Assembly (NCBI RefSeq): GCF_024298905.1 | Contig: NZ_CP101154.1 | Span: 62,001-126,000 of the forward strand | Direction: 5' to 3' | Length of the DNA stretch: 64,000 nucleotides | DNA from: Natronomonas marina | GTDB taxonomy: Archaea; Halobacteriota; Halobacteria; Halobacteriales; Haloarculaceae | Shown: positions 1 to 64,000 of the stretch, in pieces | How the letters are laid out: each line of letters begins with the position of its first letter | Numbering within the stretch: position 1 is the first letter of the stretch | Translations under genes and position numbers: made by a program | The notes under the pieces: model-generated | What the model was told of the DNA's origin: nothing | The model's database searches: none | The model's input: the letters and a program-made list of their open reading frames with translations, nothing else

Positions 1-1462
1 CGCCGTCGGTCGCCTCCGCCAGCGCCTCGACGTAGCCCGGCATCCACACCCGGTACTGGGTGTAGCAGTTCCCCAGCGAGTGCAGCGCCGTCACCATCGG
101 CACGTCCTCGTCGTCGAGGTCGACGTCGTCGGGGACGTAGACGCCGTACGGCTGGATGCGGCCCTGGAGGACGTTGGCGTGGGGGTCGACGCCCGCCCCG
201 AAGTCGTGCCGGGAGGGGTAGAGGTAGGTCACGAACCCGGAGTCGGGGCGGTCCCGCTCGGTGACGCCGGCGTCGAGCTTCTCGAAGTCGACGTCGGCAC
301 CGAACCGCGAGATATCGCGGTCGGCCAGCGCCGCCGCCTGGGCGTGCTCGCGCCAGTTGCCCACGCCGAGGACGCGCGGCACTCCTTCGATCTCGCCCAG
401 GAGCCAGAACCGGTCGAGTTCGTTCAACAGTTCGGAGAGGCCCGTCGCCTCGAAGGGGTCGAACGGGCTCCCGAGCGGGTTCAGCAGGTCCAGCGGGTCC
501 TCGAGCTGGTCGAGCAGGTTGGCGGTCCGGCCGAACCGCTGGAGGGTCTCGAAGGGGTCCTCCAGTTCGGCCAGCAGTTCCTGGGGGGCGTTGGCCAGCA
601 CCGTCGCCAGCCGCGGGACGAGCGTCTCTAGGTCGACGTTGCGGTTCATCGGCTCCTGGTCCGGCGAGCGGAAGCCGACGTTGAACACCGGCGGCGCGTC
701 GCGGCCGGCCTTCCGGCCGCCCGGTGCGGTCCGGTCGGCGTCGACCGCGATCTCCCGGAACTCGCCGTCGCCGTCGTCCCACAGGCCGACGACGACGTAG
801 TGGCGCCAGGTCTCCCCGCCGGGCTCCAGCGGCACCTCGACCTCGATCTGTTGTCGGCGGACGTCGACGTCGAGGCGGTCGTCGTCGAGGGGGTCGCCGT
901 CGAGTTCGGCGCCGGTACCCCAGGTGACCAGCCGGTGGTCGACCGGCGCACCGAGTTCGCCCAGCCCGTACCCCCAGTCTGTCCGGCGCGCTCCGCTCTC
1001 GTCGTCGGGGTCCGCTTCGGTGTCGACGCCGATTGCGACGGCGGCGGCGTCCGGCTCCAGCATCGTATTCAGCGTGATCCGATAGGCGATGCCCTCGTCG
1101 GTCGGCCGGGCGCGGAACTCCAGCAGGTCGGCGGCGTTGTAGCCGTACCGGTCGGGGTCCGACGGGTAGCGGTAGTCGCCCGTGGCCCGCGAGTAGAACC
1201 CGCCCATGGTGTGGCCCTCCGGCTGCTGGTCGAACACCGACCGGGTGTCGGCGCCGTGGTCGTCGTAGACGTAGTCCTGATAGAGGTACTCGCCGTCGAC
1301 GTAGGCGTCGTGTCCGGCGACCAGGAGGGGGTCGGCGTCCCAGCCGAACCCGTTCTCCAGCTGTGGCGGCGTGGGGTTGTCGCCGTACAGCGCGTCCGGT
1401 CCCGGACGGGGCTCGGTCCGCTCGGCGCCGGCGGCGTCCCGGCCGCTCGACTCGTCTGACAT
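1..1462 (-). CDS. Large hydrolase-like protein with DOMON-like domain (3' end cut by window edge)
   Basis: Partial gene; 487 codons are visible and no stop is reached at the window edge. The ATG at 1462 follows a TATA-like AT stretch (1516-1524) on the minus strand. There is no signal peptide. The middle part (roughly residues 110-250) is a beta-rich segment rich in Asp that resembles glucodextranase-type DOMON domains. After a Leu-rich helical segment (about 270-350), the last visible residues begin what looks like an alpha/beta-hydrolase core (MVTALHSLGN, with a Tyr-rich follow-up), so the catalytic domain probably lies outside the window. A prolyl-oligopeptidase or esterase role is an inference from this fragment only; substrate and location are unknown. 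Confidence 0.6.
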   Translation of the reverse strand, partial: MSDESSGRDAAGAERTEPRPGPDALYGDNPTPPQLENGFGWDADPLLVAGHDAYVDGEYLYQDYVYDDHGADTRSVFDQQPEGHTMGGFYSRATGDYRYPSDPDRYGYNAADLLEFRARPTDEGIAYRITLNTMLEPDAAAVAIGVDTEADPDDESGARRTDWGYGLGELGAPVDHRLVTWGTGAELDGDPLDDDRLDVDVRRQQIEVEVPLEPGGETWRHYVVVGLWDDGDGEFREIAVDADRTAPGGRKAGRDAPPVFNVGFRSPDQEPMNRNVDLETLVPRLATVLANAPQELLAELEDPFETLQRFGRTANLLDQLEDPLDLLNPLGSPFDPFEATGLSELLNELDRFWLLGEIEGVPRVLGVGNWREHAQAAALADRDISRFGADVDFEKLDAGVTERDRPDSGFVTYLYPSRHDFGAGVDPHANVLQGRIQPYGVYVPDDVDLDDEDVPMVTALHSLGNCYTQYRVWMPGYVEALAEATDG

Positions 1463-1610
1463 GTTCGAGGGGTCGGTTTCGACTCCGAAAGGCGTTCCCC
1501 CGGTCATCGGACCCTGTTTAAAATCCCCTGTCACGGGATCACGCGGGACGTTCGCCGGATATGACGGGCGTCTGACTGACTCTTTTGTGACTGGGTGACA
1601 CACGTCGGGT

Positions 1611-1874
1611 ATGGCATCCGCACCGTCCGAACCGGTCGCCACCGACGCGCAGGCGCGAGAGCGCGTGGCGCGACTGGAGGCGAAACTCCGGCGAAGCGAG
1701 CGCCGCCGCGAGGCGGCCGAACAGTGGGCCGAGTTCCTCGAGAGCGAACTCGAGACCCGAGACGAACGACTCGAGGACGTCATCGTCGAGTACGAGCGCA
1801 GACTCGAGGACGCGAAACGGCGCAACGAAACGAGCGACGACGGCCTGTGGGCGCGGCTGACGGACTGGTTCTGA
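1611..1874 (+). CDS. Small charged coiled-coil protein
   Basis: Encodes 87 residues. From about residue 13 to 72 it is an uninterrupted, highly charged Arg/Glu-rich helix with heptad-like spacing, followed by a short aromatic tail ending in LTDWF. It has no membrane segment, zinc motif or catalytic signature. The ATG at 1611 lies 25-30 bases after a weak T-rich promoter box (about 1581-1588), which fits leaderless expression. It stands alone between two minus-strand genes. I do not recognise a named family; a coiled-coil oligomerising protein is all that can be said. Confidence 0.6.
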   Translation: MASAPSEPVATDAQARERVARLEAKLRRSERRREAAEQWAEFLESELETRDERLEDVIVEYERRLEDAKRRNETSDDGLWARLTDWF

Positions 1875-2033
1875 TCGGGGTCGTCGCGCTATCTAGCACG
1901 CGGCGGCGGTCCCACTCTCGAGGGCGCCGGTTCCGCCCTCGGCGGAAACGGGCATTCGGGTCGGGAGGACAGCGCGATACGTGATCTCGCGGGCCGTGAG
2001 TCGGGGCCCCCGATCGAAGTAGGGGAGGGAAGT

Positions 2034-3176
2034 TTACTTGTCGATGACGGTGAATGACCGATCGGAAAAAAGCACGGCGTACAGCGGCGTCACCGCTTCG
2101 AACACCGCAAACAGCGGCAGGAACGGCACCAGCACGCCCCGCCACCACTTATCGACCGAGACGATTCCGTAGAGGTACGTGACTCCGTATATCGCGCCCG
2201 TAATCGAAGGTGCGACCGCGAGGACAACCGGGATCGACAGGCTGCTTGCGTACGGCGACGCCAGTACCGCGACGGGTCCCGCCAGGATCGCACAGATCCA
2301 CGAGACCATGCGAACTCCGGTCATGAGCCTCGTGAGGGGGGAGGCGTCCCACAGGAGGTTCCACGTTCCGACGAACCACCGGGACCGCTGTTTGAACAGG
2401 TCCCGTACCGTGTGCGGACTCAGGATGCTCACGCGCGTACCGGACTGCCAGGTCCGGACGTCGGCCTCGATCAGTTCCGCCGCGAACGCGAAGTCCTCGA
2501 CGATCGAGTGGCGATCGAACCCAATTTCCGAGAGGACGTCCCCGCGAACGGTCAGAAGCTCCCCGTGAAAGCCGATGTAGGGCCGCCCGAGCAGTCCGGT
2601 GAACGCTCGAAAGACCGTGAGATCGTCGAGCAGGCGGACGTGATCCATCACGTAGGTGACGAGCGAGTCGCCGCGGCGCGGGGACAGCACCGCGTTCATC
2701 GCGCCGTATCCCTCCGCTTCGTAGTGGGGAATCTCGTAGAGGAACCGATCGTCCTTGACGAGATTGTCGTCGTCGATGAAGCCGTACCAGTAGTCGGGTT
2801 CCTCGTCGACGACGGACTCGATGAAGTACTGTATCGCTCGGCCCTTGGCGACGGCCTCACACTCGAAGGAGTCCGGAACGACTACCGTCGTGTATCCGGG
2901 GTACTCCCGGAGCTCCGTCTCGAGGTCCGCCCCTTCGTCGGTGAGGACGTAGAGTTCGTAGTCGGCGAACATCTCGCGGTGGTGGTCGAGACACGTCTCC
3001 AGGGAGTCCCGGACGTTCTCCGAGCCGATCGTTGGAATGACGAGTCGGACGTCTTCGGCGGGTTCGGTCGCCTGCTGTGGCGTGTATGTGAGGTACGCGA
3101 CGAGCCCGAGGACGAAGTACGCCAGGAGGACGGTACAGACGATGACGCTGACGTGGAGGACCAATTCCGGCAGCAT
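2034..3176 (-). CDS. Membrane-bound family 2 glycosyltransferase
   Basis: A 380-residue processive-type GT2 enzyme expected to transfer a sugar from a nucleotide sugar to a lipid or polysaccharide at the cytoplasmic membrane. An N-terminal membrane helix (about 5-30) precedes the GT-A domain. The metal/nucleotide site DDD is at 135-137, the catalytic-base ED at 227-228 and the QRSRW signature of processive enzymes at 263-267. Three or four C-terminal membrane helices follow (about 285-370). The overall plan resembles Egghead-like beta-1,4-mannosyltransferases and hyaluronan synthase relatives. AT-rich DNA upstream (about 3190-3230) holds the promoter. There are no neighbouring polysaccharide genes, so acceptor and product are unknown. 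Confidence 0.82.
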   Translation of the reverse strand: MLPELVLHVSVIVCTVLLAYFVLGLVAYLTYTPQQATEPAEDVRLVIPTIGSENVRDSLETCLDHHREMFADYELYVLTDEGADLETELREYPGYTTVVVPDSFECEAVAKGRAIQYFIESVVDEEPDYWYGFIDDDNLVKDDRFLYEIPHYEAEGYGAMNAVLSPRRGDSLVTYVMDHVRLLDDLTVFRAFTGLLGRPYIGFHGELLTVRGDVLSEIGFDRHSIVEDFAFAAELIEADVRTWQSGTRVSILSPHTVRDLFKQRSRWFVGTWNLLWDASPLTRLMTGVRMVSWICAILAGPVAVLASPYASSLSIPVVLAVAPSITGAIYGVTYLYGIVSVDKWWRGVLVPFLPLFAVFEAVTPLYAVLFSDRSFTVIDK

Positions 3177-3335
3177 ACTCGCTTCTACGTCGAGATTTTA
3201 CACCCTCACTTATGGGATTTACCTTTTCCGTTGCTGATGAGAAAACAGCAAGCGCGTTCCCCGCGGTTTCCGGCGACGGCCGCTTCCGGCCCGCGGCCGA
3301 CGGGCGGAGTGGACTGCCGGCACGCCAACGCCCGT

Positions 3336-4916
3336 CTACCCGTTCAGGCTGATGTACTTCGTCTCGATGACGCGGTCGTCGGCCTCCAGTTCCTCGCGGG
3401 CGGCGTCGGGGACCTCCTGGTCGACGTTGTAGACGGTCAGCGCCTCGCCGCCGATGGTCTCGCGGGCGTTGAACATGCCGGCGATGTTGACGCCGTGGTT
3501 GCCCATGACGGAGCCGATGTGACCGATGACGCCGGGTTCGTCGGTGTTGCGCGTTATCATCATCTTGCCGCCGGGGATGGCGTCGACGCGGTAGCCGTCG
3601 ATCCGGACGATGCGGGCGTCGTCGCCGGCGAAGAGGGTGCCGCAGACGCCGATGGATTCGTCGCCGTCGCTGACGGTGACGGTGACGAGCGACTGGAAGT
3701 CCTCGGCCTGGCGGCGCTTGGTCTCGGAGACACCGATGCCGCGCTCCTCGGCGATGCGGGGCGCGTTGACGGCGTTGACCTGCCACTCCAGCGGCCGGAA
3801 GACGCCCTTCAGCGCCGACGCGGTGACGAGTTCGACGTCCTCCTCGGCGATGTCGCCCTCGTAGGTCACCTCGACCGACTCCAGGCGACTGTCGAGCAAC
3901 TGGACTGCAATCTTGCCCGCGGTCTCCGCGAGGTGGATGTACGGCTCGACCCGCGGGAACGCCGACTCGTCGACCGAGGGGGCGTTCAGTGCGTTCAACA
4001 CCGGCTCACCGCGGAAGGCGGCGACGACCTGCTCGGCGGTCGAGGTGGCGACGTTCTCCTGGGCGGCCTCCGTCGAGGCGCCCAGGTGCGGCGTGACGAC
4101 GACGTCGTCGACGTCCAGGAGCGGGCTGTCGGCGGGCAGCGGTTCCTCGCCGAAGACGTCCAGCGCTGCCCCCTCAAGGATGCCGTCCTCGACGGCCTCG
4201 GCCAGCGCCGTCTCGTCGACGATGCCGCCGCGGGCGCAGTTGACGAGGTAGCCGCCCTCCATCTCGGCGAGCTCGGCCTCGCCGATGAGTCCCTCCGTCT
4301 CCGGCGTCAGCGGCGTGTGGATGGTCAGGACGTCCGCCCGCTCGAGGACGACGTCGAGGTCGGCGAGTTCGGCGCCGAGCTGCTCGGCGCGCTCCTCGGA
4401 AATGTAGGGGTCGTAGGCGACCAGGTCCATCCCCAGGGAGTCGAGTTTCTTGGCGACCTCCTGGCCGACGCGGCCGAGGCCGACGACGCCGAGCGTCTTG
4501 CCGTTCAGTTCGGTTCCGAGGAACTCGCCTTTCGCCCATTCGCCGCCGCTCAGCCGGATGTGGGCCTGCGGGATGGAGCGGGCGGTTGCGAACGTCATCG
4601 CGACGGTGTGTTCGGCGGCGGCCCGGACGTTGCCCTCGGGGGCGTTGGCGACGATGACACCCTCGTCGGTCGCGGCGTCGATGTCGATGTTGTCGACACC
4701 GATACCGGCGCGGCCGACGATGACGAGATCGTCGGCCGCCTCGAGCACCTCGCGGGTCACCTCGGTACCGGAGCGGACGATCAAGGCGTTGGCGTCGGCG
4801 ACCGCCGCCAGCAGGTCGTCGCCCTCGGCTTCGTAGTTCGTGACGACCTCGTGGCCGGCGTCGCGCAACACGTCCAGCCCCGCCTCCGAGATGGGGTCCG
4901 TGACGAGTACCTTCAT
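3336..4916 (-). CDS. serA: D-3-phosphoglycerate dehydrogenase
   Basis: Catalyses the NAD-dependent oxidation of 3-phosphoglycerate to 3-phosphohydroxypyruvate, the first step of serine synthesis, in the cytoplasm. The 526-residue length matches the long SerA type: substrate/NAD-binding domains (about 1-310, with the Rossmann motif GLGRVGQ and the active-site stretch TPHLGAST), an intervening domain (about 315-445) and a C-terminal ACT domain (about 450-526, DEPGVIGHIG) expected to bind serine for feedback control. The start at 4916 was chosen because the protein aligns with the family from MKVLVTD and a TATA-like box (about 4943-4950) lies 28 bases upstream; the frame stays open upstream to 5120 but that extension is Arg-rich and unlike SerA. 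serB lies about 3 kb away. Confidence 0.95.
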   Translation of the reverse strand: MKVLVTDPISEAGLDVLRDAGHEVVTNYEAEGDDLLAAVADANALIVRSGTEVTREVLEAADDLVIVGRAGIGVDNIDIDAATDEGVIVANAPEGNVRAAAEHTVAMTFATARSIPQAHIRLSGGEWAKGEFLGTELNGKTLGVVGLGRVGQEVAKKLDSLGMDLVAYDPYISEERAEQLGAELADLDVVLERADVLTIHTPLTPETEGLIGEAELAEMEGGYLVNCARGGIVDETALAEAVEDGILEGAALDVFGEEPLPADSPLLDVDDVVVTPHLGASTEAAQENVATSTAEQVVAAFRGEPVLNALNAPSVDESAFPRVEPYIHLAETAGKIAVQLLDSRLESVEVTYEGDIAEEDVELVTASALKGVFRPLEWQVNAVNAPRIAEERGIGVSETKRRQAEDFQSLVTVTVSDGDESIGVCGTLFAGDDARIVRIDGYRVDAIPGGKMMITRNTDEPGVIGHIGSVMGNHGVNIAGMFNARETIGGEALTVYNVDQEVPDAAREELEADDRVIETKYISLNG

Positions 4917-5164
4917 GGACGTACCCTCCCGACGGGCAGGCATAACCCTTTCTTCATCGCTCGGTTTCGCCGGAGGCGAAACCCGGATTCTGCACACGAA
5001 CGTGATCACACAATGCCGAAAGCGAAGGTCGATAAACACGAGGATGCCGTTCGACGCTTCAGCCGTCTCCGGCGTCGCCTCGGATCGGCGGCGATGGGTA
5101 TATGTGTCGGCCGTTCGCAAGGTCGGAGAACTACCCGCCGCCCGACCCCGATGAAGGACCTCCG

Positions 5165-7789
5165 ATGAAGCTGGACAGATTCGCCGACGTCGTCGTCAAC
5201 GAACACCGCCGCAAGGTCGTCCTGATCACGCTCGCCGTCGTCGTCCTCCTGGGATTCGGCCTGCCGGGCGTCACGCTGGATACGACCCTCGAGGAGTTCC
5301 GCGGCGGGACGCCCGAGCACGCCGCCGACGGCTACATCGCCGAGAACCTCAGCGGACAGGCACCGAACTCGACGGGCGCCTTCCTCGTGATACGGAGCGA
5401 CGGCAACGCCCTCTCGAAGGAGAGCTACCGCCAGCAGTTGCGGGCCCAGGAGCGGATCAGGTCGGATCCCGTCGTCGGGCCGACGCTCGTCGACGACCAG
5501 CAGCCGCTGGGCATCGCAAACGTCGTCGCCATCGTGAAGATACGCCGCGAGCAGGGGGTCGACCCCGACAACATCACGGTCGAACCGCGGCCCTCGCTGG
5601 AGCGCCAGCAAGCGGCGATGGCCAACCTCACCGAGCGCGAGCAGAGCCTCTACACCGGCTACGCCGTGACGCTCGTGATGGGCGACATCGACCACACCTG
5701 GCCGCCGGGCGGCGCCTTCGCCACCGTGCCGACGGAGTCGTACCTGCCGACCGACCGCAGCGCCGAATCGACCGCCATCGTCGTCTCCCACCGCGAGAAC
5801 GTCTCCGCGGAGGAACTGGCCCGCGCCCAGACCCGGATGGCCGACATCGTCGACGAGGAAGTCGACGGCGAGGCGCTCGTCCTCGGCGACGGCGTCATCG
5901 ACGACGAACTCCGCCGGTCGTCCTTCGACAGCCTCGCTATCGTCGGCCCGCTGGCCTTCCTGTTCGTGTTGCTCGTGTTGCTGTACGCCTACCGGGACGG
6001 CTACGACGTCCTGCTCGGCCTGCTCGGGGTCGGTCTCGTCCTCGTGTGGACGTTCGGCTTCATGGGCTGGGCCGACGTTACGTTCAACCAGCTCTTCGTC
6101 GCCGTCCCCGTCCTGCTGATGGGGCTGTCCATCGACTACGCCATCCACGTCTTCATGCGCTACCGCGAGGAGCGGCCACCCGGCGGCGAGGCGTCGTCCG
6201 TCATGCAGGTCGACGACGGCGCAGACGGCGAGGGCGGTCCCCGTTCCATCCGCGGGGCGATGGGCGCCGCCCTCGGGGGGCTGGCCGGCGCGCTGGCGCT
6301 GGTGACGCTGACGACGGCGGCCGGCTTCTCGTCGAACCTCGTCAGCGGCATCCAGCCCATCCGGCAGTTCGGCCTCGTCAGCGCCGTCGGCATCCTCGGG
6401 GCCTTCGTCGTCTTCGCGCTCCTGATTCCGGCGCTGAAGCTCGAACTCGACGAGTACCTCGAATCGGGCGGCGCCGACCGGCGACAGCAGGCGTTCGGCA
6501 CCGAGGGCGGCCGGCTCTCGACGGTGCTCGCGGTCCCCGTCGCCGGCGCTCGCCTCTCCCCGAAAGCGGTCGTCGCGGTCGCCCTCGTCGTCACGCTCGT
6601 CGCCGCCGGCGGCGCCGCCACCGTCGACACCACCTTCGAACAGGAGGACCTCCTCGTCGAGGAGACGCCCGACTGGATGGAGGGGCTGGGGCCGCTGGCG
6701 CCCGGCAACTACACCGCACAGGAGAACATCGCCTTCGCCGACAACGCGACGTACATCTACGACGGGACGACGACACAGATACTCGTCAGGGGCGACGTGA
6801 CGCGGGACGACACCCTAAAGCGGGTGCAGGCGGCCTCCGACCGGGCCAACCGGACCGACGTGGTCCTGGTGTTGCCCGACAACACCAACGGCACCCAGAG
6901 CCCGGTCCGGGTGATGGCGAACCTCGCGGAGGACGACGAATCCTTCGCCGAGGTATTCGAGGCGGCCGACGGCGACGGCGACGGCGTCCCCGACCGGAAC
7001 CTCGAGGAACTGTACGACGCCTTCTACGAGGCCTCCCCGGACGGCGCGGCCAACTGGATTCAGCGCGAGGACGGCGAGTACGTCGCGCTCCGCATCGTCG
7101 TTCCGGTGAACGGCACCGCGAGCGAGCCGACGATAACCGACGCGATACGGCCGGCGGCGGAACCGGTCGACGGCGACGGCCTGGACGCCATCGCCACCGG
7201 CCAGCCCATCATGAACCAGGCGGTCGCCGAGGACCTCTTCTCGACGGTCATCAACAGCTTCCTCATCACGCTCGCGGTCGTGCTGGCCGTCCTGATGGCC
7301 GTCTACCGCCGGGTCGAGGGCTACGCCAGCCTCGGCGCCGTCACCCTCCTGCCGGTGGTGTTCGCCGTCGCCTGGATCACGGGCTCGATGGCGGCGCTGG
7401 GCATCCCGTTCAACGTGATGACGGGGCTCATCACCAGTTTCACCATCGGGCTGGGCATCGACTACTCCATCCACGTCTCCGAACGGTACGTATACGAGTT
7501 GAACCGCGAACTCGGCACCGAGACGGCGCTGGAGCGGGCCATCATCGGAACCGGCGGCGCGCTGCTGGGGTCGACGGCCACCACCGCCGGCGGCATCGCC
7601 ATTCTCGGACTCGCACTCCTGGTCCCGCTCCAGCAGTTCGGCATCATCACCGCCCTCACCATCCTCTACGCCTTCATCGGCAGCGTCGTCGTCCTGCCGA
7701 GCCTGCTCGTGCTGTGGACCGACTGGGCCGACGCCGACCCGACCGACGTCCCCGAACACGTCCGCCGGCGCGAGGAGCGCCGCCGGTAG
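5165..7789 (+). CDS. RND superfamily (MMPL-type) exporter
   Basis: An 874-residue proton-driven membrane exporter with the typical duplicated plan: one membrane helix (about 17-37), a large extracytoplasmic domain, five helices (about 255-430), then the same pattern again, giving about 12 helices. Matching charged membrane motifs occur in both halves, GLSIDYAIH and GLGIDYSIH, where the Asp is the expected proton-relay residue. The ATG at 5165 was preferred over in-frame TTG/ATG-like positions further upstream because the first membrane helix begins at the usual distance; a TATA-like box is at about 5098-5106. Family members move lipids, drugs or isoprenoids; the substrate here is not deducible. 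A second RND gene starts beyond the far end of the window. Confidence 0.9.
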   Translation: MKLDRFADVVVNEHRRKVVLITLAVVVLLGFGLPGVTLDTTLEEFRGGTPEHAADGYIAENLSGQAPNSTGAFLVIRSDGNALSKESYRQQLRAQERIRSDPVVGPTLVDDQQPLGIANVVAIVKIRREQGVDPDNITVEPRPSLERQQAAMANLTEREQSLYTGYAVTLVMGDIDHTWPPGGAFATVPTESYLPTDRSAESTAIVVSHRENVSAEELARAQTRMADIVDEEVDGEALVLGDGVIDDELRRSSFDSLAIVGPLAFLFVLLVLLYAYRDGYDVLLGLLGVGLVLVWTFGFMGWADVTFNQLFVAVPVLLMGLSIDYAIHVFMRYREERPPGGEASSVMQVDDGADGEGGPRSIRGAMGAALGGLAGALALVTLTTAAGFSSNLVSGIQPIRQFGLVSAVGILGAFVVFALLIPALKLELDEYLESGGADRRQQAFGTEGGRLSTVLAVPVAGARLSPKAVVAVALVVTLVAAGGAATVDTTFEQEDLLVEETPDWMEGLGPLAPGNYTAQENIAFADNATYIYDGTTTQILVRGDVTRDDTLKRVQAASDRANRTDVVLVLPDNTNGTQSPVRVMANLAEDDESFAEVFEAADGDGDGVPDRNLEELYDAFYEASPDGAANWIQREDGEYVALRIVVPVNGTASEPTITDAIRPAAEPVDGDGLDAIATGQPIMNQAVAEDLFSTVINSFLITLAVVLAVLMAVYRRVEGYASLGAVTLLPVVFAVAWITGSMAALGIPFNVMTGLITSFTIGLGIDYSIHVSERYVYELNRELGTETALERAIIGTGGALLGSTATTAGGIAILGLALLVPLQQFGIITALTILYAFIGSVVVLPSLLVLWTDWADADPTDVPEHVRRREERRR

Positions 7790-7837
7790 CGCCGCCGGAA
7801 CCGACGCTTTCGTGACCCCTCGCCGCCCAGAGCCGGT

Positions 7838-8470
7838 ATGCTCATCGCCTTCGACTTCGACGGGACGCTCTCCGATTCGGAGATGACCGTCCTGCTCGGC
7901 GAGCAGGCCGGCGTGGCCGGGGAAATCGACGAGATAACCGAGCGGGCCATGAACGACGAGATATCGTACGCAGAGAGCCTCTACGCCCGCGCGGAACTGC
8001 TCGACGGCCTCTCGGAGGCGGGCGTCGAGGAGGCGTTCGCGTCGGTCCGGTTGCGGCCGGGCGCCGCCGACGTCGTCGCCGCGCTCCGGGAGGCGGGCCA
8101 CCACGTCGCCATCCTGACGGGCGGCTTCGAGCGGGGCGTCGAGCGGGCGCTGGCAGCCGAGGGAATCGAGGTCGACACCGTCGTCGCCAACCGCCTCCCG
8201 ACCCGGAACGGCAAACTGACCGGCGAGGCCGAGGGACCGCTCATCGAGGGGACGAAGGACGACGCCCTCGAGGACCTGGCGAGCGAGGTCGGCGTCGCCA
8301 TCGAGGAGACGGTCGCGGTCGGTGACGGCGCTAACGACCTGCCGATGCTGGAGGTGGCGGGTCTGGCGGTCGGCTACGAGCCGAAGCCGGCCGTCGAACC
8401 CCACTGTGACGTCGTCGTCGAGTCGATGGCCGACCTCCGGGAGCTACTGGAGACGCGGGGCGTCCTCTAG
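7838..8470 (+). CDS. serB: Phosphoserine phosphatase (HAD family)
   Basis: A 210-residue haloacid-dehalogenase-type phosphatase expected to hydrolyse O-phosphoserine to serine, the last step of the pathway begun by SerA. The nucleophile motif DFDGTLSD is at residues 6-13 (Asp6 nucleophile, Asp8 acid/base), the helical cap covers about 15-75, the second motif is TGG at about 95, and the metal-binding motif GDGANDLPML is near 163-172. It starts 48 bases after the RND gene on the same strand. The presence of serA nearby supports SerB over a general HAD phosphatase, but substrate specificity is inferred. Confidence 0.9.
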   Translation: MLIAFDFDGTLSDSEMTVLLGEQAGVAGEIDEITERAMNDEISYAESLYARAELLDGLSEAGVEEAFASVRLRPGAADVVAALREAGHHVAILTGGFERGVERALAAEGIEVDTVVANRLPTRNGKLTGEAEGPLIEGTKDDALEDLASEVGVAIEETVAVGDGANDLPMLEVAGLAVGYEPKPAVEPHCDVVVESMADLRELLETRGVL

Positions 8471-8515
8471 TTCGTCTGACGCGGTTTTATTCGCGCCGGT
8501 CCCGAACCGGCGGGC

Positions 8516-8797
8516 ATGGGACTCCGCGGGACGCTCCTGTGGCCGGTGTACAGCCTCGCCGGGTGGGCCGACGACAACCCCCTGAGCGCGCTCGGCGTCG
8601 TCGTCGCTGTCGGCGCCCTGGCCGCGCTCGCGGTCTCGACGCACCTCGGGACCGGCGCCGGCGCCGACAGTGCTGGCGAGGCGCAGGCCTCCGGCGGGGT
8701 ACCGGTCGATGCCCTCGTCGAGACCGCACTCGCACAGCCGGCCTACGTCGTCGTCGCCGTCCTCGGACTGGTGGTCTTCGCGGCCTACGACGGCTGA
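8516..8797 (+). CDS. Small membrane protein with two helices
   Basis: A 93-residue hypothetical protein. A short amphipathic start (LLWPVYSLAGWADDN) leads into a membrane helix at about 23-43, then a soluble Gly/Ala-rich linker and a second helix at about 73-90. The ATG at 8516 sits about 27 bases after the TATA-like gttttat, so it appears leaderless and independently transcribed. It lies between serB and the convergent metY gene. I do not recognise a named family and no function can be assigned. Confidence 0.65.
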   Translation: MGLRGTLLWPVYSLAGWADDNPLSALGVVVAVGALAALAVSTHLGTGAGADSAGEAQASGGVPVDALVETALAQPAYVVVAVLGLVVFAAYDG

Positions 8798-8851
8798 GAC
8801 GACGGCAGCCGCCGCTCCCGGGAGTCGGCGAGCGTCGACCACGCGCGCGGC

Positions 8852-10138
8852 TCAGGTCGCGGCCTCGATGGCGGCGTCGAGGTCCGCGATGATGCGGTCG
8901 GTGTCCTCCAGACCGACCGACAGCCGCACGAGGTCGTCGGTGACGCCGCTGGCCTGCTTTTCCTCGTCGGTGAGCTGCTGGTGGGTCGTCGAGGCGGGGT
9001 GGATGATGAGCGTCTTCGCGTCGCCGACGTTGGCGAGCAGGCTGGCCAGGTCCGTCGACTCGACCGTCGTCCGTGCGGCCTCGTAGCCGGCCTCCAGGCC
9101 GAAGGTTATCATCCCGCCGTAGCCGCCGTCGAGGTACTCGGAGGCGGCGTCGTGGGTCTCGTGGGACTCCAGGCCGGGGTAGGTGACCCACGACACCTCG
9201 GGGTGGTCGGCCAGGTACTCGGCGACGGCCATGGCGTTCTCGCAGTGGCGCTCCATCCGCATCGGGAGCGTCTCCAGCCCCTGAATCGTCGTCCAGGCGT
9301 CGAACGGCGCCTGCTGGTTGCCGAGGTCGCGCATGCCGCGCGTCCGGGCGGTCGCCGCGAAGGCGGCCTCGCCGAAGGCGTCCGCGAAGTTCACGCCGTG
9401 GTAGGCGGGGTTCGGCTTGGCTATCTCGGGGAACCGCTCGGCGTGCTCCGCCCACGGGAAGCTCCCTCCGTCGACGAGGGCGCCGCCGATGGTCGTCCCG
9501 GAGCCGTGGAGCCACTTCGTCGTCGAGTTCCAGACGATGTCGGCGCCGTGTTCGATGGGTCGGCACAGCGCCGGCGTGGCGAAGGTGTTGTCGACGAACA
9601 GCGGGACGCCGGCGTCGTGGGCGATGTCGGCCAGCCGCTCGAAGTCCGGCGTCACGAGCGCCGGGTTGCCGATAGTCTCACAGTGGACGAAGGCGGTGTC
9701 CTCGTCGATGGCCGCCTCGTAGGCCTCGTAGTCCAGCGTGTCGACGAACCGGGTCTCGACGCCGCGGCGCTCTACCGTGTGGGTGAGGTAGGTGTAGGTG
9801 CCGCCGTACAGCGACGACGCCGAGACGACGTTGTCGCCGGCCGACGCCAGAACGAACGTCGCGAGGTCGAACGATGCCATCCCCGAGGCGGTTGCGACGG
9901 CGGCGACGCCGCCCTCAAGCGTCGCCAGCCGCTCCTCGAGGACGGCGTTCGTCGGGTTCATGATGCGGGAGTAGATGTTGCCCGGCTCCCGGAGGGCAAA
10001 GAGGTCCGCCGCGTGCTCGGCGTCCTCGAACTCGTAGGAGGTGGTCTGGTAGATTGGCGGCGCCCGCGCGCCGGTCGTCGGGTCGGCTTCCTGTCCGGCG
10101 TGCAGCGAGTCGGTGTAGAGGTCCTCGCGGTCGAACAT
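8852..10138 (-). CDS. metY: O-acetylhomoserine sulfhydrylase (PLP enzyme), paralog 1
   Basis: A 428-residue Cys/Met-metabolism PLP enzyme expected to form homocysteine from O-acetylhomoserine and sulfide. Family marks: the N-terminal TDSLHAGQ and YQTTSYEF, the cofactor-phosphate region SGMAS, the Asp of FVDNTFATP and the Schiff-base Lys208 in the STTKW motif. Its own promoter is visible: a TATA-like ttaa core at 10164-10170, 27 bases before the ATG. It lies just downstream of metX, which makes its substrate, but 209 bases separate the two. A cystathionine gamma-synthase or gamma-lyase function is less likely given the length and the metX neighbour. Confidence 0.9.
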   Translation of the reverse strand: MFDREDLYTDSLHAGQEADPTTGARAPPIYQTTSYEFEDAEHAADLFALREPGNIYSRIMNPTNAVLEERLATLEGGVAAVATASGMASFDLATFVLASAGDNVVSASSLYGGTYTYLTHTVERRGVETRFVDTLDYEAYEAAIDEDTAFVHCETIGNPALVTPDFERLADIAHDAGVPLFVDNTFATPALCRPIEHGADIVWNSTTKWLHGSGTTIGGALVDGGSFPWAEHAERFPEIAKPNPAYHGVNFADAFGEAAFAATARTRGMRDLGNQQAPFDAWTTIQGLETLPMRMERHCENAMAVAEYLADHPEVSWVTYPGLESHETHDAASEYLDGGYGGMITFGLEAGYEAARTTVESTDLASLLANVGDAKTLIIHPASTTHQQLTDEEKQASGVTDDLVRLSVGLEDTDRIIADLDAAIEAAT

Positions 10139-10200
10139 GCGTTCGGACGACGTGCCTCTCGGTGTTAAGCGGTACCACCTGCGTCAACGTTGGCCGCAGT

Positions 10201-10219
10201 CCCCGACGCGTCGTCGGGG
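10201..10219. other. Perfect hairpin downstream of metX
   Basis: An 8-bp perfect inverted repeat, CCCCGACG and CGTCGGGG, with a 3-base loop, in the 209-base gap between metX and metY paralog 1. It lies about 130 bases beyond the metX stop and upstream of the metY promoter. It has no T-run, so it could be a processing or termination element for the metX transcript or merely a stable GC-rich structure. Confidence 0.3.
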
Positions 10220-10347
10220 CGCGTCGTCGGTCCGTCCGGACACTCGACCGGTCGGGCGTGCGGTGTGGACGGGCGGTGTGGCCCGGCGCGGCCGCGTCGT
10301 CCGACGCTCGGTGGCGTCGGCGCTCTCGGCAGTTTCGGCCGGTATCG

Positions 10348-11550
10348 TCACTTGCCGAAGAGGCTCGTGTGGACGGGTGCGTACTCGTCGCCGTCGTCCT
10401 CGGTGGTGTCGGAGACGGCCTTACCGGCGATGCCCTCGGCGAGGAAATCCGAAAGCGGCGGCCCGACGCGGTCCGGTTCGACGAGGAAGGCGTCGTGGCC
10501 GTGCTCGGAGTCGACGACGTGGTGGGCGGTGTCGGTGTCGGTCGCACGGAAGGACTCGGCCAGTCCCTCGCTTTGCTCGACCGTGAAGTGCCAGTCGCCG
10601 GTGAAACTCACCAGCAGCGCCTCGCCGTCGAAGGCCGCCAGCGCCTCGGCGTCCGAGTCGTAGCCCGCCGCCAGGTCGTAGTTGTCCATCGCGCGGGTCA
10701 GGTAGAGGTAGGCGTTGGCGTCGAACCGCTCGGCGAACGTCTCGCCCTGGTAGTCGAGGTACGACTCCACCTCCCGGTAGGGGAAGAAGCCGGCGGCGGG
10801 GTCGGTGTCGAAGGTGTCGCGGCCGGCGTCCATCCCCGCCGACCGGCGGCCGAACTTGTCCTCCATCGACGATTTGGAGAGGTACATGACGTGACCGATC
10901 TGTCTGGCCAGCGCCAGCCCCTGCGTCGGGTGGTCGTCCCCGTAGTAGTCGCCGCCCTTCCAGTCGGGGTCGGTCGTGATGGCCCGGCGTGCGATGGCGT
11001 CGAGGGCGAGACACTGGGGGTCCAGGCGGGCGGCGGCGGCGACGACCATGAGTCGGTCGACGTGGTCGGGGTGGCGCTTGGCCCACTCGAGGACGTTCAT
11101 GCCGCCGACGGAGCCGCCGACGACGGCGTGGAGGTACGGCACGCCGAGTTCGTCCAGCAGGCGGCGCTGGGCGCGGGTCCAGTCGCCGACGGTCACGGCC
11201 GGGAAGTCGGTGCCCCACTGCTCGCCCGTCTCGGGGTTCGTCGAGGCCGGTCCCGATGTGCCGTAACAGGACCCGGGAACGTTCGCACAGACGACGTAGT
11301 ACTCGGTCGTGTCGATGGCTTTCCCCGGCCCGACGATGTCGTCCCACCAGGCGTGGGCCTGGCCGGCGGTGTCGGCGCGGCGTCGGCCGCCGGCGACGTG
11401 GGCGCTGCCGGTCAGGGCGTGACACACCAGCACGGCGTTGTCGCCGGTGAACTCGCCGTAGGTCTCGTAGGCGACCTCGAGGTCCGGGATCGACTCCCCG
11501 CACTCGAAGGTGAACTCGCCCAGCGAGACGGCGTCTCGGGTGCTGCTCAT
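10348..11550 (-). CDS. metX: Homoserine O-acetyltransferase
   Basis: A 400-residue alpha/beta-hydrolase-fold acyltransferase that acetylates L-homoserine with acetyl-CoA. The nucleophile is Ser147 in GGSVGGM. The catalytic Asp and His are expected in the FTGDW and EHGHDAFL segments near the C terminus, and the [12 protein letters not shown] segment is typical of MetX. The ATG at 11550 overlaps the stop of the upstream metY paralog as ATGA, which implies one transcript and translational coupling; the open frame continues far upstream but only as a shadow of that gene. The product feeds the two MetY enzymes on either side. Confidence 0.95.
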
Positions 11551-12881
11551 AGGACTCGGTCCAGGTCCGCGACGATGTCCTCGACGTCCTCGATGCCGAC
11601 CGACAGCCGGACGAGGTCGGGTGTGACGCCGCTCTCGCGCTGTTCGGTCTCGGTCAACTGGGCGTGCGTGGTTGAGGCGGGGTGGATGACGAGCGTCCGC
11701 GCGTCGCCGATGTTGGCGAGGAACTTCGCCACCTCGGTCTCCTCGCAGACCCGCTTTGCGGCGTCGTAGCCGCCCGCGGGACCGAAGGCTATCATCCCGC
11801 CGTAGCCACCGACGGACGGGCCGTCGGCCGGCCCGCCGAGGTACTTCGCGGCGAGGTCGTGGGTCTCGTGGGACTCCAGGCCGGGGTAGGCGACCCACGC
11901 CACGTCCGGATGGTCGGCGAGGAACTCCGCGACTGCGGCGGCGTTCTCGCAGTGTCGCTCCATCCGGAGGCCGAGCGTCTCGACGCCCTGCAGCGTCGTC
12001 CAGGCGTCGAACGGCGACTGCTGGTCGCCGAGGCTGCGGGCGCCGCGCTGGCGGGCCGCCGCGACGAAGGCGCGGTCGCCGAACCGCTCGGCGAAGTTCA
12101 GGCCGCCGAAGGCCGGGTTCTCGCCGGCGATTTCGGGGTACTTCTCGGGGTACTCGCCGAACGGGAAGGAGCCGTCGTCGACGAGAATCCCGCCGACGGT
12201 CGTCCCGGAGCCGTGGATCCACTTGGTCGTCGACTCCCAGACGACGTCGGCGCCGTGCTCCAGCGGCCGACAGAGCGCCGGTGTGGCGAAGGTGTTGTCG
12301 ACGACGAGCGGGACGCCGGCGTCGTGGGCGACGGCGGCGATTTCCTCCAGCGGCGGCGTCACGAGCGACGGGTTCCCGACCGTCTCGCAGTGGACGTAGG
12401 CGGTGTTCTCGTCGATGGCCTCGGCGTAGGCGGCGGGGTCCAGCGTGTCGACGAACCGCGCCTCGATACCCCGCCGGCCGGCGGTGTGGGTGAGGTACGT
12501 GTGGGTGCCACCGTAGATGGAGGACGCCGAGACGACGTTGTCGCCGGCCTCGGCGAGGACGAGCGTCGCGGCGTCCAGCGCGGCCATCCCCGAGGCGGTC
12601 GCCAGGGCGGCGGTCCCGCCCTCCAGCGAGGCCAGCCGTTCCTCCAGGGCCGCGACGGTCGGGTTGGCGATGCGGGAGTAGACGTTGCCGTCGTCCTCGA
12701 GGGCGTAGCGGTCGGCCGCCACGTCGGCGTCCGGGAACTCGTAGGAGGTGGTCTGGTGGATGGGCGGCGCGGCGGCGCCGGTCCCGCTGTCCGGGCCCTG
12801 GCCGACGTGGAGACACCGCGTGTCGAAGCCCAACTCGGGACGCGGCGCCGCGTCGCTCCCCCGCGAATCCTCGTTGTTCAT
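11547..12881 (-). CDS. metY: O-acetylhomoserine sulfhydrylase (PLP enzyme), paralog 2
   Basis: A 444-residue PLP enzyme clearly homologous to the protein at 8852-10138. The same landmarks are present: [22 protein letters not shown] and the cofactor Lys220 in ESTTKW. It has an N-terminal extension of about 15 residues and a small insertion ([13 protein letters not shown]) relative to paralog 1. It is the first gene of an operon with metX, overlapping it by four bases. A TATA-like box (12907-12914) lies 27-29 bases before the ATG. Expected reaction: O-acetylhomoserine plus sulfide to homocysteine. Keeping two copies next to one metX suggests different sulfur donors or regulation, which is an inference. 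Confidence 0.9.
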
Positions 12882-12890
12882 GTATGCTGT

Positions 12891-12915
12891 GCATATATCT
12901 CTACGTTTCTATAAC
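12891..12915 (-). promoter_or_regulatory. Promoter of the metY2-metX operon
   Basis: On the minus strand, TTATAGAA (12907-12914) lies 27-29 bases upstream of the metY2 ATG, the usual spacing for a leaderless haloarchaeal gene. A second AT-rich core, gcatatatct (12891-12900), lies between it and the gene and could be an operator or a second promoter. The 186-base divergent region also serves the thioesterase gene on the other strand, whose own box is gctttatcat near 13036-13045. Confidence 0.55.
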
Positions 12916-13067
12916 CACCAGTTACGGCAACGCTTGCCGGCCGTCGGTCGACCCCGCGCCGACGGACGGCCGCCGGCCCTCTCGGTAGCGACGGGACGAC
13001 GCCCGGCACGCGGCCCCTGGGGACCTGCCCGCCACAGCTTTATCATCGCTGCCGGTCCCTCCCCGGT

Positions 13068-13487
13068 ATGCAGGCAGTGTTCGAGAACACGGTCCGGTTC
13101 GAGGAGACGGACGCCCAGGGCGTCGTCTTCTACGGCAACTACGTCACCTTCCAGGACGAGGCGTTCACCGCGTACCTGGAGGCCATCGGCTACCCCTACG
13201 AGACGCTGCGGGCGGCCGAGTGGGACGTCCACGTCGTCCACGTCGACCTCGACTACCGGAAGCCGGCGGAGTTCCGCGACCGGTTGCACAACGCCATCCG
13301 CGTCGACGCCATCCGGGAGTCCAGCATCGAGTTCGACTACGAGTGCCGCGACGACGACGGCGACCTCGTCGCCGATGGCGGCCTCGTCCACGTCGCCGTC
13401 GACGAGTCCGGCGAACCGACCCGCGTCCCCGACGAGTTCCGCGAGGCCGCCGTCGCCTTCCAGGAGACGCCGCCGGACCCCGTGTAG
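13068..13487 (+). CDS. Acyl-CoA thioesterase, hotdog fold (YbgC/4-hydroxybenzoyl-CoA type)
   Basis: A 139-residue single-domain hotdog thioesterase expected to hydrolyse an acyl-CoA to the free acid and CoA. The N-terminal signature ETDAQGVVFYGNYVTFQDEA (residues 12-31) contains the Asp and Tyr positions conserved in the 4HBT family, and the length matches. The ATG at 13068 is 27 bases after a TATA-like gctttatcat, supporting leaderless translation. It opens a run of small plus-strand genes but its neighbours give no hint of the acyl group. Confidence 0.85.
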   Translation: MQAVFENTVRFEETDAQGVVFYGNYVTFQDEAFTAYLEAIGYPYETLRAAEWDVHVVHVDLDYRKPAEFRDRLHNAIRVDAIRESSIEFDYECRDDDGDLVADGGLVHVAVDESGEPTRVPDEFREAAVAFQETPPDPV

Positions 13488-13523
13488 GCGGGGGTTTCTT
13501 TTCGCTCGGGCCGAACGCCCGGT

Positions 13524-13910
13524 ATGGTGTCGAACGCCGAGGTCGTCGACCGACTCGAACGACGGCTGATGAGCCTCGGCGTCTACGTCGAGCGGCACGC
13601 CCGCGAGTCGACCGACGACGGCGAGACGCTGCACGTCGAGTACGAGACGGCCGCCGGCGGCCTCGACAGCGGCGACATCGGCAACGTCTGTACGGAACTC
13701 GTCGACGCCCACGGGGACGGCTGGGAGCCCGTGGACTGTCACTTCTGGGCGTTCGCCACCGGCGGCGCCGGTCAGTTCCTCGGCGACTGGGAGGTCCGGG
13801 CGGGGTGGCTCCACGCCCTCGAGCGAGGCGACATCTCCGAGACGGACTTCTCGACGCTCGTGCTGTCGACGCGCCGGCGCGACGAGTCCCCGGAGGACGG
13901 CCCGCGGTGA
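13524..13910 (+). CDS. Conserved-type hypothetical soluble protein
   Basis: A 128-residue acidic protein with an N-terminal helix (VVDRLERRLMSLG) followed by a beta-rich region with several aromatic residues (CHFWAFATGG, WEVRAGWLHALERG). It has no membrane segment and no zinc or nucleotide-binding motif. The ATG is 27 bases after a T-rich box (about 13494-13501). The last codons overlap the GTG start of the next gene (GTGA), so the two are probably co-translated. I do not recognise the family. Confidence 0.65.
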   Translation: MVSNAEVVDRLERRLMSLGVYVERHARESTDDGETLHVEYETAAGGLDSGDIGNVCTELVDAHGDGWEPVDCHFWAFATGGAGQFLGDWEVRAGWLHALERGDISETDFSTLVLSTRRRDESPEDGPR

Positions 13911-14314
13911 CGCTCGCCGAGGCGGTCCGGACGCGTTTGCTCGAGACCCACCGCCCGACGCTGGAGCGTGCGCTCTCCTGTGCGGACGCCGTCGCCGCGG
14001 GCTGGGACGGCGAGACGACGACCGACCGGGCGGCCGTCGTCGACCGCTACCGGACGGTCCTCCGGGAGGCCGACGCCCTCGACCCGCTCGTGGCGGCGCT
14101 CGTCGACGCCGTCGAATCCGCGGGCGGTGACCTCGCGGCCGCGCCGGTCGCCGACGTACCCTACCTCGCGGTCACCGGCCGCGGCGTCGTCCTCCGGGGC
14201 ACGCTCGTCGCGGGCGGCCGCATCGTCGCGACGCTGGGCGCCTTCGAGGTCGCCCCCTACCGCCGCGGCCCGGCCCTCCCGGACGCGCTGGCTGTCGAAC
14301 GGCGGGGCCGGTAG
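13907..14314 (+). CDS. Hypothetical protein coupled to the preceding gene
   Basis: A 135-residue soluble protein starting at a GTG that overlaps the previous stop as GTGA. The N-terminal half is helical (LAEAVRTRLLETHRPTLERAL), with a conserved-looking CADAVAAGW segment. The C-terminal half is a small beta-rich region (YLAVTGRGVVLRGTLVAGG). Longer frames extending upstream are shadows of the thioesterase and the 13524 gene. No family is recognised; the four-base overlap is the best clue that it works with its upstream partner. Confidence 0.6.
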   Translation: MTLAEAVRTRLLETHRPTLERALSCADAVAAGWDGETTTDRAAVVDRYRTVLREADALDPLVAALVDAVESAGGDLAAAPVADVPYLAVTGRGVVLRGTLVAGGRIVATLGAFEVAPYRRGPALPDALAVERRGR

Positions 14315-14376
14315 TTGGCCCCCCGGGTTCCGGCCCCGTAAGAGTCAAACCGACCGGTCCCCTGTCAGTAGATGAC

Positions 14377-15129
14377 ATGGACGTTCGCGTGACGGGGCGT
14401 GGGCCGGCGGAGCCGTTTCTGAGCGCCCGTGACCTGCTTGCGACCGAGCACGACCTCGAGTTGCCCGTGGTCGTGAAGTTCCGTGAGGACCCCGACGACC
14501 GGACGGTCGCGGGCCACTACGACGACCGCCACGAACTGCTCGTCTCCCGGCGGACCGCCAGTTCCGCGATGGCACGGGAACTCGCCCTCCACGAGTTCGC
14601 ACACATGGCCCGCTACGAGGAGGAACACCCCTCCCACGTACAGTCGACCGAGGAGGCGCTCTTTCTCGCCCTGGCGGGCCGCAGCGTCGAGCGGCGGAAA
14701 CTGGCCCACTGCTACCAGATAGCCAACCACATGAAGGACATCTACGCCGACGACATCACGCTGGACATCGGGCCGACCGGGAAACTGGTCGCCTTCCTCG
14801 AGTCGTCGCTGGCGGGCGCCGTCGCGGACTCGCCGCCCCCGTCCCCCGGCGAGTGGCAGCGCTGGACGGGCGCCGCCGACCCCGAGATCACCGCCGTCAA
14901 CGCCGCCTTCGCCCTCGCCCTGCTGGAGCGGCACGACGCCATCGACGACGACCACCGCCTCTACGACCTCGCGGACGCGGCGGCCGCCGACGCGCCCGAG
15001 GTGTCGCTGTCGACGTTCAAGACCCACTTCCGGTCGCTGGGTGCCGACCCCGACGCCTCCGAGTACCGCAAGGCGCTCGTCGACGTCACCCGCGAGTACG
15101 CCCTCTGCGGCGAGCGAGCGGCGGACTGA
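14377..15129 (+). CDS. DUF5781-like protein with HExxH motif (possible metallopeptidase)
   Basis: A 250-residue soluble protein. Residues 72-76 read HEFAH, a zincin HExxH motif, on a helix preceded by a beta strand (HELLVSRRT), as in gluzincin peptidases. A third zinc ligand is not certain; Glu and His residues follow within 10-40 residues (EEEHPSHVQSTEEA). The second half is helical (about 120-240). I associate it tentatively with the haloarchaeal DUF5781 family. If active it would be a cytoplasmic zinc peptidase, since no signal peptide or membrane helix is present. It is followed after 26 bases by a GNAT gene. Confidence 0.7.
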   Translation: MDVRVTGRGPAEPFLSARDLLATEHDLELPVVVKFREDPDDRTVAGHYDDRHELLVSRRTASSAMARELALHEFAHMARYEEEHPSHVQSTEEALFLALAGRSVERRKLAHCYQIANHMKDIYADDITLDIGPTGKLVAFLESSLAGAVADSPPPSPGEWQRWTGAADPEITAVNAAFALALLERHDAIDDDHRLYDLADAAAADAPEVSLSTFKTHFRSLGADPDASEYRKALVDVTREYALCGERAAD

Positions 15130-15155
15130 AGGGGACGCCGCCACATCCCGGAGTC

Positions 15156-15665
15156 GTGAGCGAAGTCACGATTCGCGCCGCCACCGAGGACGACGTCGAG
15201 GGCATCTTGCGGGTCGCCGACCGGGGCTGGCGGGCGGCCTACGGCGACTTCCTCCCCGAGGACGTCATCGACACGGCGATGGCCGAGTGGTACGACGCTG
15301 GCGCCACCGCCCGGACCCTCGACCGCGAGGACGTCGCCTACTTCGTCGCCGACGCCGACCGCCGGGTCGTCGGCTACGTCAGCGGCGGCCCGGCCGACGG
15401 CACGCCCGACGAGGCCGTCCTCGGCGCCATCTACGTCGACCCCGACCGGTGGGGCGAGGGCATCGGAAGCCGCCTCCTCGAGCGGTTCGAGGCCTGGTGT
15501 CTCGACCGCAATCGGCCGTCGATACGGTTCCGCGTTCTCGCGGCCAACGACCTCGGCGCCGCCTTCTACCGGTCGCACGGCTACGAGGTCGCCCACGAGG
15601 AGTCCTCGGAACTGTTCGGCGAACCCGTCACCGACCTGTGCTTCCGGGGGAACGTCGACGAGTGA
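15156..15665 (+). CDS. GNAT family N-acetyltransferase
   Basis: A 169-residue acetyltransferase that would use acetyl-CoA to modify an amine on a small molecule or protein N terminus. The GNAT core is complete: beta strands around YFVADADRRVVGYV, the acetyl-CoA pyrophosphate-binding turn in VDPDRWGEGIGSRLL (Q/RxxGxG/A variant) and the C-terminal NDLGAAFYRSHGYE motif. The GTG at 15156 gives the family-typical beginning VSEVTIRAATEDD; longer frames upstream run through the HExxH gene and are rejected. The substrate is unknown. Confidence 0.85.
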   Translation: MSEVTIRAATEDDVEGILRVADRGWRAAYGDFLPEDVIDTAMAEWYDAGATARTLDREDVAYFVADADRRVVGYVSGGPADGTPDEAVLGAIYVDPDRWGEGIGSRLLERFEAWCLDRNRPSIRFRVLAANDLGAAFYRSHGYEVAHEESSELFGEPVTDLCFRGNVDE

Positions 15666-15738
15666 GGTCCGCCGGGCCGGGACGGTGCGCTCCCACCGAC
15701 GGGCCGGCTCGGGTCCCGTCCCGTTGCGTATGTGAAAG

Positions 15739-15748
15739 GTATTTACCT
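15739..15748 (+). promoter_or_regulatory. TATA box of the arylsulfotransferase-like gene
   Basis: The sequence ggtatttacc is centred 27 bases upstream of the ATG at 15771, the standard haloarchaeal leaderless spacing. It decides the start: the in-frame alternative at 15732 would lie before the promoter core. Confidence 0.6.
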
Positions 15749-15770
15749 GTTCTGGCCGATTTCACATTCA

Positions 15771-17246
15771 ATGTCCCCGCGTGCGGATCTCCGCTCGGCG
15801 CTCGCCGAGCGGGACGTTCCCCGAATCTGGCTGTTTCGTGCCGCCGTCGTCGTCCTCGTGCTCGCGCTGTGTACGCCCGCTGCGGCCTCCTACGTGACCT
15901 ACGAGGAGACGAGCCACCAGCGCGGCACGCTGGAGTCGGTCGCCGAAAACGAGACCGTCATCAGCATCCAGGGCTTCCACTTCGAGGGCGAGGGCAGTTC
16001 GAAGAAACCCTCCGGACTGGTCGGCGTCGACGGCCGCGCCCAGACCGAGTGGACGCTCAACGGCTCCGAGGCCGACTGGCCCGTCGACACCGTCGACCAG
16101 TCGTGGTGGTTCTACGACGTCGACCCGCTGCCGAACGGCAACTTCCTCGTCGTCAACACCTTCCCCGGCGAGACGTTCGTCCACGAGTACGACCCCGAGA
16201 CCGGCGAACGGATCTGGGGCGAGCGGTTCCCCGAGATGGTCGACACCCACGACGTCGCCTACCTGAACGACGAGGAGATCGCCATTGCCAACATGCGCAA
16301 CTACGACGAGGAGGCCGGCGTCAGCGACGACCGGGTCGTCATCTACAACCGCACGCAGGGTGAGATCACCTGGGAGTGGTACTTCCGGGAGCACTACCCG
16401 GCCGACATGGACGGCGGGATGAACGAGGACTGGAGCCACGTCAACGACGTCGACCCCGTCGGCGAGGACCGCCTGCTCCTGTCGCCGCGGAACTTCGACC
16501 AGGCCATCGTCGTCAACCGCACCACCGGCGACATCGTGATGCAACTCGGTGAAGACGGCAACCACTCCGTGCTCAACGAGCAGCACAACCCCGACTACTT
16601 CGAGAGCGAGGACGGCACGCCGACGATGCTGGTCGCCGACAGCGAGAACGACCGCATCGTCGAGTACGCCCTCACCGACGAGTGCGAGCGGCCCGAGGGC
16701 GTCGAGAAGGCCGGCAACCGCCTCGACTGCGAGTGGGAACTCGTCTGGGAACTCGGCGGCCCCGAGCAGTTCAACTGGCCCCGGGACGCCGACCGCCTGC
16801 CGAACGGCAACACCCTGGTGACCGACTCGCTGAACCACCGCGTCATCGAGGTGACGCCCACCGGCGAAATCGTCTGGGAGTACTACGTCGGCTGGGGCCC
16901 TTACGACGCCGAGCGGGGCGAAACGGAGTCGTCGGGCCCGACGATGCAGGACATGAACGTCTCCGGGTCCTACGACGTCAACGGCAGCGCTGGCCTCGAA
17001 CCCGGCACCGGCAACAGCACGACGCTGGCGGGGTGGATGTCCGCGATGGCGGCCGGCACGCCCGCCGAGGCGTCCGTCGACGAGGCCGCCCAGCGGTGGT
17101 CCCACGTCGCCCCCTGGATATACCCCGTCTGGATGTCCGACTGGGACTTCGCGTACGTCATCCTCGCCGTCGTCCTGTCGCTCGTCTGGGCCGTCTACGA
17201 GGGCTACCGGAAGCGCGGCGTCGTCGTCGACGCGGTGGCGGGCTGA
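15771..17246 (+). CDS. Membrane-anchored arylsulfotransferase-like beta-propeller protein
   Basis: A 491-residue protein with a membrane helix at each end (about 20-38 and about 455-475) and a large extracytoplasmic domain between. That domain is built of repeated beta-propeller blades, for example WFYDVDPLPNGNFLVVN, DVAYLNDEEIAIANM, HVNDVDPVGEDRLLLS and DADRLPNGNTLVTDS, each carrying the LPNGN-type turn seen in arylsulfotransferase (ASST) and NHL-like propellers. It is commonly annotated as aryl-sulfate sulfotransferase, but I cannot identify the catalytic histidines of the bacterial enzyme with certainty, so a sugar- or ligand-binding propeller is also possible. It ends convergently with rpsG. 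Confidence 0.75.
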   Translation: MSPRADLRSALAERDVPRIWLFRAAVVVLVLALCTPAAASYVTYEETSHQRGTLESVAENETVISIQGFHFEGEGSSKKPSGLVGVDGRAQTEWTLNGSEADWPVDTVDQSWWFYDVDPLPNGNFLVVNTFPGETFVHEYDPETGERIWGERFPEMVDTHDVAYLNDEEIAIANMRNYDEEAGVSDDRVVIYNRTQGEITWEWYFREHYPADMDGGMNEDWSHVNDVDPVGEDRLLLSPRNFDQAIVVNRTTGDIVMQLGEDGNHSVLNEQHNPDYFESEDGTPTMLVADSENDRIVEYALTDECERPEGVEKAGNRLDCEWELVWELGGPEQFNWPRDADRLPNGNTLVTDSLNHRVIEVTPTGEIVWEYYVGWGPYDAERGETESSGPTMQDMNVSGSYDVNGSAGLEPGTGNSTTLAGWMSAMAAGTPAEASVDEAAQRWSHVAPWIYPVWMSDWDFAYVILAVVLSLVWAVYEGYRKRGVVVDAVAG

Positions 17247-17333
17247 ACCGGGGGCGGCGGGTTCGACTTCCCGTTCCGCGACCGGCCGCGGGGCTGTCGG
17301 GCGACGTGAAACCGAGAGAAGACGGAAAACGAC

Positions 17334-17945
17334 TTAGCGAGCGGCCGCCGCGACGCGCTCCTGTTCTTCCTTCTGGCTGACCGGGTACGCCTGCAGGTCG
17401 TAGTTGGCGGCGCCGACGAGCTGGTTGGCCAGCGCCTCCTCGACTGGGGTCGGCGTCTTGAACGACGCGTTGTAGGTGCCCTGGGCGATGAACTTCAGCG
17501 CCTGGTCGACGCGGCGCTGGGGGGCCACGTCGACGGCCTTCGGGACCGAGATGCCGCCGTACTTCAGGCGGACCGTCTCCTCGCGCGGACCGGCGTTCTC
17601 GACGGCCGTCACGAGCACCTGGACCGGGTTCTCCTCGGTCCGCTCGTGGACGATGTCGAACGCCTCCCGGACGATGCGGGTGGCCTGCTGCTTCTTGCCG
17701 GTGTTCTCGTCGGTCTGCATCAGCCGATTGATGAGCCGCTCGACGACCGACAGCTCCGACTTCTTGAACTGCTTGTCGGTGTGTCGCCCCATCGTGTGGG
17801 CGATGGGCGTCACCGTGATGTAGCGCTGCGTCGAGGGGTCGCCGTACTCGATGCCGGAGACCTCCCACTCGCCGAACAGCTTCGCCGAGACGCGCTCGTC
17901 GTCCGTCGAGGCGGGCGCGTCCGGTTCGGGCGCTTCCGAACTCAT
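17334..17945 (-). CDS. rpsG: Small ribosomal subunit protein uS7
   Basis: A 203-residue archaeal uS7, a head protein of the 30S subunit that binds 16S rRNA near the decoding site. It has an acidic, low-complexity N-terminal extension typical of haloarchaea, then the conserved core: [46 protein letters not shown] and KFIAQGTYN. The ATG at 17945 overlaps the rpsL stop (ATGA), so the pair is translationally coupled. In many archaea fusA follows here; in this window the next gene is the convergent arylsulfotransferase-like gene instead. Confidence 0.97.
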
Positions 17946-18370
17946 CGGACTGGCTTCTCCGCGTTCCCGCGGACGAGTTCGATGAGCGAGACGCCGTTCA
18001 CCTTCTCGACCTTGTAGTTGACACCCGAGAGGTCGCCCATCGCACGACCCTTGGCGCCGCCGATGCCCGCGATGGTGACCTCGTCGTGTTCGTCGATAAA
18101 GGAGATGGCACCGTCGCCGGGGCAGAAGGCGGTGACCTGCTTGCCGTTCTTGATGAGCTGCACCCGGACGCACTTCCGGATGGCCGAGTTGGGCTGCTTT
18201 GCCTCGATGCCGACCTTCTCGAGGACGATGCCCCGACCCTGCGGGGCGCCCTCGAGGGGGTCGGACTTCTTGCCGAGTCCGCGAGCACGGCGCGCGTAGT
18301 CCGAGTCGGACCACCGATGTTTCTGGCGGTCCTTCTTGAGTTTGCGCGCGGCGTATTTGCCGTTCGCCAT
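17942..18370 (-). CDS. rpsL: Small ribosomal subunit protein uS12
   Basis: A 142-residue archaeal/eukaryal-type uS12, which contacts the decoding centre of the 30S subunit. Conserved segments include [15 protein letters not shown], the [15 protein letters not shown] loop and [17 protein letters not shown]. It is the first gene of a two-gene unit with rpsG. A TATA-like core cttaag (18398-18403) about 30 bases upstream of the ATG gives it its own promoter, separate from the RNA polymerase operon. Confidence 0.97.
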
Positions 18371-18476
18371 AGTACCCCTTGCTTCCCTGCGGAGCTACTT
18401 AAGCATCCCTTTTCGGGACCGCCGTCGTGCCCGCTCGACGGGGGCCAACGGGGGATTTTAGTCGCTGTGGCACCTC
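18371..18476. promoter_or_regulatory. Divergent promoters for rpsL-rpsG and a small zinc-type gene
   Basis: The minus-strand box ctacttaagc (18395-18404) serves rpsL. On the plus strand gggattttagt (about 18452-18462) serves the small gene at 18477. The plus-strand spacing would fit a transcript starting near 18484, so translation of that gene could begin at the GTG at 18486 rather than 18477. Confidence 0.5.
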
Positions 18477-18791
18477 GTGCCACGCGTGCCGTCGACACCC
18501 GAGGGCGGACCGCGAACCTACGCCATCGCCGCCGGCGACGCCGACTGCGAGCACGACGCACTCTCGGAACTGGGCGGCGACGCCGGCGCCAACCGCTACT
18601 TCCGGTGTCGCTCCTGTGGCGGCGTCCTCGTGCGGGAGTCGCCGATGCAGAGCGAGGGCACCGACGTCGACCTCGGCACCGTCGACCCCCGGATGGACGA
18701 CCTGCTGGCGGACCTCGACCACTACCACGACCGGCAACCCGCGTCCCCCCTCGACCGCGCCGCCGACGCCCTCCGTCGGCTGCTACGGTAG
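18477..18791 (+). CDS. Small CxxC protein between rpsL and nusA
   Basis: Encodes 104 residues from the GTG at 18477, or 101 from the GTG at 18486, which better fits the promoter box. A single CRSCGG motif (about residues 44-49), with an earlier Cys-Glu-His, suggests a small zinc-ribbon or half-ribbon. The rest is acidic with a helical, Arg-rich C terminus. It runs opposite to the surrounding ribosomal and polymerase genes and its last nine bases overlap the end of nusA. It splits nusA from rpsL, which are contiguous in the classic archaeal operon. Function unknown. Confidence 0.65.
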   Translation: MPRVPSTPEGGPRTYAIAAGDADCEHDALSELGGDAGANRYFRCRSCGGVLVRESPMQSEGTDVDLGTVDPRMDDLLADLDHYHDRQPASPLDRAADALRRLLR

Positions 18792-19208
18792 CTCTATCTC
18801 GTCGACGCCGAAGTGTCGCCCGGCCAACCGCCGGGCCAACTCGATGTTGCGGCCGTCGGCGCCGATGGCGACGCCGCGGTCCTCGCGGTCGACCTCCGCG
18901 TAGGCGACGGTCGTGTCGTTCTCGCTGATGGTCACGTTGTAGACGGCCGCCGGCGCCAGGGCGTTGGCCACGAAGGCCGCCGCCGTGTCCGCGCCCTCGA
19001 CGATTTCGACGGCGCGGCCCAGTTTCTCCTCGAGTCGCTGGACGTGCTCGCCGCCCGGTCCGATGGCCTGCCCCATCGTCCCCGGCGGGACGACGAAGAC
19101 AACCCGGTCGTACTCCTCGTCGACGATGCAGTCGGTCGCCGCGACGTCGGTCTCGGCGTCGAGGACCGCGATGTGCCGTCTGGCCTCGTCGGTGAGCGTG
19201 ACGGCCAC
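18783..19208 (-). CDS. nusA: NusA-like transcription termination/antitermination protein (KH domains)
   Basis: A 141-residue archaeal NusA, which consists only of the two KH RNA-binding domains of bacterial NusA and lacks the N-terminal polymerase-binding and S1 domains. KH signatures are visible as GTMGQAIGPGGEHVQRLEEK (about 63-82), with its GxxG loop, and GVAIGADGRNIELARRLAG (about 113-131). It starts five bases after the rpoA2 stop and belongs to the RNA polymerase operon. Archaeal NusA has been connected to termination and RNA binding; the exact role here is inferred from the family. Confidence 0.93.
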   Translation of the reverse strand: MAVTLTDEARRHIAVLDAETDVAATDCIVDEEYDRVVFVVPPGTMGQAIGPGGEHVQRLEEKLGRAVEIVEGADTAAAFVANALAPAAVYNVTISENDTTVAYAEVDREDRGVAIGADGRNIELARRLAGRHFGVDEIELP

Positions 19209-19212
19209 GGCC

Positions 19213-21894
19213 TCAGTCGTCGGCAGTCCCGCCGTCGGCGCGCTTCGCGCTCATCCGCAGGTCGACGTCGCCGGTGCCGAGTTTGATGGGCTTGCCGACG
19301 ATGACGTTCTCCGTGACCCCGTCGAGGGCGTCGACCTCGCCGTGGATGGCGGCGTCAAGCAGGTGGTTGACCGTCACCTCGAACGCGGCGCGGGCGAGCA
19401 CCGAGTCCTTGTTGCCGGAGATGCCGTGCCGGCCGATGGACTCTATCTCGCCGTTGTTCGTCATGATGTCCGCGACCAGCATCAGGTGCCGGATGTTCAC
19501 GTCGTCCAGCCCCTGCTCCTCGAGGGTGTTCATCGTCTCCTCGATGATGGCCTCGCGGGCCGCCTCGATGCCGAGGTTCTTGTGGATCTCGTGGATGTTG
19601 TTGCAGGTCGTCCGCGAGGCGTCGACGCCCTCGATGTCGAGGACGTCGCCGAACGACGACCCCTCGGTGTAGAGGACGAACTCCTCGCCGTCGTCGAGTT
19701 CCTCCTTCCGGATGACGACGCGGCTGATCTCGTCGATGCCCTTGAACACGACCTCCCGGAGCTCCTCGACGAGCTGGAGCAGTTCGCGGTAGGAGGGCTG
19801 GTCGGGCCCGAACTCGATGATGGCCGGTTCCGGCTGGACGGTGTCGACGCCCAGCTTCGACTCGATGGTGTCGGCGATCTCGCCGGCCACCTCGTCGAGG
19901 CTCTCGACGGTCGGCCACCGCTCCTCCAGCGTCTCCTCGTTGAGGTCGATGCGGACCAGCATGTCCGCGACGTTCGTCGAGACGTCGCCCAACGCGAGGA
20001 TGCGCGTCGCCTCGATCTTCCAGACCACCTCGTGGGCCTTCTCGCGGTCCGTCGCGTACTCGTCCTCGAGGTGGACCGTCATCATCGGCGTGTCCGGCGT
20101 CTTCCGGGCGTCCACCAGTTCGATGAGCCGCGGCAGCCCCTGCGTGACGTCGATTTCCGCGACGCCCGCGTAGTGGAACGTGTTCATCGTGTTGTGCGTC
20201 ACGACGCCCTCGGCGGTCGTGAACGTCTCCAGGCCACTAACGGAGAAGTCGTAGACGTATTCGTGGTTGCTCTCGACCGTCTCGATGGACTCGATTCGGT
20301 CCCACACGACATCGCCCGTCACTGCGCGTCGAAGGGCGTCGACTTCAGGGTGTGGCCCGTCGAGTTCCGATTCGGCCTCGGCGACGAGGCGGGTGAGCCG
20401 ATTCCGGCCGATGCGCTGTCGCTTCGTCGCGCTGTTCACCTGCCGTTTCGGGATTCCGGCAGCTTCGGCCACCGCGTCGAGCGAATCGCCGAAGTTCGGA
20501 ATCTGATCGGTCGCGTCGGGGCCATCGGTGTCGATCCCGTCGGCGAGTGCGTCGAGGGCCTCACTCCGTTCGCCGACCATACCGATACGGTCGACGAATC
20601 GCGGAACGTGTTTCTTCGGAACACGCAGCGTCCGGGAGTCGTCCTGTTCCCCGAGCGTCGCGTACACGTCGAACCGAGCGAGTAGTAGCGCGATGCCCGC
20701 GGTGAGCCGGTTGCTGACCGAACTGGACCGAACGGCGTTCTTTCCGACGTTTCCGTCACCGCTAAAGTATCCTCGAAGGAGTCCGGCGACGAACGACTCG
20801 TCCGCCCCGACGGCGAAGCCGGGAATCGTCTTCTCGCCGTCGGTCACGCACGCAGCACGGAGGAAGTCGGTCAGCACCGTGCCGTTGAGTCGGATGTCGT
20901 ATCCGTCCGCGAAGCCGCTGTCGTTCTCGTATTCGTTCACCGAGAGGTCGAACCGCGCCGCGAACGAGCGGATTCGGGACTGGAACTCCGGGTCGACGTT
21001 CGACACGGAGACGTAGTAGTCAGTCAGGGAGCCCTCGGCGAGCCACGCGCCGACGAAGAAGCCCGTCTCCTCGTCGAGCGGGAATCGCTCCGGGAGTCCG
21101 ACGGTCCCCTGTGTCGGATACACAGCGTGCTCGTCGAGTCGCCCCGACTCGAGAGCATCCAGTTTGTTCCGACGTTGGTCCGCACCACCCGGAACGGCCT
21201 CGGTACCGCCGTCGGTGAGCGCGGAGGTGTACCAGTAGTCGCTGGCCGGGAGATACTCCCGCAGGTCGACGGAATCGCTGCCGGCGGCATCGATAGACGA
21301 CACGACCGGGAGCCAGTCGCCGACATCGAGATTTTCGCCGGCAACGGGGACGACCTCGTTGTCCCGCCGGGTGACGAACGAGTGAGCCTTCGTCGCACGA
21401 ACCGACCGGCCGGACTCCAGTTCGAACCGGAGCAGTTCGTCAGGCGTCTCGTGTCGGCTGACCTCTTCGACCGGCTTCCACTCGACGGTCTCGTCCGACG
21501 AGAGACTCGGAACTTCCAGACCGTCCGGTGCGAGTGCGACCTCGTGTCCGTCCAGCTGCCGCGCCTCCCGGCCCTCGATTAGCGAGTCGACGAGCGGGCC
21601 GATTTCGGTTACCTCGGTCTCGCCGTCGTGTCGGACGACGACTCGTTCGTCCGACGGCACCGACATCTGCGTTCCGGGCTCGCCGATGGACTGCGCCGAG
21701 ACGGTGCCGACGGGGTCCAGCGGGTCGACGCGCGTCTCGAGGTACTGTGACTCGACGGCCTCGACGATTTGCTCGGCGTGGTCGACCGTCACGTCCTCCC
21801 GGGAGCCGACGGTCTCGTAGACCTCGTCCTTCAGCCGTCGGGGGAGATCCGAGGATTCGACCAGTTCCTCGACGTCGTCGGGAACCTCAGTCAT
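19213..21894 (-). CDS. rpoA2: RNA polymerase subunit A'' with in-frame intein
   Basis: The 893-residue precursor contains a 402-residue subunit A'' (C-terminal third of the bacterial beta' equivalent), interrupted by a 491-residue intein. The N-extein is residues 1-77, ending in SIGEPGTQM, and the C-extein begins TMNTFHYAG. This junction is the trigger loop, which closes on the incoming nucleotide, so the unspliced protein cannot be catalytically competent. The C-extein carries the rest of the jaw and clamp regions ([35 protein letters not shown]). The ATG at 21894 overlaps the end of rpoA1 by eight bases; a longer open frame upstream is rejected. nusA follows after four bases. Confidence 0.96.
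20191..21663 (-). mobile_element. Intein with LAGLIDADG homing endonuclease in RpoA''
   Basis: A 491-residue protein-splicing element, residues 78-568 of the precursor. It begins with Ser1 ([10 protein letters not shown]) and ends with the penultimate His-Asn pair (GVVTHN), followed by Thr as the +1 nucleophile. The splicing block B motif TKAH is at intein residues 91-94 and block F ([13 protein letters not shown]) at about 469-481. Between them is a dodecapeptide homing endonuclease with two LAGLIDADG-like motifs, GAWLAEGSL (205-213) and [10 protein letters not shown] (295-304), the catalytic acids being Glu210 and Asp303. Both motifs look intact, so the element may still be mobile. RNA polymerase A'' inteins are known from other archaea. 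Confidence 0.95.
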
Positions 21895-24838
21895 CGGACT
21901 CCACCTCCGTGCCGCCGGCGGCGCGCCACGACTCGCCGTGCTCCGAGAGGTTCGTCGTCGGCTCGTCGATGCCGAGGAACTCCCGCTTTGCGGCCTCGGT
22001 GTCGAACTCCTCTTCGACGATGCGGTCGGTGATGGACTCGACATCGATGTCGAACTCCTCGCCGGAGGAGACCCGGACCGGCGAGGTGCCGTCCTCGCCG
22101 AACTCGAACTGGACGACGGTGTCGGAGGTGTCCCGGACGGTACCGTCGTACTGCGCTTCCAGTTCCGACAGCGCGTTGATAAGCCGGCGCTGGAGGTAGC
22201 CGGACTTCGAGGTCCGGACGGCGGTGTCGACCAGGCCCTCCCGGCCGCCCATCGCGTGGAAGAAGAACTCCTTGGGCGTCAGGCCGTTCCGGTAGGAGTT
22301 CTCGACGAAGCCGTGGGCGTCCGCCGAGAGGTCGTTCCGCTGGAAGTGACTCAGGGTGCGGTCCTCGTAGCCGCGGTTGATGCGCTCGCCGCGGACCGCC
22401 TGCTGGCCGACGCAGCCGGCCATCTGGGTGAGGTTCAGCATCGACCCACGGGCGCCGGACTGGGCCATCACCACGGCCGGGTTGTCGGTGTCGAAGTGGT
22501 CGTCGGCGATGTCGCCCGCCGAGTCGCGGGCCTTCCCGAGCGTCTGCATGATCTTCATCTCCAGGGTCTCGTCGACGGTCCGCCCGGGCAGCGACTCCAG
22601 TTCGCCGGCGCGGTAGGCCTCGATGAGGCTCTGGACCCGCTCGTAGGCGCTGTCGATGGCCTCACCGATCTGCTCTTCGGCGTCCCGCTCGATGGACTCG
22701 TCGTCGATGCCGATGGAGAACCCGAAGTGCATGATGGCCCGCATCGCCAGCGTCGCCACCTCGTTGACGAACTGCCGGGCGCGGGTGTTGCCGTACACCT
22801 TGCAGATGGTGTCGACGACCTCGCCGCCGAAGGCGCCGACGGCGTCCTCGTCGATGGTGCCGGAGACCAGCTGTCCCTCCTCGATGACGACGGTGTCGCC
22901 CGCCGAGGAGGTGAACTCGAGGCTGAGTCCGTCCGGCAGCAACTCCGAGAAGATGGTGCGGCCGGTCCAGTACTCCGTCCCCTCCTCGTCGGTGCCGTCC
23001 GGCTCCGGCAACTCGTCGATGCTCGTCGCTCGCAGCAGGTCCAGCGCCTGCGTCTCGTTGAACTGCGGGTTCTCGTTGGTCAGCAGGTACGTGCCGGAGA
23101 TGTGGTCCTGAATGGCGCCGATGATGTTCTCGCCGAACCGGGGGCTGAGAATCTGCTCTTGGACCCGCATCAGGACGCGGGCTTCCGCACGGGCCTCCTC
23201 GTTCTGGAGGGCGTGCATGTTCATCTCGTCGCCGTCGAAGTCGGCGTTGTACGGCGGACAGACCGTCGTGTTCAGCCGGAACGTCTTGTACGGCATCACC
23301 ACGACCTCGTGGGCCATGATGGACATCCGGTGCAGCGACGGCTGCCGGTTGAAGATGACGATGTCGCCGTCGATGAGGTGGCGGGCGACCTCCCATCCCG
23401 GCTCTATCTTCTCGGCCAGCTCCTCGCAGTTCTTCTCGGTTACCTTCAGCCGTCGGCCGTCCGGCCGCTTGACGTAGTTGGCGCCCGGATGTTCCTCGGG
23501 CCCGTTTGCGACGTAGCGGCGGGCCTCCGAGAGGTTCCGCTCGTTGACGTTCATCGTCTGGGTCATCTCGCTTGCGACCCGGTCGGGCACGCCGACCTCG
23601 TTCAGCGACAGGGTGGGGTCCGGCGAGATGACGGTCCGTGCCGAGAAGTTCACGCGCTTGCCGGACAGCGAGCCGCGGAAGCGGCCCTCCTTGCCCTTCA
23701 GCCGCTGGGAGAGCGTCTTCAGCGGCCGGCCGGACCGGTGCCGGGCCGGCGGCGTCCCGCTGATCTCGTTGTCCATGAACGTCGTGACGTGGTACTGCAG
23801 CAGTTCCCAGAGGTCCTCGATGATGAGCTGTGGGGCGCCGGCCTCGCGGTTCTCCATGAACCGCTGGTTGATGCGGATGATGTCGACCAGCTTGTGCGTG
23901 AGGTCGTCCTCGCTGCGCTGGCCGTTGTCCAGCGTGATCGAGGGCCGGGCGGTGACCGGCGGCACCGGCAGCACCGTCAGTATCATCCACTCCGGCCGGG
24001 ACTTCTCGGAGCTGATGCCCAGCACCTCGATGTCCTCGTCGGGGATGTCCTCGAACCAGTCGCGGATGTCCGAGGGCATCAGCTTGTTCATGTCCTCCTC
24101 GGTGAGGTCGACGTCCAGGGCCTTCTCGATGGCCTCCCGGTCGTCGCGCTTCGGCCGGAACTCCCCGGAGAGGATCTGGTTGATGCGCTCCACCTCGACG
24201 CCGGTCTCCTCGGACAGTTCGGCCGGCGACACCGGCTCGCGGTCCTCGTCGTCGCCCTCGCCGTCGGGGTCCCGGCCCTCCATCGCCGCCGCGATTCGTT
24301 CGGGGTACTCCGAGGACAGCACCTGCTGGACCTCGTAGTACGTCGTCGGCTTCTCGTGGTTGATGTCGTACTGCTTCTCGCCGCAGTGCGGACAGCGGTC
24401 CTTCTTCCTGGCCATCCGGATGGCCGCCTTCGTCACGTCGTTGAGGTCCTCGCCGAGCTGGCGGGTGCGGTCGAGCCGGCTCCGGAACTCGTTTTTCTCC
24501 TCCTCGGTGAGACAGAGCCGCGAGCACTCCCGGCAGGTCCCCCGCAGGAGCCGGCGGATGAGTTTGGCGTGGCCGACGTGGATGACCGGCGCCGCGAGCT
24601 CGATGTGACCGAAGTGGCCGTTACAGGAGCCGGAGTGCTTCCCGCAGGTCTTGCACTCCAGTCCGGGGTCGATGACGCCCAGCCGCGGGTCCATCAGGCC
24701 CATGTCGATGGGGAAGCCGTCGTCGTCGTACGTGTCGGCCGTGATGACCTTCGTGGCCGACATGTCGCGGTACTCCTCGGGGTCCATCAGCCCGAAGCTG
24801 AGCGACCCGATTTCCTTGGGTGCTTGTCCGTCCATCAT
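21887..24838 (-). CDS. rpoA1: RNA polymerase subunit A'
   Basis: A 983-residue large subunit of archaeal RNA polymerase (N-terminal two thirds of the beta' equivalent). It holds the catalytic magnesium-binding motif NADFDGDEM. Zinc-binding cysteines occur near the N terminus ([17 protein letters not shown]) and in CRECSRLCL and CPHCGEKQ. The bridge-helix region and the [18 protein letters not shown] segment are near the C terminus. An acidic insertion (about 185-200) is a salt adaptation. The ATG at 24838 overlaps the rpoB1 stop by four bases. The uninterrupted chain shows that the intein in this polymerase is confined to A''. Confidence 0.98.
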
Positions 24839-26661
24839 ACAGCGTCCTCCAGTTCGATCCGCGGCGCGATGCCAAGCGCCTTCATCTCGTCCAGCAGTAG
24901 CTTGAACGCGTAACTCATCTCCACCTCGTGGACGTCGGTCTCCTCCTCACAGTTCGGACAGTAGACGCGCCGCTGCTCGACGTTCTCGACGGCGCTCATG
25001 CCACACTGCCCGCAGACGTGAATCCACTCGCGGTCGGACTCGTCGAGCAGTCGCTCCTTCAGCGTCATGGCGGCGCCGTGCCCGATGAAGACGTCCCGCT
25101 CCATCTCGCCGATACGGAGGCCGCCCTCGCGGGCGCGCCCCTCCGTCGGCTGGCGGGTCAGCACCTGCACCGGCCCCCGCGAGCGGGCGTGCAGTTTGTT
25201 CGAGACCATGTGGTAGAGCTTCTGGTAGAAGATGACGCCGACGAAGATTTCGGCCTCGATCTTCTCGCCCGTGATGCCCGAGTACATGACCTCCTTGCCG
25301 TTGGACTTGAAGCCGCGGTCGATCAGCGACTCCCGGAGTTCGTCCTCGGTCTCGCCCTGGAACGGCGTCCCGTCGACGCGGCGCCCCTCCAGGGAGCCGA
25401 CCTTCCCGCCGAGCATCTCCAGGATGTGCCCGACCGTCATCCGGGAGGGCAAGGCGTGGGGATTCAGGATGAGGTCCGGCACGACGCCGTCCTGGGTGAA
25501 CGGCATGTCCTCTTGGGGGGCGAGGTGGCCGACGACCCCCTTCTGGCCGTGCCGGGAGGCGAACTTGTCGCCGAGTTCCGGCACCCGCTCGTCGCGGACC
25601 TTCACCTTCGAGAGCTTCGAGCCGTCCTCGCCCTCCATCAGGGTGACGGTGTCGACGACGCCGGACTCGCCGGAGCGCATCGTCACCGACGTCTCCCGGC
25701 GCTTCTGCGGGGAGAGACCGCCCATCTCGTCCGGTTCCTCCAGGAATCGCGGCGGCGACGTCTTCCCCAGCAGGACGTCGTTTTCGCCGACCTTCGTTTC
25801 GGGGTTGACGAGGCCGTCCTCGTCGAGGTGGGTGTAGGCCTCCTCGCCGCGGGCGCCACGGACCTCGTCGTCCGGAATCTCGAAGCGGTCCTCCTGGCCG
25901 CCGGGGTAGCGGCGCTCCTCGCCCTCGTACGTTCGGAAGAAGTGCGAGCGGGCGAGAGCGCGCTCGACGCTGGCCTTGTTCATCACCAAGGCGTCCTCGA
26001 TGTTGAACCCCTCGTAGGACATGACGGCGACGACGAAGTTCTGTGCGGCCGGCCGGTCGTCGTAGCCGATCTGCTCGGTCGTCTGGGTCTTGACGATGGA
26101 CAGCTGGGGGTAGTGCAGCAGGTGCTGGCGCGTGTCGGGCCGGATGCGGTAGTTCGCGCTCGGCAGGCCCAGCGACTGCTTGATCATCCCCGACCCCATC
26201 GTGATTCGCGGCGAGGCGTTGTGCTCGGGGTACGGAATCATCCCCGCGCCGATGCCGAACATCAGCTGGGGGTCGACCTCGAGGTGGGTGTGGTCCTCGG
26301 AGAGTTCGTCCTCGTCGACGGCGACGTAGATATCCTCCTCCTCCTCGGCGTCGATGAACTCGACGTAGCCGCGGTCGACGAGCGCCTCGAAGGAGAGTTC
26401 GCCGTCCTCGACGGCCTCGATTTCTTCGTCGGTGACCAGCGGCTCGCCGTCCTCGACGACGATGAGTGGCCGCCGGGCGCGGCCGGCGTCGGCGTTGACG
26501 ATGACCTCGTCGGTCCGGTCCCGGACCGCGACGTTGACCATCTCGTCGATCTCGCCGCGACGCCGGGACTCTCGGATGTCGTTTGCGAGCTTGTGCGGGT
26601 CCGGGTGGGTGCCGATCAGGCTCCCGTTCACGTAGACTTTCGCGTCTCGTCCTTGGCTCAT
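24835..26661 (-). CDS. rpoB1: RNA polymerase subunit B' (C-terminal half of split B)
   Basis: A 608-residue subunit corresponding to the C-terminal half of the beta subunit. It includes the catalytic-centre segment [19 protein letters not shown], the hybrid-binding [26 protein letters not shown] region and a C-terminal zinc ribbon (CGQCGM and CPNC, about residues 555-583) that clamps against A'. The gene follows rpoB2 after a single base and overlaps rpoA1. The split of B into two polypeptides is characteristic of haloarchaea and many methanogens. Confidence 0.98.
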
Positions 26662-26662
26662 A

Positions 26663-28228
26663 TTAGTCGTCCGCCATGTGTGTCTCGACCGTCTCGATTC
26701 CAGGAATGCCCTCCACGCCCATCGAGGCGAGCTCGCGTTTGAGCCCGCGCTCGTCGTCGACGTTCTGGGACAGCTCCATCGCCTGTGCGAAGTTCTTCAC
26801 CAGCCCACAGTTCGGTCCCTCGGGCGTCTCGGAGGGGCAGATGCGGCCCCACTGCGTGGCGTGGAGGTCCCGCGCCTCGAAGTGCGGCTGCGACCGCGAC
26901 AGCGGCGACCGGAGCCGCCGAAGGTGCGAGAGGACGCCCATGTAGTCCGTCCGGTCGACCAGCTGTGAGACGCCGGAGCGGCCGCCGACCCAGTTGCCCG
27001 TCGCAATCGGGTGCTCGAGCCGTTCGGTCAGCACGTCCGACCGGACGACGGTGTTGACCGACAGCTGGCGGTTCCGCATGTTCGCCCGCTCGAGCTGGTA
27101 CTTCACGTCCCGGGAGAGCTTGTTCAGCGCCGTCCGGAACAGGTCCTTCATCAGGTCGCCGCTCACTTTGAGGCGCTTGTTGGCGTAGTGGTCCTTGTCG
27201 TCGGCCTCCCGGCGCTCCAAGGCGAGTTCGAAACACGCCTCGGCCATCCGGCAGAGGTAGACGGCCTTGTTCATCCGGACCTCCTCGTCCTCGACGCCCT
27301 CCTCGTGGAGGTGCGGCAGGAGGTAGCGGTCGATGACGTAGTTGGCGCGCTTCAGCTGGTAGTTCTTCCCCTGGCCGGAGGCGACGCGCTGGCCGAGCGT
27401 CTCGATGGCCTCGGCGGTCGATTGGACCTCCGCGGCCTCCAGGTTCTCCAGCATGAACTTCACGATTTCCGGGTCGTCCGAAACGCGGTGGACGATTTCC
27501 TCGTCGGATTCGAGGCCGAGTGCCCGCACCAGCGTCACGAAGTTGATGGAGCCGGACACCGAGGGGAACGACACCTCGAGAATGCCGCTGCGGTTGCGCT
27601 CGCAGAGCACCAGCGCACGGTAGCCCCGGCGCTGGGAGAACGTCTTGGCGATCTGGATCTCGTCGCCGTACTTGGTGTCGTACTCGGCGAGGATCTTGTT
27701 CGGCGCGAGGTCCTCGCTGGTCATCAGCACCCGCTCGGAGCCGTTGACGATGAAGTAGCCGCCGGGGTCGGCGGGGTCCTCGCCGATCTCGATGAGTTCC
27801 TCGCGTGTGAAGCCGTTGATATTGCACTTGTTGGAGCCGACCATGATCGGCATCCGGCCGACCTTCGTCTCCGACTGGTCGACGATGTGTTCCTCTTCCT
27901 CCTCGCCGCCGCGCACGATGGTCATCTCCATGAACACCGGCGCCGAGTAGGTGATGTTCCGCAGGCGGGCCTCCTGGGGGTAGAGCAGTTCCTCGCTGCC
28001 GTCGGCCTCCCGGACCCGCGGCGTCACGATGCGGACGTTGCCGAGGTCCACGCGGACCGGTTCCTGGCCCTCCTTGTCGCCGATGTCGGTGTCGATGGAC
28101 TCCTTCTCGTCGACGACCTGCTGCATCCCCCGGTCGAGGAAGTTGTTGAACGACCGGAAGTGGTGTTCCGCGAGGCGGTCCCGCGAGAAGTACTCCCGGG
28201 AGATGGCGCGTCGGTCCTCCCGGTTCAT
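26663..28228 (-). CDS. rpoB2: RNA polymerase subunit B'' (N-terminal half of split B)
   Basis: A 521-residue subunit corresponding to the N-terminal half of beta (protrusion, lobe and fork). Recognisable stretches are [16 protein letters not shown], the [22 protein letters not shown] segment, and the fork-loop region with [22 protein letters not shown] and [13 protein letters not shown] near the end. It starts within the rpoH stop (four-base overlap) and ends one base before rpoB1, so the whole set is translated from one message. Confidence 0.98.
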
Positions 28229-28461
28229 TCTACCACCAGGCGATAGACGGTCGCCTCGTCGGTCGTCCGGGAGTCGCGGACGATCTCGATGACGTCGCCG
28301 ACTTCCGCGTCCGCCTCGAGGTCGCGGAGCGCGGGGTCCTTGCGCTCGATTTTCGGCAGGTCTGTGCGGTCGATGTCGTACTCCGCGAGCACGTCCTCGA
28401 CGTCGCCCTCGTCGAGAACCGAGTGCTCCGGAACCAGGTTGTGTTGGCTTACGTCTACCAT
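28225..28461 (-). CDS. rpoH: RNA polymerase subunit H
   Basis: A 78-residue subunit H, the archaeal homolog of the C-terminal domain of eukaryotic Rpb5, which sits on the jaw of the polymerase. The family core [31 protein letters not shown] and [13 protein letters not shown] is intact. It is the first gene of the RNA polymerase operon, and its promoter probably lies near a TATA-like gttaaatcc about 65-70 bases upstream (minus strand, about 28525-28533), which gives a leader of about 40 bases. Confidence 0.97.
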
Positions 28462-28766
28462 GTGTTGGGCTGGCCGGGTGAAGAAGCGGTCACGAGATAC
28501 TACAGCACCCTTCTGTCGGCAGGGATTTAACAGTTACCAAATCGGACGGCCAGGGCTACCCGTGCCGCCTCCAGTGCGGCACGCGACTGCTCGTTGGACG
28601 CAGTTGCACGCGAACTATCAAAAATCCTTGCACCGCGGTGTTCGGCCGCACTGACCGGCGACGGGCGCCCCGGTCGCCGGTTTCGCCGCGAGGGGTGTGT
28701 CAGCGCCCACCGCGCCGCCGTCCATTGGAAAGTCTTAAGGGTCGAACCCGGCTACCACGAGGTGAA
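28462..28766. other. Intergenic region between rpoH and tRNA-Asp
   Basis: This 305-base gap holds the leader and promoter of rpoH (TATA-like box near 28525-28533 on the minus strand) and, at the other end, the promoter of tRNA-Asp (cttaag near 28732-28737). A GC-rich stretch around 28660-28685 can form a strong hairpin (CCGGCGAC with GTCGCCGG). I see no credible protein gene in it. Confidence 0.5.
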
Positions 28767-28839
28767 GCCCGGGTGGTGTAGTGGCCCATCATACGACCCT
28801 GTCACGGTCGTGACGCGGGTTCAAATCCCGCCTCGGGCG
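28767..28839 (+). tRNA. tRNA-Asp (GTC)
   Basis: A complete 73-base cloverleaf. The acceptor stem GCCCGGG pairs with CTCGGGC (one G-U pair), the anticodon stem CGACC/GGTCG encloses the loop CTGTCAC with anticodon GTC, and the T arm is GCGGG-TTCAAAT-CCCGC. The discriminator is G and CCA is not encoded. It inserts aspartate, heavily used in these acidic proteins. Its T-loop and acceptor end recur twice more just downstream. Confidence 0.95.
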
Positions 28840-29098
28840 TATTCTGTCGCGGACTCTCCGAGCGAGGAGCGAAGCGACCTCACGGCGGATTTGAAGTAGA
28901 CGTAGACGCAGCCCGCGCAGGGCCGCAGGCCCGAGCAGGACCGTCTCGGCGTGGTTCAAATCCCGCCTCGGGCGTATTCTGTCGCGGACTCTCCGAGCGA
29001 GGAGCGAAGCGACCTCACGGCGGATTTGAAGTAGACGAGACGCAGCCCGCGCAGGGCCGCAGGCCCGAGCAGGACCGTCTCGGCGTGGTTCAAATCCC
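28818..29098 (+). repeat. Tandem repeats carrying the 3' end of tRNA-Asp
   Basis: A unit of 135 then 134 bases is repeated twice, followed by the start of a third copy. Each copy begins with GGTTCAAATCCCG, the T loop and 3' half of the tRNA-Asp T arm (28818, 28953, 29087); the first two continue through the acceptor CCTCGGGCG. The rest of the unit has a GAGCGAGGAGCGAAGCGA segment, an inverted T-loop-like GGATTTGAA, and a GCCCGCGCAGGGCCGCAGGCCC hairpin-rich stretch. The two full copies differ only by one deleted base. The third copy is broken by the IS630 element right after TTCAAATCC. Confidence 0.9.
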
Positions 29099-30280
29099 GA
29101 GAGACGCCGTAGTCATTCGGGGAAGTTATTGAGGAAAACCGTCTTTTCGATGTAATGACTGGCCGTGAGAAAGAAGTTGTACGCCACCTGAGCGAGGAAG
29201 ACCTGGATAGACTGCTCACGGAAACTGACGACGTGAAGCAACACGAACGGCTCGTGTTCATCAAACGGCTATACAAGGGAGCGACGCTCGCTGAAGCCGC
29301 TGATGACGTTGGGCGATCAGAGGGGACAGCTGACAACTGGGTCGAACGCTGGAATGAAGGAGGACTGGGCAAACTCACGCCGAACTTCGGGGGCGGCAGG
29401 CCCCCGAAGCTCGGCGAGGCCGAACAGCAGCGACTGATCGAGCGACTCCGTGAGGGCCAGCCCTGGAAAAAACAGGAGATTCAGCATCTCCTCAACGAGG
29501 AATTCAATATCGAGTATCATCCACACTATCTACCGACGTTTCTGGACAACCTCGGCCTCTCGTACGCTATTCCACGGACGAAACGTCCTGATCGACCAGA
29601 CGACGCCGAAGGGATTCTCGACGAACGCGTCGAGTACGCGTTCGACGAGGATGCCGACGATCAGCCTCACAACAAACGAGAGAAAGATCAAGACGACGAA
29701 GACTGGGACCGTGACGAGGATATTCGAACAGATGGTGGCACAGTCATCGGGTTTTTCGACCTGTCACATCCACAGCCGTGGGACAATTCTCAGCGGATGT
29801 ACACAGTTGATGACCCACACATCACCCGGCCGCTGGTGAAAATCGACACACCAGCGGCCGGGTTCTATGCACTCAACGGTGAGAGTGTACTGTCGTTTCC
29901 GCCGAACCAGGAGAAAGAACAGATCTGTGAGTGCTTCGAGACGATCCGCGAGCAGAATCCGCGTACCCGGATTCTGCTCGTTTTAGATAACTTCTCATCT
30001 CACATTTGCAAGTACACTCGCAAGCGTGCCCACGAACTAGGAATTGATCTCGTATTCCTTCCGGTTGGATCGCCGCATCTCAATCCAATCGAGCCAGTCT
30101 GGAAAAGTCTCAAGTGGGAGTCATCACCGCTGATTGTCGAAGATGAAGACGAGTACCGAACACTCCTTGACGATCTGTTCGAAGAACTGACCGAGCAACT
30201 GAGCTTCGCTGCATCGTGGATTGACAATCACCTCAGTGGATTCCTCAATAAGATCCGCTAATCACTAACGGCGTCTCTCG
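29098..30280 (+). mobile_element. IS630-type insertion sequence
   Basis: About 1.18 kb, bounded by 13-base inverted repeats CGAGAGACGCCGT (29098-29110) and its complement (30268-30280); the similarity extends imperfectly further inward. It contains one transposase gene. Its base composition is clearly lower in GC than the flanking DNA, which suggests recent arrival from elsewhere. It sits inside the third copy of the tRNA-Asp-derived repeat. I do not see the flanking TA duplication that many IS630/Tc1 elements leave, so the exact ends may be off by a base or two. Confidence 0.85.
29155..30261 (+). CDS. IS630 family transposase
   Basis: A 368-residue DDE transposase. The N-terminal third is a helix-turn-helix region (GATLAEAADDVGRSEGTADNWVERW, then a second helical domain with QPWKKQEIQHLLNEEF). 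The catalytic acids are expected in VIGFFDLSH (first Asp), LLVLDNFSSH (second Asp) and HLNPIEPVWKSLK (Glu), the last pair spaced as in IS630. An acidic Asp-rich insertion (about 168-195) is unusual and looks like a haloarchaeal adaptation. The frame is intact, so the enzyme may be active. The start was taken at the first ATG, 45 bases inside the left inverted repeat. Confidence 0.92.
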   Translation: MTGREKEVVRHLSEEDLDRLLTETDDVKQHERLVFIKRLYKGATLAEAADDVGRSEGTADNWVERWNEGGLGKLTPNFGGGRPPKLGEAEQQRLIERLREGQPWKKQEIQHLLNEEFNIEYHPHYLPTFLDNLGLSYAIPRTKRPDRPDDAEGILDERVEYAFDEDADDQPHNKREKDQDDEDWDRDEDIRTDGGTVIGFFDLSHPQPWDNSQRMYTVDDPHITRPLVKIDTPAAGFYALNGESVLSFPPNQEKEQICECFETIREQNPRTRILLVLDNFSSHICKYTRKRAHELGIDLVFLPVGSPHLNPIEPVWKSLKWESSPLIVEDEDEYRTLLDDLFEELTEQLSFAASWIDNHLSGFLNKIR

Positions 30281-30431
30281 ACCCTCGGGACGCCAGCGCC
30301 GCTCGGTCCCGCCTCGGGCGCTTCTGCGACGAACCACACGCCGAGCGCCACGACCGTCGAGCGCGGTCGGGCGCCCCTCGCGGCCCTGCCGACAGCACCA
30401 GCTAATTACTGCTGCCGCCCGTAGCGACGGT

Positions 30432-30881
30432 ATGCCTGCTTGGAACGGGGCGTGGTCGGAGGCCGAGGCCACCGCCTACCTCGAGGACGCGACGGTCCCG
30501 ATTCGGCTCGCCTGCCGGACCCCCGACGGAGGGCTGTGGATGCTCTCGCTTTGGTTCCGGTACCGGGACGGCGCGTTTCACTGTGCGACCGGCGCCGACG
30601 CCGACGTGGTGGAGTACCTGGAGGCCGATTCGGGGGTCGCCTTCGAGGTGTCGGACAACGACCCGCCGTACCGCGGCGTCCGGGGCGCCGGCACGGCCAC
30701 GGTCGACCCGGACGAGGGGAAGGCGCTGCTGGAGGACCTCCTCGAGCGCTACCTCGGCGGGACGGACAACGCCCTTGCCGACCGACTGCTGGTCGACGAG
30801 CGCGAGGAGGTCCACGTTCGGATCGACCCGACGCGGCTCTACACCTGGGACTTCGGCGAGCGGATGGCCGACGCCGTCTGA
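30432..30881 (+). CDS. Pyridoxamine 5'-phosphate oxidase-like flavin-binding protein
   Basis: A 149-residue single-domain split-barrel protein of the PNPOx-like superfamily, members of which bind FMN or F420 and act as small oxidoreductases or binding proteins. The early strand pair (VPIRLACRTPDGGLWMLSLWFRYRDGAFHCAT) and the middle segment (GVAFEVSDNDPPYRGVRGAGTATV) follow the family pattern. The ATG lies 27 bases after a TATA-like ctaattac, consistent with leaderless expression. It ends five bases before the convergent ABC permease gene. Cofactor and substrate cannot be told. Confidence 0.8.
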   Translation: MPAWNGAWSEAEATAYLEDATVPIRLACRTPDGGLWMLSLWFRYRDGAFHCATGADADVVEYLEADSGVAFEVSDNDPPYRGVRGAGTATVDPDEGKALLEDLLERYLGGTDNALADRLLVDEREEVHVRIDPTRLYTWDFGERMADAV

Positions 30882-30886
30882 GGCGG

Positions 30887-32026
30887 TCAGTCCCGCAGCG
30901 CCTCGACGGGTTCGAGGTTGGCCGCCTTCCAGGCCGGATAGAGACCGCTGGCGAGGCTGATGAGGACGCCGAACCCGAAGGCGACGACCAGGTAGACGCC
31001 GTTCGAGGGGTCGAGTACGACCTCCAACTCGATGGGCGAGACGTACCACAGAACGAGCGTCGCGCCGATGCTGAAGAGGACGCCGACGACCCCGCCGACG
31101 ACGCCGAGCAGTGTCGACTCGACGACGAGCGTCCGGAGGATGTCCTCCTTCTGGACGCCGACGGCCCGGAGCAGGCCGATTTCGCCCTTCCGTTCGGTCG
31201 TGCTCATCAGCATGACGTTGAAGATGGCGACGCCGGCGACGACGAGCGAGACGGTCCCGAGACCGAGCAGGAACTGATTCAGGAGGCCGAAGAACTCGTC
31301 GATCTGGTCGAGGACGCTCGACAGCGCGAGCACGGAGACGCGGTCCTCGCGGGCGTTGAGTCGGTCCCGAACGTCGTCGGCGATGGCACGGGCCTGGTCG
31401 CCGGAGTCGGCCTGCACCACCACCTGGTCGTAGTCGTCGGCGGCGAACGCGGATTCGGGGAGGACGACGGCATCGTCGGGCTGGACTGGCGAGATGCTCT
31501 CGCCCTCCGCGAGGACGCCGATGACCCGGTAGTCGTTGCCCGCGATTTCGACGACGCTGCCGACCTGGATCCCAAGCTGGTCGGCCAGTTCGGTCCCGAC
31601 GAGGGCGCCCTGTCTGTGCTGTTCGGGGACGGTGCCGGCCTCGGCCTCGAAGAGCGCCCCGGGGTCGTTCGTCCCGTAGACGGTCCCGAAGCTACTCGTC
31701 CCGCCCGGCCCGGAGACGACGGCGCCGTCGCTGAGTATCGGCACTGCCGTTCCCCGGCCCTCGGTGACCCGCTGTATCTCGGCGACGTCGCGTGCGGTCA
31801 GCGAGTCGGCGCCGGCGTCGGCGTTCGGCGAGACGATGACCTGGTTGCCGAGTCCGCCCAGCGAGTCCAGCGCCGCCAACTGGAGGACGTTGCCGAAGAT
31901 GCCCAGCGTCGCGATGGCCAGCACGCCGATGACGATGCCGAGCGCCGCCAGCGCCGACCGGAGACGGTTGCGCCGCAGGTTCCGCAGCGCCATCAGGACC
32001 GTCGGAAAGTCGGCCAGCCGCTTCAT
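30887..32026 (-). CDS. ABC transporter permease, FtsX/MacB family
   Basis: A 379-residue membrane protein with the MacB/FtsX plan: a first membrane helix (about 24-46), a large extracytoplasmic MacB_PCD-type domain (about 50-255), and three C-terminal helices (about 258-365) in the FtsX domain, which contains the TERKGEIGLLRAVGVQKEDI coupling segment for the ATPase. The ATG at 32026 overlaps the ATPase stop (ATGA). Type VII ABC systems use the ATPase to move the extracytoplasmic domain rather than pump through a pore. Together with the next two upstream genes it forms an operon whose exported or modified substrate is unknown. Confidence 0.9.
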   Translation of the reverse strand: MKRLADFPTVLMALRNLRRNRLRSALAALGIVIGVLAIATLGIFGNVLQLAALDSLGGLGNQVIVSPNADAGADSLTARDVAEIQRVTEGRGTAVPILSDGAVVSGPGGTSSFGTVYGTNDPGALFEAEAGTVPEQHRQGALVGTELADQLGIQVGSVVEIAGNDYRVIGVLAEGESISPVQPDDAVVLPESAFAADDYDQVVVQADSGDQARAIADDVRDRLNAREDRVSVLALSSVLDQIDEFFGLLNQFLLGLGTVSLVVAGVAIFNVMLMSTTERKGEIGLLRAVGVQKEDILRTLVVESTLLGVVGGVVGVLFSIGATLVLWYVSPIELEVVLDPSNGVYLVVAFGFGVLISLASGLYPAWKAANLEPVEALRD

Positions 32027-32745
32027 CTGCGGTTCTCCAGGTGGCCGTCGATCAGTTCGACCGTCCGGTCGGCGTACTCGGTGACGAGTTCGTCGTGCGT
32101 GACGGCGACGACGGCGACGCCCTCCGAACGGACCCGTTCGAACTCCTCGAGCACCTGGCGGCCGGTGTCGATGTCGAGGTTGCCGGTCGGCTCGTCGGCC
32201 AGCAGCACCTCGGGCTCGTTGATCAACCCGCGGGCGATGGCGACTCGCTGCTTCTGCCCGCCCGACAGCTCCGTCGGCCGGTGGTCGAGCCGGTCGCCCA
32301 GCCCGACCCGCTCCAGCAGGTCCTCGGCGCGCCCCCTGGCCTCCCGGTCGACGTCGTAGACCGTCGGCAGCAGGACGTTCTCCGTCGCCGAGAGCGTCGG
32401 GATGAGATAGAAGTCCTGGAAGACGAAGCCGATGTACTCCTTCCGGAGGTCGGTCCGGGCCTCGTCGTCGAGATTCGACACCTCCTTGCCGTCCAGGTAG
32501 ACCTCGCCGGCCGTCGGCGTGTCCAGCAGCCCGAGAACGTTCAGCATCGTCGACTTCCCGGACCCGGAGGGGCCGACGATAGTGACGAACTCGCCGGCCT
32601 CGACGGTCAGATCGACGTCCTGCAACGCGTGGACGGTCTCGCCGCCCCGTTCGTACGTGCGACCGACGCCGCGGAGTCGCAGCGGTGGGATGTTCTCGCC
32701 GTCCGCCGTCTCCGCTGCGGCGTCGGCGTGTCGGGGGCGAGTCAT
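32023..32745 (-). CDS. ABC transporter ATPase, MacB/LolD type
   Basis: A 240-residue nucleotide-binding subunit. It has Walker A GPSGSGKST (about 58-66), the Q-loop FVFQDFYLIP, the ABC signature LSGGQKQR (about 160-167), Walker B VLLADEPTGNLD (about 180-191) and the switch His in VTHDE. The ADEPTGNLD sequence and the neighbouring FtsX-type permease place it in the MacB/LolD group. It overlaps both neighbours by four bases, so the three proteins are made together. Confidence 0.95.
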   Translation of the reverse strand: MTRPRHADAAAETADGENIPPLRLRGVGRTYERGGETVHALQDVDLTVEAGEFVTIVGPSGSGKSTMLNVLGLLDTPTAGEVYLDGKEVSNLDDEARTDLRKEYIGFVFQDFYLIPTLSATENVLLPTVYDVDREARGRAEDLLERVGLGDRLDHRPTELSGGQKQRVAIARGLINEPEVLLADEPTGNLDIDTGRQVLEEFERVRSEGVAVVAVTHDELVTEYADRTVELIDGHLENRR

Positions 32746-34265
32746 CGTCGCAGGTAGTACAGCAGGAGGGCGACGAGCGCGCCGACCGCGAGCGAAACCG
32801 CGATCCCGCCACCGATCACGAGCAGCGACAGGCCGCCGAACCGTCCGTCGCCGTCGTCGGGTTCGGCCTCGATGGGGAGTTCGGCTCGCTCGGTGCGCTC
32901 CTCGCCGTCGACGCGGTAGGTGACCTCGACGGGCACCGTCGAGGCGTTCTCGGTGACGGTCGCGGTCAACTCGAAGGGTGCGAACTCGCTGCCGTCGACG
33001 GTGCCGACGAAGTAGTCCCGCTGTGGGTAGGTCGGCCGGACGCCCTCGGCGCTCCCGAGGGCGACGACGACGCCGGTGACCCTGGCGTCGCCCGTGTTGC
33101 CGGCGTTGCCGGAGACGTTGAGCCGGTCGCCGTCCCGCGCCATGTCGACGCCGGTGAGCGTGATGGCCGCCGTCGCGGGCCGGTAGTCGTAGGTCGTCGT
33201 GACCTGCCGCTCTCGGCGGTCCAGCCGGTAGCTGACGGCCACGTCGAGTTCGCCCGACTGAACGCCCGTCAGATCGAGCGTGACGGTCCCGGTCTCGCCG
33301 GGTTCGAGGTCGCCGACGAACTGCCGGGCGAGCGGTTCCTCGCCGGACGGCTCGACGACGGCCTCCCGAATTTCGGCGTTGCCGAAGTTGGTGACCGCGA
33401 CCTCGACCTGCTGGGGGGTTGTCTCCGTCTCGTCGTCGCCCTGCTGGAGGCCGCCGCCGCCACCGCCGATGAGACCGCCGAGACCGCCGGCGTCCCCGGT
33501 GTCGACCGCGGGGTCGTCCCGGACCTGCCGGACGTCGATACCGACGTCGTCCTGCAGGGGTTCGGCGCGGAGGTTCTCGGTGCGGACGGTCCGCTGGCGG
33601 TCACCCGTCGCGGTTGTGTAGGCGACCCGGACGGCGACGTCCTCTTCGGGGTCGGTCGGCGTCACAGAGAGGTTCGCCACCGCCGTCCCGCCCGCGCCGA
33701 CGACCGGGACGAACGCACGGTCGGCGGTCGCGGTCCCCTTCAGGAGGACGATCTCGACGTTCCGAACCGCGTCGACGTCCGGGTTGGCGACGGTCACCGT
33801 GACCGGCGAGTCGACGTCCTCGACCAGGTCGGCGTCGACGGTGATGCCGGGCGGGGAGTCCTCGACGACGACGGTGACGGGCCGCTCGACCTCGACGCGA
33901 CGGCCGTCGTCGTCGGTGCCGCTTGCGACGACGGTGAGGTCCTTGCTGCCGGCCGTCTCGAAGGCGGTAACGAGGTCGACGCTCAGGCCGTCGCCGGGCG
34001 ACAGCGATCCGGGGTCGTCCGCCGAGGCGAGTCGCTCGCCGTCGGCGTTCCGGAGCGCGATCCGGTCGAGTTCGACCGGCGAGTTCGACCCCGCCGAGAG
34101 CGACATGTCGGCGGTGACGGTGGTCGGCTCGTCGGTCGTCGGGCGGTCCGGTGCGATTGTCGCGTCGTCGACGGTCAGCCTGGCGTCGGGGACGCCACCG
34201 ACCGCCGGGGCCAGCGTCGACAGAGAGAGCGCGACGACCGCGAGGACCACGAGGGCGCGGCGCAC
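32742..34265 (-). CDS. Exported CARDB-like protein with C-terminal membrane anchor
   Basis: A 507-residue extracytoplasmic protein. An N-terminal signal peptide (RRALVVLAVVALSLSTLAPAVG), then several beta-sandwich (CARDB/Ig-like) domains, a glycine-rich linker (GGLGGLIGGGGGG, about 255-267), and a C-terminal membrane helix (about 478-502) ending in Arg-Arg. The start is a GTG at 34265. It leads the operon with the MacB-type ATPase and permease, so it is probably the surface partner of that system, in the position where bacteria have a MacA-like adaptor, although it is not homologous to MacA by eye. The function is inferred from context. Confidence 0.85.
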   Translation of the reverse strand: MRRALVVLAVVALSLSTLAPAVGGVPDARLTVDDATIAPDRPTTDEPTTVTADMSLSAGSNSPVELDRIALRNADGERLASADDPGSLSPGDGLSVDLVTAFETAGSKDLTVVASGTDDDGRRVEVERPVTVVVEDSPPGITVDADLVEDVDSPVTVTVANPDVDAVRNVEIVLLKGTATADRAFVPVVGAGGTAVANLSVTPTDPEEDVAVRVAYTTATGDRQRTVRTENLRAEPLQDDVGIDVRQVRDDPAVDTGDAGGLGGLIGGGGGGLQQGDDETETTPQQVEVAVTNFGNAEIREAVVEPSGEEPLARQFVGDLEPGETGTVTLDLTGVQSGELDVAVSYRLDRRERQVTTTYDYRPATAAITLTGVDMARDGDRLNVSGNAGNTGDARVTGVVVALGSAEGVRPTYPQRDYFVGTVDGSEFAPFELTATVTENASTVPVEVTYRVDGEERTERAELPIEAEPDDGDGRFGGLSLLVIGGGIAVSLAVGALVALLLYYLRR

Positions 34266-34327
34266 AGTATCGTACCGACGGGCCGAAAAGTGAAATACCT
34301 GCCGCGGGGCACGTTCGATTGCCGCTT

Positions 34328-35632
34328 CTACACGGTGTGGTCGGCGTCGTCGGGATCCTCGACGACCTCCAGGCCGCGGTCGTTGATGGCGTGGGCGTCG
34401 AGGCCGACCTCCTCGAGGAAGTCCTTGTAGATGCGCTCGCAGGTCTCGCCGTCCTTCTGCTTGTCGCTGGCGTGGTCACAGAGGTCCGCGATGCCCTCCG
34501 GCACCTCATTGGTGTAGATGATCCAGTGGTTCACGAGGTCCGAGAGCCGGCGGATGGGCGAGGTGAAGTGACCGTAAATCTCGAAGTTCAGCGCGTGGTG
34601 GCCGCCGAAGGGGTCCGACATGTACTTCGCGCGCGGCATCACCTTCATGACGGCCCACTGGATTTTGTCGAGTTGGCGGCCCGGGGCGTCCTCCAGCGTC
34701 GCGTTGACGGCCTTCCGGGGGTCGTCCCAGGAGTCGGCCGGGATGGAGACGCCGTCGAGGTCCTGTATCTCCTGGAGTGCCTCGTTCCACTCCTGCGGCG
34801 TCGGCTGGGGGTGGACCCGGAACATGGCCTCGACGCCCATGTCCCACTGGAGGGTGTGGGTGACGGCTTTGTTCGCCTTCAGCATGCACTCCTCGATGAT
34901 GGTGTGGGCGCGGTCCCGCTTCGGGTTCAACACGAGCGAGCCGTCCTCCTTGCGCTGTTCGTGGAGCTTCTCGGCGAGTTCGTAGGCGAGGTTGTTCTCG
35001 GCGTGCAGCGGCGCGTCGGGGTCGTCGAGCCGGTCCTCGCAGTCGTTGTACGTCTGGCGGGCGTCCGAGTGGATGACGGACTTGTAGATGTCGATGGACT
35101 CGTGGGAGAGCGTCTCGCCGTCGATGTGCATCTCGACGGTGTGGGCGAGTCGGTCCTCCTCGGGGACGAGCGAGCAGACGGTCTCGGCGAGGATCGGCGG
35201 CAGCATGTGGATGGTGTAGCCGGGCAGGTAGACGGTGTTCCCCCGTTCGAGGGCCTCCTCCCACATCGCCGTCTCGGGGGTGACGTAGTGGGTCACGTCG
35301 GCGATGTGGACCCACAGCCGGTAGCCCTCCTCGGTCGTTTCGATGGAGATGGCGTCGTCGAAGTCCTGGGCGTCCGCGGGGTCGGTCGTCCACGTCGTGA
35401 GGTCCCGCAGGTCGCGCCGCTCGTCGAGTTCGGTCTCGATGTCGCCCTCGGGGTCGGCGGCCCGCTGTTCGGCCTCCGCGAGCACTTCCGGGGGGAACTC
35501 GTCGCGGATCTCGAACTCCTCGAAGAGCTCCTCGCGCTTGTTGGCGAGGTGCCGGGCGAGTTCCTCGTCGATGCGGACGGGGCCCTGCCCCTCCGCGGTG
35601 CCGGCGTAGGCCTGGTCGTCGCTGTCGGTCAT
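34328..35632 (-). CDS. rnr: RNB-domain exoribonuclease (RNase R/II-like)
   Basis: A 434-residue protein that is essentially the RNase II catalytic domain alone, without the cold-shock and S1 domains of bacterial RNase R. The catalytic metal-binding segment DPADAQDFDDAIS is at about 84-96. Further RNB motifs include GYTIHMLPPILAE and HFTSPIRRLSDLVNHW near the end. It would degrade RNA 3' to 5' in the cytoplasm. Small RNase R-like enzymes are a known haloarchaeal feature, reported as essential in Haloferax volcanii; the exact activity here is inferred. Confidence 0.92.
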   Translation of the reverse strand: MTDSDDQAYAGTAEGQGPVRIDEELARHLANKREELFEEFEIRDEFPPEVLAEAEQRAADPEGDIETELDERRDLRDLTTWTTDPADAQDFDDAISIETTEEGYRLWVHIADVTHYVTPETAMWEEALERGNTVYLPGYTIHMLPPILAETVCSLVPEEDRLAHTVEMHIDGETLSHESIDIYKSVIHSDARQTYNDCEDRLDDPDAPLHAENNLAYELAEKLHEQRKEDGSLVLNPKRDRAHTIIEECMLKANKAVTHTLQWDMGVEAMFRVHPQPTPQEWNEALQEIQDLDGVSIPADSWDDPRKAVNATLEDAPGRQLDKIQWAVMKVMPRAKYMSDPFGGHHALNFEIYGHFTSPIRRLSDLVNHWIIYTNEVPEGIADLCDHASDKQKDGETCERIYKDFLEEVGLDAHAINDRGLEVVEDPDDADHTV

Positions 35633-35686
35633 GCCGTTGCGTTGGACCGAGGAGTAGTTAGGCGTTGGGAGAGGCGGCGCGCGGCG

Positions 35687-35977
35687 TCACTCCCTAGAAT
35701 CCGGGCGGTCGTACTCGGCCTCGACGAGTTCGACGTACCGTTCGAGGAACTGCGCACGGGAGCAGCCGCCGGTTTCTATCTGTCCCAGGACGGTCTCGAG
35801 GTCGCCGCGTGGCTGGTGGCAGATGTCCTGATAGCAGGGCTTGCAGAGGTGTTCGAACTCCTTGTCCTCGCGAGTCCAGCGGTCGCCGTGTTTGTCGTAC
35901 TCGCGCGCGGACGAGCGGGACACCTGCTCGCCACAGGCAATACAGGTCACCTCCGTCGAGTCCCGCCGTCGCCACAT
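35687..35977 (-). CDS. Zinc-ribbon protein
   Basis: A 96-residue soluble protein with two CxxC pairs, CIAC (about 12-15) and CKPC (about 44-47), forming a treble-clef or ribbon zinc site, and a helical C-terminal half (CSRAQFLERYVELVEAEYDRP). The ATG at 35977 is 27-28 bases from a minus-strand TATA-like gaaataagt, indicating a leaderless transcript; longer frames upstream ignore this promoter. It is divergent from the aminopeptidase gene. I do not recognise a named family; a nucleic-acid or protein-binding role is plausible only from the fold. Confidence 0.75.
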   Translation of the reverse strand: MWRRRDSTEVTCIACGEQVSRSSAREYDKHGDRWTREDKEFEHLCKPCYQDICHQPRGDLETVLGQIETGGCSRAQFLERYVELVEAEYDRPDSRE

Positions 35978-36093
35978 ACTTTGGTGGTACGAACGGGCGG
36001 GACTTATTTCTATCTGCGACCGCCCGCGCCGCCCTCCCGCCGACCGTCTCGATATCCGAACGGGTATAGGGACGCGCACCCTCACCCCCCGCC
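35978..36093. promoter_or_regulatory. Divergent promoters for the zinc-ribbon and aminopeptidase genes
   Basis: A minus-strand TATA-like element (acttatttc, 36002-36010 on the plus strand) serves the zinc-ribbon gene. On the plus strand gggtatagg (about 36062-36070) lies 27 bases before the aminopeptidase ATG. Both spacings fit leaderless transcripts. Confidence 0.55.
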
Positions 36094-37185
36094 ATGGACC
36101 CCCGTATCCGCGAACACGCCGAGATAATCGTCGACCACTCGACGGACGTCCAGCAGGGTGACAACGTCGTCATCAGCGCGCCGAGCGTCGCCGAGGACCT
36201 CGCCGTCGCGCTCCACGAGGCCGTCGGCGACCGGGGGGCGACGCCGGTGTACCTCGCCAGCGACTCCCGGGCGGGACGGGCCTACCTCAAGGCCATCGAC
36301 GACGAGGACATCGAGACGCCGACGCACCTGCAGGCGCTCTACGAGGAGAGCGACGCGCTCCTGCGCGTCCGGTCGGAGACGAACGCGACCGAGCAGGGCG
36401 ACGTCGACCCCGAGACGCAGTCGACGTACACGAAGGCCCGCCGCCCCGTCCAGGAGGTCGCGCTCTCGAAGCGGTGGTGTCTCACGCAGTTCCCCTCGCC
36501 GGCCAGCGCACAGTTGGCGGGCATGAGCACCGAGGGTTACGAGAACTTCGTCTGGGACGCCATCAACAAGGACTGGGACGCCCAGCGCGAACACCAGGCC
36601 CGGATGGTCGACATCCTCGACCCCGCCGACGAGATCCACATCAAGAGCGGCGACACGACCGACGTGCGGATGTCCGTCGACGGCATGCACACCATCAACG
36701 ACTACGGCGAGAACAACCTCCCCGGCGGCGAGGTGTTCACCGCTCCCGTCGTCGACAGCGTCGAGGGCGAGGTGCTGTTCGACAAGCCGCTGTACCACCA
36801 GGGCCGCGAAATCACCGGTGCCCACCTCGTCTTCGAGGACGGCGAGGTCGTCGAGCACTCGGCCGACCAGCACGAGGACCTCCTCACCGAGGTGCTGAAC
36901 ACCGACGACGGCGCCAGTCGCCTCGGCGAACTCGGCATCGGGATGAACCGCGACATCGACCGGTTCACCTACAACATGCTGTTCGACGAGAAGATGGGCG
37001 ACACCGTCCACATGGCCATCGGCCGCGCCTACGACGACACCGTCGGCGAGGATCGGGAGGCCAACCAGTCGGCGGTCCACCTCGACATGATCGTCGACAT
37101 GAGCGAGGATTCGTTCATCGAGGTCGACGGGGAAGTCGTCCAGCGTGACGGGCGGTTCCGGTTCGAGGACGGGTTCGAGGAGTAG
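36094..37185 (+). CDS. M29 family aminopeptidase (AmpS/PepS-like)
   Basis: A 363-residue cytoplasmic metallo-aminopeptidase expected to remove N-terminal residues from peptides using two metal ions. Metal-ligand segments of the M29 family are recognisable: NNLPGGEVFTAP (about 209-220) with the key Glu, LGELGIGMN (about 284-292), EKMGDTVHMAIGRAY (about 309-323) and the HLDMIVDMS region (about 335-343). It is shorter than the roughly 410-residue bacterial enzymes. The ATG follows a TATA-like gggtatagg by 27 bases. The last 48 bases, including the stop, are duplicated 110 bases downstream. Confidence 0.9.
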   Translation: MDPRIREHAEIIVDHSTDVQQGDNVVISAPSVAEDLAVALHEAVGDRGATPVYLASDSRAGRAYLKAIDDEDIETPTHLQALYEESDALLRVRSETNATEQGDVDPETQSTYTKARRPVQEVALSKRWCLTQFPSPASAQLAGMSTEGYENFVWDAINKDWDAQREHQARMVDILDPADEIHIKSGDTTDVRMSVDGMHTINDYGENNLPGGEVFTAPVVDSVEGEVLFDKPLYHQGREITGAHLVFEDGEVVEHSADQHEDLLTEVLNTDDGASRLGELGIGMNRDIDRFTYNMLFDEKMGDTVHMAIGRAYDDTVGEDREANQSAVHLDMIVDMSEDSFIEVDGEVVQRDGRFRFEDGFEE

Positions 37186-37295
37186 TTTTCATGAACGGTT
37201 TCGGCGGCCGAGGGGAGCGATGCCGCCGGAAAAGGTTCGTGTAGGTGGTCCAGCGTGATGGTCGGTTCCGGTTCGAGGACGGGTTCGAGGAGTAG
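37138..37295 (+). repeat. Direct repeat of the aminopeptidase 3' end
   Basis: The last 48 bases of the aminopeptidase gene, ending with the stop TAG (37138-37185), recur at 37248-37295 with two mismatches. The 62 bases between are non-coding. The second copy is not attached to a reading frame of its own. The arrangement (gene 3' end duplicated just downstream) resembles what site-specific integration or a short tandem duplication would leave. Confidence 0.85.
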
Positions 37296-37339
37296 CGTCC
37301 GCGGAGTGGCTTCTTCGTCGAAGCTTTTCGAGTCGCGTT

Positions 37340-37516
37340 TCAGTCCGCTCGCTTCGAGAGGTACTCGTTGACGAGCAGCGGGGCGACGACCCCGACGCCG
37401 AGGACGACCGCCGAACTCGCCCAGGTCGGGAGGGTCGTCACCTCCAGCAGACCGTACAGGAGGACGAGCGTCAGCGCGATGAACCCCACTATCACCGTGT
37501 TCTCGCGGGAGACCAT
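37340..37516 (-). CDS. Small membrane protein, 58 residues
   Basis: Encodes 58 residues, beginning MVSRENTVIVGF and ending EYLSKRAD. It is mostly two hydrophobic segments (about 8-26 and 30-49) joined by a short LEVTTLPTW turn, so a two-helix membrane hairpin with a basic C-terminal tail is likely. A minus-strand TATA-like gatttatcc (about 37539-37547) lies 27-28 bases upstream of the ATG, as expected for a leaderless haloarchaeal gene. It is a hypothetical protein; no partner is evident. Confidence 0.7.
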   Translation of the reverse strand: MVSRENTVIVGFIALTLVLLYGLLEVTTLPTWASSAVVLGVGVVAPLLVNEYLSKRAD

Positions 37517-37549
37517 ACCGTCTCGTCTTCGGAGCGACGGATAAATCGT

Positions 37550-37944
37550 TCGTCAGGCGACGAGCGCGTTGTAGCCAACGCGCACCGACAGTACTCTCAC
37601 GCGTTCCGGCACGGGTGGTTGTTCGGTTCGGAGTCACGTCGAAGAAGCCGCCGGCGAGGTCGGAGACGCCAGCGGCGGGACACGATCCCCGCGGTGGGCA
37701 GGACACCGCGGGGTCATACAGGCCCGAGGCAGGAGTACGCCGGTCACGGGTCCGGGCCGGCGGCAGGGCCAGCGCCGCCGGACTTGATGGCAGGTCGAAC
37801 CAGAGCGATTCACCGGGCGTGGTGGCTCACCTCCGCGGACTCGTGGTTCTCGGTGAGGCCCTCCATCGACGAGCGACTACCACCGGCGGCGGACGGCACC
37901 GCACCAGCGGACCCCACGAACGGTCGGTCGCTTGCGGACATTAC
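37550..37944 (-). ncRNA. Possible structured non-coding RNA
   Basis: About 395 bases without a convincing protein gene but downstream of a strong minus-strand TATA box (cttttattcc, about 37966-37975). Very stable hairpins are predicted by eye: a 10-bp stem ccccgcggtg/caccgcgggg with a 7-base loop (near 37686-37712), a GCCGCCGG-type stem (near 37755-37785), and gcgcgtt/aacgcgc (near 37565-37584). The only alternative is a 43-codon frame starting ATGTCCGCAAGCG at 37941, 28 bases from the box. I could not match it to RNase P RNA (no GAGGAAAGTC core) or SRP RNA (no helix-8 GGTCAGG/GGAAG motif). Confidence 0.35.
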
Positions 37945-38136
37945 ACTCACAACCATCCGGGGATGGGGAATAAAAGTTCCGTATATATGTCCTAATAGCC
38001 TATTCTGTATGCGTATGACTTGGATATGGGCACAAAAGTTCGAGAATGTTTTGTGAATGCTCTACTGGTGGTCGTGCGTCGAACGGCGGTCGCGCGCCGA
38101 CGGCCCACGAGGACACCCGGGGACGAAACGAGGGAC
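37945..38136. other. AT-rich intergenic segment
   Basis: The stretch 37965-38060 is markedly AT-rich for this genome (for example tatatatgtcctaatagcc) and contains the promoter for the structured minus-strand region. The remainder up to 38136 is GC-rich and I see no gene or clear signal in it. Confidence 0.4.
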
Positions 38137-38159
38137 GGGCAAGAAGGGGATTCGACCCC
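38137..38159 (-). repeat. T-arm/acceptor mimic downstream of tRNA-Arg
   Basis: Read on the minus strand, GGGGTCGAATCCCCTTCTTGCCC resembles the T loop, T stem and acceptor end of the adjacent tRNA-Arg (GGGTTCGAATCCCACCGTGCCC). It lies 86 bases beyond the equivalent position in the tRNA, with a hairpin containing GAGCGAAGCGAG between. It has its own self-complementary stem (GGGG/CCCC). It may be a degraded copy of the tRNA 3' end. Confidence 0.45.
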
Positions 38160-38221
38160 GCCGGCACGACTCGCGTGGTGCGACTATCGGCGTCGCTACT
38201 CCTCGCTTCGCTCCGAGGTAG

Positions 38222-38296
38222 CGGGCACGGTGGGATTCGAACCCACGGCCGTCGGATTAGAAGTCCGACGCTCTATCCGAGCTGAGCTACGTGCCC
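38222..38296 (-). tRNA. tRNA-Arg (TCT)
   Basis: A complete 75-base cloverleaf on the minus strand: perfect 7-bp acceptor stem GGGCACG/CGTGCCC, D arm with GCTC/GAGC, anticodon stem TCGGA/TCCGA around loop CTTCTAA with anticodon TCT, and T arm GTGGG-TTCGAAT-CCCAC. The discriminator is G and CCA is not encoded. It reads AGA codons. The 42-base region upstream is shared with the interrupted second copy at 38369-38500, so both have the same potential promoter. Confidence 0.95.
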
Positions 38297-38587
38297 TCGG
38301 CGAGGACTTCTGTGGCGAACTGGTTAGAGGTTGCGGAGCCGCGAGGCGGGTAGATGCTCATCGAGACTGGCACGGTGGGAGTGAGCGGACGCAGTGTGTC
38401 CGCGAACGCCGAAAGACGAGCGAAGCGAGTCTTTCGGAATTCGAACCCACGGCCGTCGGATTAGAAGTCCGACGCTCTATCCGAGCTGAGCTACGTGCCC
38501 TCGTCGAGGACTTCTGTGGCGAACTGGTTAGAGGTTGCGGAGTGCCGGCCTCTCGGAGGCGGTCCTCCGAACCCCGGCACGGTGGGA
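38297..38587 (-). repeat. Tandem duplication around tRNA-Arg
   Basis: The tRNA-Arg 5' portion together with the 42 bases before it (gaggacttctgtggcgaact and on to gttgcggag) recurs with a period of about 204 bases: once beside the intact tRNA (38296 upward) and once beside the interrupted copy (38500 upward). The acceptor/T-stem fragment ggcacggtggga occurs three times (38224, 38369 and 38576). The third occurrence lacks a tRNA body. This indicates at least two rounds of local duplication with later loss. Confidence 0.8.
38369..38500 (-). pseudogene. Second tRNA-Arg (TCT) copy interrupted in the T arm
   Basis: On the minus strand this copy has the full acceptor 5' strand, D arm, anticodon arm and T-stem/T-loop (38500 down to 38439), identical to the intact tRNA. 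A 58-base insertion (38381-38438) then follows at the T-loop/T-stem border, after which the 3' T stem and acceptor TCCCACCGTGCC resume (38369-38380), with a first-pair mismatch. The insertion folds into two hairpins, CCGAAAGAC/GTCTTTCGG and GCGGAC/GTCCGC. Most likely a pseudogene; an intron at this unusual position is possible but I see no clear bulge-helix-bulge. Confidence 0.65.
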
Positions 38588-38702
38588 GTGACGGACGCCG
38601 AAAGACCCTGGAGTCGGTGGCCGGGAACGTTCGTCTCTGGTCAGCGGAATCGGAGGCTGAAAGCGTGCCACTGTTTAACAGGCGCGGCGAGAGAGTGGGC
38701 GC

Positions 38703-39122
38703 ATGGCAACGAGTACGGCGACTCGCAAATACGGGCGGGGGATCGTGGACGCGTGGCACACGGGGGTCGGAATCGGCATCGCCGGTGTGATTCCGATGAT
38801 ACTGTTCAGTGTCGTGGTGGGCGGCAAGGACCTGTTCCCGCTGTTCGGGCTGATTCCGTACGCCGTGCTGTGGGGACTGCTGTACGTGGCCGCGACCCGA
38901 CTGAATCCCGTCGAACGGCTGGCCACCGACCCCCGGACGGGCGTCCCGCTCGGGATCGCCTACGGCTTCCTCGTCTGGTGGGGCCCACAGGTCGGCAAGC
39001 CGGTCGGGGAGTACGTCTCGGTCGAGGCTGCGGTGCAGGCTGCCGTCTTCGGCGCCGTCGTCGGGCTCGTGTACGCGTACTCGTCGACCCGGGCGGGCGT
39101 CGACGCCGCGAGCGAGCGATAG
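38703..39122 (+). CDS. Membrane protein with four helices
   Basis: A 139-residue hydrophobic protein with about four membrane helices (residues about 20-40, 45-63, 82-98 and 106-125). The N terminus is short, hydrophilic and basic (STATRKYGRG) and the ending hydrophilic. Between helices two and three is a conserved-looking RLNPVERLATDPRTGVPLG loop. The ATG lies about 25 bases from a TATA-like gtttaac. It follows the tRNA-Arg repeat region. I do not recognise a named family. Confidence 0.7.
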   Translation: MATSTATRKYGRGIVDAWHTGVGIGIAGVIPMILFSVVVGGKDLFPLFGLIPYAVLWGLLYVAATRLNPVERLATDPRTGVPLGIAYGFLVWWGPQVGKPVGEYVSVEAAVQAAVFGAVVGLVYAYSSTRAGVDAASER

Positions 39123-39220
39123 CCGGCCGGCGTCGCGGACCTCGGCTCTCGCGTGGGCCTCCCTCCCGAACGGGGCGGCGAACAAAGCCGTTAAGCGGCC
39201 GCTCGGACTACCCTCGGTGA

Positions 39221-39757
39221 ATGCGAGTCATCGGAACCGTCGGGCTGGCCGGCAGCGGGAAGGGCGAGTTCGCGACTGTCGCCGAGGAGATGGGCGTCCC
39301 GGTCGTGACGATGGGCGACGTCATCCGCCAGGCGTGCCGCGACCGCGGTCTCGACCCGGCGGAGTACCACGGCCAGGTGGCCCAGGAGTTGCGGGCGGAG
39401 AACGGGCCGACGGCCATCGCCGAGGCCTCGCTGCCGCACGTCGAGGCGGCGTTCGAGGAGGCCGACACCGTGCTGGTCGACGGCATCCGCTCGGACGTCG
39501 AGGTGGACGTCTTCGAGGAGCGGTTCGGCGACGAGTTCCTCCTGGTCAGCATCGAGGCGCCCTTCGAGGTCCGCGAGAAGCGCCTCGGCGAGCGCGGCCG
39601 CGACAACGTCGGCGAGGACGGCGAGAGCCTCGCCGCACGGGACGAGCGCGAACTGGGGTTCGGTCTCGGCGAGGCGATGGAGCGGGCCGACCTGACCATC
39701 GACAACACCGGCACCCTCGAGGAGTTCCGCGAGCGGGTCCGGGAGGTGCTGGGATGA
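39221..39757 (+). CDS. UPF0200-type P-loop kinase-like protein
   Basis: A 178-residue nucleoside/CoA kinase-like NTPase. Walker A is GLAGSGKGE (residues 8-16), followed by adenylate-kinase-like features (MGDVIRQACRDRG, VLVDGIRSDVEVDVF). It belongs to the archaeal UPF0200 family, related to dephospho-CoA kinase and NMP kinases, but the substrate is not established. The ATG is about 27 bases from a TATA-like cgttaag. It overlaps the UPF0201 gene by four bases (ATGA), an association known from other archaea, so the two probably act together. Confidence 0.88.
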   Translation: MRVIGTVGLAGSGKGEFATVAEEMGVPVVTMGDVIRQACRDRGLDPAEYHGQVAQELRAENGPTAIAEASLPHVEAAFEEADTVLVDGIRSDVEVDVFEERFGDEFLLVSIEAPFEVREKRLGERGRDNVGEDGESLAARDERELGFGLGEAMERADLTIDNTGTLEEFRERVREVLG

Positions 39758-40164
39758 TATACAGCGTCGACGTCCAGATTACGGCACCGGTCAACGACAC
39801 CGAGGTGACCGACCGGGTCGTCGACGCGATTCGGAACCTCTTCCCCGAGGCCGAAATCGAGTCGCATCCGGGCGAACTCGTCGCCACCTGCCACTCGATG
39901 GAGGCGTTCTCCGAGCGACTCCACGAGCAGGCCATCCTCGATACCGCCCGCGGCGCGTTCTTCTCCGGGCAGGAGGGCGACACCTTCAGTTTCCGGCTGA
40001 AGAAACAGGCCGCCTTCCGCGGCGTCGTCAACTTCGCCGTCGGCGACGACAGCGAACTGGGCGACATCCACGTCCGCGTGCGGGTGAACGACCCGGACGT
40101 GGAGTCCTACGTCGACCACGTCGCCCCGCCGACGGAGGAGGGGCGGCCGGTGGACGTCGAGTAG
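39754..40164 (+). CDS. UPF0201 family protein
   Basis: A 136-residue soluble protein of the archaeal UPF0201 family, which has an RNA-binding-like alpha/beta fold resembling ribosomal protein L5. The conserved start YSVDVQITAPVNDTEVTDRV, the ELVATCHSMEAFSERLHEQ helix and the FRLKKQAAFRGVVNFAV strand are present. The ATG overlaps the stop of the UPF0200 gene. Function is not established; the coupling with a P-loop kinase-like protein and the fold suggest an RNA- or nucleotide-related role, as inference. Confidence 0.88.
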   Translation: MIYSVDVQITAPVNDTEVTDRVVDAIRNLFPEAEIESHPGELVATCHSMEAFSERLHEQAILDTARGAFFSGQEGDTFSFRLKKQAAFRGVVNFAVGDDSELGDIHVRVRVNDPDVESYVDHVAPPTEEGRPVDVE

Positions 40165-40184
40165 CTGTTCCGGTCGACCGGCGC

Positions 40185-40958
40185 CTACTCCGGGCGGTCG
40201 ACGAGGCGGTCGGTCGCGGCTCGCCAGAGCCACGGCGCTAGCTGGATGAGCGTGAGCCCGAGCCACGTCTGCCGGTCGGCGTGGACGACCGGATCGGTGG
40301 ACTCGATCTTCGCGGCGAGCTTCCGGCCGACCGCGCCGGGGTCGTTCAGCAACCACGACGGGTAGCCGAGCCCCTCCGTCATCCGGGTCGCGGTCATCGG
40401 TGGCTGCATCAGCGTGACGGCGATATCAGAGTCCCGGAGTTCGATTCGGAGGGACCGTGCGAACGCCTCGACCGCGCCCTTCGACGCCGCGTAGCCCGCC
40501 ATCCCGGGGTGGCCGCCCAGCGCCGCGCCGGAACTCACGTTGTGGATGATCCCCTCGCCCTGCCGCCGCATCACCGGGAGCACGGCACGGGTCGTCCGCT
40601 GCCCACCGAAGAAGTTCACCTCGAACTCCCGCCGTACGTCATCCATCGACGTCTCCTCGAACCGGGAGAACCCGGCGACTCCGGCGTTATTCACGAGGAT
40701 GTCGATCCGGTTCCACGCGTCGAGTACGGCGGCGACGGCGGACTCGACGGACTCGGTGTCGGTCACGTCACACGCCTCGTACCGGACGCTTTCCGGGTGG
40801 GCGTCGGCGAGCGGCTTGATGGCCCGGCCCTCGACGTCCAGCCCGGCGACCCGGTAGCCGTCCTCGACCAGCGCCGCCAGCATGTGCGAGCCGATGCCCC
40901 CGTTGGCGCCGGTGATGGCCACGACCCGACCGTCGCTCGATTGTGGCATGACGGCCAT
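40185..40958 (-). CDS. Short-chain dehydrogenase/reductase (SDR)
   Basis: A 257-residue NAD(P)-dependent oxidoreductase. The nucleotide-binding motif TGANGGIG (about 16-23), the NNAG motif (about 90-93), the catalytic Ser in NVSSGAALGG and the YAASK pair (about 154-158) are all intact, so it should be active. The substrate pocket region (PPMTATRMTEG) gives no specific hint, and the C-terminal stretch is hydrophobic (LGLTLIQLAPWLWRA), which may indicate peripheral membrane contact. It stands alone, convergent with UPF0201. Confidence 0.88.
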   Translation of the reverse strand: MAVMPQSSDGRVVAITGANGGIGSHMLAALVEDGYRVAGLDVEGRAIKPLADAHPESVRYEACDVTDTESVESAVAAVLDAWNRIDILVNNAGVAGFSRFEETSMDDVRREFEVNFFGGQRTTRAVLPVMRRQGEGIIHNVSSGAALGGHPGMAGYAASKGAVEAFARSLRIELRDSDIAVTLMQPPMTATRMTEGLGYPSWLLNDPGAVGRKLAAKIESTDPVVHADRQTWLGLTLIQLAPWLWRAATDRLVDRPE

Positions 40959-41034
40959 TCGGCGCCCGTACCGTTAATCGGTCCGGTCGCCCGACCACGA
41001 CGAGGCGTGGCCGGACTCGGGCGACGCGTGGGAC

Positions 41035-42099
41035 TCATCCGAACCCGCTGACGAATATCGCCAGCCGCTCGGTGTGGTCCCGGCGGCGGGTCACCCGGAC
41101 CGCCTCGACCCACTTGACCCACTGGAAGCCGCGCCGGCCGGGTGCGACCAGCCGTAACGGGAAGCCGTGGCCGTGGTCGAGTCCCTCGCCGTCGACGGCC
41201 GTCGCCAAAAGCGCTCCGCGGGCCTCCTCGATGGGCAGGCTCCACCGGTAGCCGGTGACCGACCGGAACTGCACCCAGGCGGCGTCGTCGTCGGGATCGA
41301 CGGCGTCCAGCAGCGAGGCGACCGAGACGCCGGTCCAGTCGTGCTCGGAGTACCAGCCGCTCGTACAGTCCAACAGTGCGCGCCGCTCGTCGTCGTCGAC
41401 CAGTTCCGGATATTCCAGTTCGGTCGGCTCGGCGACGGCGCCGTCGACGGTCAGCGACCACGACGCCGCGTCGACGGGGTCGGGGTCGTCGGCCATCCAG
41501 CTGGTGACGGGGAAGGCGTTGCCGTCGTCGCTGCCGTCCTCGCGGGAGCCGGTGAAGCGCCGGTCGGCCCCGGCGGTCTCCGCGGCGTCGTTGACCGACG
41601 CCTGGAGCCGGTAGGCCGCCGCGCCGACCAGGACGGCCGCGGTGTACCTGAGGGCGGTCCGCCGCCCCTCGATATCCGACCGGCCCGGGAGCCGGAACCG
41701 ATAGACGAGGTGGGCGGCGAGCAGGCCGCCGACGGCGAGCCCCAGCCCGACGTGGAGGTTGAGCAACCCCCAGGGGCCGAGGTCCAGCGACGCGCCGAAC
41801 ACCCAGGCGACGCCCGACCCGATGGCGCCGACGGTGACGACGGCGAGCAGCACCGAGAGAGCGATGACGGCGCTGTGGCGGGCGCCGCCGACGCGGTGGC
41901 GGACCCGCCGGAGCTTCAGCCCGACCAGGCCGGCCAGCACCAGCCCCCCGACCCCGTGGGTCAGGAAGACCCACGCCCTGCTCGGCCGCCCGGAGAAGAG
42001 GCTCACGACGCCGGTGGCGAGCACGAAGCCGACGCCGACGAGCAGCGACCCGTCGAGGACGCGCGGGTTCGGCGCCCGCAGCCACGCCGGTCGGTCCAT
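41035..42099 (-). CDS. Molybdopterin-dependent oxidoreductase fused to a membrane cytochrome-like domain
   Basis: A 354-residue protein. The first part (about 20-165) has four or five membrane helices with histidines in or near them (His48, His75, His116, His130) that could bind heme b. The second part (about 190-345) is a sulfite-oxidase-type Moco domain with the Mo-ligand Cys245 in the DCTSGWYSEHDW motif and the pterin-binding GHGFPLRLVAPGRRGFQWVKWV segment. It resembles a fusion of YedY/MsrP and a YedZ-like partner. The start at 42099 is supported by a TATA-like box (about 42124-42131) 28 bases upstream. The electron acceptor/donor and substrate are unknown. Confidence 0.85.
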   Translation of the reverse strand: MDRPAWLRAPNPRVLDGSLLVGVGFVLATGVVSLFSGRPSRAWVFLTHGVGGLVLAGLVGLKLRRVRHRVGGARHSAVIALSVLLAVVTVGAIGSGVAWVFGASLDLGPWGLLNLHVGLGLAVGGLLAAHLVYRFRLPGRSDIEGRRTALRYTAAVLVGAAAYRLQASVNDAAETAGADRRFTGSREDGSDDGNAFPVTSWMADDPDPVDAASWSLTVDGAVAEPTELEYPELVDDDERRALLDCTSGWYSEHDWTGVSVASLLDAVDPDDDAAWVQFRSVTGYRWSLPIEEARGALLATAVDGEGLDHGHGFPLRLVAPGRRGFQWVKWVEAVRVTRRRDHTERLAIFVSGFG

Positions 42100-42183
42100 G
42101 CCGGGAGAAGGCACGCGAGTCGGTAATACCTTCGGCTGGGGGCCGTGGAATCTCGGGGCGACGCTCCCTCGAACGCGGGCGGG

Positions 42184-42381
42184 TCACTCGCAGTACGCGT
42201 TCTCGTCGTCGATGAGGTTGCACATCCGGGCCAGCGAGTACGGCTCGAACTGCCGGGGTGCGCTGGCGGTGGGAGTGCGGCGCTCGTCGGTCGCGGCCCA
42301 GGGGTCGGTCCGGCTGCGGGCGGCGATTTCGGTCGTTCGTGTGGCGTGCGAATCGTGCGTCGATGCGGGTTCGGTGCTCAT
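42184..42381 (-). CDS. Small hydrophilic protein, 65 residues (uncertain)
   Basis: Encodes 65 residues rich in Thr, Ala, Ser and Arg, with a distinctive C terminus (ARMCNLIDDENAYCE) holding two cysteines. No zinc-type CxxC pair and no membrane segment are present. An AT-rich promoter-like region (about 42505-42533) lies more than 100 bases upstream, which would give a long leader containing a 20-codon frame beginning at 42495. Confidence is limited because the protein is short and of unusual composition. Confidence 0.45.
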   Translation of the reverse strand: MSTEPASTHDSHATRTTEIAARSRTDPWAATDERRTPTASAPRQFEPYSLARMCNLIDDENAYCE

Positions 42382-42577
42382 GTGTTGGGTGGGGGTGGGT
42401 CGTCGGTCGTCGTCGGTGCTGTCGGGGGAGAATCAGGGGCGTACACCGACGGCGAGTGCGAGCGGCGAACCGCGGACGCGTGTGGCGTCTCGCATACTCC
42501 ACCGTATTACACGATTGTTCATAAAGATACCGGCGAGCGGCAATCGTTGCGGACGGTCGTCCACGCTGGGCCGCGCG

Positions 42578-43660
42578 CTACGGGGTCCAGACCACGACGG
42601 AGGCGTCGATGCGGCCGTAGGGGATGTCGTGACGCTCGACGAACTCCAGCGGTAGCAGGTCCGGCTTCGTCGTCAGCGCGACCAGTCGGTCGACGGACCC
42701 CTCGCGGACGCGGTCGGCGAAGGCGACGTAGAGGTCCCGCAGGTCCTCGCTGACCCGGATGCCGAATGGGAGGTTCGTGACGACGCAGTCGGCGTCGAGA
42801 CTCGCCTCCCGGGCGTCGGCCGCGACGACGTCGACAGCGCCCTCGACGCCGGCCGCCTCGACGTTGACCCGGGCACATCGGCGCCACTTCTCGCGGCGCT
42901 CGCGGGCCTCGAGGTCGGGGTCGGTGTCCCGCGGTTCGTGGCCGGCCCGCCGCTCGCCGAACCGCTCGGCGTCGTACCGCGGTAGCACCCCGAAGGCGGG
43001 GTCGAGGTCGGGTCGCGGCGGCCGGTCGGTCGCCGCCAGCGCCGCCTCGATGGGTATCGTCGCCGACCCCGCCATCGGGTCCACCAGCCGGTCGTCGGCC
43101 GCGTACTCCGCCAGCCGGAGCATCGAGTACGCCAGCGTTCCCCGCAGCGGGGCGTCGTGCTCGCAGACCCGGTAGGGCCGTTTGTGCAGCGAATCGCCCG
43201 TCAGGTCGACCGCGAGCGTGAACCGGTCGTCGTAGAGATACGCCTCCAGCCGGACCGTCGGGTCGTCGAGGTCGACGGGGAGGCGGTCGCCGGTCGCCGC
43301 GCGGTAGCCGTCGATGACCGCCTGTCCGACCCGGTCGGCGACGTCGACGCTCGTGAACTCGTGGCTGCCGTGGCGGGTGCCGACGACGCCGAACTCCTCG
43401 TCCGGGAGGTGGGCCGCCAGGTCGACCGTCCGCGTCGCCTCGTAGACGCCGGCGAGTCCGTCGACTCGCTCGTCGACCAGCACCTCCATGAGGCGGTGGC
43501 AACTCCGCGACCGGCAGTGGAGGTCGTAGACGGCCTCGCGGCTGCCGTCGAAGGCGACGACGCCCCGGTGGTGGGTGTCGGGGTCGGCGCCGACCAGCTC
43601 CGCGAGTTCGGCGCTGGTCACGGACTCGAGGCCGCCGTTCGTCGTCGCCAGCAGTCGCAC
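42578..43660 (-). CDS. THUMP-domain RNA methyltransferase (Trm14/RlmL-like)
   Basis: A 360-residue SAM-dependent RNA methyltransferase. The N-terminal THUMP region (about 25-150) binds RNA. The Rossmann methyltransferase domain has the SAM motif DPMAGSATIPIEAA (about 180-193) and the catalytic motif NLPFG, a variant of NPPY used by guanine-N2 or adenine-N6 methylases. Archaeal relatives make m2G in the tRNA acceptor stem or core. The GTG start at 43660 lies 27 bases from a TATA-like ccttttgacc; the frame stays open upstream across the next gene but without homology. The exact target base is inferred only. Confidence 0.88.
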   Translation of the reverse strand: MRLLATTNGGLESVTSAELAELVGADPDTHHRGVVAFDGSREAVYDLHCRSRSCHRLMEVLVDERVDGLAGVYEATRTVDLAAHLPDEEFGVVGTRHGSHEFTSVDVADRVGQAVIDGYRAATGDRLPVDLDDPTVRLEAYLYDDRFTLAVDLTGDSLHKRPYRVCEHDAPLRGTLAYSMLRLAEYAADDRLVDPMAGSATIPIEAALAATDRPPRPDLDPAFGVLPRYDAERFGERRAGHEPRDTDPDLEARERREKWRRCARVNVEAAGVEGAVDVVAADAREASLDADCVVTNLPFGIRVSEDLRDLYVAFADRVREGSVDRLVALTTKPDLLPLEFVERHDIPYGRIDASVVVWTP

Positions 43661-43749
43661 ACCGGCGATAGACGGCAGCGGGTCAAAAGGCCGGCGACGG
43701 GGGCGGTCGCGCCGGGGCGGCCGCCGCCGCCGCCCGTCGAGCCCCCGTC

Positions 43750-44505
43750 TCAGGCGGCGGTTTCGCCGGCCTCCTCGGGGACGAACCGGGAGGCGACCCA
43801 GCCCACCGCGGCCGCGAACCCGGCGGGGAACGCGACCGCGAGCAGGCTCGTCAGAAAGAAGATTCCCCGCCCCGACAGCCCGCCGTCGACGTTCGCCAGC
43901 GGGCTGAACGCGACGAACGGGATCAAAAGCAGGACGGCCGCGACCGCGTAGCCGCTCTTGGCGACGGCGCCCTGGACGGTCCGCTGGCGGACGAGGTAGG
44001 CCGTCGACCCGAGCCAGGCGACGACCCCGAGCAGGAGGCCCCATCCGCTGCCGGTCAGCACCGCGATGACGATTGTGCCGACGATGCCGACGACGATGCC
44101 GCCGCCGATGCCGACCAGGACCGTCAGCGTGTTGTCGACGAACCCGTCCGGGTCGAGCAACTGGTCGTCGGCGCCGGCGTCGCCGCCCCCGTCGGCGGTG
44201 TCGGCGGCGGCACCGGCGGTGTCGTCCGTGGCGGTGCCGCTCTCCGTTCCCCCCTCGTCGGTGCGTCCGTAGGTCGGCTCCGGCGCCGATTCGCCGTCGG
44301 TCCCGTCCCCGGCCTGGTCCTCGGTTCCGGCGTCGTCCCAGCCGCTCGTCTCCTCGCCCGTCCCCGAGGTGTCCCAGTCGCCGTCGCCGTCCGCGTCGGC
44401 GGCGTCCTGTTCCTCGGTGAGGTCGGCCGAACAGTGCATGCAGTAGGTCGCTGTCTGTCCGATGGGCTCGCCGCACTCCGGACAGTGCGGGTCGGCGTCG
44501 CTCAT
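43750..44505 (-). CDS. Zinc-ribbon membrane protein
   Basis: A 251-residue protein. The N terminus is a zinc ribbon with two CxxC pairs (CPEC at about 8-11 and CMHC at about 22-25). A long acidic, Gly/Thr-rich low-complexity linker (about 30-118) follows, then about four membrane helices (about 125-150, 153-170, 180-200, 212-240). This layout is common among haloarchaeal membrane proteins of unknown function. The linker is probably cytoplasmic and disordered. No neighbours give a hint of its job. Confidence 0.8.
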   Translation of the reverse strand: MSDADPHCPECGEPIGQTATYCMHCSADLTEEQDAADADGDGDWDTSGTGEETSGWDDAGTEDQAGDGTDGESAPEPTYGRTDEGGTESGTATDDTAGAAADTADGGGDAGADDQLLDPDGFVDNTLTVLVGIGGGIVVGIVGTIVIAVLTGSGWGLLLGVVAWLGSTAYLVRQRTVQGAVAKSGYAVAAVLLLIPFVAFSPLANVDGGLSGRGIFFLTSLLAVAFPAGFAAAVGWVASRFVPEEAGETAA

Positions 44506-44815
44506 TCCCTCGGTCCCCCGCTCGCAGTCGTCGAGTGATTCGATAGCATCTCTCGTGCCCGCTCGTCGTGTTCAGGTCGCCGCAGGGTCTTGATTATTTG
44601 CCCGTTCGTCCGCCGTTCACCACGACAGCAGGACGACGAGTGCGGCGGCAATCGGGTCGTCCTGCTGGTCGTGAACGCCGTCCGCGGTCGCCGCGGCGAG
44701 GCAGTCGACGCCACTGCCGGCGACCTACGGAACGAGCCCGACCACAGGGTGGGACGCACTCGCTACGACGCCGGCAGCGAGCGGTAGAGGGACTTCCGGT
44801 CGACTCCGGGGTGTT
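44506..44815. other. Intergenic region, 310 bases
   Basis: Between the zinc-ribbon membrane gene and the esterase gene, both on the minus strand. An AT-rich gattatttgc (about 44591-44600) could be the promoter of the zinc-ribbon gene with a leader of about 60 bases. Otherwise the region is GC-rich, with no credible gene or repeat that I can see. Confidence 0.4.
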
Positions 44816-45760
44816 CTACCGGGCGGCGTCCAGCCCCGAGGCGCCGACCCGGATAGCGTCGTCGGCGGCCTCGACCATCCCGATGAAGCTGATGAAGCCG
44901 TGAATCATCGACTCGTAGGTCGCGTGGAAAACGTCGACGTCGTCCGCCTTCAGCGCCTCGGCGTAGGCGTTGCCCTCGTCCCGCAGCGGGTCGAAGCCGG
45001 CGGTGACGACCGTCGCCGACGGCAGTCCCGAGAGGTCCGAACAGAGCAGCGGCGCGAGATACTCGTTACGGTGGTGGACGGCCGACTGGACGTACTGGGC
45101 GTCGAACCACTCTATCGTGTCCTGTTCGAGGAAGTACCCCTCGGCGTTCTCCTCGCGACTGGGGTACTCCTCGAAGGGCGAACCACAGACCGGGTAGTAC
45201 AGCAGCTGGTGGGCGATGTCGGGACCGGTCTCGTCGGTCGTCACGTCCCGCTCGACGTCGCGGGCCATGAGCGAGACGGCCGCAGAGAGGTTCGCGCCGG
45301 CGCTGTCGCCGCCGACCGCGACGGTGCCGTCGCCGCCGACCGCCCCGGGGTTGTCGGCGATCCACTCCAGGGCCGCGTAGGCGTCCTCCAGCGGCGCGGG
45401 GAAGGGGTGCTCCGGCGCCAGCCGGTAGTCGACCGAGACGACGGTCCAGCCGCTCTCGTCGGCCAGCTTCTGACAGACGTTGTCGTGGGTGTCGAGGCCG
45501 CCGACGACGAACCCGCCGCCGTGGAAGTACACGAGCACCGGCCGTTCGCCCTCTCCCGGCTGGTAGACACGAGCGTCCAGTTCGCCGTCGGCCCCCTCGA
45601 CCGTCAGGTCGAACTCGTCGTACACCTCGTGGTTCGGGGTGAACGTCGCCACGGCGTCGAACTGCTGGCGGGCCATCTCGACCCCGACGTCCTCCAGGTT
45701 CGGGGTCTGCTCGATCATGTCGAGGATGGGCTGCAACTGCGGGTGGGGCTCGTCTGCCAT
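44816..45760 (-). CDS. Alpha/beta-hydrolase, hormone-sensitive-lipase-type carboxylesterase
   Basis: A 314-residue soluble esterase. The oxyanion motif HGGG is at 80-83, the nucleophile Ser153 lies in GDSAG, the Asp is expected in GFDPLRDEG and the His in MIHGF near the C terminus. The catalytic triad is therefore complete. The helical cap is in the first 45 residues. The start at 45760 gives the typical family N terminus; a longer frame to 45808 is possible but less likely. It would hydrolyse short-chain esters or be a lipid deacylase; the natural substrate is unknown. Confidence 0.9.
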   Translation of the reverse strand: MADEPHPQLQPILDMIEQTPNLEDVGVEMARQQFDAVATFTPNHEVYDEFDLTVEGADGELDARVYQPGEGERPVLVYFHGGGFVVGGLDTHDNVCQKLADESGWTVVSVDYRLAPEHPFPAPLEDAYAALEWIADNPGAVGGDGTVAVGGDSAGANLSAAVSLMARDVERDVTTDETGPDIAHQLLYYPVCGSPFEEYPSREENAEGYFLEQDTIEWFDAQYVQSAVHHRNEYLAPLLCSDLSGLPSATVVTAGFDPLRDEGNAYAEALKADDVDVFHATYESMIHGFISFIGMVEAADDAIRVGASGLDAAR

Positions 45761-45827
45761 ATGGTGGTGGATGTCGTCCCAGCCCCTTGAGGCTACCCAC
45801 GGCCGCAAGTACGCCCGCGGCGCGGGG

Positions 45828-46694
45828 CTACACCCGGTCGCCGAACAGCCCGCCCTCGACGGTCAGCCCTCGGTCGTCGCCGTTGCCGTCGTCCTCCTCG
45901 TCGTCGGACTCGTAGTCGCCGCGGCGCTTCCGGAGCCACCACTCGACGGCGCCCGCCGCGGTCAGCAGGACCGACAGCGTCGGCCACCCGCCGAGCAGAA
46001 GCGCGACGACCAGTCCGCTTCCCGCCGCGACCGCCGGCTGGACGAACACGAAGTCGACGAGCAGGTACGCGACGAGACCGACTCCCGGCGCCAGCAGGCC
46101 GAACCGACGGTTCAGCGCGACCGGGACGCCGACGAAGAGCAGCGAGGCGCCAAGCACGTACAGGAGGGTACCCGCGAGGTCGACGGGCGGCGGTACCCGC
46201 GAGGGCACGCCGGTGTCGATGCGCCACAGCGGCAGGGCCGCACGGACGGCGAAGACGCCGGTGTAGACGGCGGCGGCGCCCACCCCCACCGACAGCGCCC
46301 GGTAGCCCCGTTCCGACGGCGGGTTCGCAAGGCGTCCGAGCCGTGCCCGGACGAGCGTCTCCGCCAGCGCGACGACGGCCACGAGCGGCGCAGCCACGAG
46401 GACGCCGACGACGAGCAGGCCGCCGTGCCACCCGAGGGCCGCTGGAATCGCGGCGAAGCCGACGAGGGCGACGAGCGGCAGGACGACCCGGTGCCGGAGC
46501 CCGAGGAAGACCGCACCGGCACCGAGCGCGAACGGGACCGCCACCAGCGCCGCGTACAGCAGCAGCGTCCCGGGCAGAAATCCCGGGCCGACGGGCAGGC
46601 GGATGACGTCGGTTGCGACCCCGTAGCCGCCGGCGACGACCGCCGCGAGGAGGCCGCCCGCGAGGCTCGCCCGGAGAGGTCGGTCCCGAAGCAT
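45828..46694 (-). CDS. Polytopic membrane protein
   Basis: A 288-residue membrane protein with about seven or eight hydrophobic helices, followed by a charged C-terminal tail (WWLRKRRGDYESDDEEDDGNG). The ATG at 46694 was chosen because a minus-strand TATA-like gtttatg (about 46719-46726) lies 27-30 bases upstream; the open frame extends 11 codons further but through the promoter. No catalytic motif or transporter signature is evident and I do not recognise the family. Confidence 0.75.
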   Translation of the reverse strand: MLRDRPLRASLAGGLLAAVVAGGYGVATDVIRLPVGPGFLPGTLLLYAALVAVPFALGAGAVFLGLRHRVVLPLVALVGFAAIPAALGWHGGLLVVGVLVAAPLVAVVALAETLVRARLGRLANPPSERGYRALSVGVGAAAVYTGVFAVRAALPLWRIDTGVPSRVPPPVDLAGTLLYVLGASLLFVGVPVALNRRFGLLAPGVGLVAYLLVDFVFVQPAVAAGSGLVVALLLGGWPTLSVLLTAAGAVEWWLRKRRGDYESDDEEDDGNGDDRGLTVEGGLFGDRV

Positions 46695-46805
46695 ACCCGA
46701 CTCCTCGTCGGGTGCGGGCATAAACACGGCGTCGGCGGGTCGTCACCGGGTCGGCGCCCGGTCGAACCCACGGCCTTTTGACGCCTGCCCGTCTACGGGC
46801 GGGCA

Positions 46806-47609
46806 ATGAATGCCCTCACGCTCGGTCCCGAGGGGACCTACTCACACCGCGCGACGAAGGCCATCGCCGACGACATCGACTTCGTCGAGTCGGTGACCGG
46901 CATCGTCGAGGGCGTCGCACGCGGCGAGTACGAGCGCGGCGTCGTCCCGATAGAGAACAGCATCGAGGGGTCGGTGACCGAATCGCTGGACGCGCTGGCC
47001 GACCGTAACGTCGCCGTCGTCCGGGAGATCGTCACGCCCATCCAGCACGCGCTCCTGGCACAGACCGGCGAGTTCGAGGTCGTCCTCAGTCACCCGCAGG
47101 CGCTGGCGCAGTGCCGCGAGTACCTCGGCCGGGAGTTCCCTAGCGCGCGGACAGAGGCCGTCGCCTCCACCGCCCGCGGCGTCGAGCGGGCCCGCGAGGA
47201 CGACACGGTGGCCGCAATCGGCCACCCGGCGACGGCCGGCGACGACCTGCAGGTGCTCGCAAGCGGCATCCAGGACAGCACCTCCAACGCCACCCGATTC
47301 GTCGTCCTGGCGTCGGAGACCGAACGCTCCGACGCCGGCGGCAAGACGAGCGTCGTCGTCTACCCGAACACGAACTACCCCGGCCTGCTTCTGGAGATGC
47401 TGGAGCCGTTCGCCGAGCGCGACATCAACCTCTCGCGGGTCGAGTCCCGCCCCAGCGGCGAGCGCCTCGGCGACTACGTCTTCCACCTCGATTTCGCGGC
47501 CGGTCTCTACGAGGAGCGAGCACAGGAGGCCGTCGACGAACTGCGCGACATCGCAACCAACGGCTGGGTCCGGGTGCTGGGCTCGTACGACACCGAACAC
47601 GTCCTGTAA
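46806..47609 (+). CDS. pheA: Prephenate dehydratase
   Basis: A 267-residue enzyme that converts prephenate to phenylpyruvate, the committed step to phenylalanine. The catalytic domain (about 1-175) has the start LGPEGTYSHRA, the VVPIENSIEGSV segment and the catalytic TRF in SNATRFVVL. The C-terminal ACT domain (about 185-262) has the phenylalanine-binding ESRPSGERLGDYVFHLDF segment, so feedback inhibition is expected. The ATG is 27 bases from a TATA-like ccttttgac. Confidence 0.95.
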   Translation: MNALTLGPEGTYSHRATKAIADDIDFVESVTGIVEGVARGEYERGVVPIENSIEGSVTESLDALADRNVAVVREIVTPIQHALLAQTGEFEVVLSHPQALAQCREYLGREFPSARTEAVASTARGVERAREDDTVAAIGHPATAGDDLQVLASGIQDSTSNATRFVVLASETERSDAGGKTSVVVYPNTNYPGLLLEMLEPFAERDINLSRVESRPSGERLGDYVFHLDFAAGLYEERAQEAVDELRDIATNGWVRVLGSYDTEHVL

Positions 47610-47692
47610 CGCCGAGCGTCGCTCGTCCGTCACAGCGAACCCCGCTCGCAGGTCCCCCGAAGATACTCACCGGCGACCCGAACAGTCCCGAT

Positions 47693-48136
47693 ATGGACGA
47701 GTACACCTACGTCGTGAACGTCGAGGGCGCGGTCGTGCGCGACGGCGCGTACCTCCTCGTCGAGCGGGCGGCCGACGAGGAACACGCCGCCGGCCTGCTG
47801 GGGTTCCCCGGCGGCAAGGTCGAAACTGATCCCGGCGTCGACGCGCCCATCGAGGCCACCGCTCGTCGGGAGCTCCGCGAGGAAGTCGGCATCGAGGTGG
47901 GCGACGTCGAGTACGTCCACAGCCGGACCTTCGAGACGGACACGGGTGCGGCCTGTCTCGACATCGTCACCCGCTGTGAGCACGTCGGCGGAGAGGCCCG
48001 CCCCCGGAGTCCCGAGGAGGTCGCGGCGGTCCACTGGCTCACGCCGGCCGAAATCGAGGCCCGCGACGCGGCGCCGGCGTTCCTCGAGGGAGACGTCGAA
48101 CGGCTCGAACGGGCGCGGACGGGGGACCTCGCCTGA
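47693..48136 (+). CDS. Nudix hydrolase
   Basis: A 147-residue Nudix-fold pyrophosphohydrolase. The Nudix box ends canonically with RRELREEVGI (REUxEExGU), but the first half GGKVETDPGVDAPIEATA is longer than the consensus Gx5Ex7 by about four residues, so the first conserved Glu is displaced. Such proteins hydrolyse nucleoside diphosphate derivatives. It follows pheA on the same strand by 83 bases, with a weak promoter-like box. The substrate is unknown. Confidence 0.85.
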   Translation: MDEYTYVVNVEGAVVRDGAYLLVERAADEEHAAGLLGFPGGKVETDPGVDAPIEATARRELREEVGIEVGDVEYVHSRTFETDTGAACLDIVTRCEHVGGEARPRSPEEVAAVHWLTPAEIEARDAAPAFLEGDVERLERARTGDLA

Positions 48137-48144
48137 CCGGCCCA

Positions 48145-48999
48145 TCACCCGGCCAGTGCGATGTCCAGATACAGCATCACGACGACGCCGGCCATGAGTC
48201 CGAGCGTCGCCACGCGCTCGTAGCCGCCGCGGTGGGTCTCCGGGATGATCTCGTCGGAGATGACGAACAGCATCGCGCCGGCGGCGAAGCCCATCGCGTA
48301 CGGGAGCAGGGGCTCGACCGCCGCGACGGCGACGGCGCCGAGCACCGCCAGGGGAATCTCGACGACGCCGGCCCGGATTCCGGCGACGGCGGCGTACAGC
48401 CGGCGGTCCAGCACGGCGTTGATGGCGGCGACCGACACCGCGAGTCCCTCGGGGACGTTCTGGATGCCGATGGCGAGCATCAGCGCCAGCGCGCTCCCGA
48501 CCTGGGCGGGGTCGCCGCCGGCGGCGCCGAATCCGACGCCGACCGCCAGCCCCTCGGGCATGTTGTGCAGCGTGATGGCGAGGATGAAAAGCACCACACC
48601 GGCCAGCTTCTCGTCGTCGACCGGCAGCGTCTCGTCGGGGTTCGCCGCGTCCGTCCGCCGACTCCCGGTCAGCAGGTAGTGGGCGTGCGGGACCAGCCCG
48701 TCGGCGCGGTCGAGAAACAGCGCGCCGAGCGCGATTCCGACGAGCGTCGGAACCGGGTTGCCGTCGGAGTACTGCTCGATGCCGGGGATAATGAGGCTCG
48801 TGAACGCGGCCGCGAGCATCACGCCGGCGGCGAAGCCGAGCATCCCGTTCAGCGAGCGCTCGGAGGGGTCCCGCCAGACGAGCACCAGCGAGGCGCCGAG
48901 GAGGTTGAAAAGCGCGATGACGACGCCGCCGGTCAGCGCCTGCAGGAACGTGCTGGGACCGACGAACCGGACGAACGCCTCCGTCAACTGCGCCTGCAT
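48145..48999 (-). CDS. ZIP family metal transporter
   Basis: A 284-residue membrane protein with about eight helices. The metal-binding helices carry the ZIP signatures HNMPEGLAVG (about 143-152) and IQNVPEGLAV (about 178-187), and HAHY follows in the loop after helix three. ZIP proteins import zinc, iron or manganese; this one resembles the GufA group. It would lie in the cytoplasmic membrane. The predicted N-terminal helix starts after an amphipathic stretch. No metal-regulatory site is recognisable upstream. Confidence 0.92.
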   Translation of the reverse strand: MQAQLTEAFVRFVGPSTFLQALTGGVVIALFNLLGASLVLVWRDPSERSLNGMLGFAAGVMLAAAFTSLIIPGIEQYSDGNPVPTLVGIALGALFLDRADGLVPHAHYLLTGSRRTDAANPDETLPVDDEKLAGVVLFILAITLHNMPEGLAVGVGFGAAGGDPAQVGSALALMLAIGIQNVPEGLAVSVAAINAVLDRRLYAAVAGIRAGVVEIPLAVLGAVAVAAVEPLLPYAMGFAAGAMLFVISDEIIPETHRGGYERVATLGLMAGVVVMLYLDIALAG

Positions 49000-49081
49000 C
49001 GGGTCGGAGATCGACCGCCCCGGTATTGAACTTACGGTCCCGACGACGGCCGCGGTCCGGGCTTCGGTTCTCTCGCGAGCC

Positions 49082-50116
49082 CTACTCGGGCTTCAGTCCC
49101 TCGCCCTGCACGCGCATGACGGCCTCGCCGTCGGGGAGGTTCGGCGCGTCGACGAGCTTGACGATGCGCTTGTCCTGCTTGGACTTGCGGAGGTACATCC
49201 GGAACGTGGATTTGTGGCCGAGGATGTTGCCGCCGATGGGCTTGGTCGGGTCGCCGAAGAAGGCGTCGGGGTTCGACTGGACCTGGTTGGTGACGACGAC
49301 GGCGGAGTTGTAGAGGTTCCCGACCCGGTCGATGTCGTGGAGGTGCTTGTTGAGCTTCTGCTGGCGGTCGGCGAGTTCGCCGCGGCCGACGTACTCCGCA
49401 CGGAAGTGGGCGGTCAGCGAGTCGACACACAGGAGCCGGACGGGGTAGTCGTCGTCCTCGTACTCCTGGGCGATCTCCTGGGCCTTCTCGGCCAGCAGGA
49501 TTTGGTGGTCGGAGTTGAATGCCTTTGCGACGTGAATCTTGTCGAGGAACGTCTGGACGAGTTCGTCCATGGCGTCCTCGTCGTCGGGGCCGCCCTCGAT
49601 GTCGCGGGCCTCCATCGTCGCCTCGATGACGTCGTCCGGGAGTCCGTTGACCATCTCGTCGACGCGCTCGGGCCGGAACGTGTCCTCGCTGTCGACGAAG
49701 ACACAGCGTCCGTGGAGCCCGCCCTGCTCCTTCGGAAGCTGGACGTTCACCGCGAGCTGGTGGGTGACCTGGGACTTGCCGGCGCCGAACTCGCCGTACA
49801 CCTCGGTGATGGACTGGGTCTCGACGCCGCCGCCGAGCATCTCGTCGAGCTCCGGGATGAGGAACTCGAGTTTGCCGATCTGCTCGCGTCGCTCCAGTAC
49901 GTCGGTACCGGTCTCGAAGCCGCCGACGTCGGCGGCCTCGCGGGCCGCCTGGATGATGTCGTGGGCGCTCGACTCGCCGACGTCCGCGGTGTTCGAGAGT
50001 TCGCCGGGGCTGGCCACGGCGATGCTCTGGTACGTGTCGTAGCCGTTCTCTCGGAGCTTCTCTGCGGTCGCCGGGCCGACGCCCGAAAGGTCCTCCAGGT
50101 CTGCGGTTGCTGCCAT
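49082..50116 (-). CDS. radA: DNA repair and recombination protein RadA
   Basis: A 344-residue archaeal Rad51/RecA recombinase that forms filaments on single-stranded DNA and promotes strand exchange. The N-terminal helix-hairpin-helix domain (about 7-62) includes [12 protein letters not shown]. The ATPase core has Walker [10 protein letters not shown] (108-116), Walker [15 protein letters not shown], and loops L1/L2 ([28 protein letters not shown]). No intein is present, although RadA is a known intein target in some archaea. The ATG is 28 bases from a minus-strand TATA box, ggctttatg (50140-50149), giving a leaderless transcript. Confidence 0.97.
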
Positions 50117-50233
50117 GGTCGGTCCTGTGGCCGCCCGGTACATAAAGCCTCGTTAACAGCCTGGTGGAAGTAAAACTGCCGCAAGAGAACCCTCCGACTG
50201 CGCTCGGACGCCGAAGGTTTAGGGCCGAAGGGG

Positions 50234-50836
50234 TCAGCCCCAGGGGTGGGCGTCGCCCTCGGGCCACAGCGGGTACCAGTAGGCGGTATCGTCCTCGACG
50301 GACAGCTCGCCGTCGAGGACGCTCTCGAGTTTGAACTCCGTCCGCTGGTCGCGCTCCCGACCGCCCGTCGGGACGAACGGGTAGTAGGACCCGCGGCGGA
50401 ACGAGTACACCCAGTAGGCGGTCCGGCCGTCCCGCTGGAAGGCGAAGAGCGCGGCCAGCAGCCGGGAGCCGAACCCCTCCTCGACGAGGGTGTCGGACGC
50501 GAAGTGGACGCTCGTCACCAGGTCCTCGAATTCCCGGTCGTGGAGGACGACCCAGTGGTAGCCGTGGGCGTCCTCGACGAAGTCGGCGGTCGTCCCCGTC
50601 TCGGCTTCGCCCAAATCGAGGACGGCCTCGACCTCCTCGCGGGCGCGCCGGAAAGCCGTGCTGTCGACGTCCGCGAAGCACAGCGCCGCATCTCCCGTCG
50701 GCGCGAACCCGAGGTCCGCCTCCATCGTCAGGTACGCCGTCGACATCCCGAACAGGTCCTCCGGGTCGGCCTCCCGGGTCGCGTCCGCCTCCGCGCCCAG
50801 CCCCAGTACCTGCCGGATGGCGTCGAGCACTCCCAT
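50234..50836 (-). CDS. pspAB: PspA-associated protein PspAB-like
   Basis: A 200-residue soluble protein whose start (MGVLDAIRQVLGLGAE) and DPEDLFGMSTAYLTMEADLG segment match what I recall of the PspAB family, proteins encoded near PspA envelope-stress factors in halophiles. The remaining sequence is alpha/beta with YHWVVLHDREFEDLV and an aromatic-rich C terminus (RRGSYYPFVPTGGRERD). A strong minus-strand TATA box (tttatatac, 50904-50912) lies about 70 bases upstream, giving a leader near 45 bases. pspA itself is not in the window. The assignment is from memory and moderately sure. Confidence 0.7.
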   Translation of the reverse strand: MGVLDAIRQVLGLGAEADATREADPEDLFGMSTAYLTMEADLGFAPTGDAALCFADVDSTAFRRAREEVEAVLDLGEAETGTTADFVEDAHGYHWVVLHDREFEDLVTSVHFASDTLVEEGFGSRLLAALFAFQRDGRTAYWVYSFRRGSYYPFVPTGGRERDQRTEFKLESVLDGELSVEDDTAYWYPLWPEGDAHPWG

Positions 50837-51011
50837 CAGGGACACTCCGTGCTCGCGGGCCTTCAACACGGGTGGTCGGTCGGCGCCACGGCCCGGCCGG
50901 CGATTTATATACCGGGACGGGACCACCGTCGGTGTGACCTGACGAGGGCCGGCGCCCCGTCGAGGCCGGAGCGTGGAACACGGGCGCCGGAGCGACCGTT
51001 CCACCTGCTCG

Positions 51012-54253
<3,242 letters not shown>

Positions 54254-54352
54254 CGAACCACCTCGGGTGGGTATACCCTGACGACGAGAGGGCAAGGTAG
54301 TTTTGATACCCGTGGGGTCCTGGCGGGGCGACGAGCGAGTCGCCGACCGGCC

Positions 54353-55543
54353 TCAGGCCCGGTTTCCGAACGTCGCGGTCGGGTCCGGCACCACGCGGAC
54401 GAGGACGGGGAGGGCGACGACCACGACGAGGGCCTCCAGGCCGCCGGCGACGAGGAACGCGGTGAAGAAGTCGTAGCGTGCGGCGACGCCACCGCCGACG
54501 AGGATGCCGCCGAGGAAGCCGAGGCTCCCGAAGATGTTGAACCCGCCCATGGCGGCGCCGCGCTCGCCGGCGGCGGCCATGTCGGTGACCAGCGCCATCG
54601 TCGCCGGCGCGACCAGGGCGCCGAGGACGCCGACGAGCACCATACCTGCGGCGGCGACGGTGACCGTCGGTGCGAGTCCGACGCCGATGATCGCCGCACC
54701 GTAGCCGACCGATCCGGCGACGATGGGGACGACGCGACCGATGCGGTCCGAGAGCGCGCCCAGCGGGTACTGCAACAGCGCGAACGGGGCGAAGAAACAC
54801 GCCAGCACGAGTCCGGTCGCCGCGGGGTCGAGGTCGAACGCCTGCCGGAAGTAGAACGTGCCGACGAGACCGAAGAAGCCGGCGGTAAAGCGGTCGGCGA
54901 AGCCGAAGGCGTAGGGCAACAGCAGCTCCGGCGTCCGGCGGACGCCCGCGAGGACGTCCCGGAGGCCGCCGCCCCGGGTCGGCGTGCGGTCCGGGAGGGT
55001 CGCGGTGAGACCGGCGACGGCCACGAGCAGGACCGACGAGACGGCGAGCGGCGCGAGCGGGTCGACCGCGTACAGCTGGCCGCCGACGGGGGCGCCGAGG
55101 GCGGCGCCGGCCCCGATGGCGATGCCCGCCGCGCCCATGTTGCGGCCGTGGCCGCCGTCCAGATCCATCAGCATCGTGATGGCCAGCGAGAAGGCGCCGA
55201 TGGTGAACGCGCCCTCGAGGAACCGGAGGGCGAGCGCCAGCCCGAAGCCGCCCGTGTCGGTGACTACCGCCGCGACGAGCGTCAGGTACGCCGTCGCGCC
55301 GCCGAGCGCGCCGACGACGATGAACGGGATCCGCCGTCCGGCGCGGTCCGAGACGGCGCCCCAGACCGCCGAAAAGAGGACGAAGGCGGCGAGCTGGACG
55401 CCCAGGAACGCGGTGCCGGCGTCGATGGTCGGTTCGGCGCCCAGCGCGGCCACGAGTTCGTCGACCCCCGGGTACACGAGCAACTGCGTGAAGAGGACGA
55501 CGAAGACGACGGCAGCCAGCCGGACGCGCTCGCTGCGGCTCAC
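54353..55543 (-). CDS. Major facilitator superfamily transporter
   Basis: A 396-residue secondary transporter with 12 predicted helices in two six-helix halves. Between helices two and three of the N half is the MFS motif (GAVSDRAGRRIP) and its counterpart in the C half (GALSDRIGRVVP). The GTG start at 55543 lies 27 bases from a minus-strand TATA-like ggtatta (55565-55571). It looks like a drug/proton antiporter-type MFS, but the substrate is unknown. Its promoter is divergent from the MBL hydrolase gene across 81 bases. Confidence 0.88.
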   Translation of the reverse strand: MSRSERVRLAAVVFVVLFTQLLVYPGVDELVAALGAEPTIDAGTAFLGVQLAAFVLFSAVWGAVSDRAGRRIPFIVVGALGGATAYLTLVAAVVTDTGGFGLALALRFLEGAFTIGAFSLAITMLMDLDGGHGRNMGAAGIAIGAGAALGAPVGGQLYAVDPLAPLAVSSVLLVAVAGLTATLPDRTPTRGGGLRDVLAGVRRTPELLLPYAFGFADRFTAGFFGLVGTFYFRQAFDLDPAATGLVLACFFAPFALLQYPLGALSDRIGRVVPIVAGSVGYGAAIIGVGLAPTVTVAAAGMVLVGVLGALVAPATMALVTDMAAAGERGAAMGGFNIFGSLGFLGGILVGGGVAARYDFFTAFLVAGGLEALVVVVALPVLVRVVPDPTATFGNRA

Positions 55544-55624
55544 GGGCGAATTTGGGATGCCGACGGTATTAGTTTATCAGGTCCGCGGGAGCGGCTTTTT
55601 GTCGGCGCGAGTCCTCGTCCCGAC
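55544..55624. promoter_or_regulatory. Compact divergent promoter region
   Basis: Only 81 bases separate the MFS and MBL start codons. The minus-strand TATA-like taatacc lies at 55566-55572 (27 bases from the MFS GTG) and the plus-strand gctttttg at 55594-55601 (27 bases from the MBL ATG). The two boxes lie about 28 bases apart, so polymerases at one could hinder the other. Confidence 0.6.
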
Positions 55625-56500
55625 ATGCTCACCCTCACCGTGCTCGGCAGCGGGGGAAACTCCCCGATTCCGACGCCGACCTGCCGCTGTCGGGTCTGCG
55701 AGCGAGCCAGAGCGGAGGGCGTGCCCCACGCCCGGCACGGCAACTCCCTGTACGTCGAAGAGCTGTCGGCGGTGGTGGACGCCCCGGAGTTCGTCTACGA
55801 GAGCCTCGAACGGGAGGGCGTCGACGACCTCGAGTACCTCTTTTTGACCCACTGGCATCCCGACCACTCGGCGGGCCTCCGGGTCCTCCAGTCCCGTTCG
55901 GGCGAACGGATGTTCTCCGAGGCGGAGTACGGACTCGTCGACGCGGTCCGGGAGACCCGACCGACGCTCGTGACGACGCGGCGCGTCTACGAGCGGACCT
56001 GCGAGACCTACGGCGCCCTCCGGCACTTCGTCGAGGAGGTCGGCTTCGCGGGGACCCACTTCCTCGAGGAGGCGCCGCTGACCGTCGGCGAGACGACGGT
56101 CGAGGCGGTCCCGTACTCGCTGTCCGGCGACGGGGACCTCGACGCGACGGCGTTCGTCCTCCGGCAGGGCGAGCGGACCGTCGTCCTCGCGACCGACGAC
56201 GCCCGACACCTCGAAATCGAGGCGCTCCCCGAGGACGTCGACCTCGCTGTGTTCGAGTGCGGCTACTTCCCGGAGACGCCCGACGGGACGCCGATATTCA
56301 CCGACGTCGACGCCGCCATCCTGGACGACGAACTCACCCACGCCGAGGTCCTCGAACGCGTCGAACGGCTCGACCCCGACGGGGCGCTCCTGACGGAAAT
56401 CGAGCACATCTACGCCCGGACTCACGGGGACTTCCGGGCGCTGCAGGCCGACTACGAGCGCGTGACGTTCGCCCACGACGGGCTGACCGTCACCGTCTGA
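55625..56500 (+). CDS. Metallo-beta-lactamase-fold hydrolase
   Basis: A 291-residue MBL-fold enzyme. The metal site is THWHPDH (residues 75-81, HxHxDH), with further ligands expected in the VVLATDDARH segment. The beginning LTVLGSGGNSPIPTPTCRC carries a Cys-rich stretch (CRCRVC) typical of PhnP-like phosphodiesterases, which hydrolyse cyclic ribose phosphates. It could therefore be a PhnP-type enzyme. No phosphonate-metabolism genes are nearby, so the role is open. The ATG is 27 bases after a TATA-like gctttttg. Confidence 0.85.
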   Translation: MLTLTVLGSGGNSPIPTPTCRCRVCERARAEGVPHARHGNSLYVEELSAVVDAPEFVYESLEREGVDDLEYLFLTHWHPDHSAGLRVLQSRSGERMFSEAEYGLVDAVRETRPTLVTTRRVYERTCETYGALRHFVEEVGFAGTHFLEEAPLTVGETTVEAVPYSLSGDGDLDATAFVLRQGERTVVLATDDARHLEIEALPEDVDLAVFECGYFPETPDGTPIFTDVDAAILDDELTHAEVLERVERLDPDGALLTEIEHIYARTHGDFRALQADYERVTFAHDGLTVTV

Positions 56501-56546
56501 CCGGGATGGACCGTTTTAAGCGGCCGCGCCGCAACGGCCTGCCCGT

Positions 56547-57248
56547 ATGCCGAACACCATCATCGTCGGCGCCTCCTCGGGTATCGGCCGGTCGCTGGCG
56601 AGGGAGCTCGCCGGGGAGTACGACCTCGGACTCGCGGCCCGCCGCACGGACCGCCTGACGGCCGTCGGCGAGGACGTCGGCGGCGCCCACGTCGCCCGCA
56701 TCGACGTGACCGCCGACGACGCCCGCGAGCGGTTCGACGACCTGGTCGACTCGATGGGCGGCGTCGACCTGGTCGTCGTCTCCTCGGGCGTCGGCCGACA
56801 CAACCCCGGTCTCGAGTGGGCGGACGAACGGGACACCGTCGACGTGAACGCCCGCGGCTTCACCGCCATCGCTACCGCCGCCGTCGAGCGGTTCGAGCGA
56901 TCCGGCGGCGGCCACCTCGTCGGCATCTCCTCGGTGGCGGCCGAGATCGGGAGTCCGACGATGCCGGCCTACAGCGCCTCGAAGGCCTACGTCTCCCGGT
57001 ACCTCGAGGGACTCCGATACCGGAGCGACGACGACGTGGTTGTCACCGACGTCCGGCCGGGCTACGTCGACACGCCGATGTCGCCGGAGACCGACCGCTT
57101 CTGGGAGTGCTCGCCGGAGACCGCCGCCCGGGGAATCGTCCGCGCCATCGCCAAAGAGAAGGAGGTCGCCTACGTCCCCCGGCGGTGGTGGCTCGTCTCG
57201 AAGCTGCTGGCGGTCCTCCCGGACCGGTACCGGGCGAATCTGGGGTAG
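56547..57248 (+). CDS. Short-chain dehydrogenase/reductase (SDR)
   Basis: A 233-residue NAD(P)-dependent oxidoreductase. The cofactor-binding motif is GASSGIG (about 8-14). The NNAG position is altered to SSGVG. The catalytic Ser in GISSVAAEIG and YSASK are intact. The C-terminal PRRWWLVSKLLAVLPDRYRAN tail resembles SDRs of lipid metabolism that associate with membranes. The ATG lies about 27-30 bases after a TATA-like gttttaag. The gene precedes the KaiC-like gene but the two have separate promoters. Confidence 0.88.
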   Translation: MPNTIIVGASSGIGRSLARELAGEYDLGLAARRTDRLTAVGEDVGGAHVARIDVTADDARERFDDLVDSMGGVDLVVVSSGVGRHNPGLEWADERDTVDVNARGFTAIATAAVERFERSGGGHLVGISSVAAEIGSPTMPAYSASKAYVSRYLEGLRYRSDDDVVVTDVRPGYVDTPMSPETDRFWECSPETAARGIVRAIAKEKEVAYVPRRWWLVSKLLAVLPDRYRANLG

Positions 57249-57312
57249 CGACCGGGGACGGGTGTCGGCCGGCCGCTGGATTTATCTCGACCCGAGCAAA
57301 AATTGCTCTGTC

Positions 57313-58764
57313 TTGTCTACAATTGACACACGCATCCCGCTCGGCATCGGCGGCGCCGACGAGGTGCTACACGGCGGCCTGCTGCCGGCGCGGTCGTACA
57401 TGCTTCGCGGCGAGGCCGGCACCGGCAAGACCATCTTCGGCTTCCACTACCTGACGACGGGCGTCGCGGCCGGCGAGTCCTGTCTGTTCGTCGCCTTCGA
57501 GGAACCGGCCGACGACATCCGGGAGAACGCCGAGACGCTCGGCTTCGACCTCGACGAGGTGGAGATACTGGACCTGAGCCCGGACGCGAGCAAGTTCCTC
57601 GAGGAGGAGCAGTACAGCGTCTTCGCGCCCGACGAGGTGGAGAACGAGTCGGTGACCGACCGCATCGTCGAGGCAGTCGAGCGGGTCGACCCCGACCGGG
57701 TGTTCGTCGACCCGCTGACCCAGCTACAGTACCTCTCGGCGGACGACTACCAGTTCCGCCAGGAGGTCGCCGGGCTGATGAGCTACCTCGAGAACCGGGG
57801 GGCGACGGTGCTCTTTACGACCCAGCCGACGCCCTCGCGGCCCGACGACGACCTCCAGTACCTCTGTGACGGGGCGCTCGCGCTGGAGCGCTCGGAGTAC
57901 GGCCGCTCGTTTTCGGTCCTGAAGTTCCGGGGGTCGGACTTCCAGGGCGGCAGCCACACGCTCCGCATCGACGGGACCGGGGTGTCGGTGTACCCGAAAC
58001 TGGTCCCCGGCGAGTACGACAGCGACTTCTCCGTCGAGCGGGTCGGCTCCGGCGTCGACGAACTCGACTCGCTACTCGGCGGCGGCATCGAGCGCGGCTC
58101 CGTCACGGTCGTCAGCGGCCCCAGCGGCGTCGGCAAGACCACCACCGGGACGCACTTCCTGACGGAGGCCGCCGCCCGCGGCGAGACGGCCGCCGCCTTC
58201 CTCTTCGAGGAGACCGAGTCGTCGTTCCGGCACCGCTCGGACGCCATCGGCCTCCCCACGGAGGAACTGATAGCCGACGGGGACCTGACGCTCGAGTACA
58301 TCGAGCCCCTGTCCATCTCGTCCGACGAGTTCGCCCACAAAGTCAAGACCGCCGTCGAGGACGAGGGCGCCAGCGTGGTGATGATAGACGGCACGGCGGG
58401 CTACCGGCTCTCCCTTCGGGGCCGGGAGGACGAACTCGTCTCCGAACTGCACGCGCTGGTCCGGTACCTCCGGAACGTGGGGGTGACGGTCATCCTCGCC
58501 GAGGAGGTCCGCAGCATCACCGGCGAGTTCCAGCCCTCCAGCGAGAACATCAGTTACCTGGCCGACAACATCCTCTTCCTCCGGTACCTGGAGGTCCGCG
58601 GCGAGATACGGAAGGCGGTCGGCGTCCTCAAGAAGCGGCTCGGGGACTTCGAGCCGACGCTCCGGGAACTGCGGATCACCGGCGACGGGATGTGGATCGG
58701 CGACCCGCTGGACGACCTCAGGGGCGTCCTGACGGGGACGCCGGAGTGGCGCGACGACGACTGA
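57313..58764 (+). CDS. KaiC-like two-domain RecA-family ATPase
   Basis: A 483-residue ATPase with two tandem RecA/KaiC domains: Walker A GEAGTGKT (33-40) and GPSGVGKT (269-276), each followed by a KaiC-type Glu pair (FVAFEEPA, near 63, and LFEETES, near 295). I chose the TTG at 57313 because a TATA-like ggatttatc (57278-57286) places the transcript start at about 57310; the GTG at 57262 lies before the promoter. Haloarchaeal KaiC-like proteins are linked to sensory transduction. The phosphorylated Ser-Thr pair of cyanobacterial KaiC is not recognisable. It is followed after 14 bases by the LOV histidine kinase. Confidence 0.88.
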   Translation: MSTIDTRIPLGIGGADEVLHGGLLPARSYMLRGEAGTGKTIFGFHYLTTGVAAGESCLFVAFEEPADDIRENAETLGFDLDEVEILDLSPDASKFLEEEQYSVFAPDEVENESVTDRIVEAVERVDPDRVFVDPLTQLQYLSADDYQFRQEVAGLMSYLENRGATVLFTTQPTPSRPDDDLQYLCDGALALERSEYGRSFSVLKFRGSDFQGGSHTLRIDGTGVSVYPKLVPGEYDSDFSVERVGSGVDELDSLLGGGIERGSVTVVSGPSGVGKTTTGTHFLTEAAARGETAAAFLFEETESSFRHRSDAIGLPTEELIADGDLTLEYIEPLSISSDEFAHKVKTAVEDEGASVVMIDGTAGYRLSLRGREDELVSELHALVRYLRNVGVTVILAEEVRSITGEFQPSSENISYLADNILFLRYLEVRGEIRKAVGVLKKRLGDFEPTLRELRITGDGMWIGDPLDDLRGVLTGTPEWRDDD

Positions 58765-58778
58765 CTGGTGAGACGGGA

Positions 58779-61724
58779 ATGAGCGACCACGAGCGAGCGG
58801 CACGGACCGTGCTCGAGGGGACCGACGAGCGGGTGCTCCTCTCGATGGCCGGCGAGCGCGACCGGGAACTGCTCGCCGGTCGACTCGGCGACCGCTACCG
58901 GGTGGTGGACGGCGACCCCGGGGAGTTCGACGCGTTCGACCTCTGTATCGTCGACGGGCCGACCTACCGCCGGGTCGAGGGCTCGCTCGCCGAGTTGAAA
59001 CGCGAGACGGAGGCGTACCTGCCGGTGCTGTTGCTCGTCGAGGACCGCGAGCGGGCCCGCGAGGCCGAGTGGATCACCGAGACCGTCGGTGGCACCGTCG
59101 ACGACGTGCTCGTGATTCCGACGCCGAAGCACGAACTCGACGCACGGATCGAAGCGATGCTGCGGGCACGCCGGCAGTCCCGGCGGCTGGCGCTGTACCG
59201 CCGGGCGATGGACGAGGCGTCCATCGGCATCAGCATCACCGACCCCGACCGGCCGGACAACCCCCTGGTGTACGTCAACGACGGCTTCTGCCGGCTCACC
59301 GGCTACGACCGGGAGGACGTCCTCGGGGAGAACTGCCGCTTGCTCCAGGGGCCCGACACCGAGGAGGCGACCGTCGACCGCCTCCGGGACGCCATCGCGG
59401 CCGGGGAGCCGGTCACCGTCGAGATACTGAACTACCGGGCGGACGGCGAGCCGTTCTGGAACCGCCTGACCGTCGCGCCGGTCCGCGACGATGACGGCGA
59501 GGTGTCTCACTACCTCGGCTTCCAGGAGGACGTCACCGAGCAGGTCGAACGCAAGCGGGAGGTGCGCCGCGAGCGCGAGCGGTTCGAGGCGCTGGCCCGG
59601 ACGGCGACCGACGCCATCCTCCTCGTCGACCCCGAGAGCACGGTCGTCTACGCCAACGCCGCCGTCGAGCGGGTCTTCGGCCACGAGCCCGCCGAAATCG
59701 AGGGCGAACCGCTGACGAAGCTGATGCCCGAGGGGCACCGGGACAGCCACCGCGAGGGCATCGAGCGCTACCTCGAGACCGGCGAGCGGGACATCGACTG
59801 GAACGCGGTCCGGTTCCCCGGCCTGCACGCCGACGGCCACGAGGTGCCGCTGGAGCTATCCTTCGGCGAGTTCGAGTGGGACGACGGGCGACTGTTCGCC
59901 GGCATCATCCGCGACGTCTCCGACCGGGTGGCACTCGAGGGCGAACTCCGGGAGGAGCGGGAACTGCTCGAACAGATATTCGAGACGAGTCCCGTCGGCA
60001 TCACAGTCGTCGACGCCGACGGCGACATCGTCCGCGCCAACGAGGCCGCCGAGGAAGAACTCGGACTCGAACGCTCCGAAATCACGTCGCGGACGTTCGA
60101 CACACCGGCGTGGGAGACGTTCGACGCCGACGGCGAGCCGATTCCGGCCGAGGAACTTCCGACCGCTCGCGTGCTTCGGACCGGCGAACCGGTCGAGGAC
60201 TACCGCCACGGCATCCGCGTCGACGGCGAAGAGCGGTGGCTGTCAATCAACTCCGCGCCCCTGACCGACGAGGCGGGCAACGTCGAGTCGGTGGTCAACG
60301 CGGTCCGGGACATCACCGACCAAACCGAGCGACAGCGGGAACTCGAACGGTACGAGACGCTCGTCGAGGCCATCGACGACGCGGCGTGGGCGTACGACGA
60401 GGACGGCTGTCTCTCGCTGGTCAACCGGGAGTTCCTCGACAACCTCTCGGTCCCCCGCGAGGCCGTCATCGGCGTCCACCTCTCGGAGTTCGAGTCGCTG
60501 TTCGCCGACCCCGGGGACTACGAGGAGTACCGGAATCTCGTCGAGGACCTGCTGGCCGGCCGGCGGGAGGAGGCCACCATCGACATCGAGTTGACGCTCC
60601 CCGACGGCCGCTTCGTCGCGAACCTGAGCCTCGCCTCGATACCCGGCGACGACGGCCCGGTCGGCGCGGCCGCCGTCGCCCGCGACATCACCGAACGGGT
60701 CGACCGCGAGCGGGACCTGAAACGGTACGAGACCATCGTCCAGACGACCCCGGACCCCATCTACGTCCTCGACCCCGAGGGCCGGTTCGTCCGCGTCAAC
60801 GACGCCATGGTCGAGGCCAGCGGCTACGACCGCGAGGACCTGATCGGGAACCACGCCTCGATGGTGGCCGACGAGGCGATGGTCGCCCGGGTCGAGGCGA
60901 TCATCCGGGATCTGCTGGCGGGTGACCGGGACCACGCGACCTTCGAGGGGTCGATGACCTTCGCCGACGACACCCGCCGCGAGTACTCGACCAGCCTCTC
61001 CCTGCTCCGGGAAGCGGGCGAGTTCAGGGGAACCGTCGTCGCTGCCCACGACGTGACCGACCTCCGGGACCACAAGCGTCGGCTGTCGGTGCTGGACCGG
61101 GTCCTCCGGCACAACCTCCGCAACCGGATGAACGTCGTCCTCGGCTACGCCAGGGAACTCGCCGACCACGACGACCCCGAGGTCGCCCACCTCGGAAGCG
61201 CCATCGCCGACAGTGCCGACGACCTGCTGGAGTTGAGCGAGAGCGCACGGGAGTTCGAGAGCGTCATCTCCGGGACCGCGGAGGCGACCACGACGATGGA
61301 CGTCGTCGCCCTGGTCGAGACCGCGGTCGCCGCCGCCCGGAGCGAGTACCCCGGAGCCGACATCTCCGTCGACTGTCCCGACGCCGCACACGCCAGAGCC
61401 CACGAGACCTTCGAACTCGCCGTCGAGGAACTGCTCGAGAACGCGATCACGCACTGCGACTGCGAGGACCCCACCGTCGAGGTGTCCGTCACGGTCGCCG
61501 ACGACGCGGTCCTGATCCGCGTCGCCGACGAGGGGCCCGGCCTCGACGACGTCGACCGGCGGGCGCTGCAGTCCGGCAGCGAATCGCCGCTGGAGCACAC
61601 CCAGGGGCTCGGCCTCTGGCTGGTCAAGTGGACCGTCGAGAGCGCCGGCGGCGAACTCGACATCGAGGCCCGCGAGCCACAGGGCACCGTCGTTACACTC
61701 TCGTTGCCGCGAGCGCCGCCGTAG
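58779..61724 (+). CDS. LOV/multi-PAS sensor histidine kinase
   Basis: A 981-residue soluble kinase. The first 130 residues form a degenerate receiver-like domain without the usual Asp pattern. The first PAS domain is a LOV domain: GENCRLLQG with adduct-forming Cys186, the FMN-contact NYRADGEPFWN and GFQEDVTE, so flavin-based blue-light sensing is expected. Four further PAS domains follow (about 265-385, 390-510, 515-640, 645-765). The kinase core (about 770-981) has the phosphoacceptor box LRHNLRNRMNVV, the N box ELLENAITH and DEGPGL. It is 14 bases after the KaiC-like gene, so probably co-transcribed. No response regulator is adjacent. Confidence 0.93.
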   Translation: MSDHERAARTVLEGTDERVLLSMAGERDRELLAGRLGDRYRVVDGDPGEFDAFDLCIVDGPTYRRVEGSLAELKRETEAYLPVLLLVEDRERAREAEWITETVGGTVDDVLVIPTPKHELDARIEAMLRARRQSRRLALYRRAMDEASIGISITDPDRPDNPLVYVNDGFCRLTGYDREDVLGENCRLLQGPDTEEATVDRLRDAIAAGEPVTVEILNYRADGEPFWNRLTVAPVRDDDGEVSHYLGFQEDVTEQVERKREVRRERERFEALARTATDAILLVDPESTVVYANAAVERVFGHEPAEIEGEPLTKLMPEGHRDSHREGIERYLETGERDIDWNAVRFPGLHADGHEVPLELSFGEFEWDDGRLFAGIIRDVSDRVALEGELREERELLEQIFETSPVGITVVDADGDIVRANEAAEEELGLERSEITSRTFDTPAWETFDADGEPIPAEELPTARVLRTGEPVEDYRHGIRVDGEERWLSINSAPLTDEAGNVESVVNAVRDITDQTERQRELERYETLVEAIDDAAWAYDEDGCLSLVNREFLDNLSVPREAVIGVHLSEFESLFADPGDYEEYRNLVEDLLAGRREEATIDIELTLPDGRFVANLSLASIPGDDGPVGAAAVARDITERVDRERDLKRYETIVQTTPDPIYVLDPEGRFVRVNDAMVEASGYDREDLIGNHASMVADEAMVARVEAIIRDLLAGDRDHATFEGSMTFADDTRREYSTSLSLLREAGEFRGTVVAAHDVTDLRDHKRRLSVLDRVLRHNLRNRMNVVLGYARELADHDDPEVAHLGSAIADSADDLLELSESAREFESVISGTAEATTTMDVVALVETAVAAARSEYPGADISVDCPDAAHARAHETFELAVEELLENAITHCDCEDPTVEVSVTVADDAVLIRVADEGPGLDDVDRRALQSGSESPLEHTQGLGLWLVKWTVESAGGELDIEAREPQGTVVTLSLPRAPP

Positions 61725-61748
61725 CCGGTGGTGTCGGCCGCCCCCGTT

Positions 61749-62012
61749 TCACCACCGGCGCGCCGTCCGGACCCAAAATTCCGCCCACAGCCGGATGTTC
61801 TCGGCGATGGACGAACCGACCGCCGGCTGCCGGTCGGTTCGAGCGGCGGGCCGGACGGCGACCTCCGCTCGACAGTCCGGACACAGATACCGGGTCCTGT
61901 GGCCCGTCTCGACGACCTGCCAGTCCCCGTCGGGACGGCTCCGGTGGCCGCAGTTCGGGCAGAACAGCGTCGACTTCGGCGGGACGTCGTCGGCGGACGG
62001 GCGAGACTCCAT
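61749..62012 (-). CDS. Small zinc-ribbon protein
   Basis: An 87-residue protein with two CxxC pairs, CPNC (about 18-21) and CPDC (about 44-47), a zinc ribbon of the type found in haloarchaeal small regulators. The C-terminal helix is aromatic-rich (IRLWAEFWVRTARRW). It lies 12 bases downstream of the 58-residue gene, on the same strand, and the pair probably forms an operon. I think it is conserved in haloarchaea but cannot name the family with certainty. Confidence 0.72.
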   Translation of the reverse strand: MESRPSADDVPPKSTLFCPNCGHRSRPDGDWQVVETGHRTRYLCPDCRAEVAVRPAARTDRQPAVGSSIAENIRLWAEFWVRTARRW

Positions 62013-62023
62013 CGACGGCCGAC

Positions 62024-62200
62024 TCAGCCGGCGGTCCGCTCGAGGGCCTCCCCGAGCTCCTCGCGCACCGGAATCCCGCGGGAGCGAAGCGCCGTCTTCA
62101 TCTTCGCCGTCGACACGCCGCCCCGGGCGGCCGCCCGCTCGAGGTCGAGCGTCCCGCTACGATACAGCGTCATCGCCGCCGTCAGTGACCTGAATGACAT
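62024..62200 (-). CDS. Small helix-turn-helix-like protein (DUF7317-like)
   Basis: A 58-residue protein, beginning MSFRSLTAAMTLYRSGTLDL and containing RAAARGGVSTAKMKTALRSRGIPV, a helix-turn-helix-like arrangement. The start at 62200 is preferred because the preceding frame is AT-rich promoter DNA (gattta near 62235). It resembles the DUF7317/UPF0175-type small proteins of haloarchaea; the identification is from memory. It precedes a zinc-ribbon gene by 11 bases. A DNA-binding role is plausible. Confidence 0.68.
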   Translation of the reverse strand: MSFRSLTAAMTLYRSGTLDLERAAARGGVSTAKMKTALRSRGIPVREELGEALERTAG

Positions 62201-62414
62201 CTGGCCTTCGGCCGAATAAATTCGGTACGAGTAGTTAAATCTTCTGCGAGAATAGATGCCATACAATAGGAGAAAATGAGTAGAAAAACGTCGATTGTTT
62301 TGATATATGTGGTAGAATAAGACGAACTTCTATCAGGCCTCCGAGGGAAAGAGACGTTCGATGCCGGCGGCGTCGCTGTCGCTCCGCGCTGCTCGCCGTT
62401 GGTTCGGGACGGAA
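62201..62414. other. AT-rich intergenic segment
   Basis: The stretch 62210-62335 is clearly AT-rich for this genome (for example ataggagaaaatgagtagaaa) and includes the promoter of the two small minus-strand genes. No protein gene is apparent. Low GC next to a tRNA gene with duplicated 3' end is what remnants of an inserted element often look like, but no integrase or ends are visible. Confidence 0.4.
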
Positions 62415-62565
62415 CGGGCCGAGAGGGATTTGAACCGGAGCCAGACGTGCTCGCTCACGCCGTTCGCTGCGCGCGACTGGCAGGATTCAAATCCTCCTCT
62501 GCCGGTTCACTCGACGGTTCGCTCCGCTCACCGTCTCGTTGCACGGGCCGAGAGGGATTTGAACC
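62415..62565 (-). repeat. Duplicated 3' end of tRNA-Lys
   Basis: The T-loop/acceptor end of tRNA-Lys (GGTTCAAATCCCTCTCGGCCCG on the minus strand, 62544-62565) recurs at 62415-62436, 129 bases downstream of the tRNA. Midway (62480-62500) is a palindromic GGATTCAAATCC that resembles the T loop again. The spacer includes hairpin-prone GAGCGGAGCGAACC-type sequence. The layout parallels the repeats beside tRNA-Asp. Confidence 0.85.
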
Positions 62566-62617
62566 CCCGACCATCTGGTTAAAAGCCAGATGCTCTGCCG
62601 GACTGAGCTATCGGCCC
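62544..62617 (-). tRNA. tRNA-Lys (TTT)
   Basis: A complete 74-base cloverleaf on the minus strand: acceptor GGGCCGA/TCGGCCC, D arm GCTC/GAGC, anticodon stem TCTGG/CCAGA with loop CTTTTAA and anticodon TTT, and T arm GGGGG-TTCAAAT-CCCTC with one G-T pair. The discriminator is G; CCA is not encoded. It reads AAA and AAG. Confidence 0.95.
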
Positions 62618-62657
62618 GCGACTCCGCGTTGTCGTGGTTCGCGGTAAATCCTTTCGA

Positions 62658-63311
62658 TTAGAGGAACTCCTCGAGGGCCTCGACGACGACCTCCTCGGGC
62701 GGAACGTCCTCGAGGGCGGCGTGCCGGCGGAGTTCCCGGTAGGTCGCCGGCGGCAGCGAGACCTGGAGTTCCCCGAGGTCGATGCCCTCGGCGGCCAGCG
62801 CCGACTCGACGCTCTCGCCGTCGTTCACCCGGGAGGCGATGGACCGGACCTCCCGGACCGTGAGGTCGTGGTCCAGCGCCGCCCACGCCAAGAGGAACCG
62901 GGACTCGCCGGCGACGCGGGCGATGTGCTTCGCGGCGGTCGGCGCGATTTCCCCCAGCGCGACGTGTCGACGAATCGAGCGCGGCAGGTCGTGGACCCGG
63001 GCCCACTTGCGGATGAACGAGACGGTCACGTCGCCGTCGGCGCGCTCGGCGGCGGCCTTGTAGGAGCCGGTCCCCCGAACCAGCGCCGCACAGGCGGCCG
63101 CCCCCCGGAGTATGTAGACGTTGTCCTCGCTGCCGACGGTGTTGTTGGCGAACCGACCGACGGTGTCGGCCGCCGCCGCCAGGCTCTCGGGGTCGGTCGG
63201 GTCGAACTGGACGGCGCTCTCGCCGGCGACGCGGGGGTCTCCCCGGATGACCGGCTGGCCGACCGGCGACTCCCGGTCGGTCGGTGGTTCGCCGCCCCGT
63301 TCGTCACTCAT
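62658..63311 (-). CDS. DUF7119-like protein with ParB-type HTH and C-terminal RHH-like end
   Basis: A 217-residue soluble protein. The central stretch LPRSIRRHVALGEIAPTAAK (about 116-135) followed by HIARVAGESRF resembles the helix-turn-helix of ParB/KorB partition proteins, where the G-E-I-A-P turn precedes the recognition helix. The last 45 residues (LQVSLPPATYRELRRHAALE and EEVVVEALEEF) look like a ribbon-helix-helix. The DUF7119 assignment is from memory. Both features suggest a DNA-binding protein. It begins 67 bases downstream of the RND-winged-helix gene and is followed by tRNA-Lys. Confidence 0.68.
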   Translation of the reverse strand: MSDERGGEPPTDRESPVGQPVIRGDPRVAGESAVQFDPTDPESLAAAADTVGRFANNTVGSEDNVYILRGAAACAALVRGTGSYKAAAERADGDVTVSFIRKWARVHDLPRSIRRHVALGEIAPTAAKHIARVAGESRFLLAWAALDHDLTVREVRSIASRVNDGESVESALAAEGIDLGELQVSLPPATYRELRRHAALEDVPPEEVVVEALEEFL

Positions 63312-63378
63312 CGATCTCCGGTACGGACAGCGAGGGGAAAAACGTCCCGCCACCGGGAGCGACGAGCGCACGCACGCG

Positions 63379-64000
63379 TCAGTCGTCGTCGGCGTGGTCG
63401 CCACGGCCCGCGGCGCCGGCCGGCGCGCCGTTCCGGGCACGGTGGAACTGATCGAGGGTCGCCTGGCTGGCGCCGTCGGGCGCCGAGAGCCACTCGACGG
63501 CCGCCTCGTGTGAGAGCGGGCGACGCCGGTCGTCGCCGTCGGCACCGGGCGCCAGCAGGCCGTAGTCGTCCAGCCGTCCGAGGGCGGCCTCGACCGCCGG
63601 CGTCTCGAGGTCGGTCACGGCCGCGATGGCGTCCGGCGAGGCGCCGTCGAGCCACTGGAGGGCGACGAACACCGCGGCTTCGGTCTCCGAGAGACCCAGC
63701 CGCTCGTAGACCGCGATCCACTGGCCGTCCAGCGGGCCGCCGCCGCCGCTGCCGGCGGTCGGCGTCGCCGGACCCCTCGGTTCGTCGTCGAGGTACGACA
63801 CCGTCCGGTCGGTCGACCCCGGCCGGACCGCCCGCGTCCAGATGACGAGCATACTCGGAAGCAGGAACACGCTCCCGAGGAAGGCGTAGACGATGGTGAG
63901 CCCGGTGATGATCCCGAACTGCTGCAGCGGCGGCAGGATCGAGAAGGCGAGCACGCCGAACCCGCCGACCGTCGTCGCCGCGCTCCCCAGGAGTGCGCCG
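63379..64000 (-). CDS. RND transporter C-terminus fused to a winged-helix domain (5' end beyond window)
   Basis: The visible 207 codons hold the last two membrane helices of an RND/MMPL exporter (GALLGSAATTVGG, then LPPLQQFGIITGLTIVYAFL, ending PSMLVIW), closely resembling the C-terminus of the exporter at 5165-7789. After a Gly/Pro-rich linker comes a cytoplasmic winged-helix-like domain (YERLGLSETEAAVFVALQWL, then SPDAIAAVTDLETPAVEAAL and a wing GLLAPGADG). The first part of the gene is beyond the window. TrmB/MarR-like wHTH domains normally bind DNA, so a direct link between transport and gene control is possible. Confidence 0.85.
   Translation of the reverse strand, partial: GALLGSAATTVGGFGVLAFSILPPLQQFGIITGLTIVYAFLGSVFLLPSMLVIWTRAVRPGSTDRTVSYLDDEPRGPATPTAGSGGGGPLDGQWIAVYERLGLSETEAAVFVALQWLDGASPDAIAAVTDLETPAVEAALGRLDDYGLLAPGADGDDRRRPLSHEAAVEWLSAPDGASQATLDQFHRARNGAPAGAAGRGDHADDD

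Follow-up and report, generated by a model that had tools for sequence, protein, structure and literature searches.

The stretch of DNA analysed here, referred to as the window, is 64,000 nt long and carries on its minus strand a small predicted transcription unit between an M29 aminopeptidase gene and a tRNA-Arg(TCT) gene. The named close relatives of the aminopeptidase are those of N. gomsonensis, N. sp. CBA1123 and N. aquatica, all of which belong to Natronomonas. The features of the locus are listed below by window position; those of the unit run from high to low coordinates.

36094–37185, convergent to the unit on its downstream side: M29 aminopeptidase gene (Pfam PF02073)
37340–37516, minus strand: 58-aa hydrophobic frame downstream of the unit, with its own TATA-like box near 37541
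37687–37713, minus strand: hairpin P3, 10 perfect pairs and a 7-nt loop (sequence, alignment A4)
37739–37757, minus strand: hairpin P2b (helix 2 of A4), paired in 100% of cells, with 2 of 4 pairs showing double changes
37762–37779, minus strand: hairpin P2 (helix 1 of A4), paired in 90.5% of cells, with 2 of 7 pairs showing double changes
37786–37796, minus strand: conserved block GACCTGCCATC, 3' of the stop codon (alignments A1, A3, A4)
37810–37941, minus strand: 43-codon frame MSASDRPFVGSAGAVPSAAGGSRSSMEGLTENHESAEVSHHAR, ATG at 37941 and TGA ending at 37810; start, frame and stop are kept in Natronomonas
37828–37834, minus strand: Shine-Dalgarno-like motif GGAGGTG, just ahead of the stop (sequence)
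37942–37947, minus strand: predicted transcription start, near-leaderless (from the distance to the TATA box)
37967–37976, minus strand: TATA-like box CTTTTATTCC of the predicted promoter (sequence)
38221–38296: tRNA-Arg(TCT), upstream of the unit

The first-pass annotation of this DNA had proposed a minus-strand TATA box, which is borne out by CTTTTATTCC at 37976→37967. A T-rich box is aligned at the TATA position in all 11 sequences of alignment A2, and the sequence-only promoter/start model R1 matches the window at 37915–37986 with 51.5 bits. The transcription start is placed from the spacing between TATA box and start in haloarchaea, which would leave almost no leader before the ATG. Three other Natronomonas members (G003, G014, G018) carry GTG at or beside the start position instead of ATG. 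GTG is reported not to function in leaderless initiation (PMC3986360), so the three GTG members count against strictly leaderless translation. A scan for sigma-70 promoters and intrinsic terminators found nothing, and such a scan is uninformative for an archaeon. The boundary of the unit is set at 37687, where the last hairpin pairing in the window's clade ends.

Several further observations concern the flanks. A truncated second copy of tRNA-Arg(TCT) (38425–38495, minus strand) lies beside the intact one, and the pair looks like a tandem partial duplication in which the flanking DNA of both copies is nearly identical. The last ~48 bases of the aminopeptidase gene recur shortly 3' of its stop codon (37247–37295, plus strand), and text like this repeat is also found 3' of the same gene in G011 (L047). 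The product of the 58-aa frame is hydrophobic and probably membrane-bound, and has no Pfam or NCBIfam family at cut-off. In the part adjoining the promoter side of this frame (37550–37640) no conservation was seen.

Conservation of the unit and its short frame

A blastn search with a 451-nt query against 60 genomes, the window's own included, matched 15, five of which are other members of the genus (G001, G010, G011, G014, G016). The best cross-species match covers query positions 4–262, corresponding to 37987–37729 of the window. The DNA adjacent to the aminopeptidase gene was then compared at 20 loci; three paralogues (L063, L064, L065) and one locus at a contig end (L056) were set aside, leaving 16 that are informative. 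A common layout is present at 13 of these, the window among them. It consists of a TTTATT/TTTATA-type box, about 33 nt of spacing, GTAATG or a close variant and the short frame, followed by the G-rich motif, the stop, a CTCAGACACCTGCCAT-like block, hairpins and often a T-run. The remaining three (G002, G013, G018) have other genes at this place beside the aminopeptidase. Model R1 finds the unit in 14 of the 20 Natronomonas genomes, the window's own counted in, and in 11 of the 12 with a completeness of at least 90%; the model was built from 11 of its 14 finds, which therefore match by construction. The unit lies directly beside the M29 aminopeptidase gene in 13 of the 14, and in G018 it sits one gene further away with a tRNA just upstream. 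No plasmid-borne copies were found. By comparison of sequences, then, the unit is a small gene common to most sequenced Natronomonas.

The 43-codon frame had been offered by the first-pass annotation as an alternative to an RNA. The frame itself, from 37941 to 37810, is upheld; its standing as a mere alternative is not, as its start, frame and stop are retained genus-wide, with the GTG variants noted above as the exception to the ATG. Natronomonas frames are 31, 35, 36, 37, 40 or 43 codons long and end with TGA, TAG or TAA. The first stop falls at codon 31–43 in 11 of 11 Natronomonas lineages versus 1 of 11 for either other sense frame; of all 15 lineages considered, 14 have it in this range, versus 1 for each of the other two sense frames. 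This test takes one sequence per lineage, and its nominal probability of 4.6e-12 comes with a codon range that was set after the sequences were inspected and with lineages that share ancestry and so are not independent. The idea of another frame, coupled to the stop through a GTGA overlap, was considered and rejected, as the overlap occurs in some members only and is absent where the stop is TAG or TAA. At the loci beside the aminopeptidase, no frame continues consistently behind the stop.

The G-rich Shine-Dalgarno-like motif is found within the last 12 codons of all 22 frames (14 from Natronomonas and eight from a second genus, g41, described below) and in 15 of 15 lineages; its chance occurrence is ~0.19 per frame, for a motif that was defined after inspection. 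Shine-Dalgarno motifs are enriched near the stop codons of upstream operon genes in Haloferax volcanii, where they have been proposed as pause sites (PMC3986360). The block 3' of the stop reads CACCTGCCAT-like in other species.

The peptide itself is not retained in the same manner. The 43-codon frame of the window has no match in Pfam or NCBIfam, which agrees with the earlier claim of no convincing protein, and it contains no cysteine and so lacks two CxxC-type pairs. Such cysteine-less frames occur throughout the genus and not in the window's lineage alone. Two close pairs of them show no sign of amino-acid selection over 7 and 20 changes. Between G011 and G014 the seven changes fall 5/0/2 by codon position (7/6/16 in the aminopeptidases of the same genomes), with one synonymous versus five non-synonymous codons. 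Between G131 and G133 of g41 the 20 changes fall 9/7/4, with two synonymous versus 12 non-synonymous codons. No residue pattern conserved across lineages is seen in the frames. Basic residues are in excess in the peptides (151 versus a mean of 115.7, sd 9.2, in mononucleotide shuffles), an excess that is a composition effect because all three sense frames are equally basic and do not differ in the charge composition of their peptides. A basic, nucleic-acid-binding peptide is rejected on the same ground.

Outside the genus, R1 was run over 392 genomes of the order and matched 20 genomes at E ≤ 0.001. Most of the matches examined outside the family are starts of other leaderless genes, the best being L186 with 27.4 bits. 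In genus g41 a unit of similar layout is present in eight of eight genomes (E 4.5e-8 to 0.055), upstream of a gene that we take by eye to encode an SPFH/stomatin-like protein. The g41 frames have 36–42 codons in seven of the eight genomes and 13 in G129. Only G132 (34.4 bits) stands clearly above the false positives of R1, which reach 27.4 bits. Neither a model covering the 45 nt that follow the start codon nor the hairpin model R2 recognises the g41 units, and the g41 fold, whose covariation term is unfavourable (+3.09), was left out of the evidence. Homology between the g41 and Natronomonas units is not claimed, because R1 also matches unrelated starts and the post-start and R2 models fail in g41.

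Hairpins behind the stop codon

The 10-bp perfect stem with a 7-base loop described by the first-pass annotation is present at 37713→37687 (P3). Of 300 dinucleotide shuffles of the region, 3 attain a stem of this length, as do 7 of 150 tiles of the window, each 426 nt long. The same annotation had called the DNA highly structured, and this does not hold: the predicted transcript (37687–37946) is ordinary against shuffles, with a fold z of −0.81 and 42 of 200 shuffles folding as well, while the whole 426-nt stretch has a z of −2.04 (60 shuffles). The apparent strong structure mostly reflects high G+C. With a fold that is ordinary or barely unusual, the case for a structured RNA from the single sequence alone is weak, and comparison had to decide.

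Two alignments were used, A3 with seven divergent Natronomonas sequences and A4 with six sequences of the window's own clade. Both were aligned by sequence, and the structures are favoured by having been derived from these alignments. The A3 hairpin behind the conserved block is paired in 92.9% of cells, and 5 of its 8 pairs show double changes. For the A3 structure as a whole, 85.6% of cells are paired and 8 of 19 pairs show double changes; none of 500 shuffles has as high a covariation score, and sliding the partners lowers the pairing from 85.6% to 33–42%. Alignment A4 supports three hairpins (four helices) in which 96.5% of cells pair and 6 of 19 pairs show double changes, again with none of 500 shuffles as high and with pairing of 29–61% when partners are slid. 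The check for covariation among haloarchaeal homologues is thus positive for the hairpins 3' of the stop codon, which show the compensatory changes of a structured small RNA at an ordinary single-sequence fold energy. R2, the model built on A3, scores only 13.3 bits (E 0.12) on the 3' part of the window; according to the alignments, the two clades hold hairpins at the same place that differ in sequence and length. No T-run follows P3 in the window. In a clade of three genomes described below, a T-run (TTTTT or TTTT) trails the hairpin at the same place, so P3 is probably a terminator hairpin.

Known structured RNAs are ruled out as the identity of the unit. As had been claimed for RNase P and SRP, neither is matched, tRNAs alone reaching the Rfam gathering score in the window. 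The covariance-model search returned no Rfam family for the unit, the best relaxed hit being to a microRNA model (E 0.086, 26.6 bits against a gathering score of 80), and Rfam found tRNAs only at the loci of 15 relatives. Elsewhere in the window, ARAGORN calls a tRNA-Asp at 45275–45346 (plus strand) that the Rfam tRNA model does not support at the gathering score.

From the earlier reading of a novel ncRNA or a long leader, the structured transcript survives through conservation and compensatory changes, and the leader does not. A leader for a downstream gene is not supported, as most congeners have the convergent aminopeptidase next and the 58-aa frame of the window has its own TATA-like box. 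The compensatory changes would also suit a plain structured small RNA with an accidental short frame, as would the lack of amino-acid selection and the GTG start in some members. The position of the first stop argues against an accidental frame, being confined to codons 31–43 in every Natronomonas lineage while the identity of the stop varies, and we consider this explanation quite unlikely.

A further helix, in which the G-rich motif pairs with the block after the stop, is predicted by RNAalifold on A3, where it has double changes in 3 of 11 pairs only. In none of 22 members does its duplex energy beat that of shuffles at p < 0.05 (lowest p 0.052), and this candidate switch helix is weaker on testing than by inspection.

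The zinc-finger clade and interpretation of the unit

In G001, G010 and G016 the frame reads MSASVPPYVGSASYAPCPECREGALTWDPVEGTSTCGVCENAR, a 43-aa sequence with four cysteines in two CxxC pairs, so that the paired cysteines of C(P)XCG zinc fingers are found in 3 of 14 members. The aminopeptidase tree places these genomes in one clade (100/100) within the genus but does not resolve the deep forks. The protein belongs to a family of four-cysteine proteins of ~40–57 aa that are matched in 34 of 146 genomes of the taxonomic family and are apparently leaderless at many loci; they have no Pfam or NCBIfam name at cut-off. All 132 nt of the frame are the same in the three genomes, while at the third positions of the 364 aminopeptidase codons they show 32–43 differences. 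With zero changes in this clade, the comparison used for amino-acid selection says nothing about it. The frame of these three genomes clearly codes for a zinc-finger protein, so here at least the peptide matters. The first 16 codons of the window's frame resemble the start of the zinc-finger protein, which fits either of two histories suggested by the sequences: a single takeover of the frame by the zinc-finger sequence, or retention of that sequence in this clade and its loss elsewhere.

These observations fit an ordinary leaderless mRNA for a fast-evolving micro-protein, kin of the haloarchaeal zinc-finger proteins, that is followed by terminator hairpins and that has lost its cysteines outside one clade, where the peptide would be under relaxed or altered selection. 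The retained start, frame and stop also suit it. It accounts poorly for the two close cysteine-less pairs, which show no codon-position bias, and for peptides with a charge composition equal across sense frames, no family match and no residue pattern shared between lineages. We judge a micro-protein mRNA of this kind to be somewhat unlikely.

The genome of the window also encodes an intact 57-aa four-cysteine micro-protein (L019, G000:C1:3591785-3591910, minus strand) that is 67% identical to the zinc-finger form. With such a paralogue elsewhere, no cysteines left, a poor score with the hairpin model of the other clade and no T-run after P3, the unit in the window's lineage could be read as the decaying remnant of a zinc-finger micro-protein gene. 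A remnant sits badly with a promoter/start block that still scores 51.5 bits, a frame that is open from its start to the aligned stop, hairpins that pair with compensatory changes in the clade, and cysteine-less frames throughout the genus. This explanation is very improbable.

The explanation that we prefer, tentatively and with confidence a little below even, is a small transcript whose frame matters through its start, frame and stop and not through its peptide. As judged from the alignments, the unit and its hairpins are conserved and start, frame and stop are retained; the unit would be transcribed and translated, with the RNA and the act of translation, and not the peptide, as the targets of selection. 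It would form a stand-alone Natronomonas transcription unit of ~260–330 nt, with transcription beginning at the start codon or a few bases upstream. Ribosomes would translate a frame of ~31–43 codons, reach the G-rich Shine-Dalgarno-like motif and stop ~10–22 nt further on. The remaining RNA is predicted to fold into two or three hairpins that probably end transcription and are followed in several species by a T-run. The role may be that of a regulatory or ribosome-associated small RNA, in which ribosomes pausing or ending at the G-rich motif could affect the 3' fold or the lifetime of the RNA. A ribosome-gated switch is possible; its specific helix step, refolding driven by the pause, is conjecture because the helix of motif and block is no better than shuffles in the 22 members. 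A bolder version, which we regard as unlikely, is an RNA that reads translation: the frame would be leaderless and free as to its peptide, the presence or absence of a ribosome at the pause site would set the fold or lifetime of the 3' part, this part would act on other messages, and in the zinc-finger clade the free frame would have been captured by a zinc-finger micro-protein or would still carry one.

Leader-peptide attenuators also combine a short frame with hairpins behind it, and in them the translation of the frame rather than its product may matter, with alternative hairpins forming downstream. They differ from the unit in that the gene they regulate lies directly behind them in the same orientation; no same-strand gene consistently follows the unit, which appears to stand alone, and the convergent aminopeptidase comes next at most loci. 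SR1 of Bacillus subtilis is reportedly a dual-function small RNA with a functional peptide. Both SR1 and the unit are stand-alone small transcripts with a short frame and a structured part, whereas the unit is archaeal and near-leaderless, has no known target and has a peptide that is not conserved.

Among haloarchaeal systems, the C(P)XCG zinc-finger micro-proteins (PMC11241148) are matched by the 43-aa frame with two CxxC pairs in three genomes. The window and ten other Natronomonas members are unlike them in lacking the four-cysteine pattern and in having unconserved peptides. Small RNAs that are found with ribosomes, most of them yielding no detectable protein, are known from Haloferax volcanii (PMC12482152). 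Like the unit, these are small and haloarchaeal; they are ribosome-bound and some have short frames. They were defined experimentally in one species, whereas the Natronomonas unit is defined by comparison and kept genus-wide in its start, frame and stop, and the likeness is one of description. In the largely open-access literature covered, nothing was listed on this locus or on a small RNA of Natronomonas.

The unit may accordingly represent a new candidate family among small haloarchaeal transcripts with short frames, one whose evolutionary signature is unusual. Standard annotation has difficulty in detecting frames whose start, frame and stop are kept and whose peptide is not. If the preferred reading is true, the unit would offer a compact test of whether archaea control a separate RNA through the act of translating a short leaderless frame, and an example of a micro-protein arising in, or being lost from, an existing transcription unit. 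Were it merely the mRNA of a fast-evolving micro-protein, it would still be an unannotated gene kept across the genus.

In another family of the order, a 13-codon frame MHETNSDCGGGGW with a similar promoter and a G-rich end lies around position 1550 of L192 (G187), and is possibly a distant unit of the same layout.

Follow-up and report, generated by a model that had tools for sequence, protein, structure and literature searches.

What KaiC does outside the cyanobacteria is a long-standing open question. KaiC-like ATPases are reportedly signaling hubs in archaea, an idea put forward by Makarova in 2017 (as cited in PMC5847659). In Haloferax, four kaiC homologues show light-responsive expression, including cirC, which encodes a two-domain KaiC and lies next to a fixL gene (PMC3941300), and this expression constitutes the only related functional data. 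A pseudo-receiver is defined as a receiver fold in which at least one of the DD, D, T, and K residues is missing, and a 2025 review is aware of no published study of what any archaeal pseudo-receiver does (both PMC12632262). In the open-access literature, we found no paper that treats KaiC, haloarchaea, and LOV jointly. Here, we describe a haloarchaeal locus where a two-domain KaiC-like ATPase gene adjoins the gene of a sensor kinase with an N-terminal pseudo-receiver domain (PsR), which probably links KaiC to sensors and outputs that can be exchanged.

A two-domain KaiC-like ATPase next to a sensor kinase

The window, i.e., the whole stretch of DNA that was analyzed (64,000 nucleotides of the Natronomonas marina contig NZ_CP101154.1), carries the two genes in tandem on the + strand, where all features described below lie unless stated otherwise. 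The first gene (positions 57313 to 58764; TTG start, 483 codons) encodes the KaiC-like ATPase, and the second (58779 to 61724; ATG start, 981 codons) encodes a sensor histidine kinase with the domain order PsR-LOV-PAS(x4)-HK. PF06745 matched two stretches of the first protein with 232 bits (cut-off, 26.6), which places it in the KaiC ATPase superfamily. We compared it with ~100 relatives, the KaiC homologues being taken from the family and the order at ~42 to 84% identity; the length and start position of its N terminus are about the same in relatives (30-row alignment A1). Walker A motifs are present in both CI (GEAGTGKT, residues 33 to 40; 57409 to 57432) and CII (GPSGVGKT, residues 269 to 276; 58117 to 58140), as are Glu pairs (CI, residues 63 and 64, 57499 to 57504; CII, residues 299 and 300, 58207 to 58212), with K39, E64, K275, and E300 each found in 104 of 104 archaeal homologues. 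Both ATPase domains look active. The original prediction was thus correct in describing a tandem KaiC-like gene with both Walker motifs and Glu pairs, followed 14 bases later by the start of the kinase gene (58764 to 58779). In public plasmid records, several two-domain KaiC relatives are annotated as gvpD (H3, H4, H10, H18, and H32) or as “gas vesicle protein GvpD” (H19 and H20); the KaiC model fits the window protein far better than the GvpD model does.

In the CII segment that aligns with the phosphosites of KaiC (58537 to 58566), S409 takes the T426-like position, S414 the S431-like position, and Y415 the T432-like position. The first of these is T or S across homologues, while S414 is kept in 103 of 103 and Y415 in 98 of 103 archaeal homologues, i.e., the Ser is retained and the Thr is replaced by Tyr. 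Bacterial homologues carry Ser in 12 of 14 and Tyr in 12 of 14 cases at the same two sites, and Tyr at the second phosphosite is also present in some KaiC3 (PMC5520375). This conserved S-Y pair in a two-domain KaiC would fit a light-entrained timer, whether hourglass or circadian, built from KaiC and a LOV kinase without KaiA and KaiB, as would the kinase activity of archaeal KaiC homologues without KaiA (PMC5520375) and the light-responsive and rhythmic expression of the Haloferax volcanii cir genes, which is disturbed by cir deletion (PMC3941300). We nevertheless consider such a timer decidedly unlikely. The phosphosite is S-Y and not S-T, the best KaiB match in the whole genome reached 12.4 bits against a cut-off of 27 (all matches being sub-threshold), and the KaiA-binding C-terminal tail is missing, with residue 478 aligning with residues 490 to 495 of KaiC and the protein ending at residue 483. 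Because no KaiB exceeds the cut-off and the KaiA-binding tail is lacking, a clock is not supported by the sequence, and the absence of kaiB that had been foreseen holds genome-wide. The window KaiC also scored below the cut-offs of two models for the circadian clock protein KaiC (TIGR02655, 161.5 bits against an equivalog cut-off of 546.25; PRK09302, 255.7 bits against 408).

The LOV domain and the kinase core

Profile searches of the kinase revealed five PAS-type stretches in all and a HATPase_c domain, and found no GAF domain. The first PAS stretch is a LOV domain (residues 138 to 262; 59190 to 59564; TIGR00229) with Cys186 as the adduct residue. Its motif GENCRLLQG (residues 183 to 191; 59325 to 59351) shows one F-to-L change relative to GXNCRFLQ, and all ten flavin-contact positions checked (T, N, N, C, R, Q, R, N, N, and Q) are present and largely kept in relatives, which confirms the canonical LOV domain with adduct Cys that had been proposed. 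The domain aligns with the YtvA model (182 bits) and with a blue-light histidine kinase model (158 bits), in both cases under the whole-protein cut-off. Blue-light sensing by this domain is likely, since the motif and flavin contacts are present and a haloarchaeal LOV domain, when expressed, was found to photocycle at up to 3 M salt (PMC12202551).

Four further PAS domains follow (residues ~264 to 390, 395 to 515, 530 to 644, and ~650 to 768, the last boundary being approximate; 59568 to 61082; PAS_9/TIGR00229), and then a sequence motif for an H-box, RHNLRNR (61107 to 61127), with His778 as the putative phospho-acceptor. The HisKA match remained at 18 bits against a cut-off of 26.9, and the HATPase_c catalytic domain (61410 to 61715; PF02518) scored 58.6 bits against 26.4. 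As predicted, the pair has no response regulator gene as a direct neighbor. Two genes on the − strand come after it, encoding a small zinc-ribbon-like protein (61749 to 62012) and a DUF7317/UPF0175-like protein (62024 to 62266), neither of which we see as part of the module.

The N-terminal domain of the kinase is a pseudo-receiver

The original prediction overlooked the N-terminal ~135 residues of the kinase, a stretch without any Pfam match that holds a separate domain of receiver fold. This PsR domain of ~125 amino acids (residues 15 to 137; 58821 to 59189) was modeled by AlphaFold2 as a receiver fold with a pLDDT of 88.9; a VIA fold comparison of the model with receivers such as KdpE yielded Z scores of up to 15.6, and the Foldseek matches listed were receivers or proteins that contain one. 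The pseudo-receivers of CikA and KaiA were absent among the fold matches listed, a list that is filled by close receiver structures and hence uninformative on this point. PF00072 gave no match at E values up to 1 in any of 50 PsR members, and no Pfam family for PsR was found. With positions set by eye from secondary structure and motif, the DD acid pair and the Thr and Lys catalytic positions are not kept, whereas a phospho-acceptor-like Asp59 is kept in 47 of the 50 members, and Asp54, Pro82, and Arg123 are invariant (n = 50). Asp108 and Pro114 are conserved PsR residues as well. The missing catalytic residues and the PF00072 non-match rule out a canonical receiver, and because a receiver fold is combined with the loss of the DD, T, and K positions, the domain is a pseudo-receiver by the published definition (PMC12632262). 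AlphaFold2 modeling of residues 1 to 269 (mean pLDDT 86.7, pTM 0.64) further predicts a single helix running from PsR α5 into the LOV N-cap (residues 117 to 146; 59127 to 59216).

Conservation of the gene pair

Among the haloarchaea sampled, 65 KaiC homologues are followed directly by a partner gene like that of the window (median gap of 2 bp, 54 within 30 bp), and a divergent partner at 73 to 380 bp was found for 16 more. Conserved co-location in other haloarchaea, which had been set beforehand as a refutation test for the predicted pair, is thus what we observed. Outside the haloarchaea, the pairing occurs in Cyanobacteriota, Chloroflexota, and Armatimonadota: A scan of named genomes revealed same-group KaiC proteins (47 to 52% identity) with a partner alongside in Anaerolineae, Lyngbya, Hyella, Phormidesmis, and Armatimonadetes, and in Acaryochloris the partner is divergent from KaiC. 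The KaiC of the gammaproteobacterium Halothiobacillus (48% identity) also has an adjoining partner, and more distant proteobacterial KaiC proteins (33 to 36% identity) showed no clear PsR partner.

Across 78 evenly sampled genomes, we detected 63 strong PsR matches, 54 of which lie no more than 2.5 kb from a two-domain KaiC. This count has to be read with two biases in mind, as the profile was built from KaiC neighbors and related genomes are not independent. Conversely, 52 of the 57 KaiC genes in the PsR-bearing genomes had a PsR within 2.5 kb. A hand tally of the 78 genomes, uncorrected for kinship, gave 44 with both, 3 with PsR only, 2 with KaiC only, and 29 with neither. Conservation in tens of genomes puts the pairing far beyond what chance would give, and its distribution indicates that it is old. 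Operon history alone could in principle account for the co-location, with proteins that do not act together, and our search of the open-access literature found no direct interaction evidence for any organism. This explanation is highly improbable, however, as the pairing persists across phyla, in co-directional and divergent arrangements, and as PsR stays constant while sensor and output change.

Several loci deviate from the simple pair. A tandem pair of PsR proteins after one KaiC is seen in L069, L077, L111, L115, and L144, the last being H. larsenii, where KaiC is followed by the two PsR proteins. None of the loci examined contained a fused KaiC-PsR open reading frame (ORF); an apparent read-through ORF in L063 was rejected as a fusion on account of a stop codon between the two genes. 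Where KaiC has no PsR partner, the next gene downstream frequently encodes a short receiver-like protein (L033:1118-1516, L021, L095, L102, and L122), and the one such protein that was scanned, in L033, matches PF00072. Five bacterial loci (L125, L126, L127, L128, and L142) show the order KaiC, short receiver-like protein, PsR-kinase, and this three-gene arrangement may be an ancestral module. At L096:6526-7122, a PsR-LOV kinase is broken into two ORFs by a frameshift or sequencing error.

Sensors and outputs vary around a constant PsR

Alignment of the partner proteins (A2) showed that their first ~125 residues are alike, while the remainder is variable. Among 103 partner ORFs (a few loci being near-duplicates), 46 have a LOV domain with the adduct Cys, 12 have a LOV domain without it, and 45 have no LOV domain, which rules out LOV as the constant partner of KaiC. 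The LOV-KaiC pairing that had been suggested is present in this genome, but LOV does not define the partner, since nearly half of the partners do without it; as far as the sequences tell, the constant element beside KaiC is usually PsR. Because LOV is missing from so many partners, light is not a fixed input, which likewise argues against the light-entrained timer.

PsR is fused to kinases with LOV, PAS, or GAF domains, to bare kinases, to Bat-type HTH regulators, and to a GGDEF-EAL enzyme, with histidine kinases as the commonest output. BAT-HTH_10 regulators are the output in L055 and L100 (the L113 sequence ends after the start of BAT), L138 has a HisKA_2/HWE-type kinase, and in the cyanobacterial L126 to L128, PsR is fused straight to the kinase core with no sensor found. 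At L134:6405-8729 (a Halothiobacillus MAG), a PsR-GAF-GGDEF-EAL protein is encoded next to KaiC and ties this KaiC group to cyclic-di-GMP.

The signal most likely flows from KaiC to the PsR protein and on to its output, because the PsR of relatives is joined to a DNA-binding regulator or a cyclic-di-GMP enzyme in place of a kinase. In the reverse direction, light would act through the LOV kinase to set the phosphorylation or ATPase state of KaiC, with KaiC as the output hub; the LOV sensor does sit in the kinase and not in KaiC, and the pseudo-receivers of KaiA and CikA serve clock input in cyanobacteria (PMC12632262). Yet, HTH_10 or GGDEF-EAL partners have no kinase with which to act on KaiC. 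Ser and Tyr, moreover, are not usual targets of histidine kinases, and overall, we judge the reverse direction to be unlikely.

KaiC is a sensor of ATP/ADP, which would also suit a module that reports energy or redox state, with LOV mainly sensing redox or oxygen. Ten rows of the KaiC tree have partners that keep the flavin pocket with the Cys replaced by Pro, His, Met, or Tyr, and Cys-less LOV proteins still signal, through flavin photoreduction (PMC4682037). Against this, the window LOV keeps the adduct Cys, as do 46 of the 58 partner ORFs that have a LOV domain, and photocycling has been shown for a haloarchaeal LOV domain (PMC12202551), which makes a mainly redox-sensing role improbable. 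Loci with such a Cys replacement (Pro, His, Met, or Tyr) and retained flavin contacts are L045, L035/L124, L091, L042, L110, L084, L086, L079, L080, L081, and L114, on several separate branches.

In the KaiC tree (108 rows, built by a quick method and with some long branches), no PsR neighbor was detected for 11 of the 108 KaiC proteins; PsR presence requires at least 6 changes, and the LOV state at least 7 among PsR-bearing rows. The window KaiC belongs to a supported 40-row group, with 29 LOV, 8 Cys-less LOV, and 3 without LOV. For 83 pairs, KaiC distances correlated with those of PsR at a Mantel r of 0.50 and with those of the kinase core at 0.23. In the subset of 59 LOV pairs, the values were 0.52 for PsR, 0.52 for the kinase core, and 0.43 for LOV, so the notion that PsR alone co-evolves with KaiC was not upheld there. 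Support from co-evolution for a KaiC-PsR coupling is hence moderate.

Discussion

We infer a scheme where KaiC and the kinase would form one signaling module, with the KaiC-type ATPase, presumably hexameric, as the state-holding part whose CII domain may autophosphorylate at S414/Y415. PsR would be the coupling part, binding KaiC physically or reading its state and relaying that state to the output to which it is fused. Blue light, acting via LOV and the predicted continuous PsR-LOV helix, would alter the relay of the KaiC state to the kinase core, and the core in turn would phosphorylate response regulators encoded elsewhere, such that the signal would run from KaiC through the pseudo-receiver protein to the output. 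This reading, with the KaiC state read by PsR and relayed to the kinase and LOV adding light control, is one that we hold to be slightly more probable than not. Counting against it, 11 of the 108 KaiC proteins in the tree lack a detected PsR neighbor, no KaiC-PsR fusion was found, and PsR and the kinase core track KaiC to an equal degree among the LOV pairs. Of the light or day-night module in the original prediction, a conserved module and a LOV domain with every sequence feature of a blue-light receptor stand, and day-night timing gained no direct support.

For one widespread group of two-domain KaiC proteins, the locus provides a specific partner domain that can be tested, together with an entry point for light. 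If confirmed, this would define a KaiC pathway for haloarchaea, including the genetically tractable Haloferax if CirC belongs here, and would assign a function to an archaeal pseudo-receiver. The Haloferax volcanii CirC/fixL pair resembles the window pair, as far as its published description goes, in that a two-domain KaiC adjoins the gene of a PAS sensor kinase, and cirC responds to light-dark cycles (PMC3941300). Haloarchaeal LOV kinases such as ALovD-1 (PMC12202551) similarly place LOV inside REC/PAS multidomain kinases and include Cys-to-Pro variants; the ALovD-1 paper differs in that it does not discuss KaiC neighbors.

The KaiABC-SasA-CikA clock likewise combines KaiC with kinases that have N- or C-terminal adaptor domains, and both KaiA and CikA contain pseudo-receivers. 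Here, in contrast, KaiB is under the cut-off, KaiC lacks the KaiA-binding tail, and the phosphosite is S-Y. SasA, whose layout is resembled by the cyanobacterial bare PsR-histidine kinase partners (L126 to L128), has a KaiB-like (thioredoxin-type) N-terminal domain, whereas the window kinase, adjoining kaiC, has a receiver fold. CikA is a phytochrome-like GAF kinase with a C-terminal pseudo-receiver, whereas the window kinase carries PsR at its N terminus and has no GAF. The locus shares with the hubs of Makarova 2017 the general idea of archaeal KaiC proteins linked to two-component systems, and, set against that general idea only, PsR as a KaiC partner appears, with some reserve, to be undescribed. 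Slightly short of even odds, in our estimation, is the broader proposal that PsR represents a hitherto undescribed family that serves as a dedicated archaeal and bacterial adaptor of KaiC to exchangeable sensors (LOV, PAS, and GAF) and outputs (kinase, HTH regulator, and cyclic-di-GMP enzyme), an architecture apart from that of KaiA, KaiB, and SasA and possibly related to the adoption of pseudo-receivers by KaiA and CikA.
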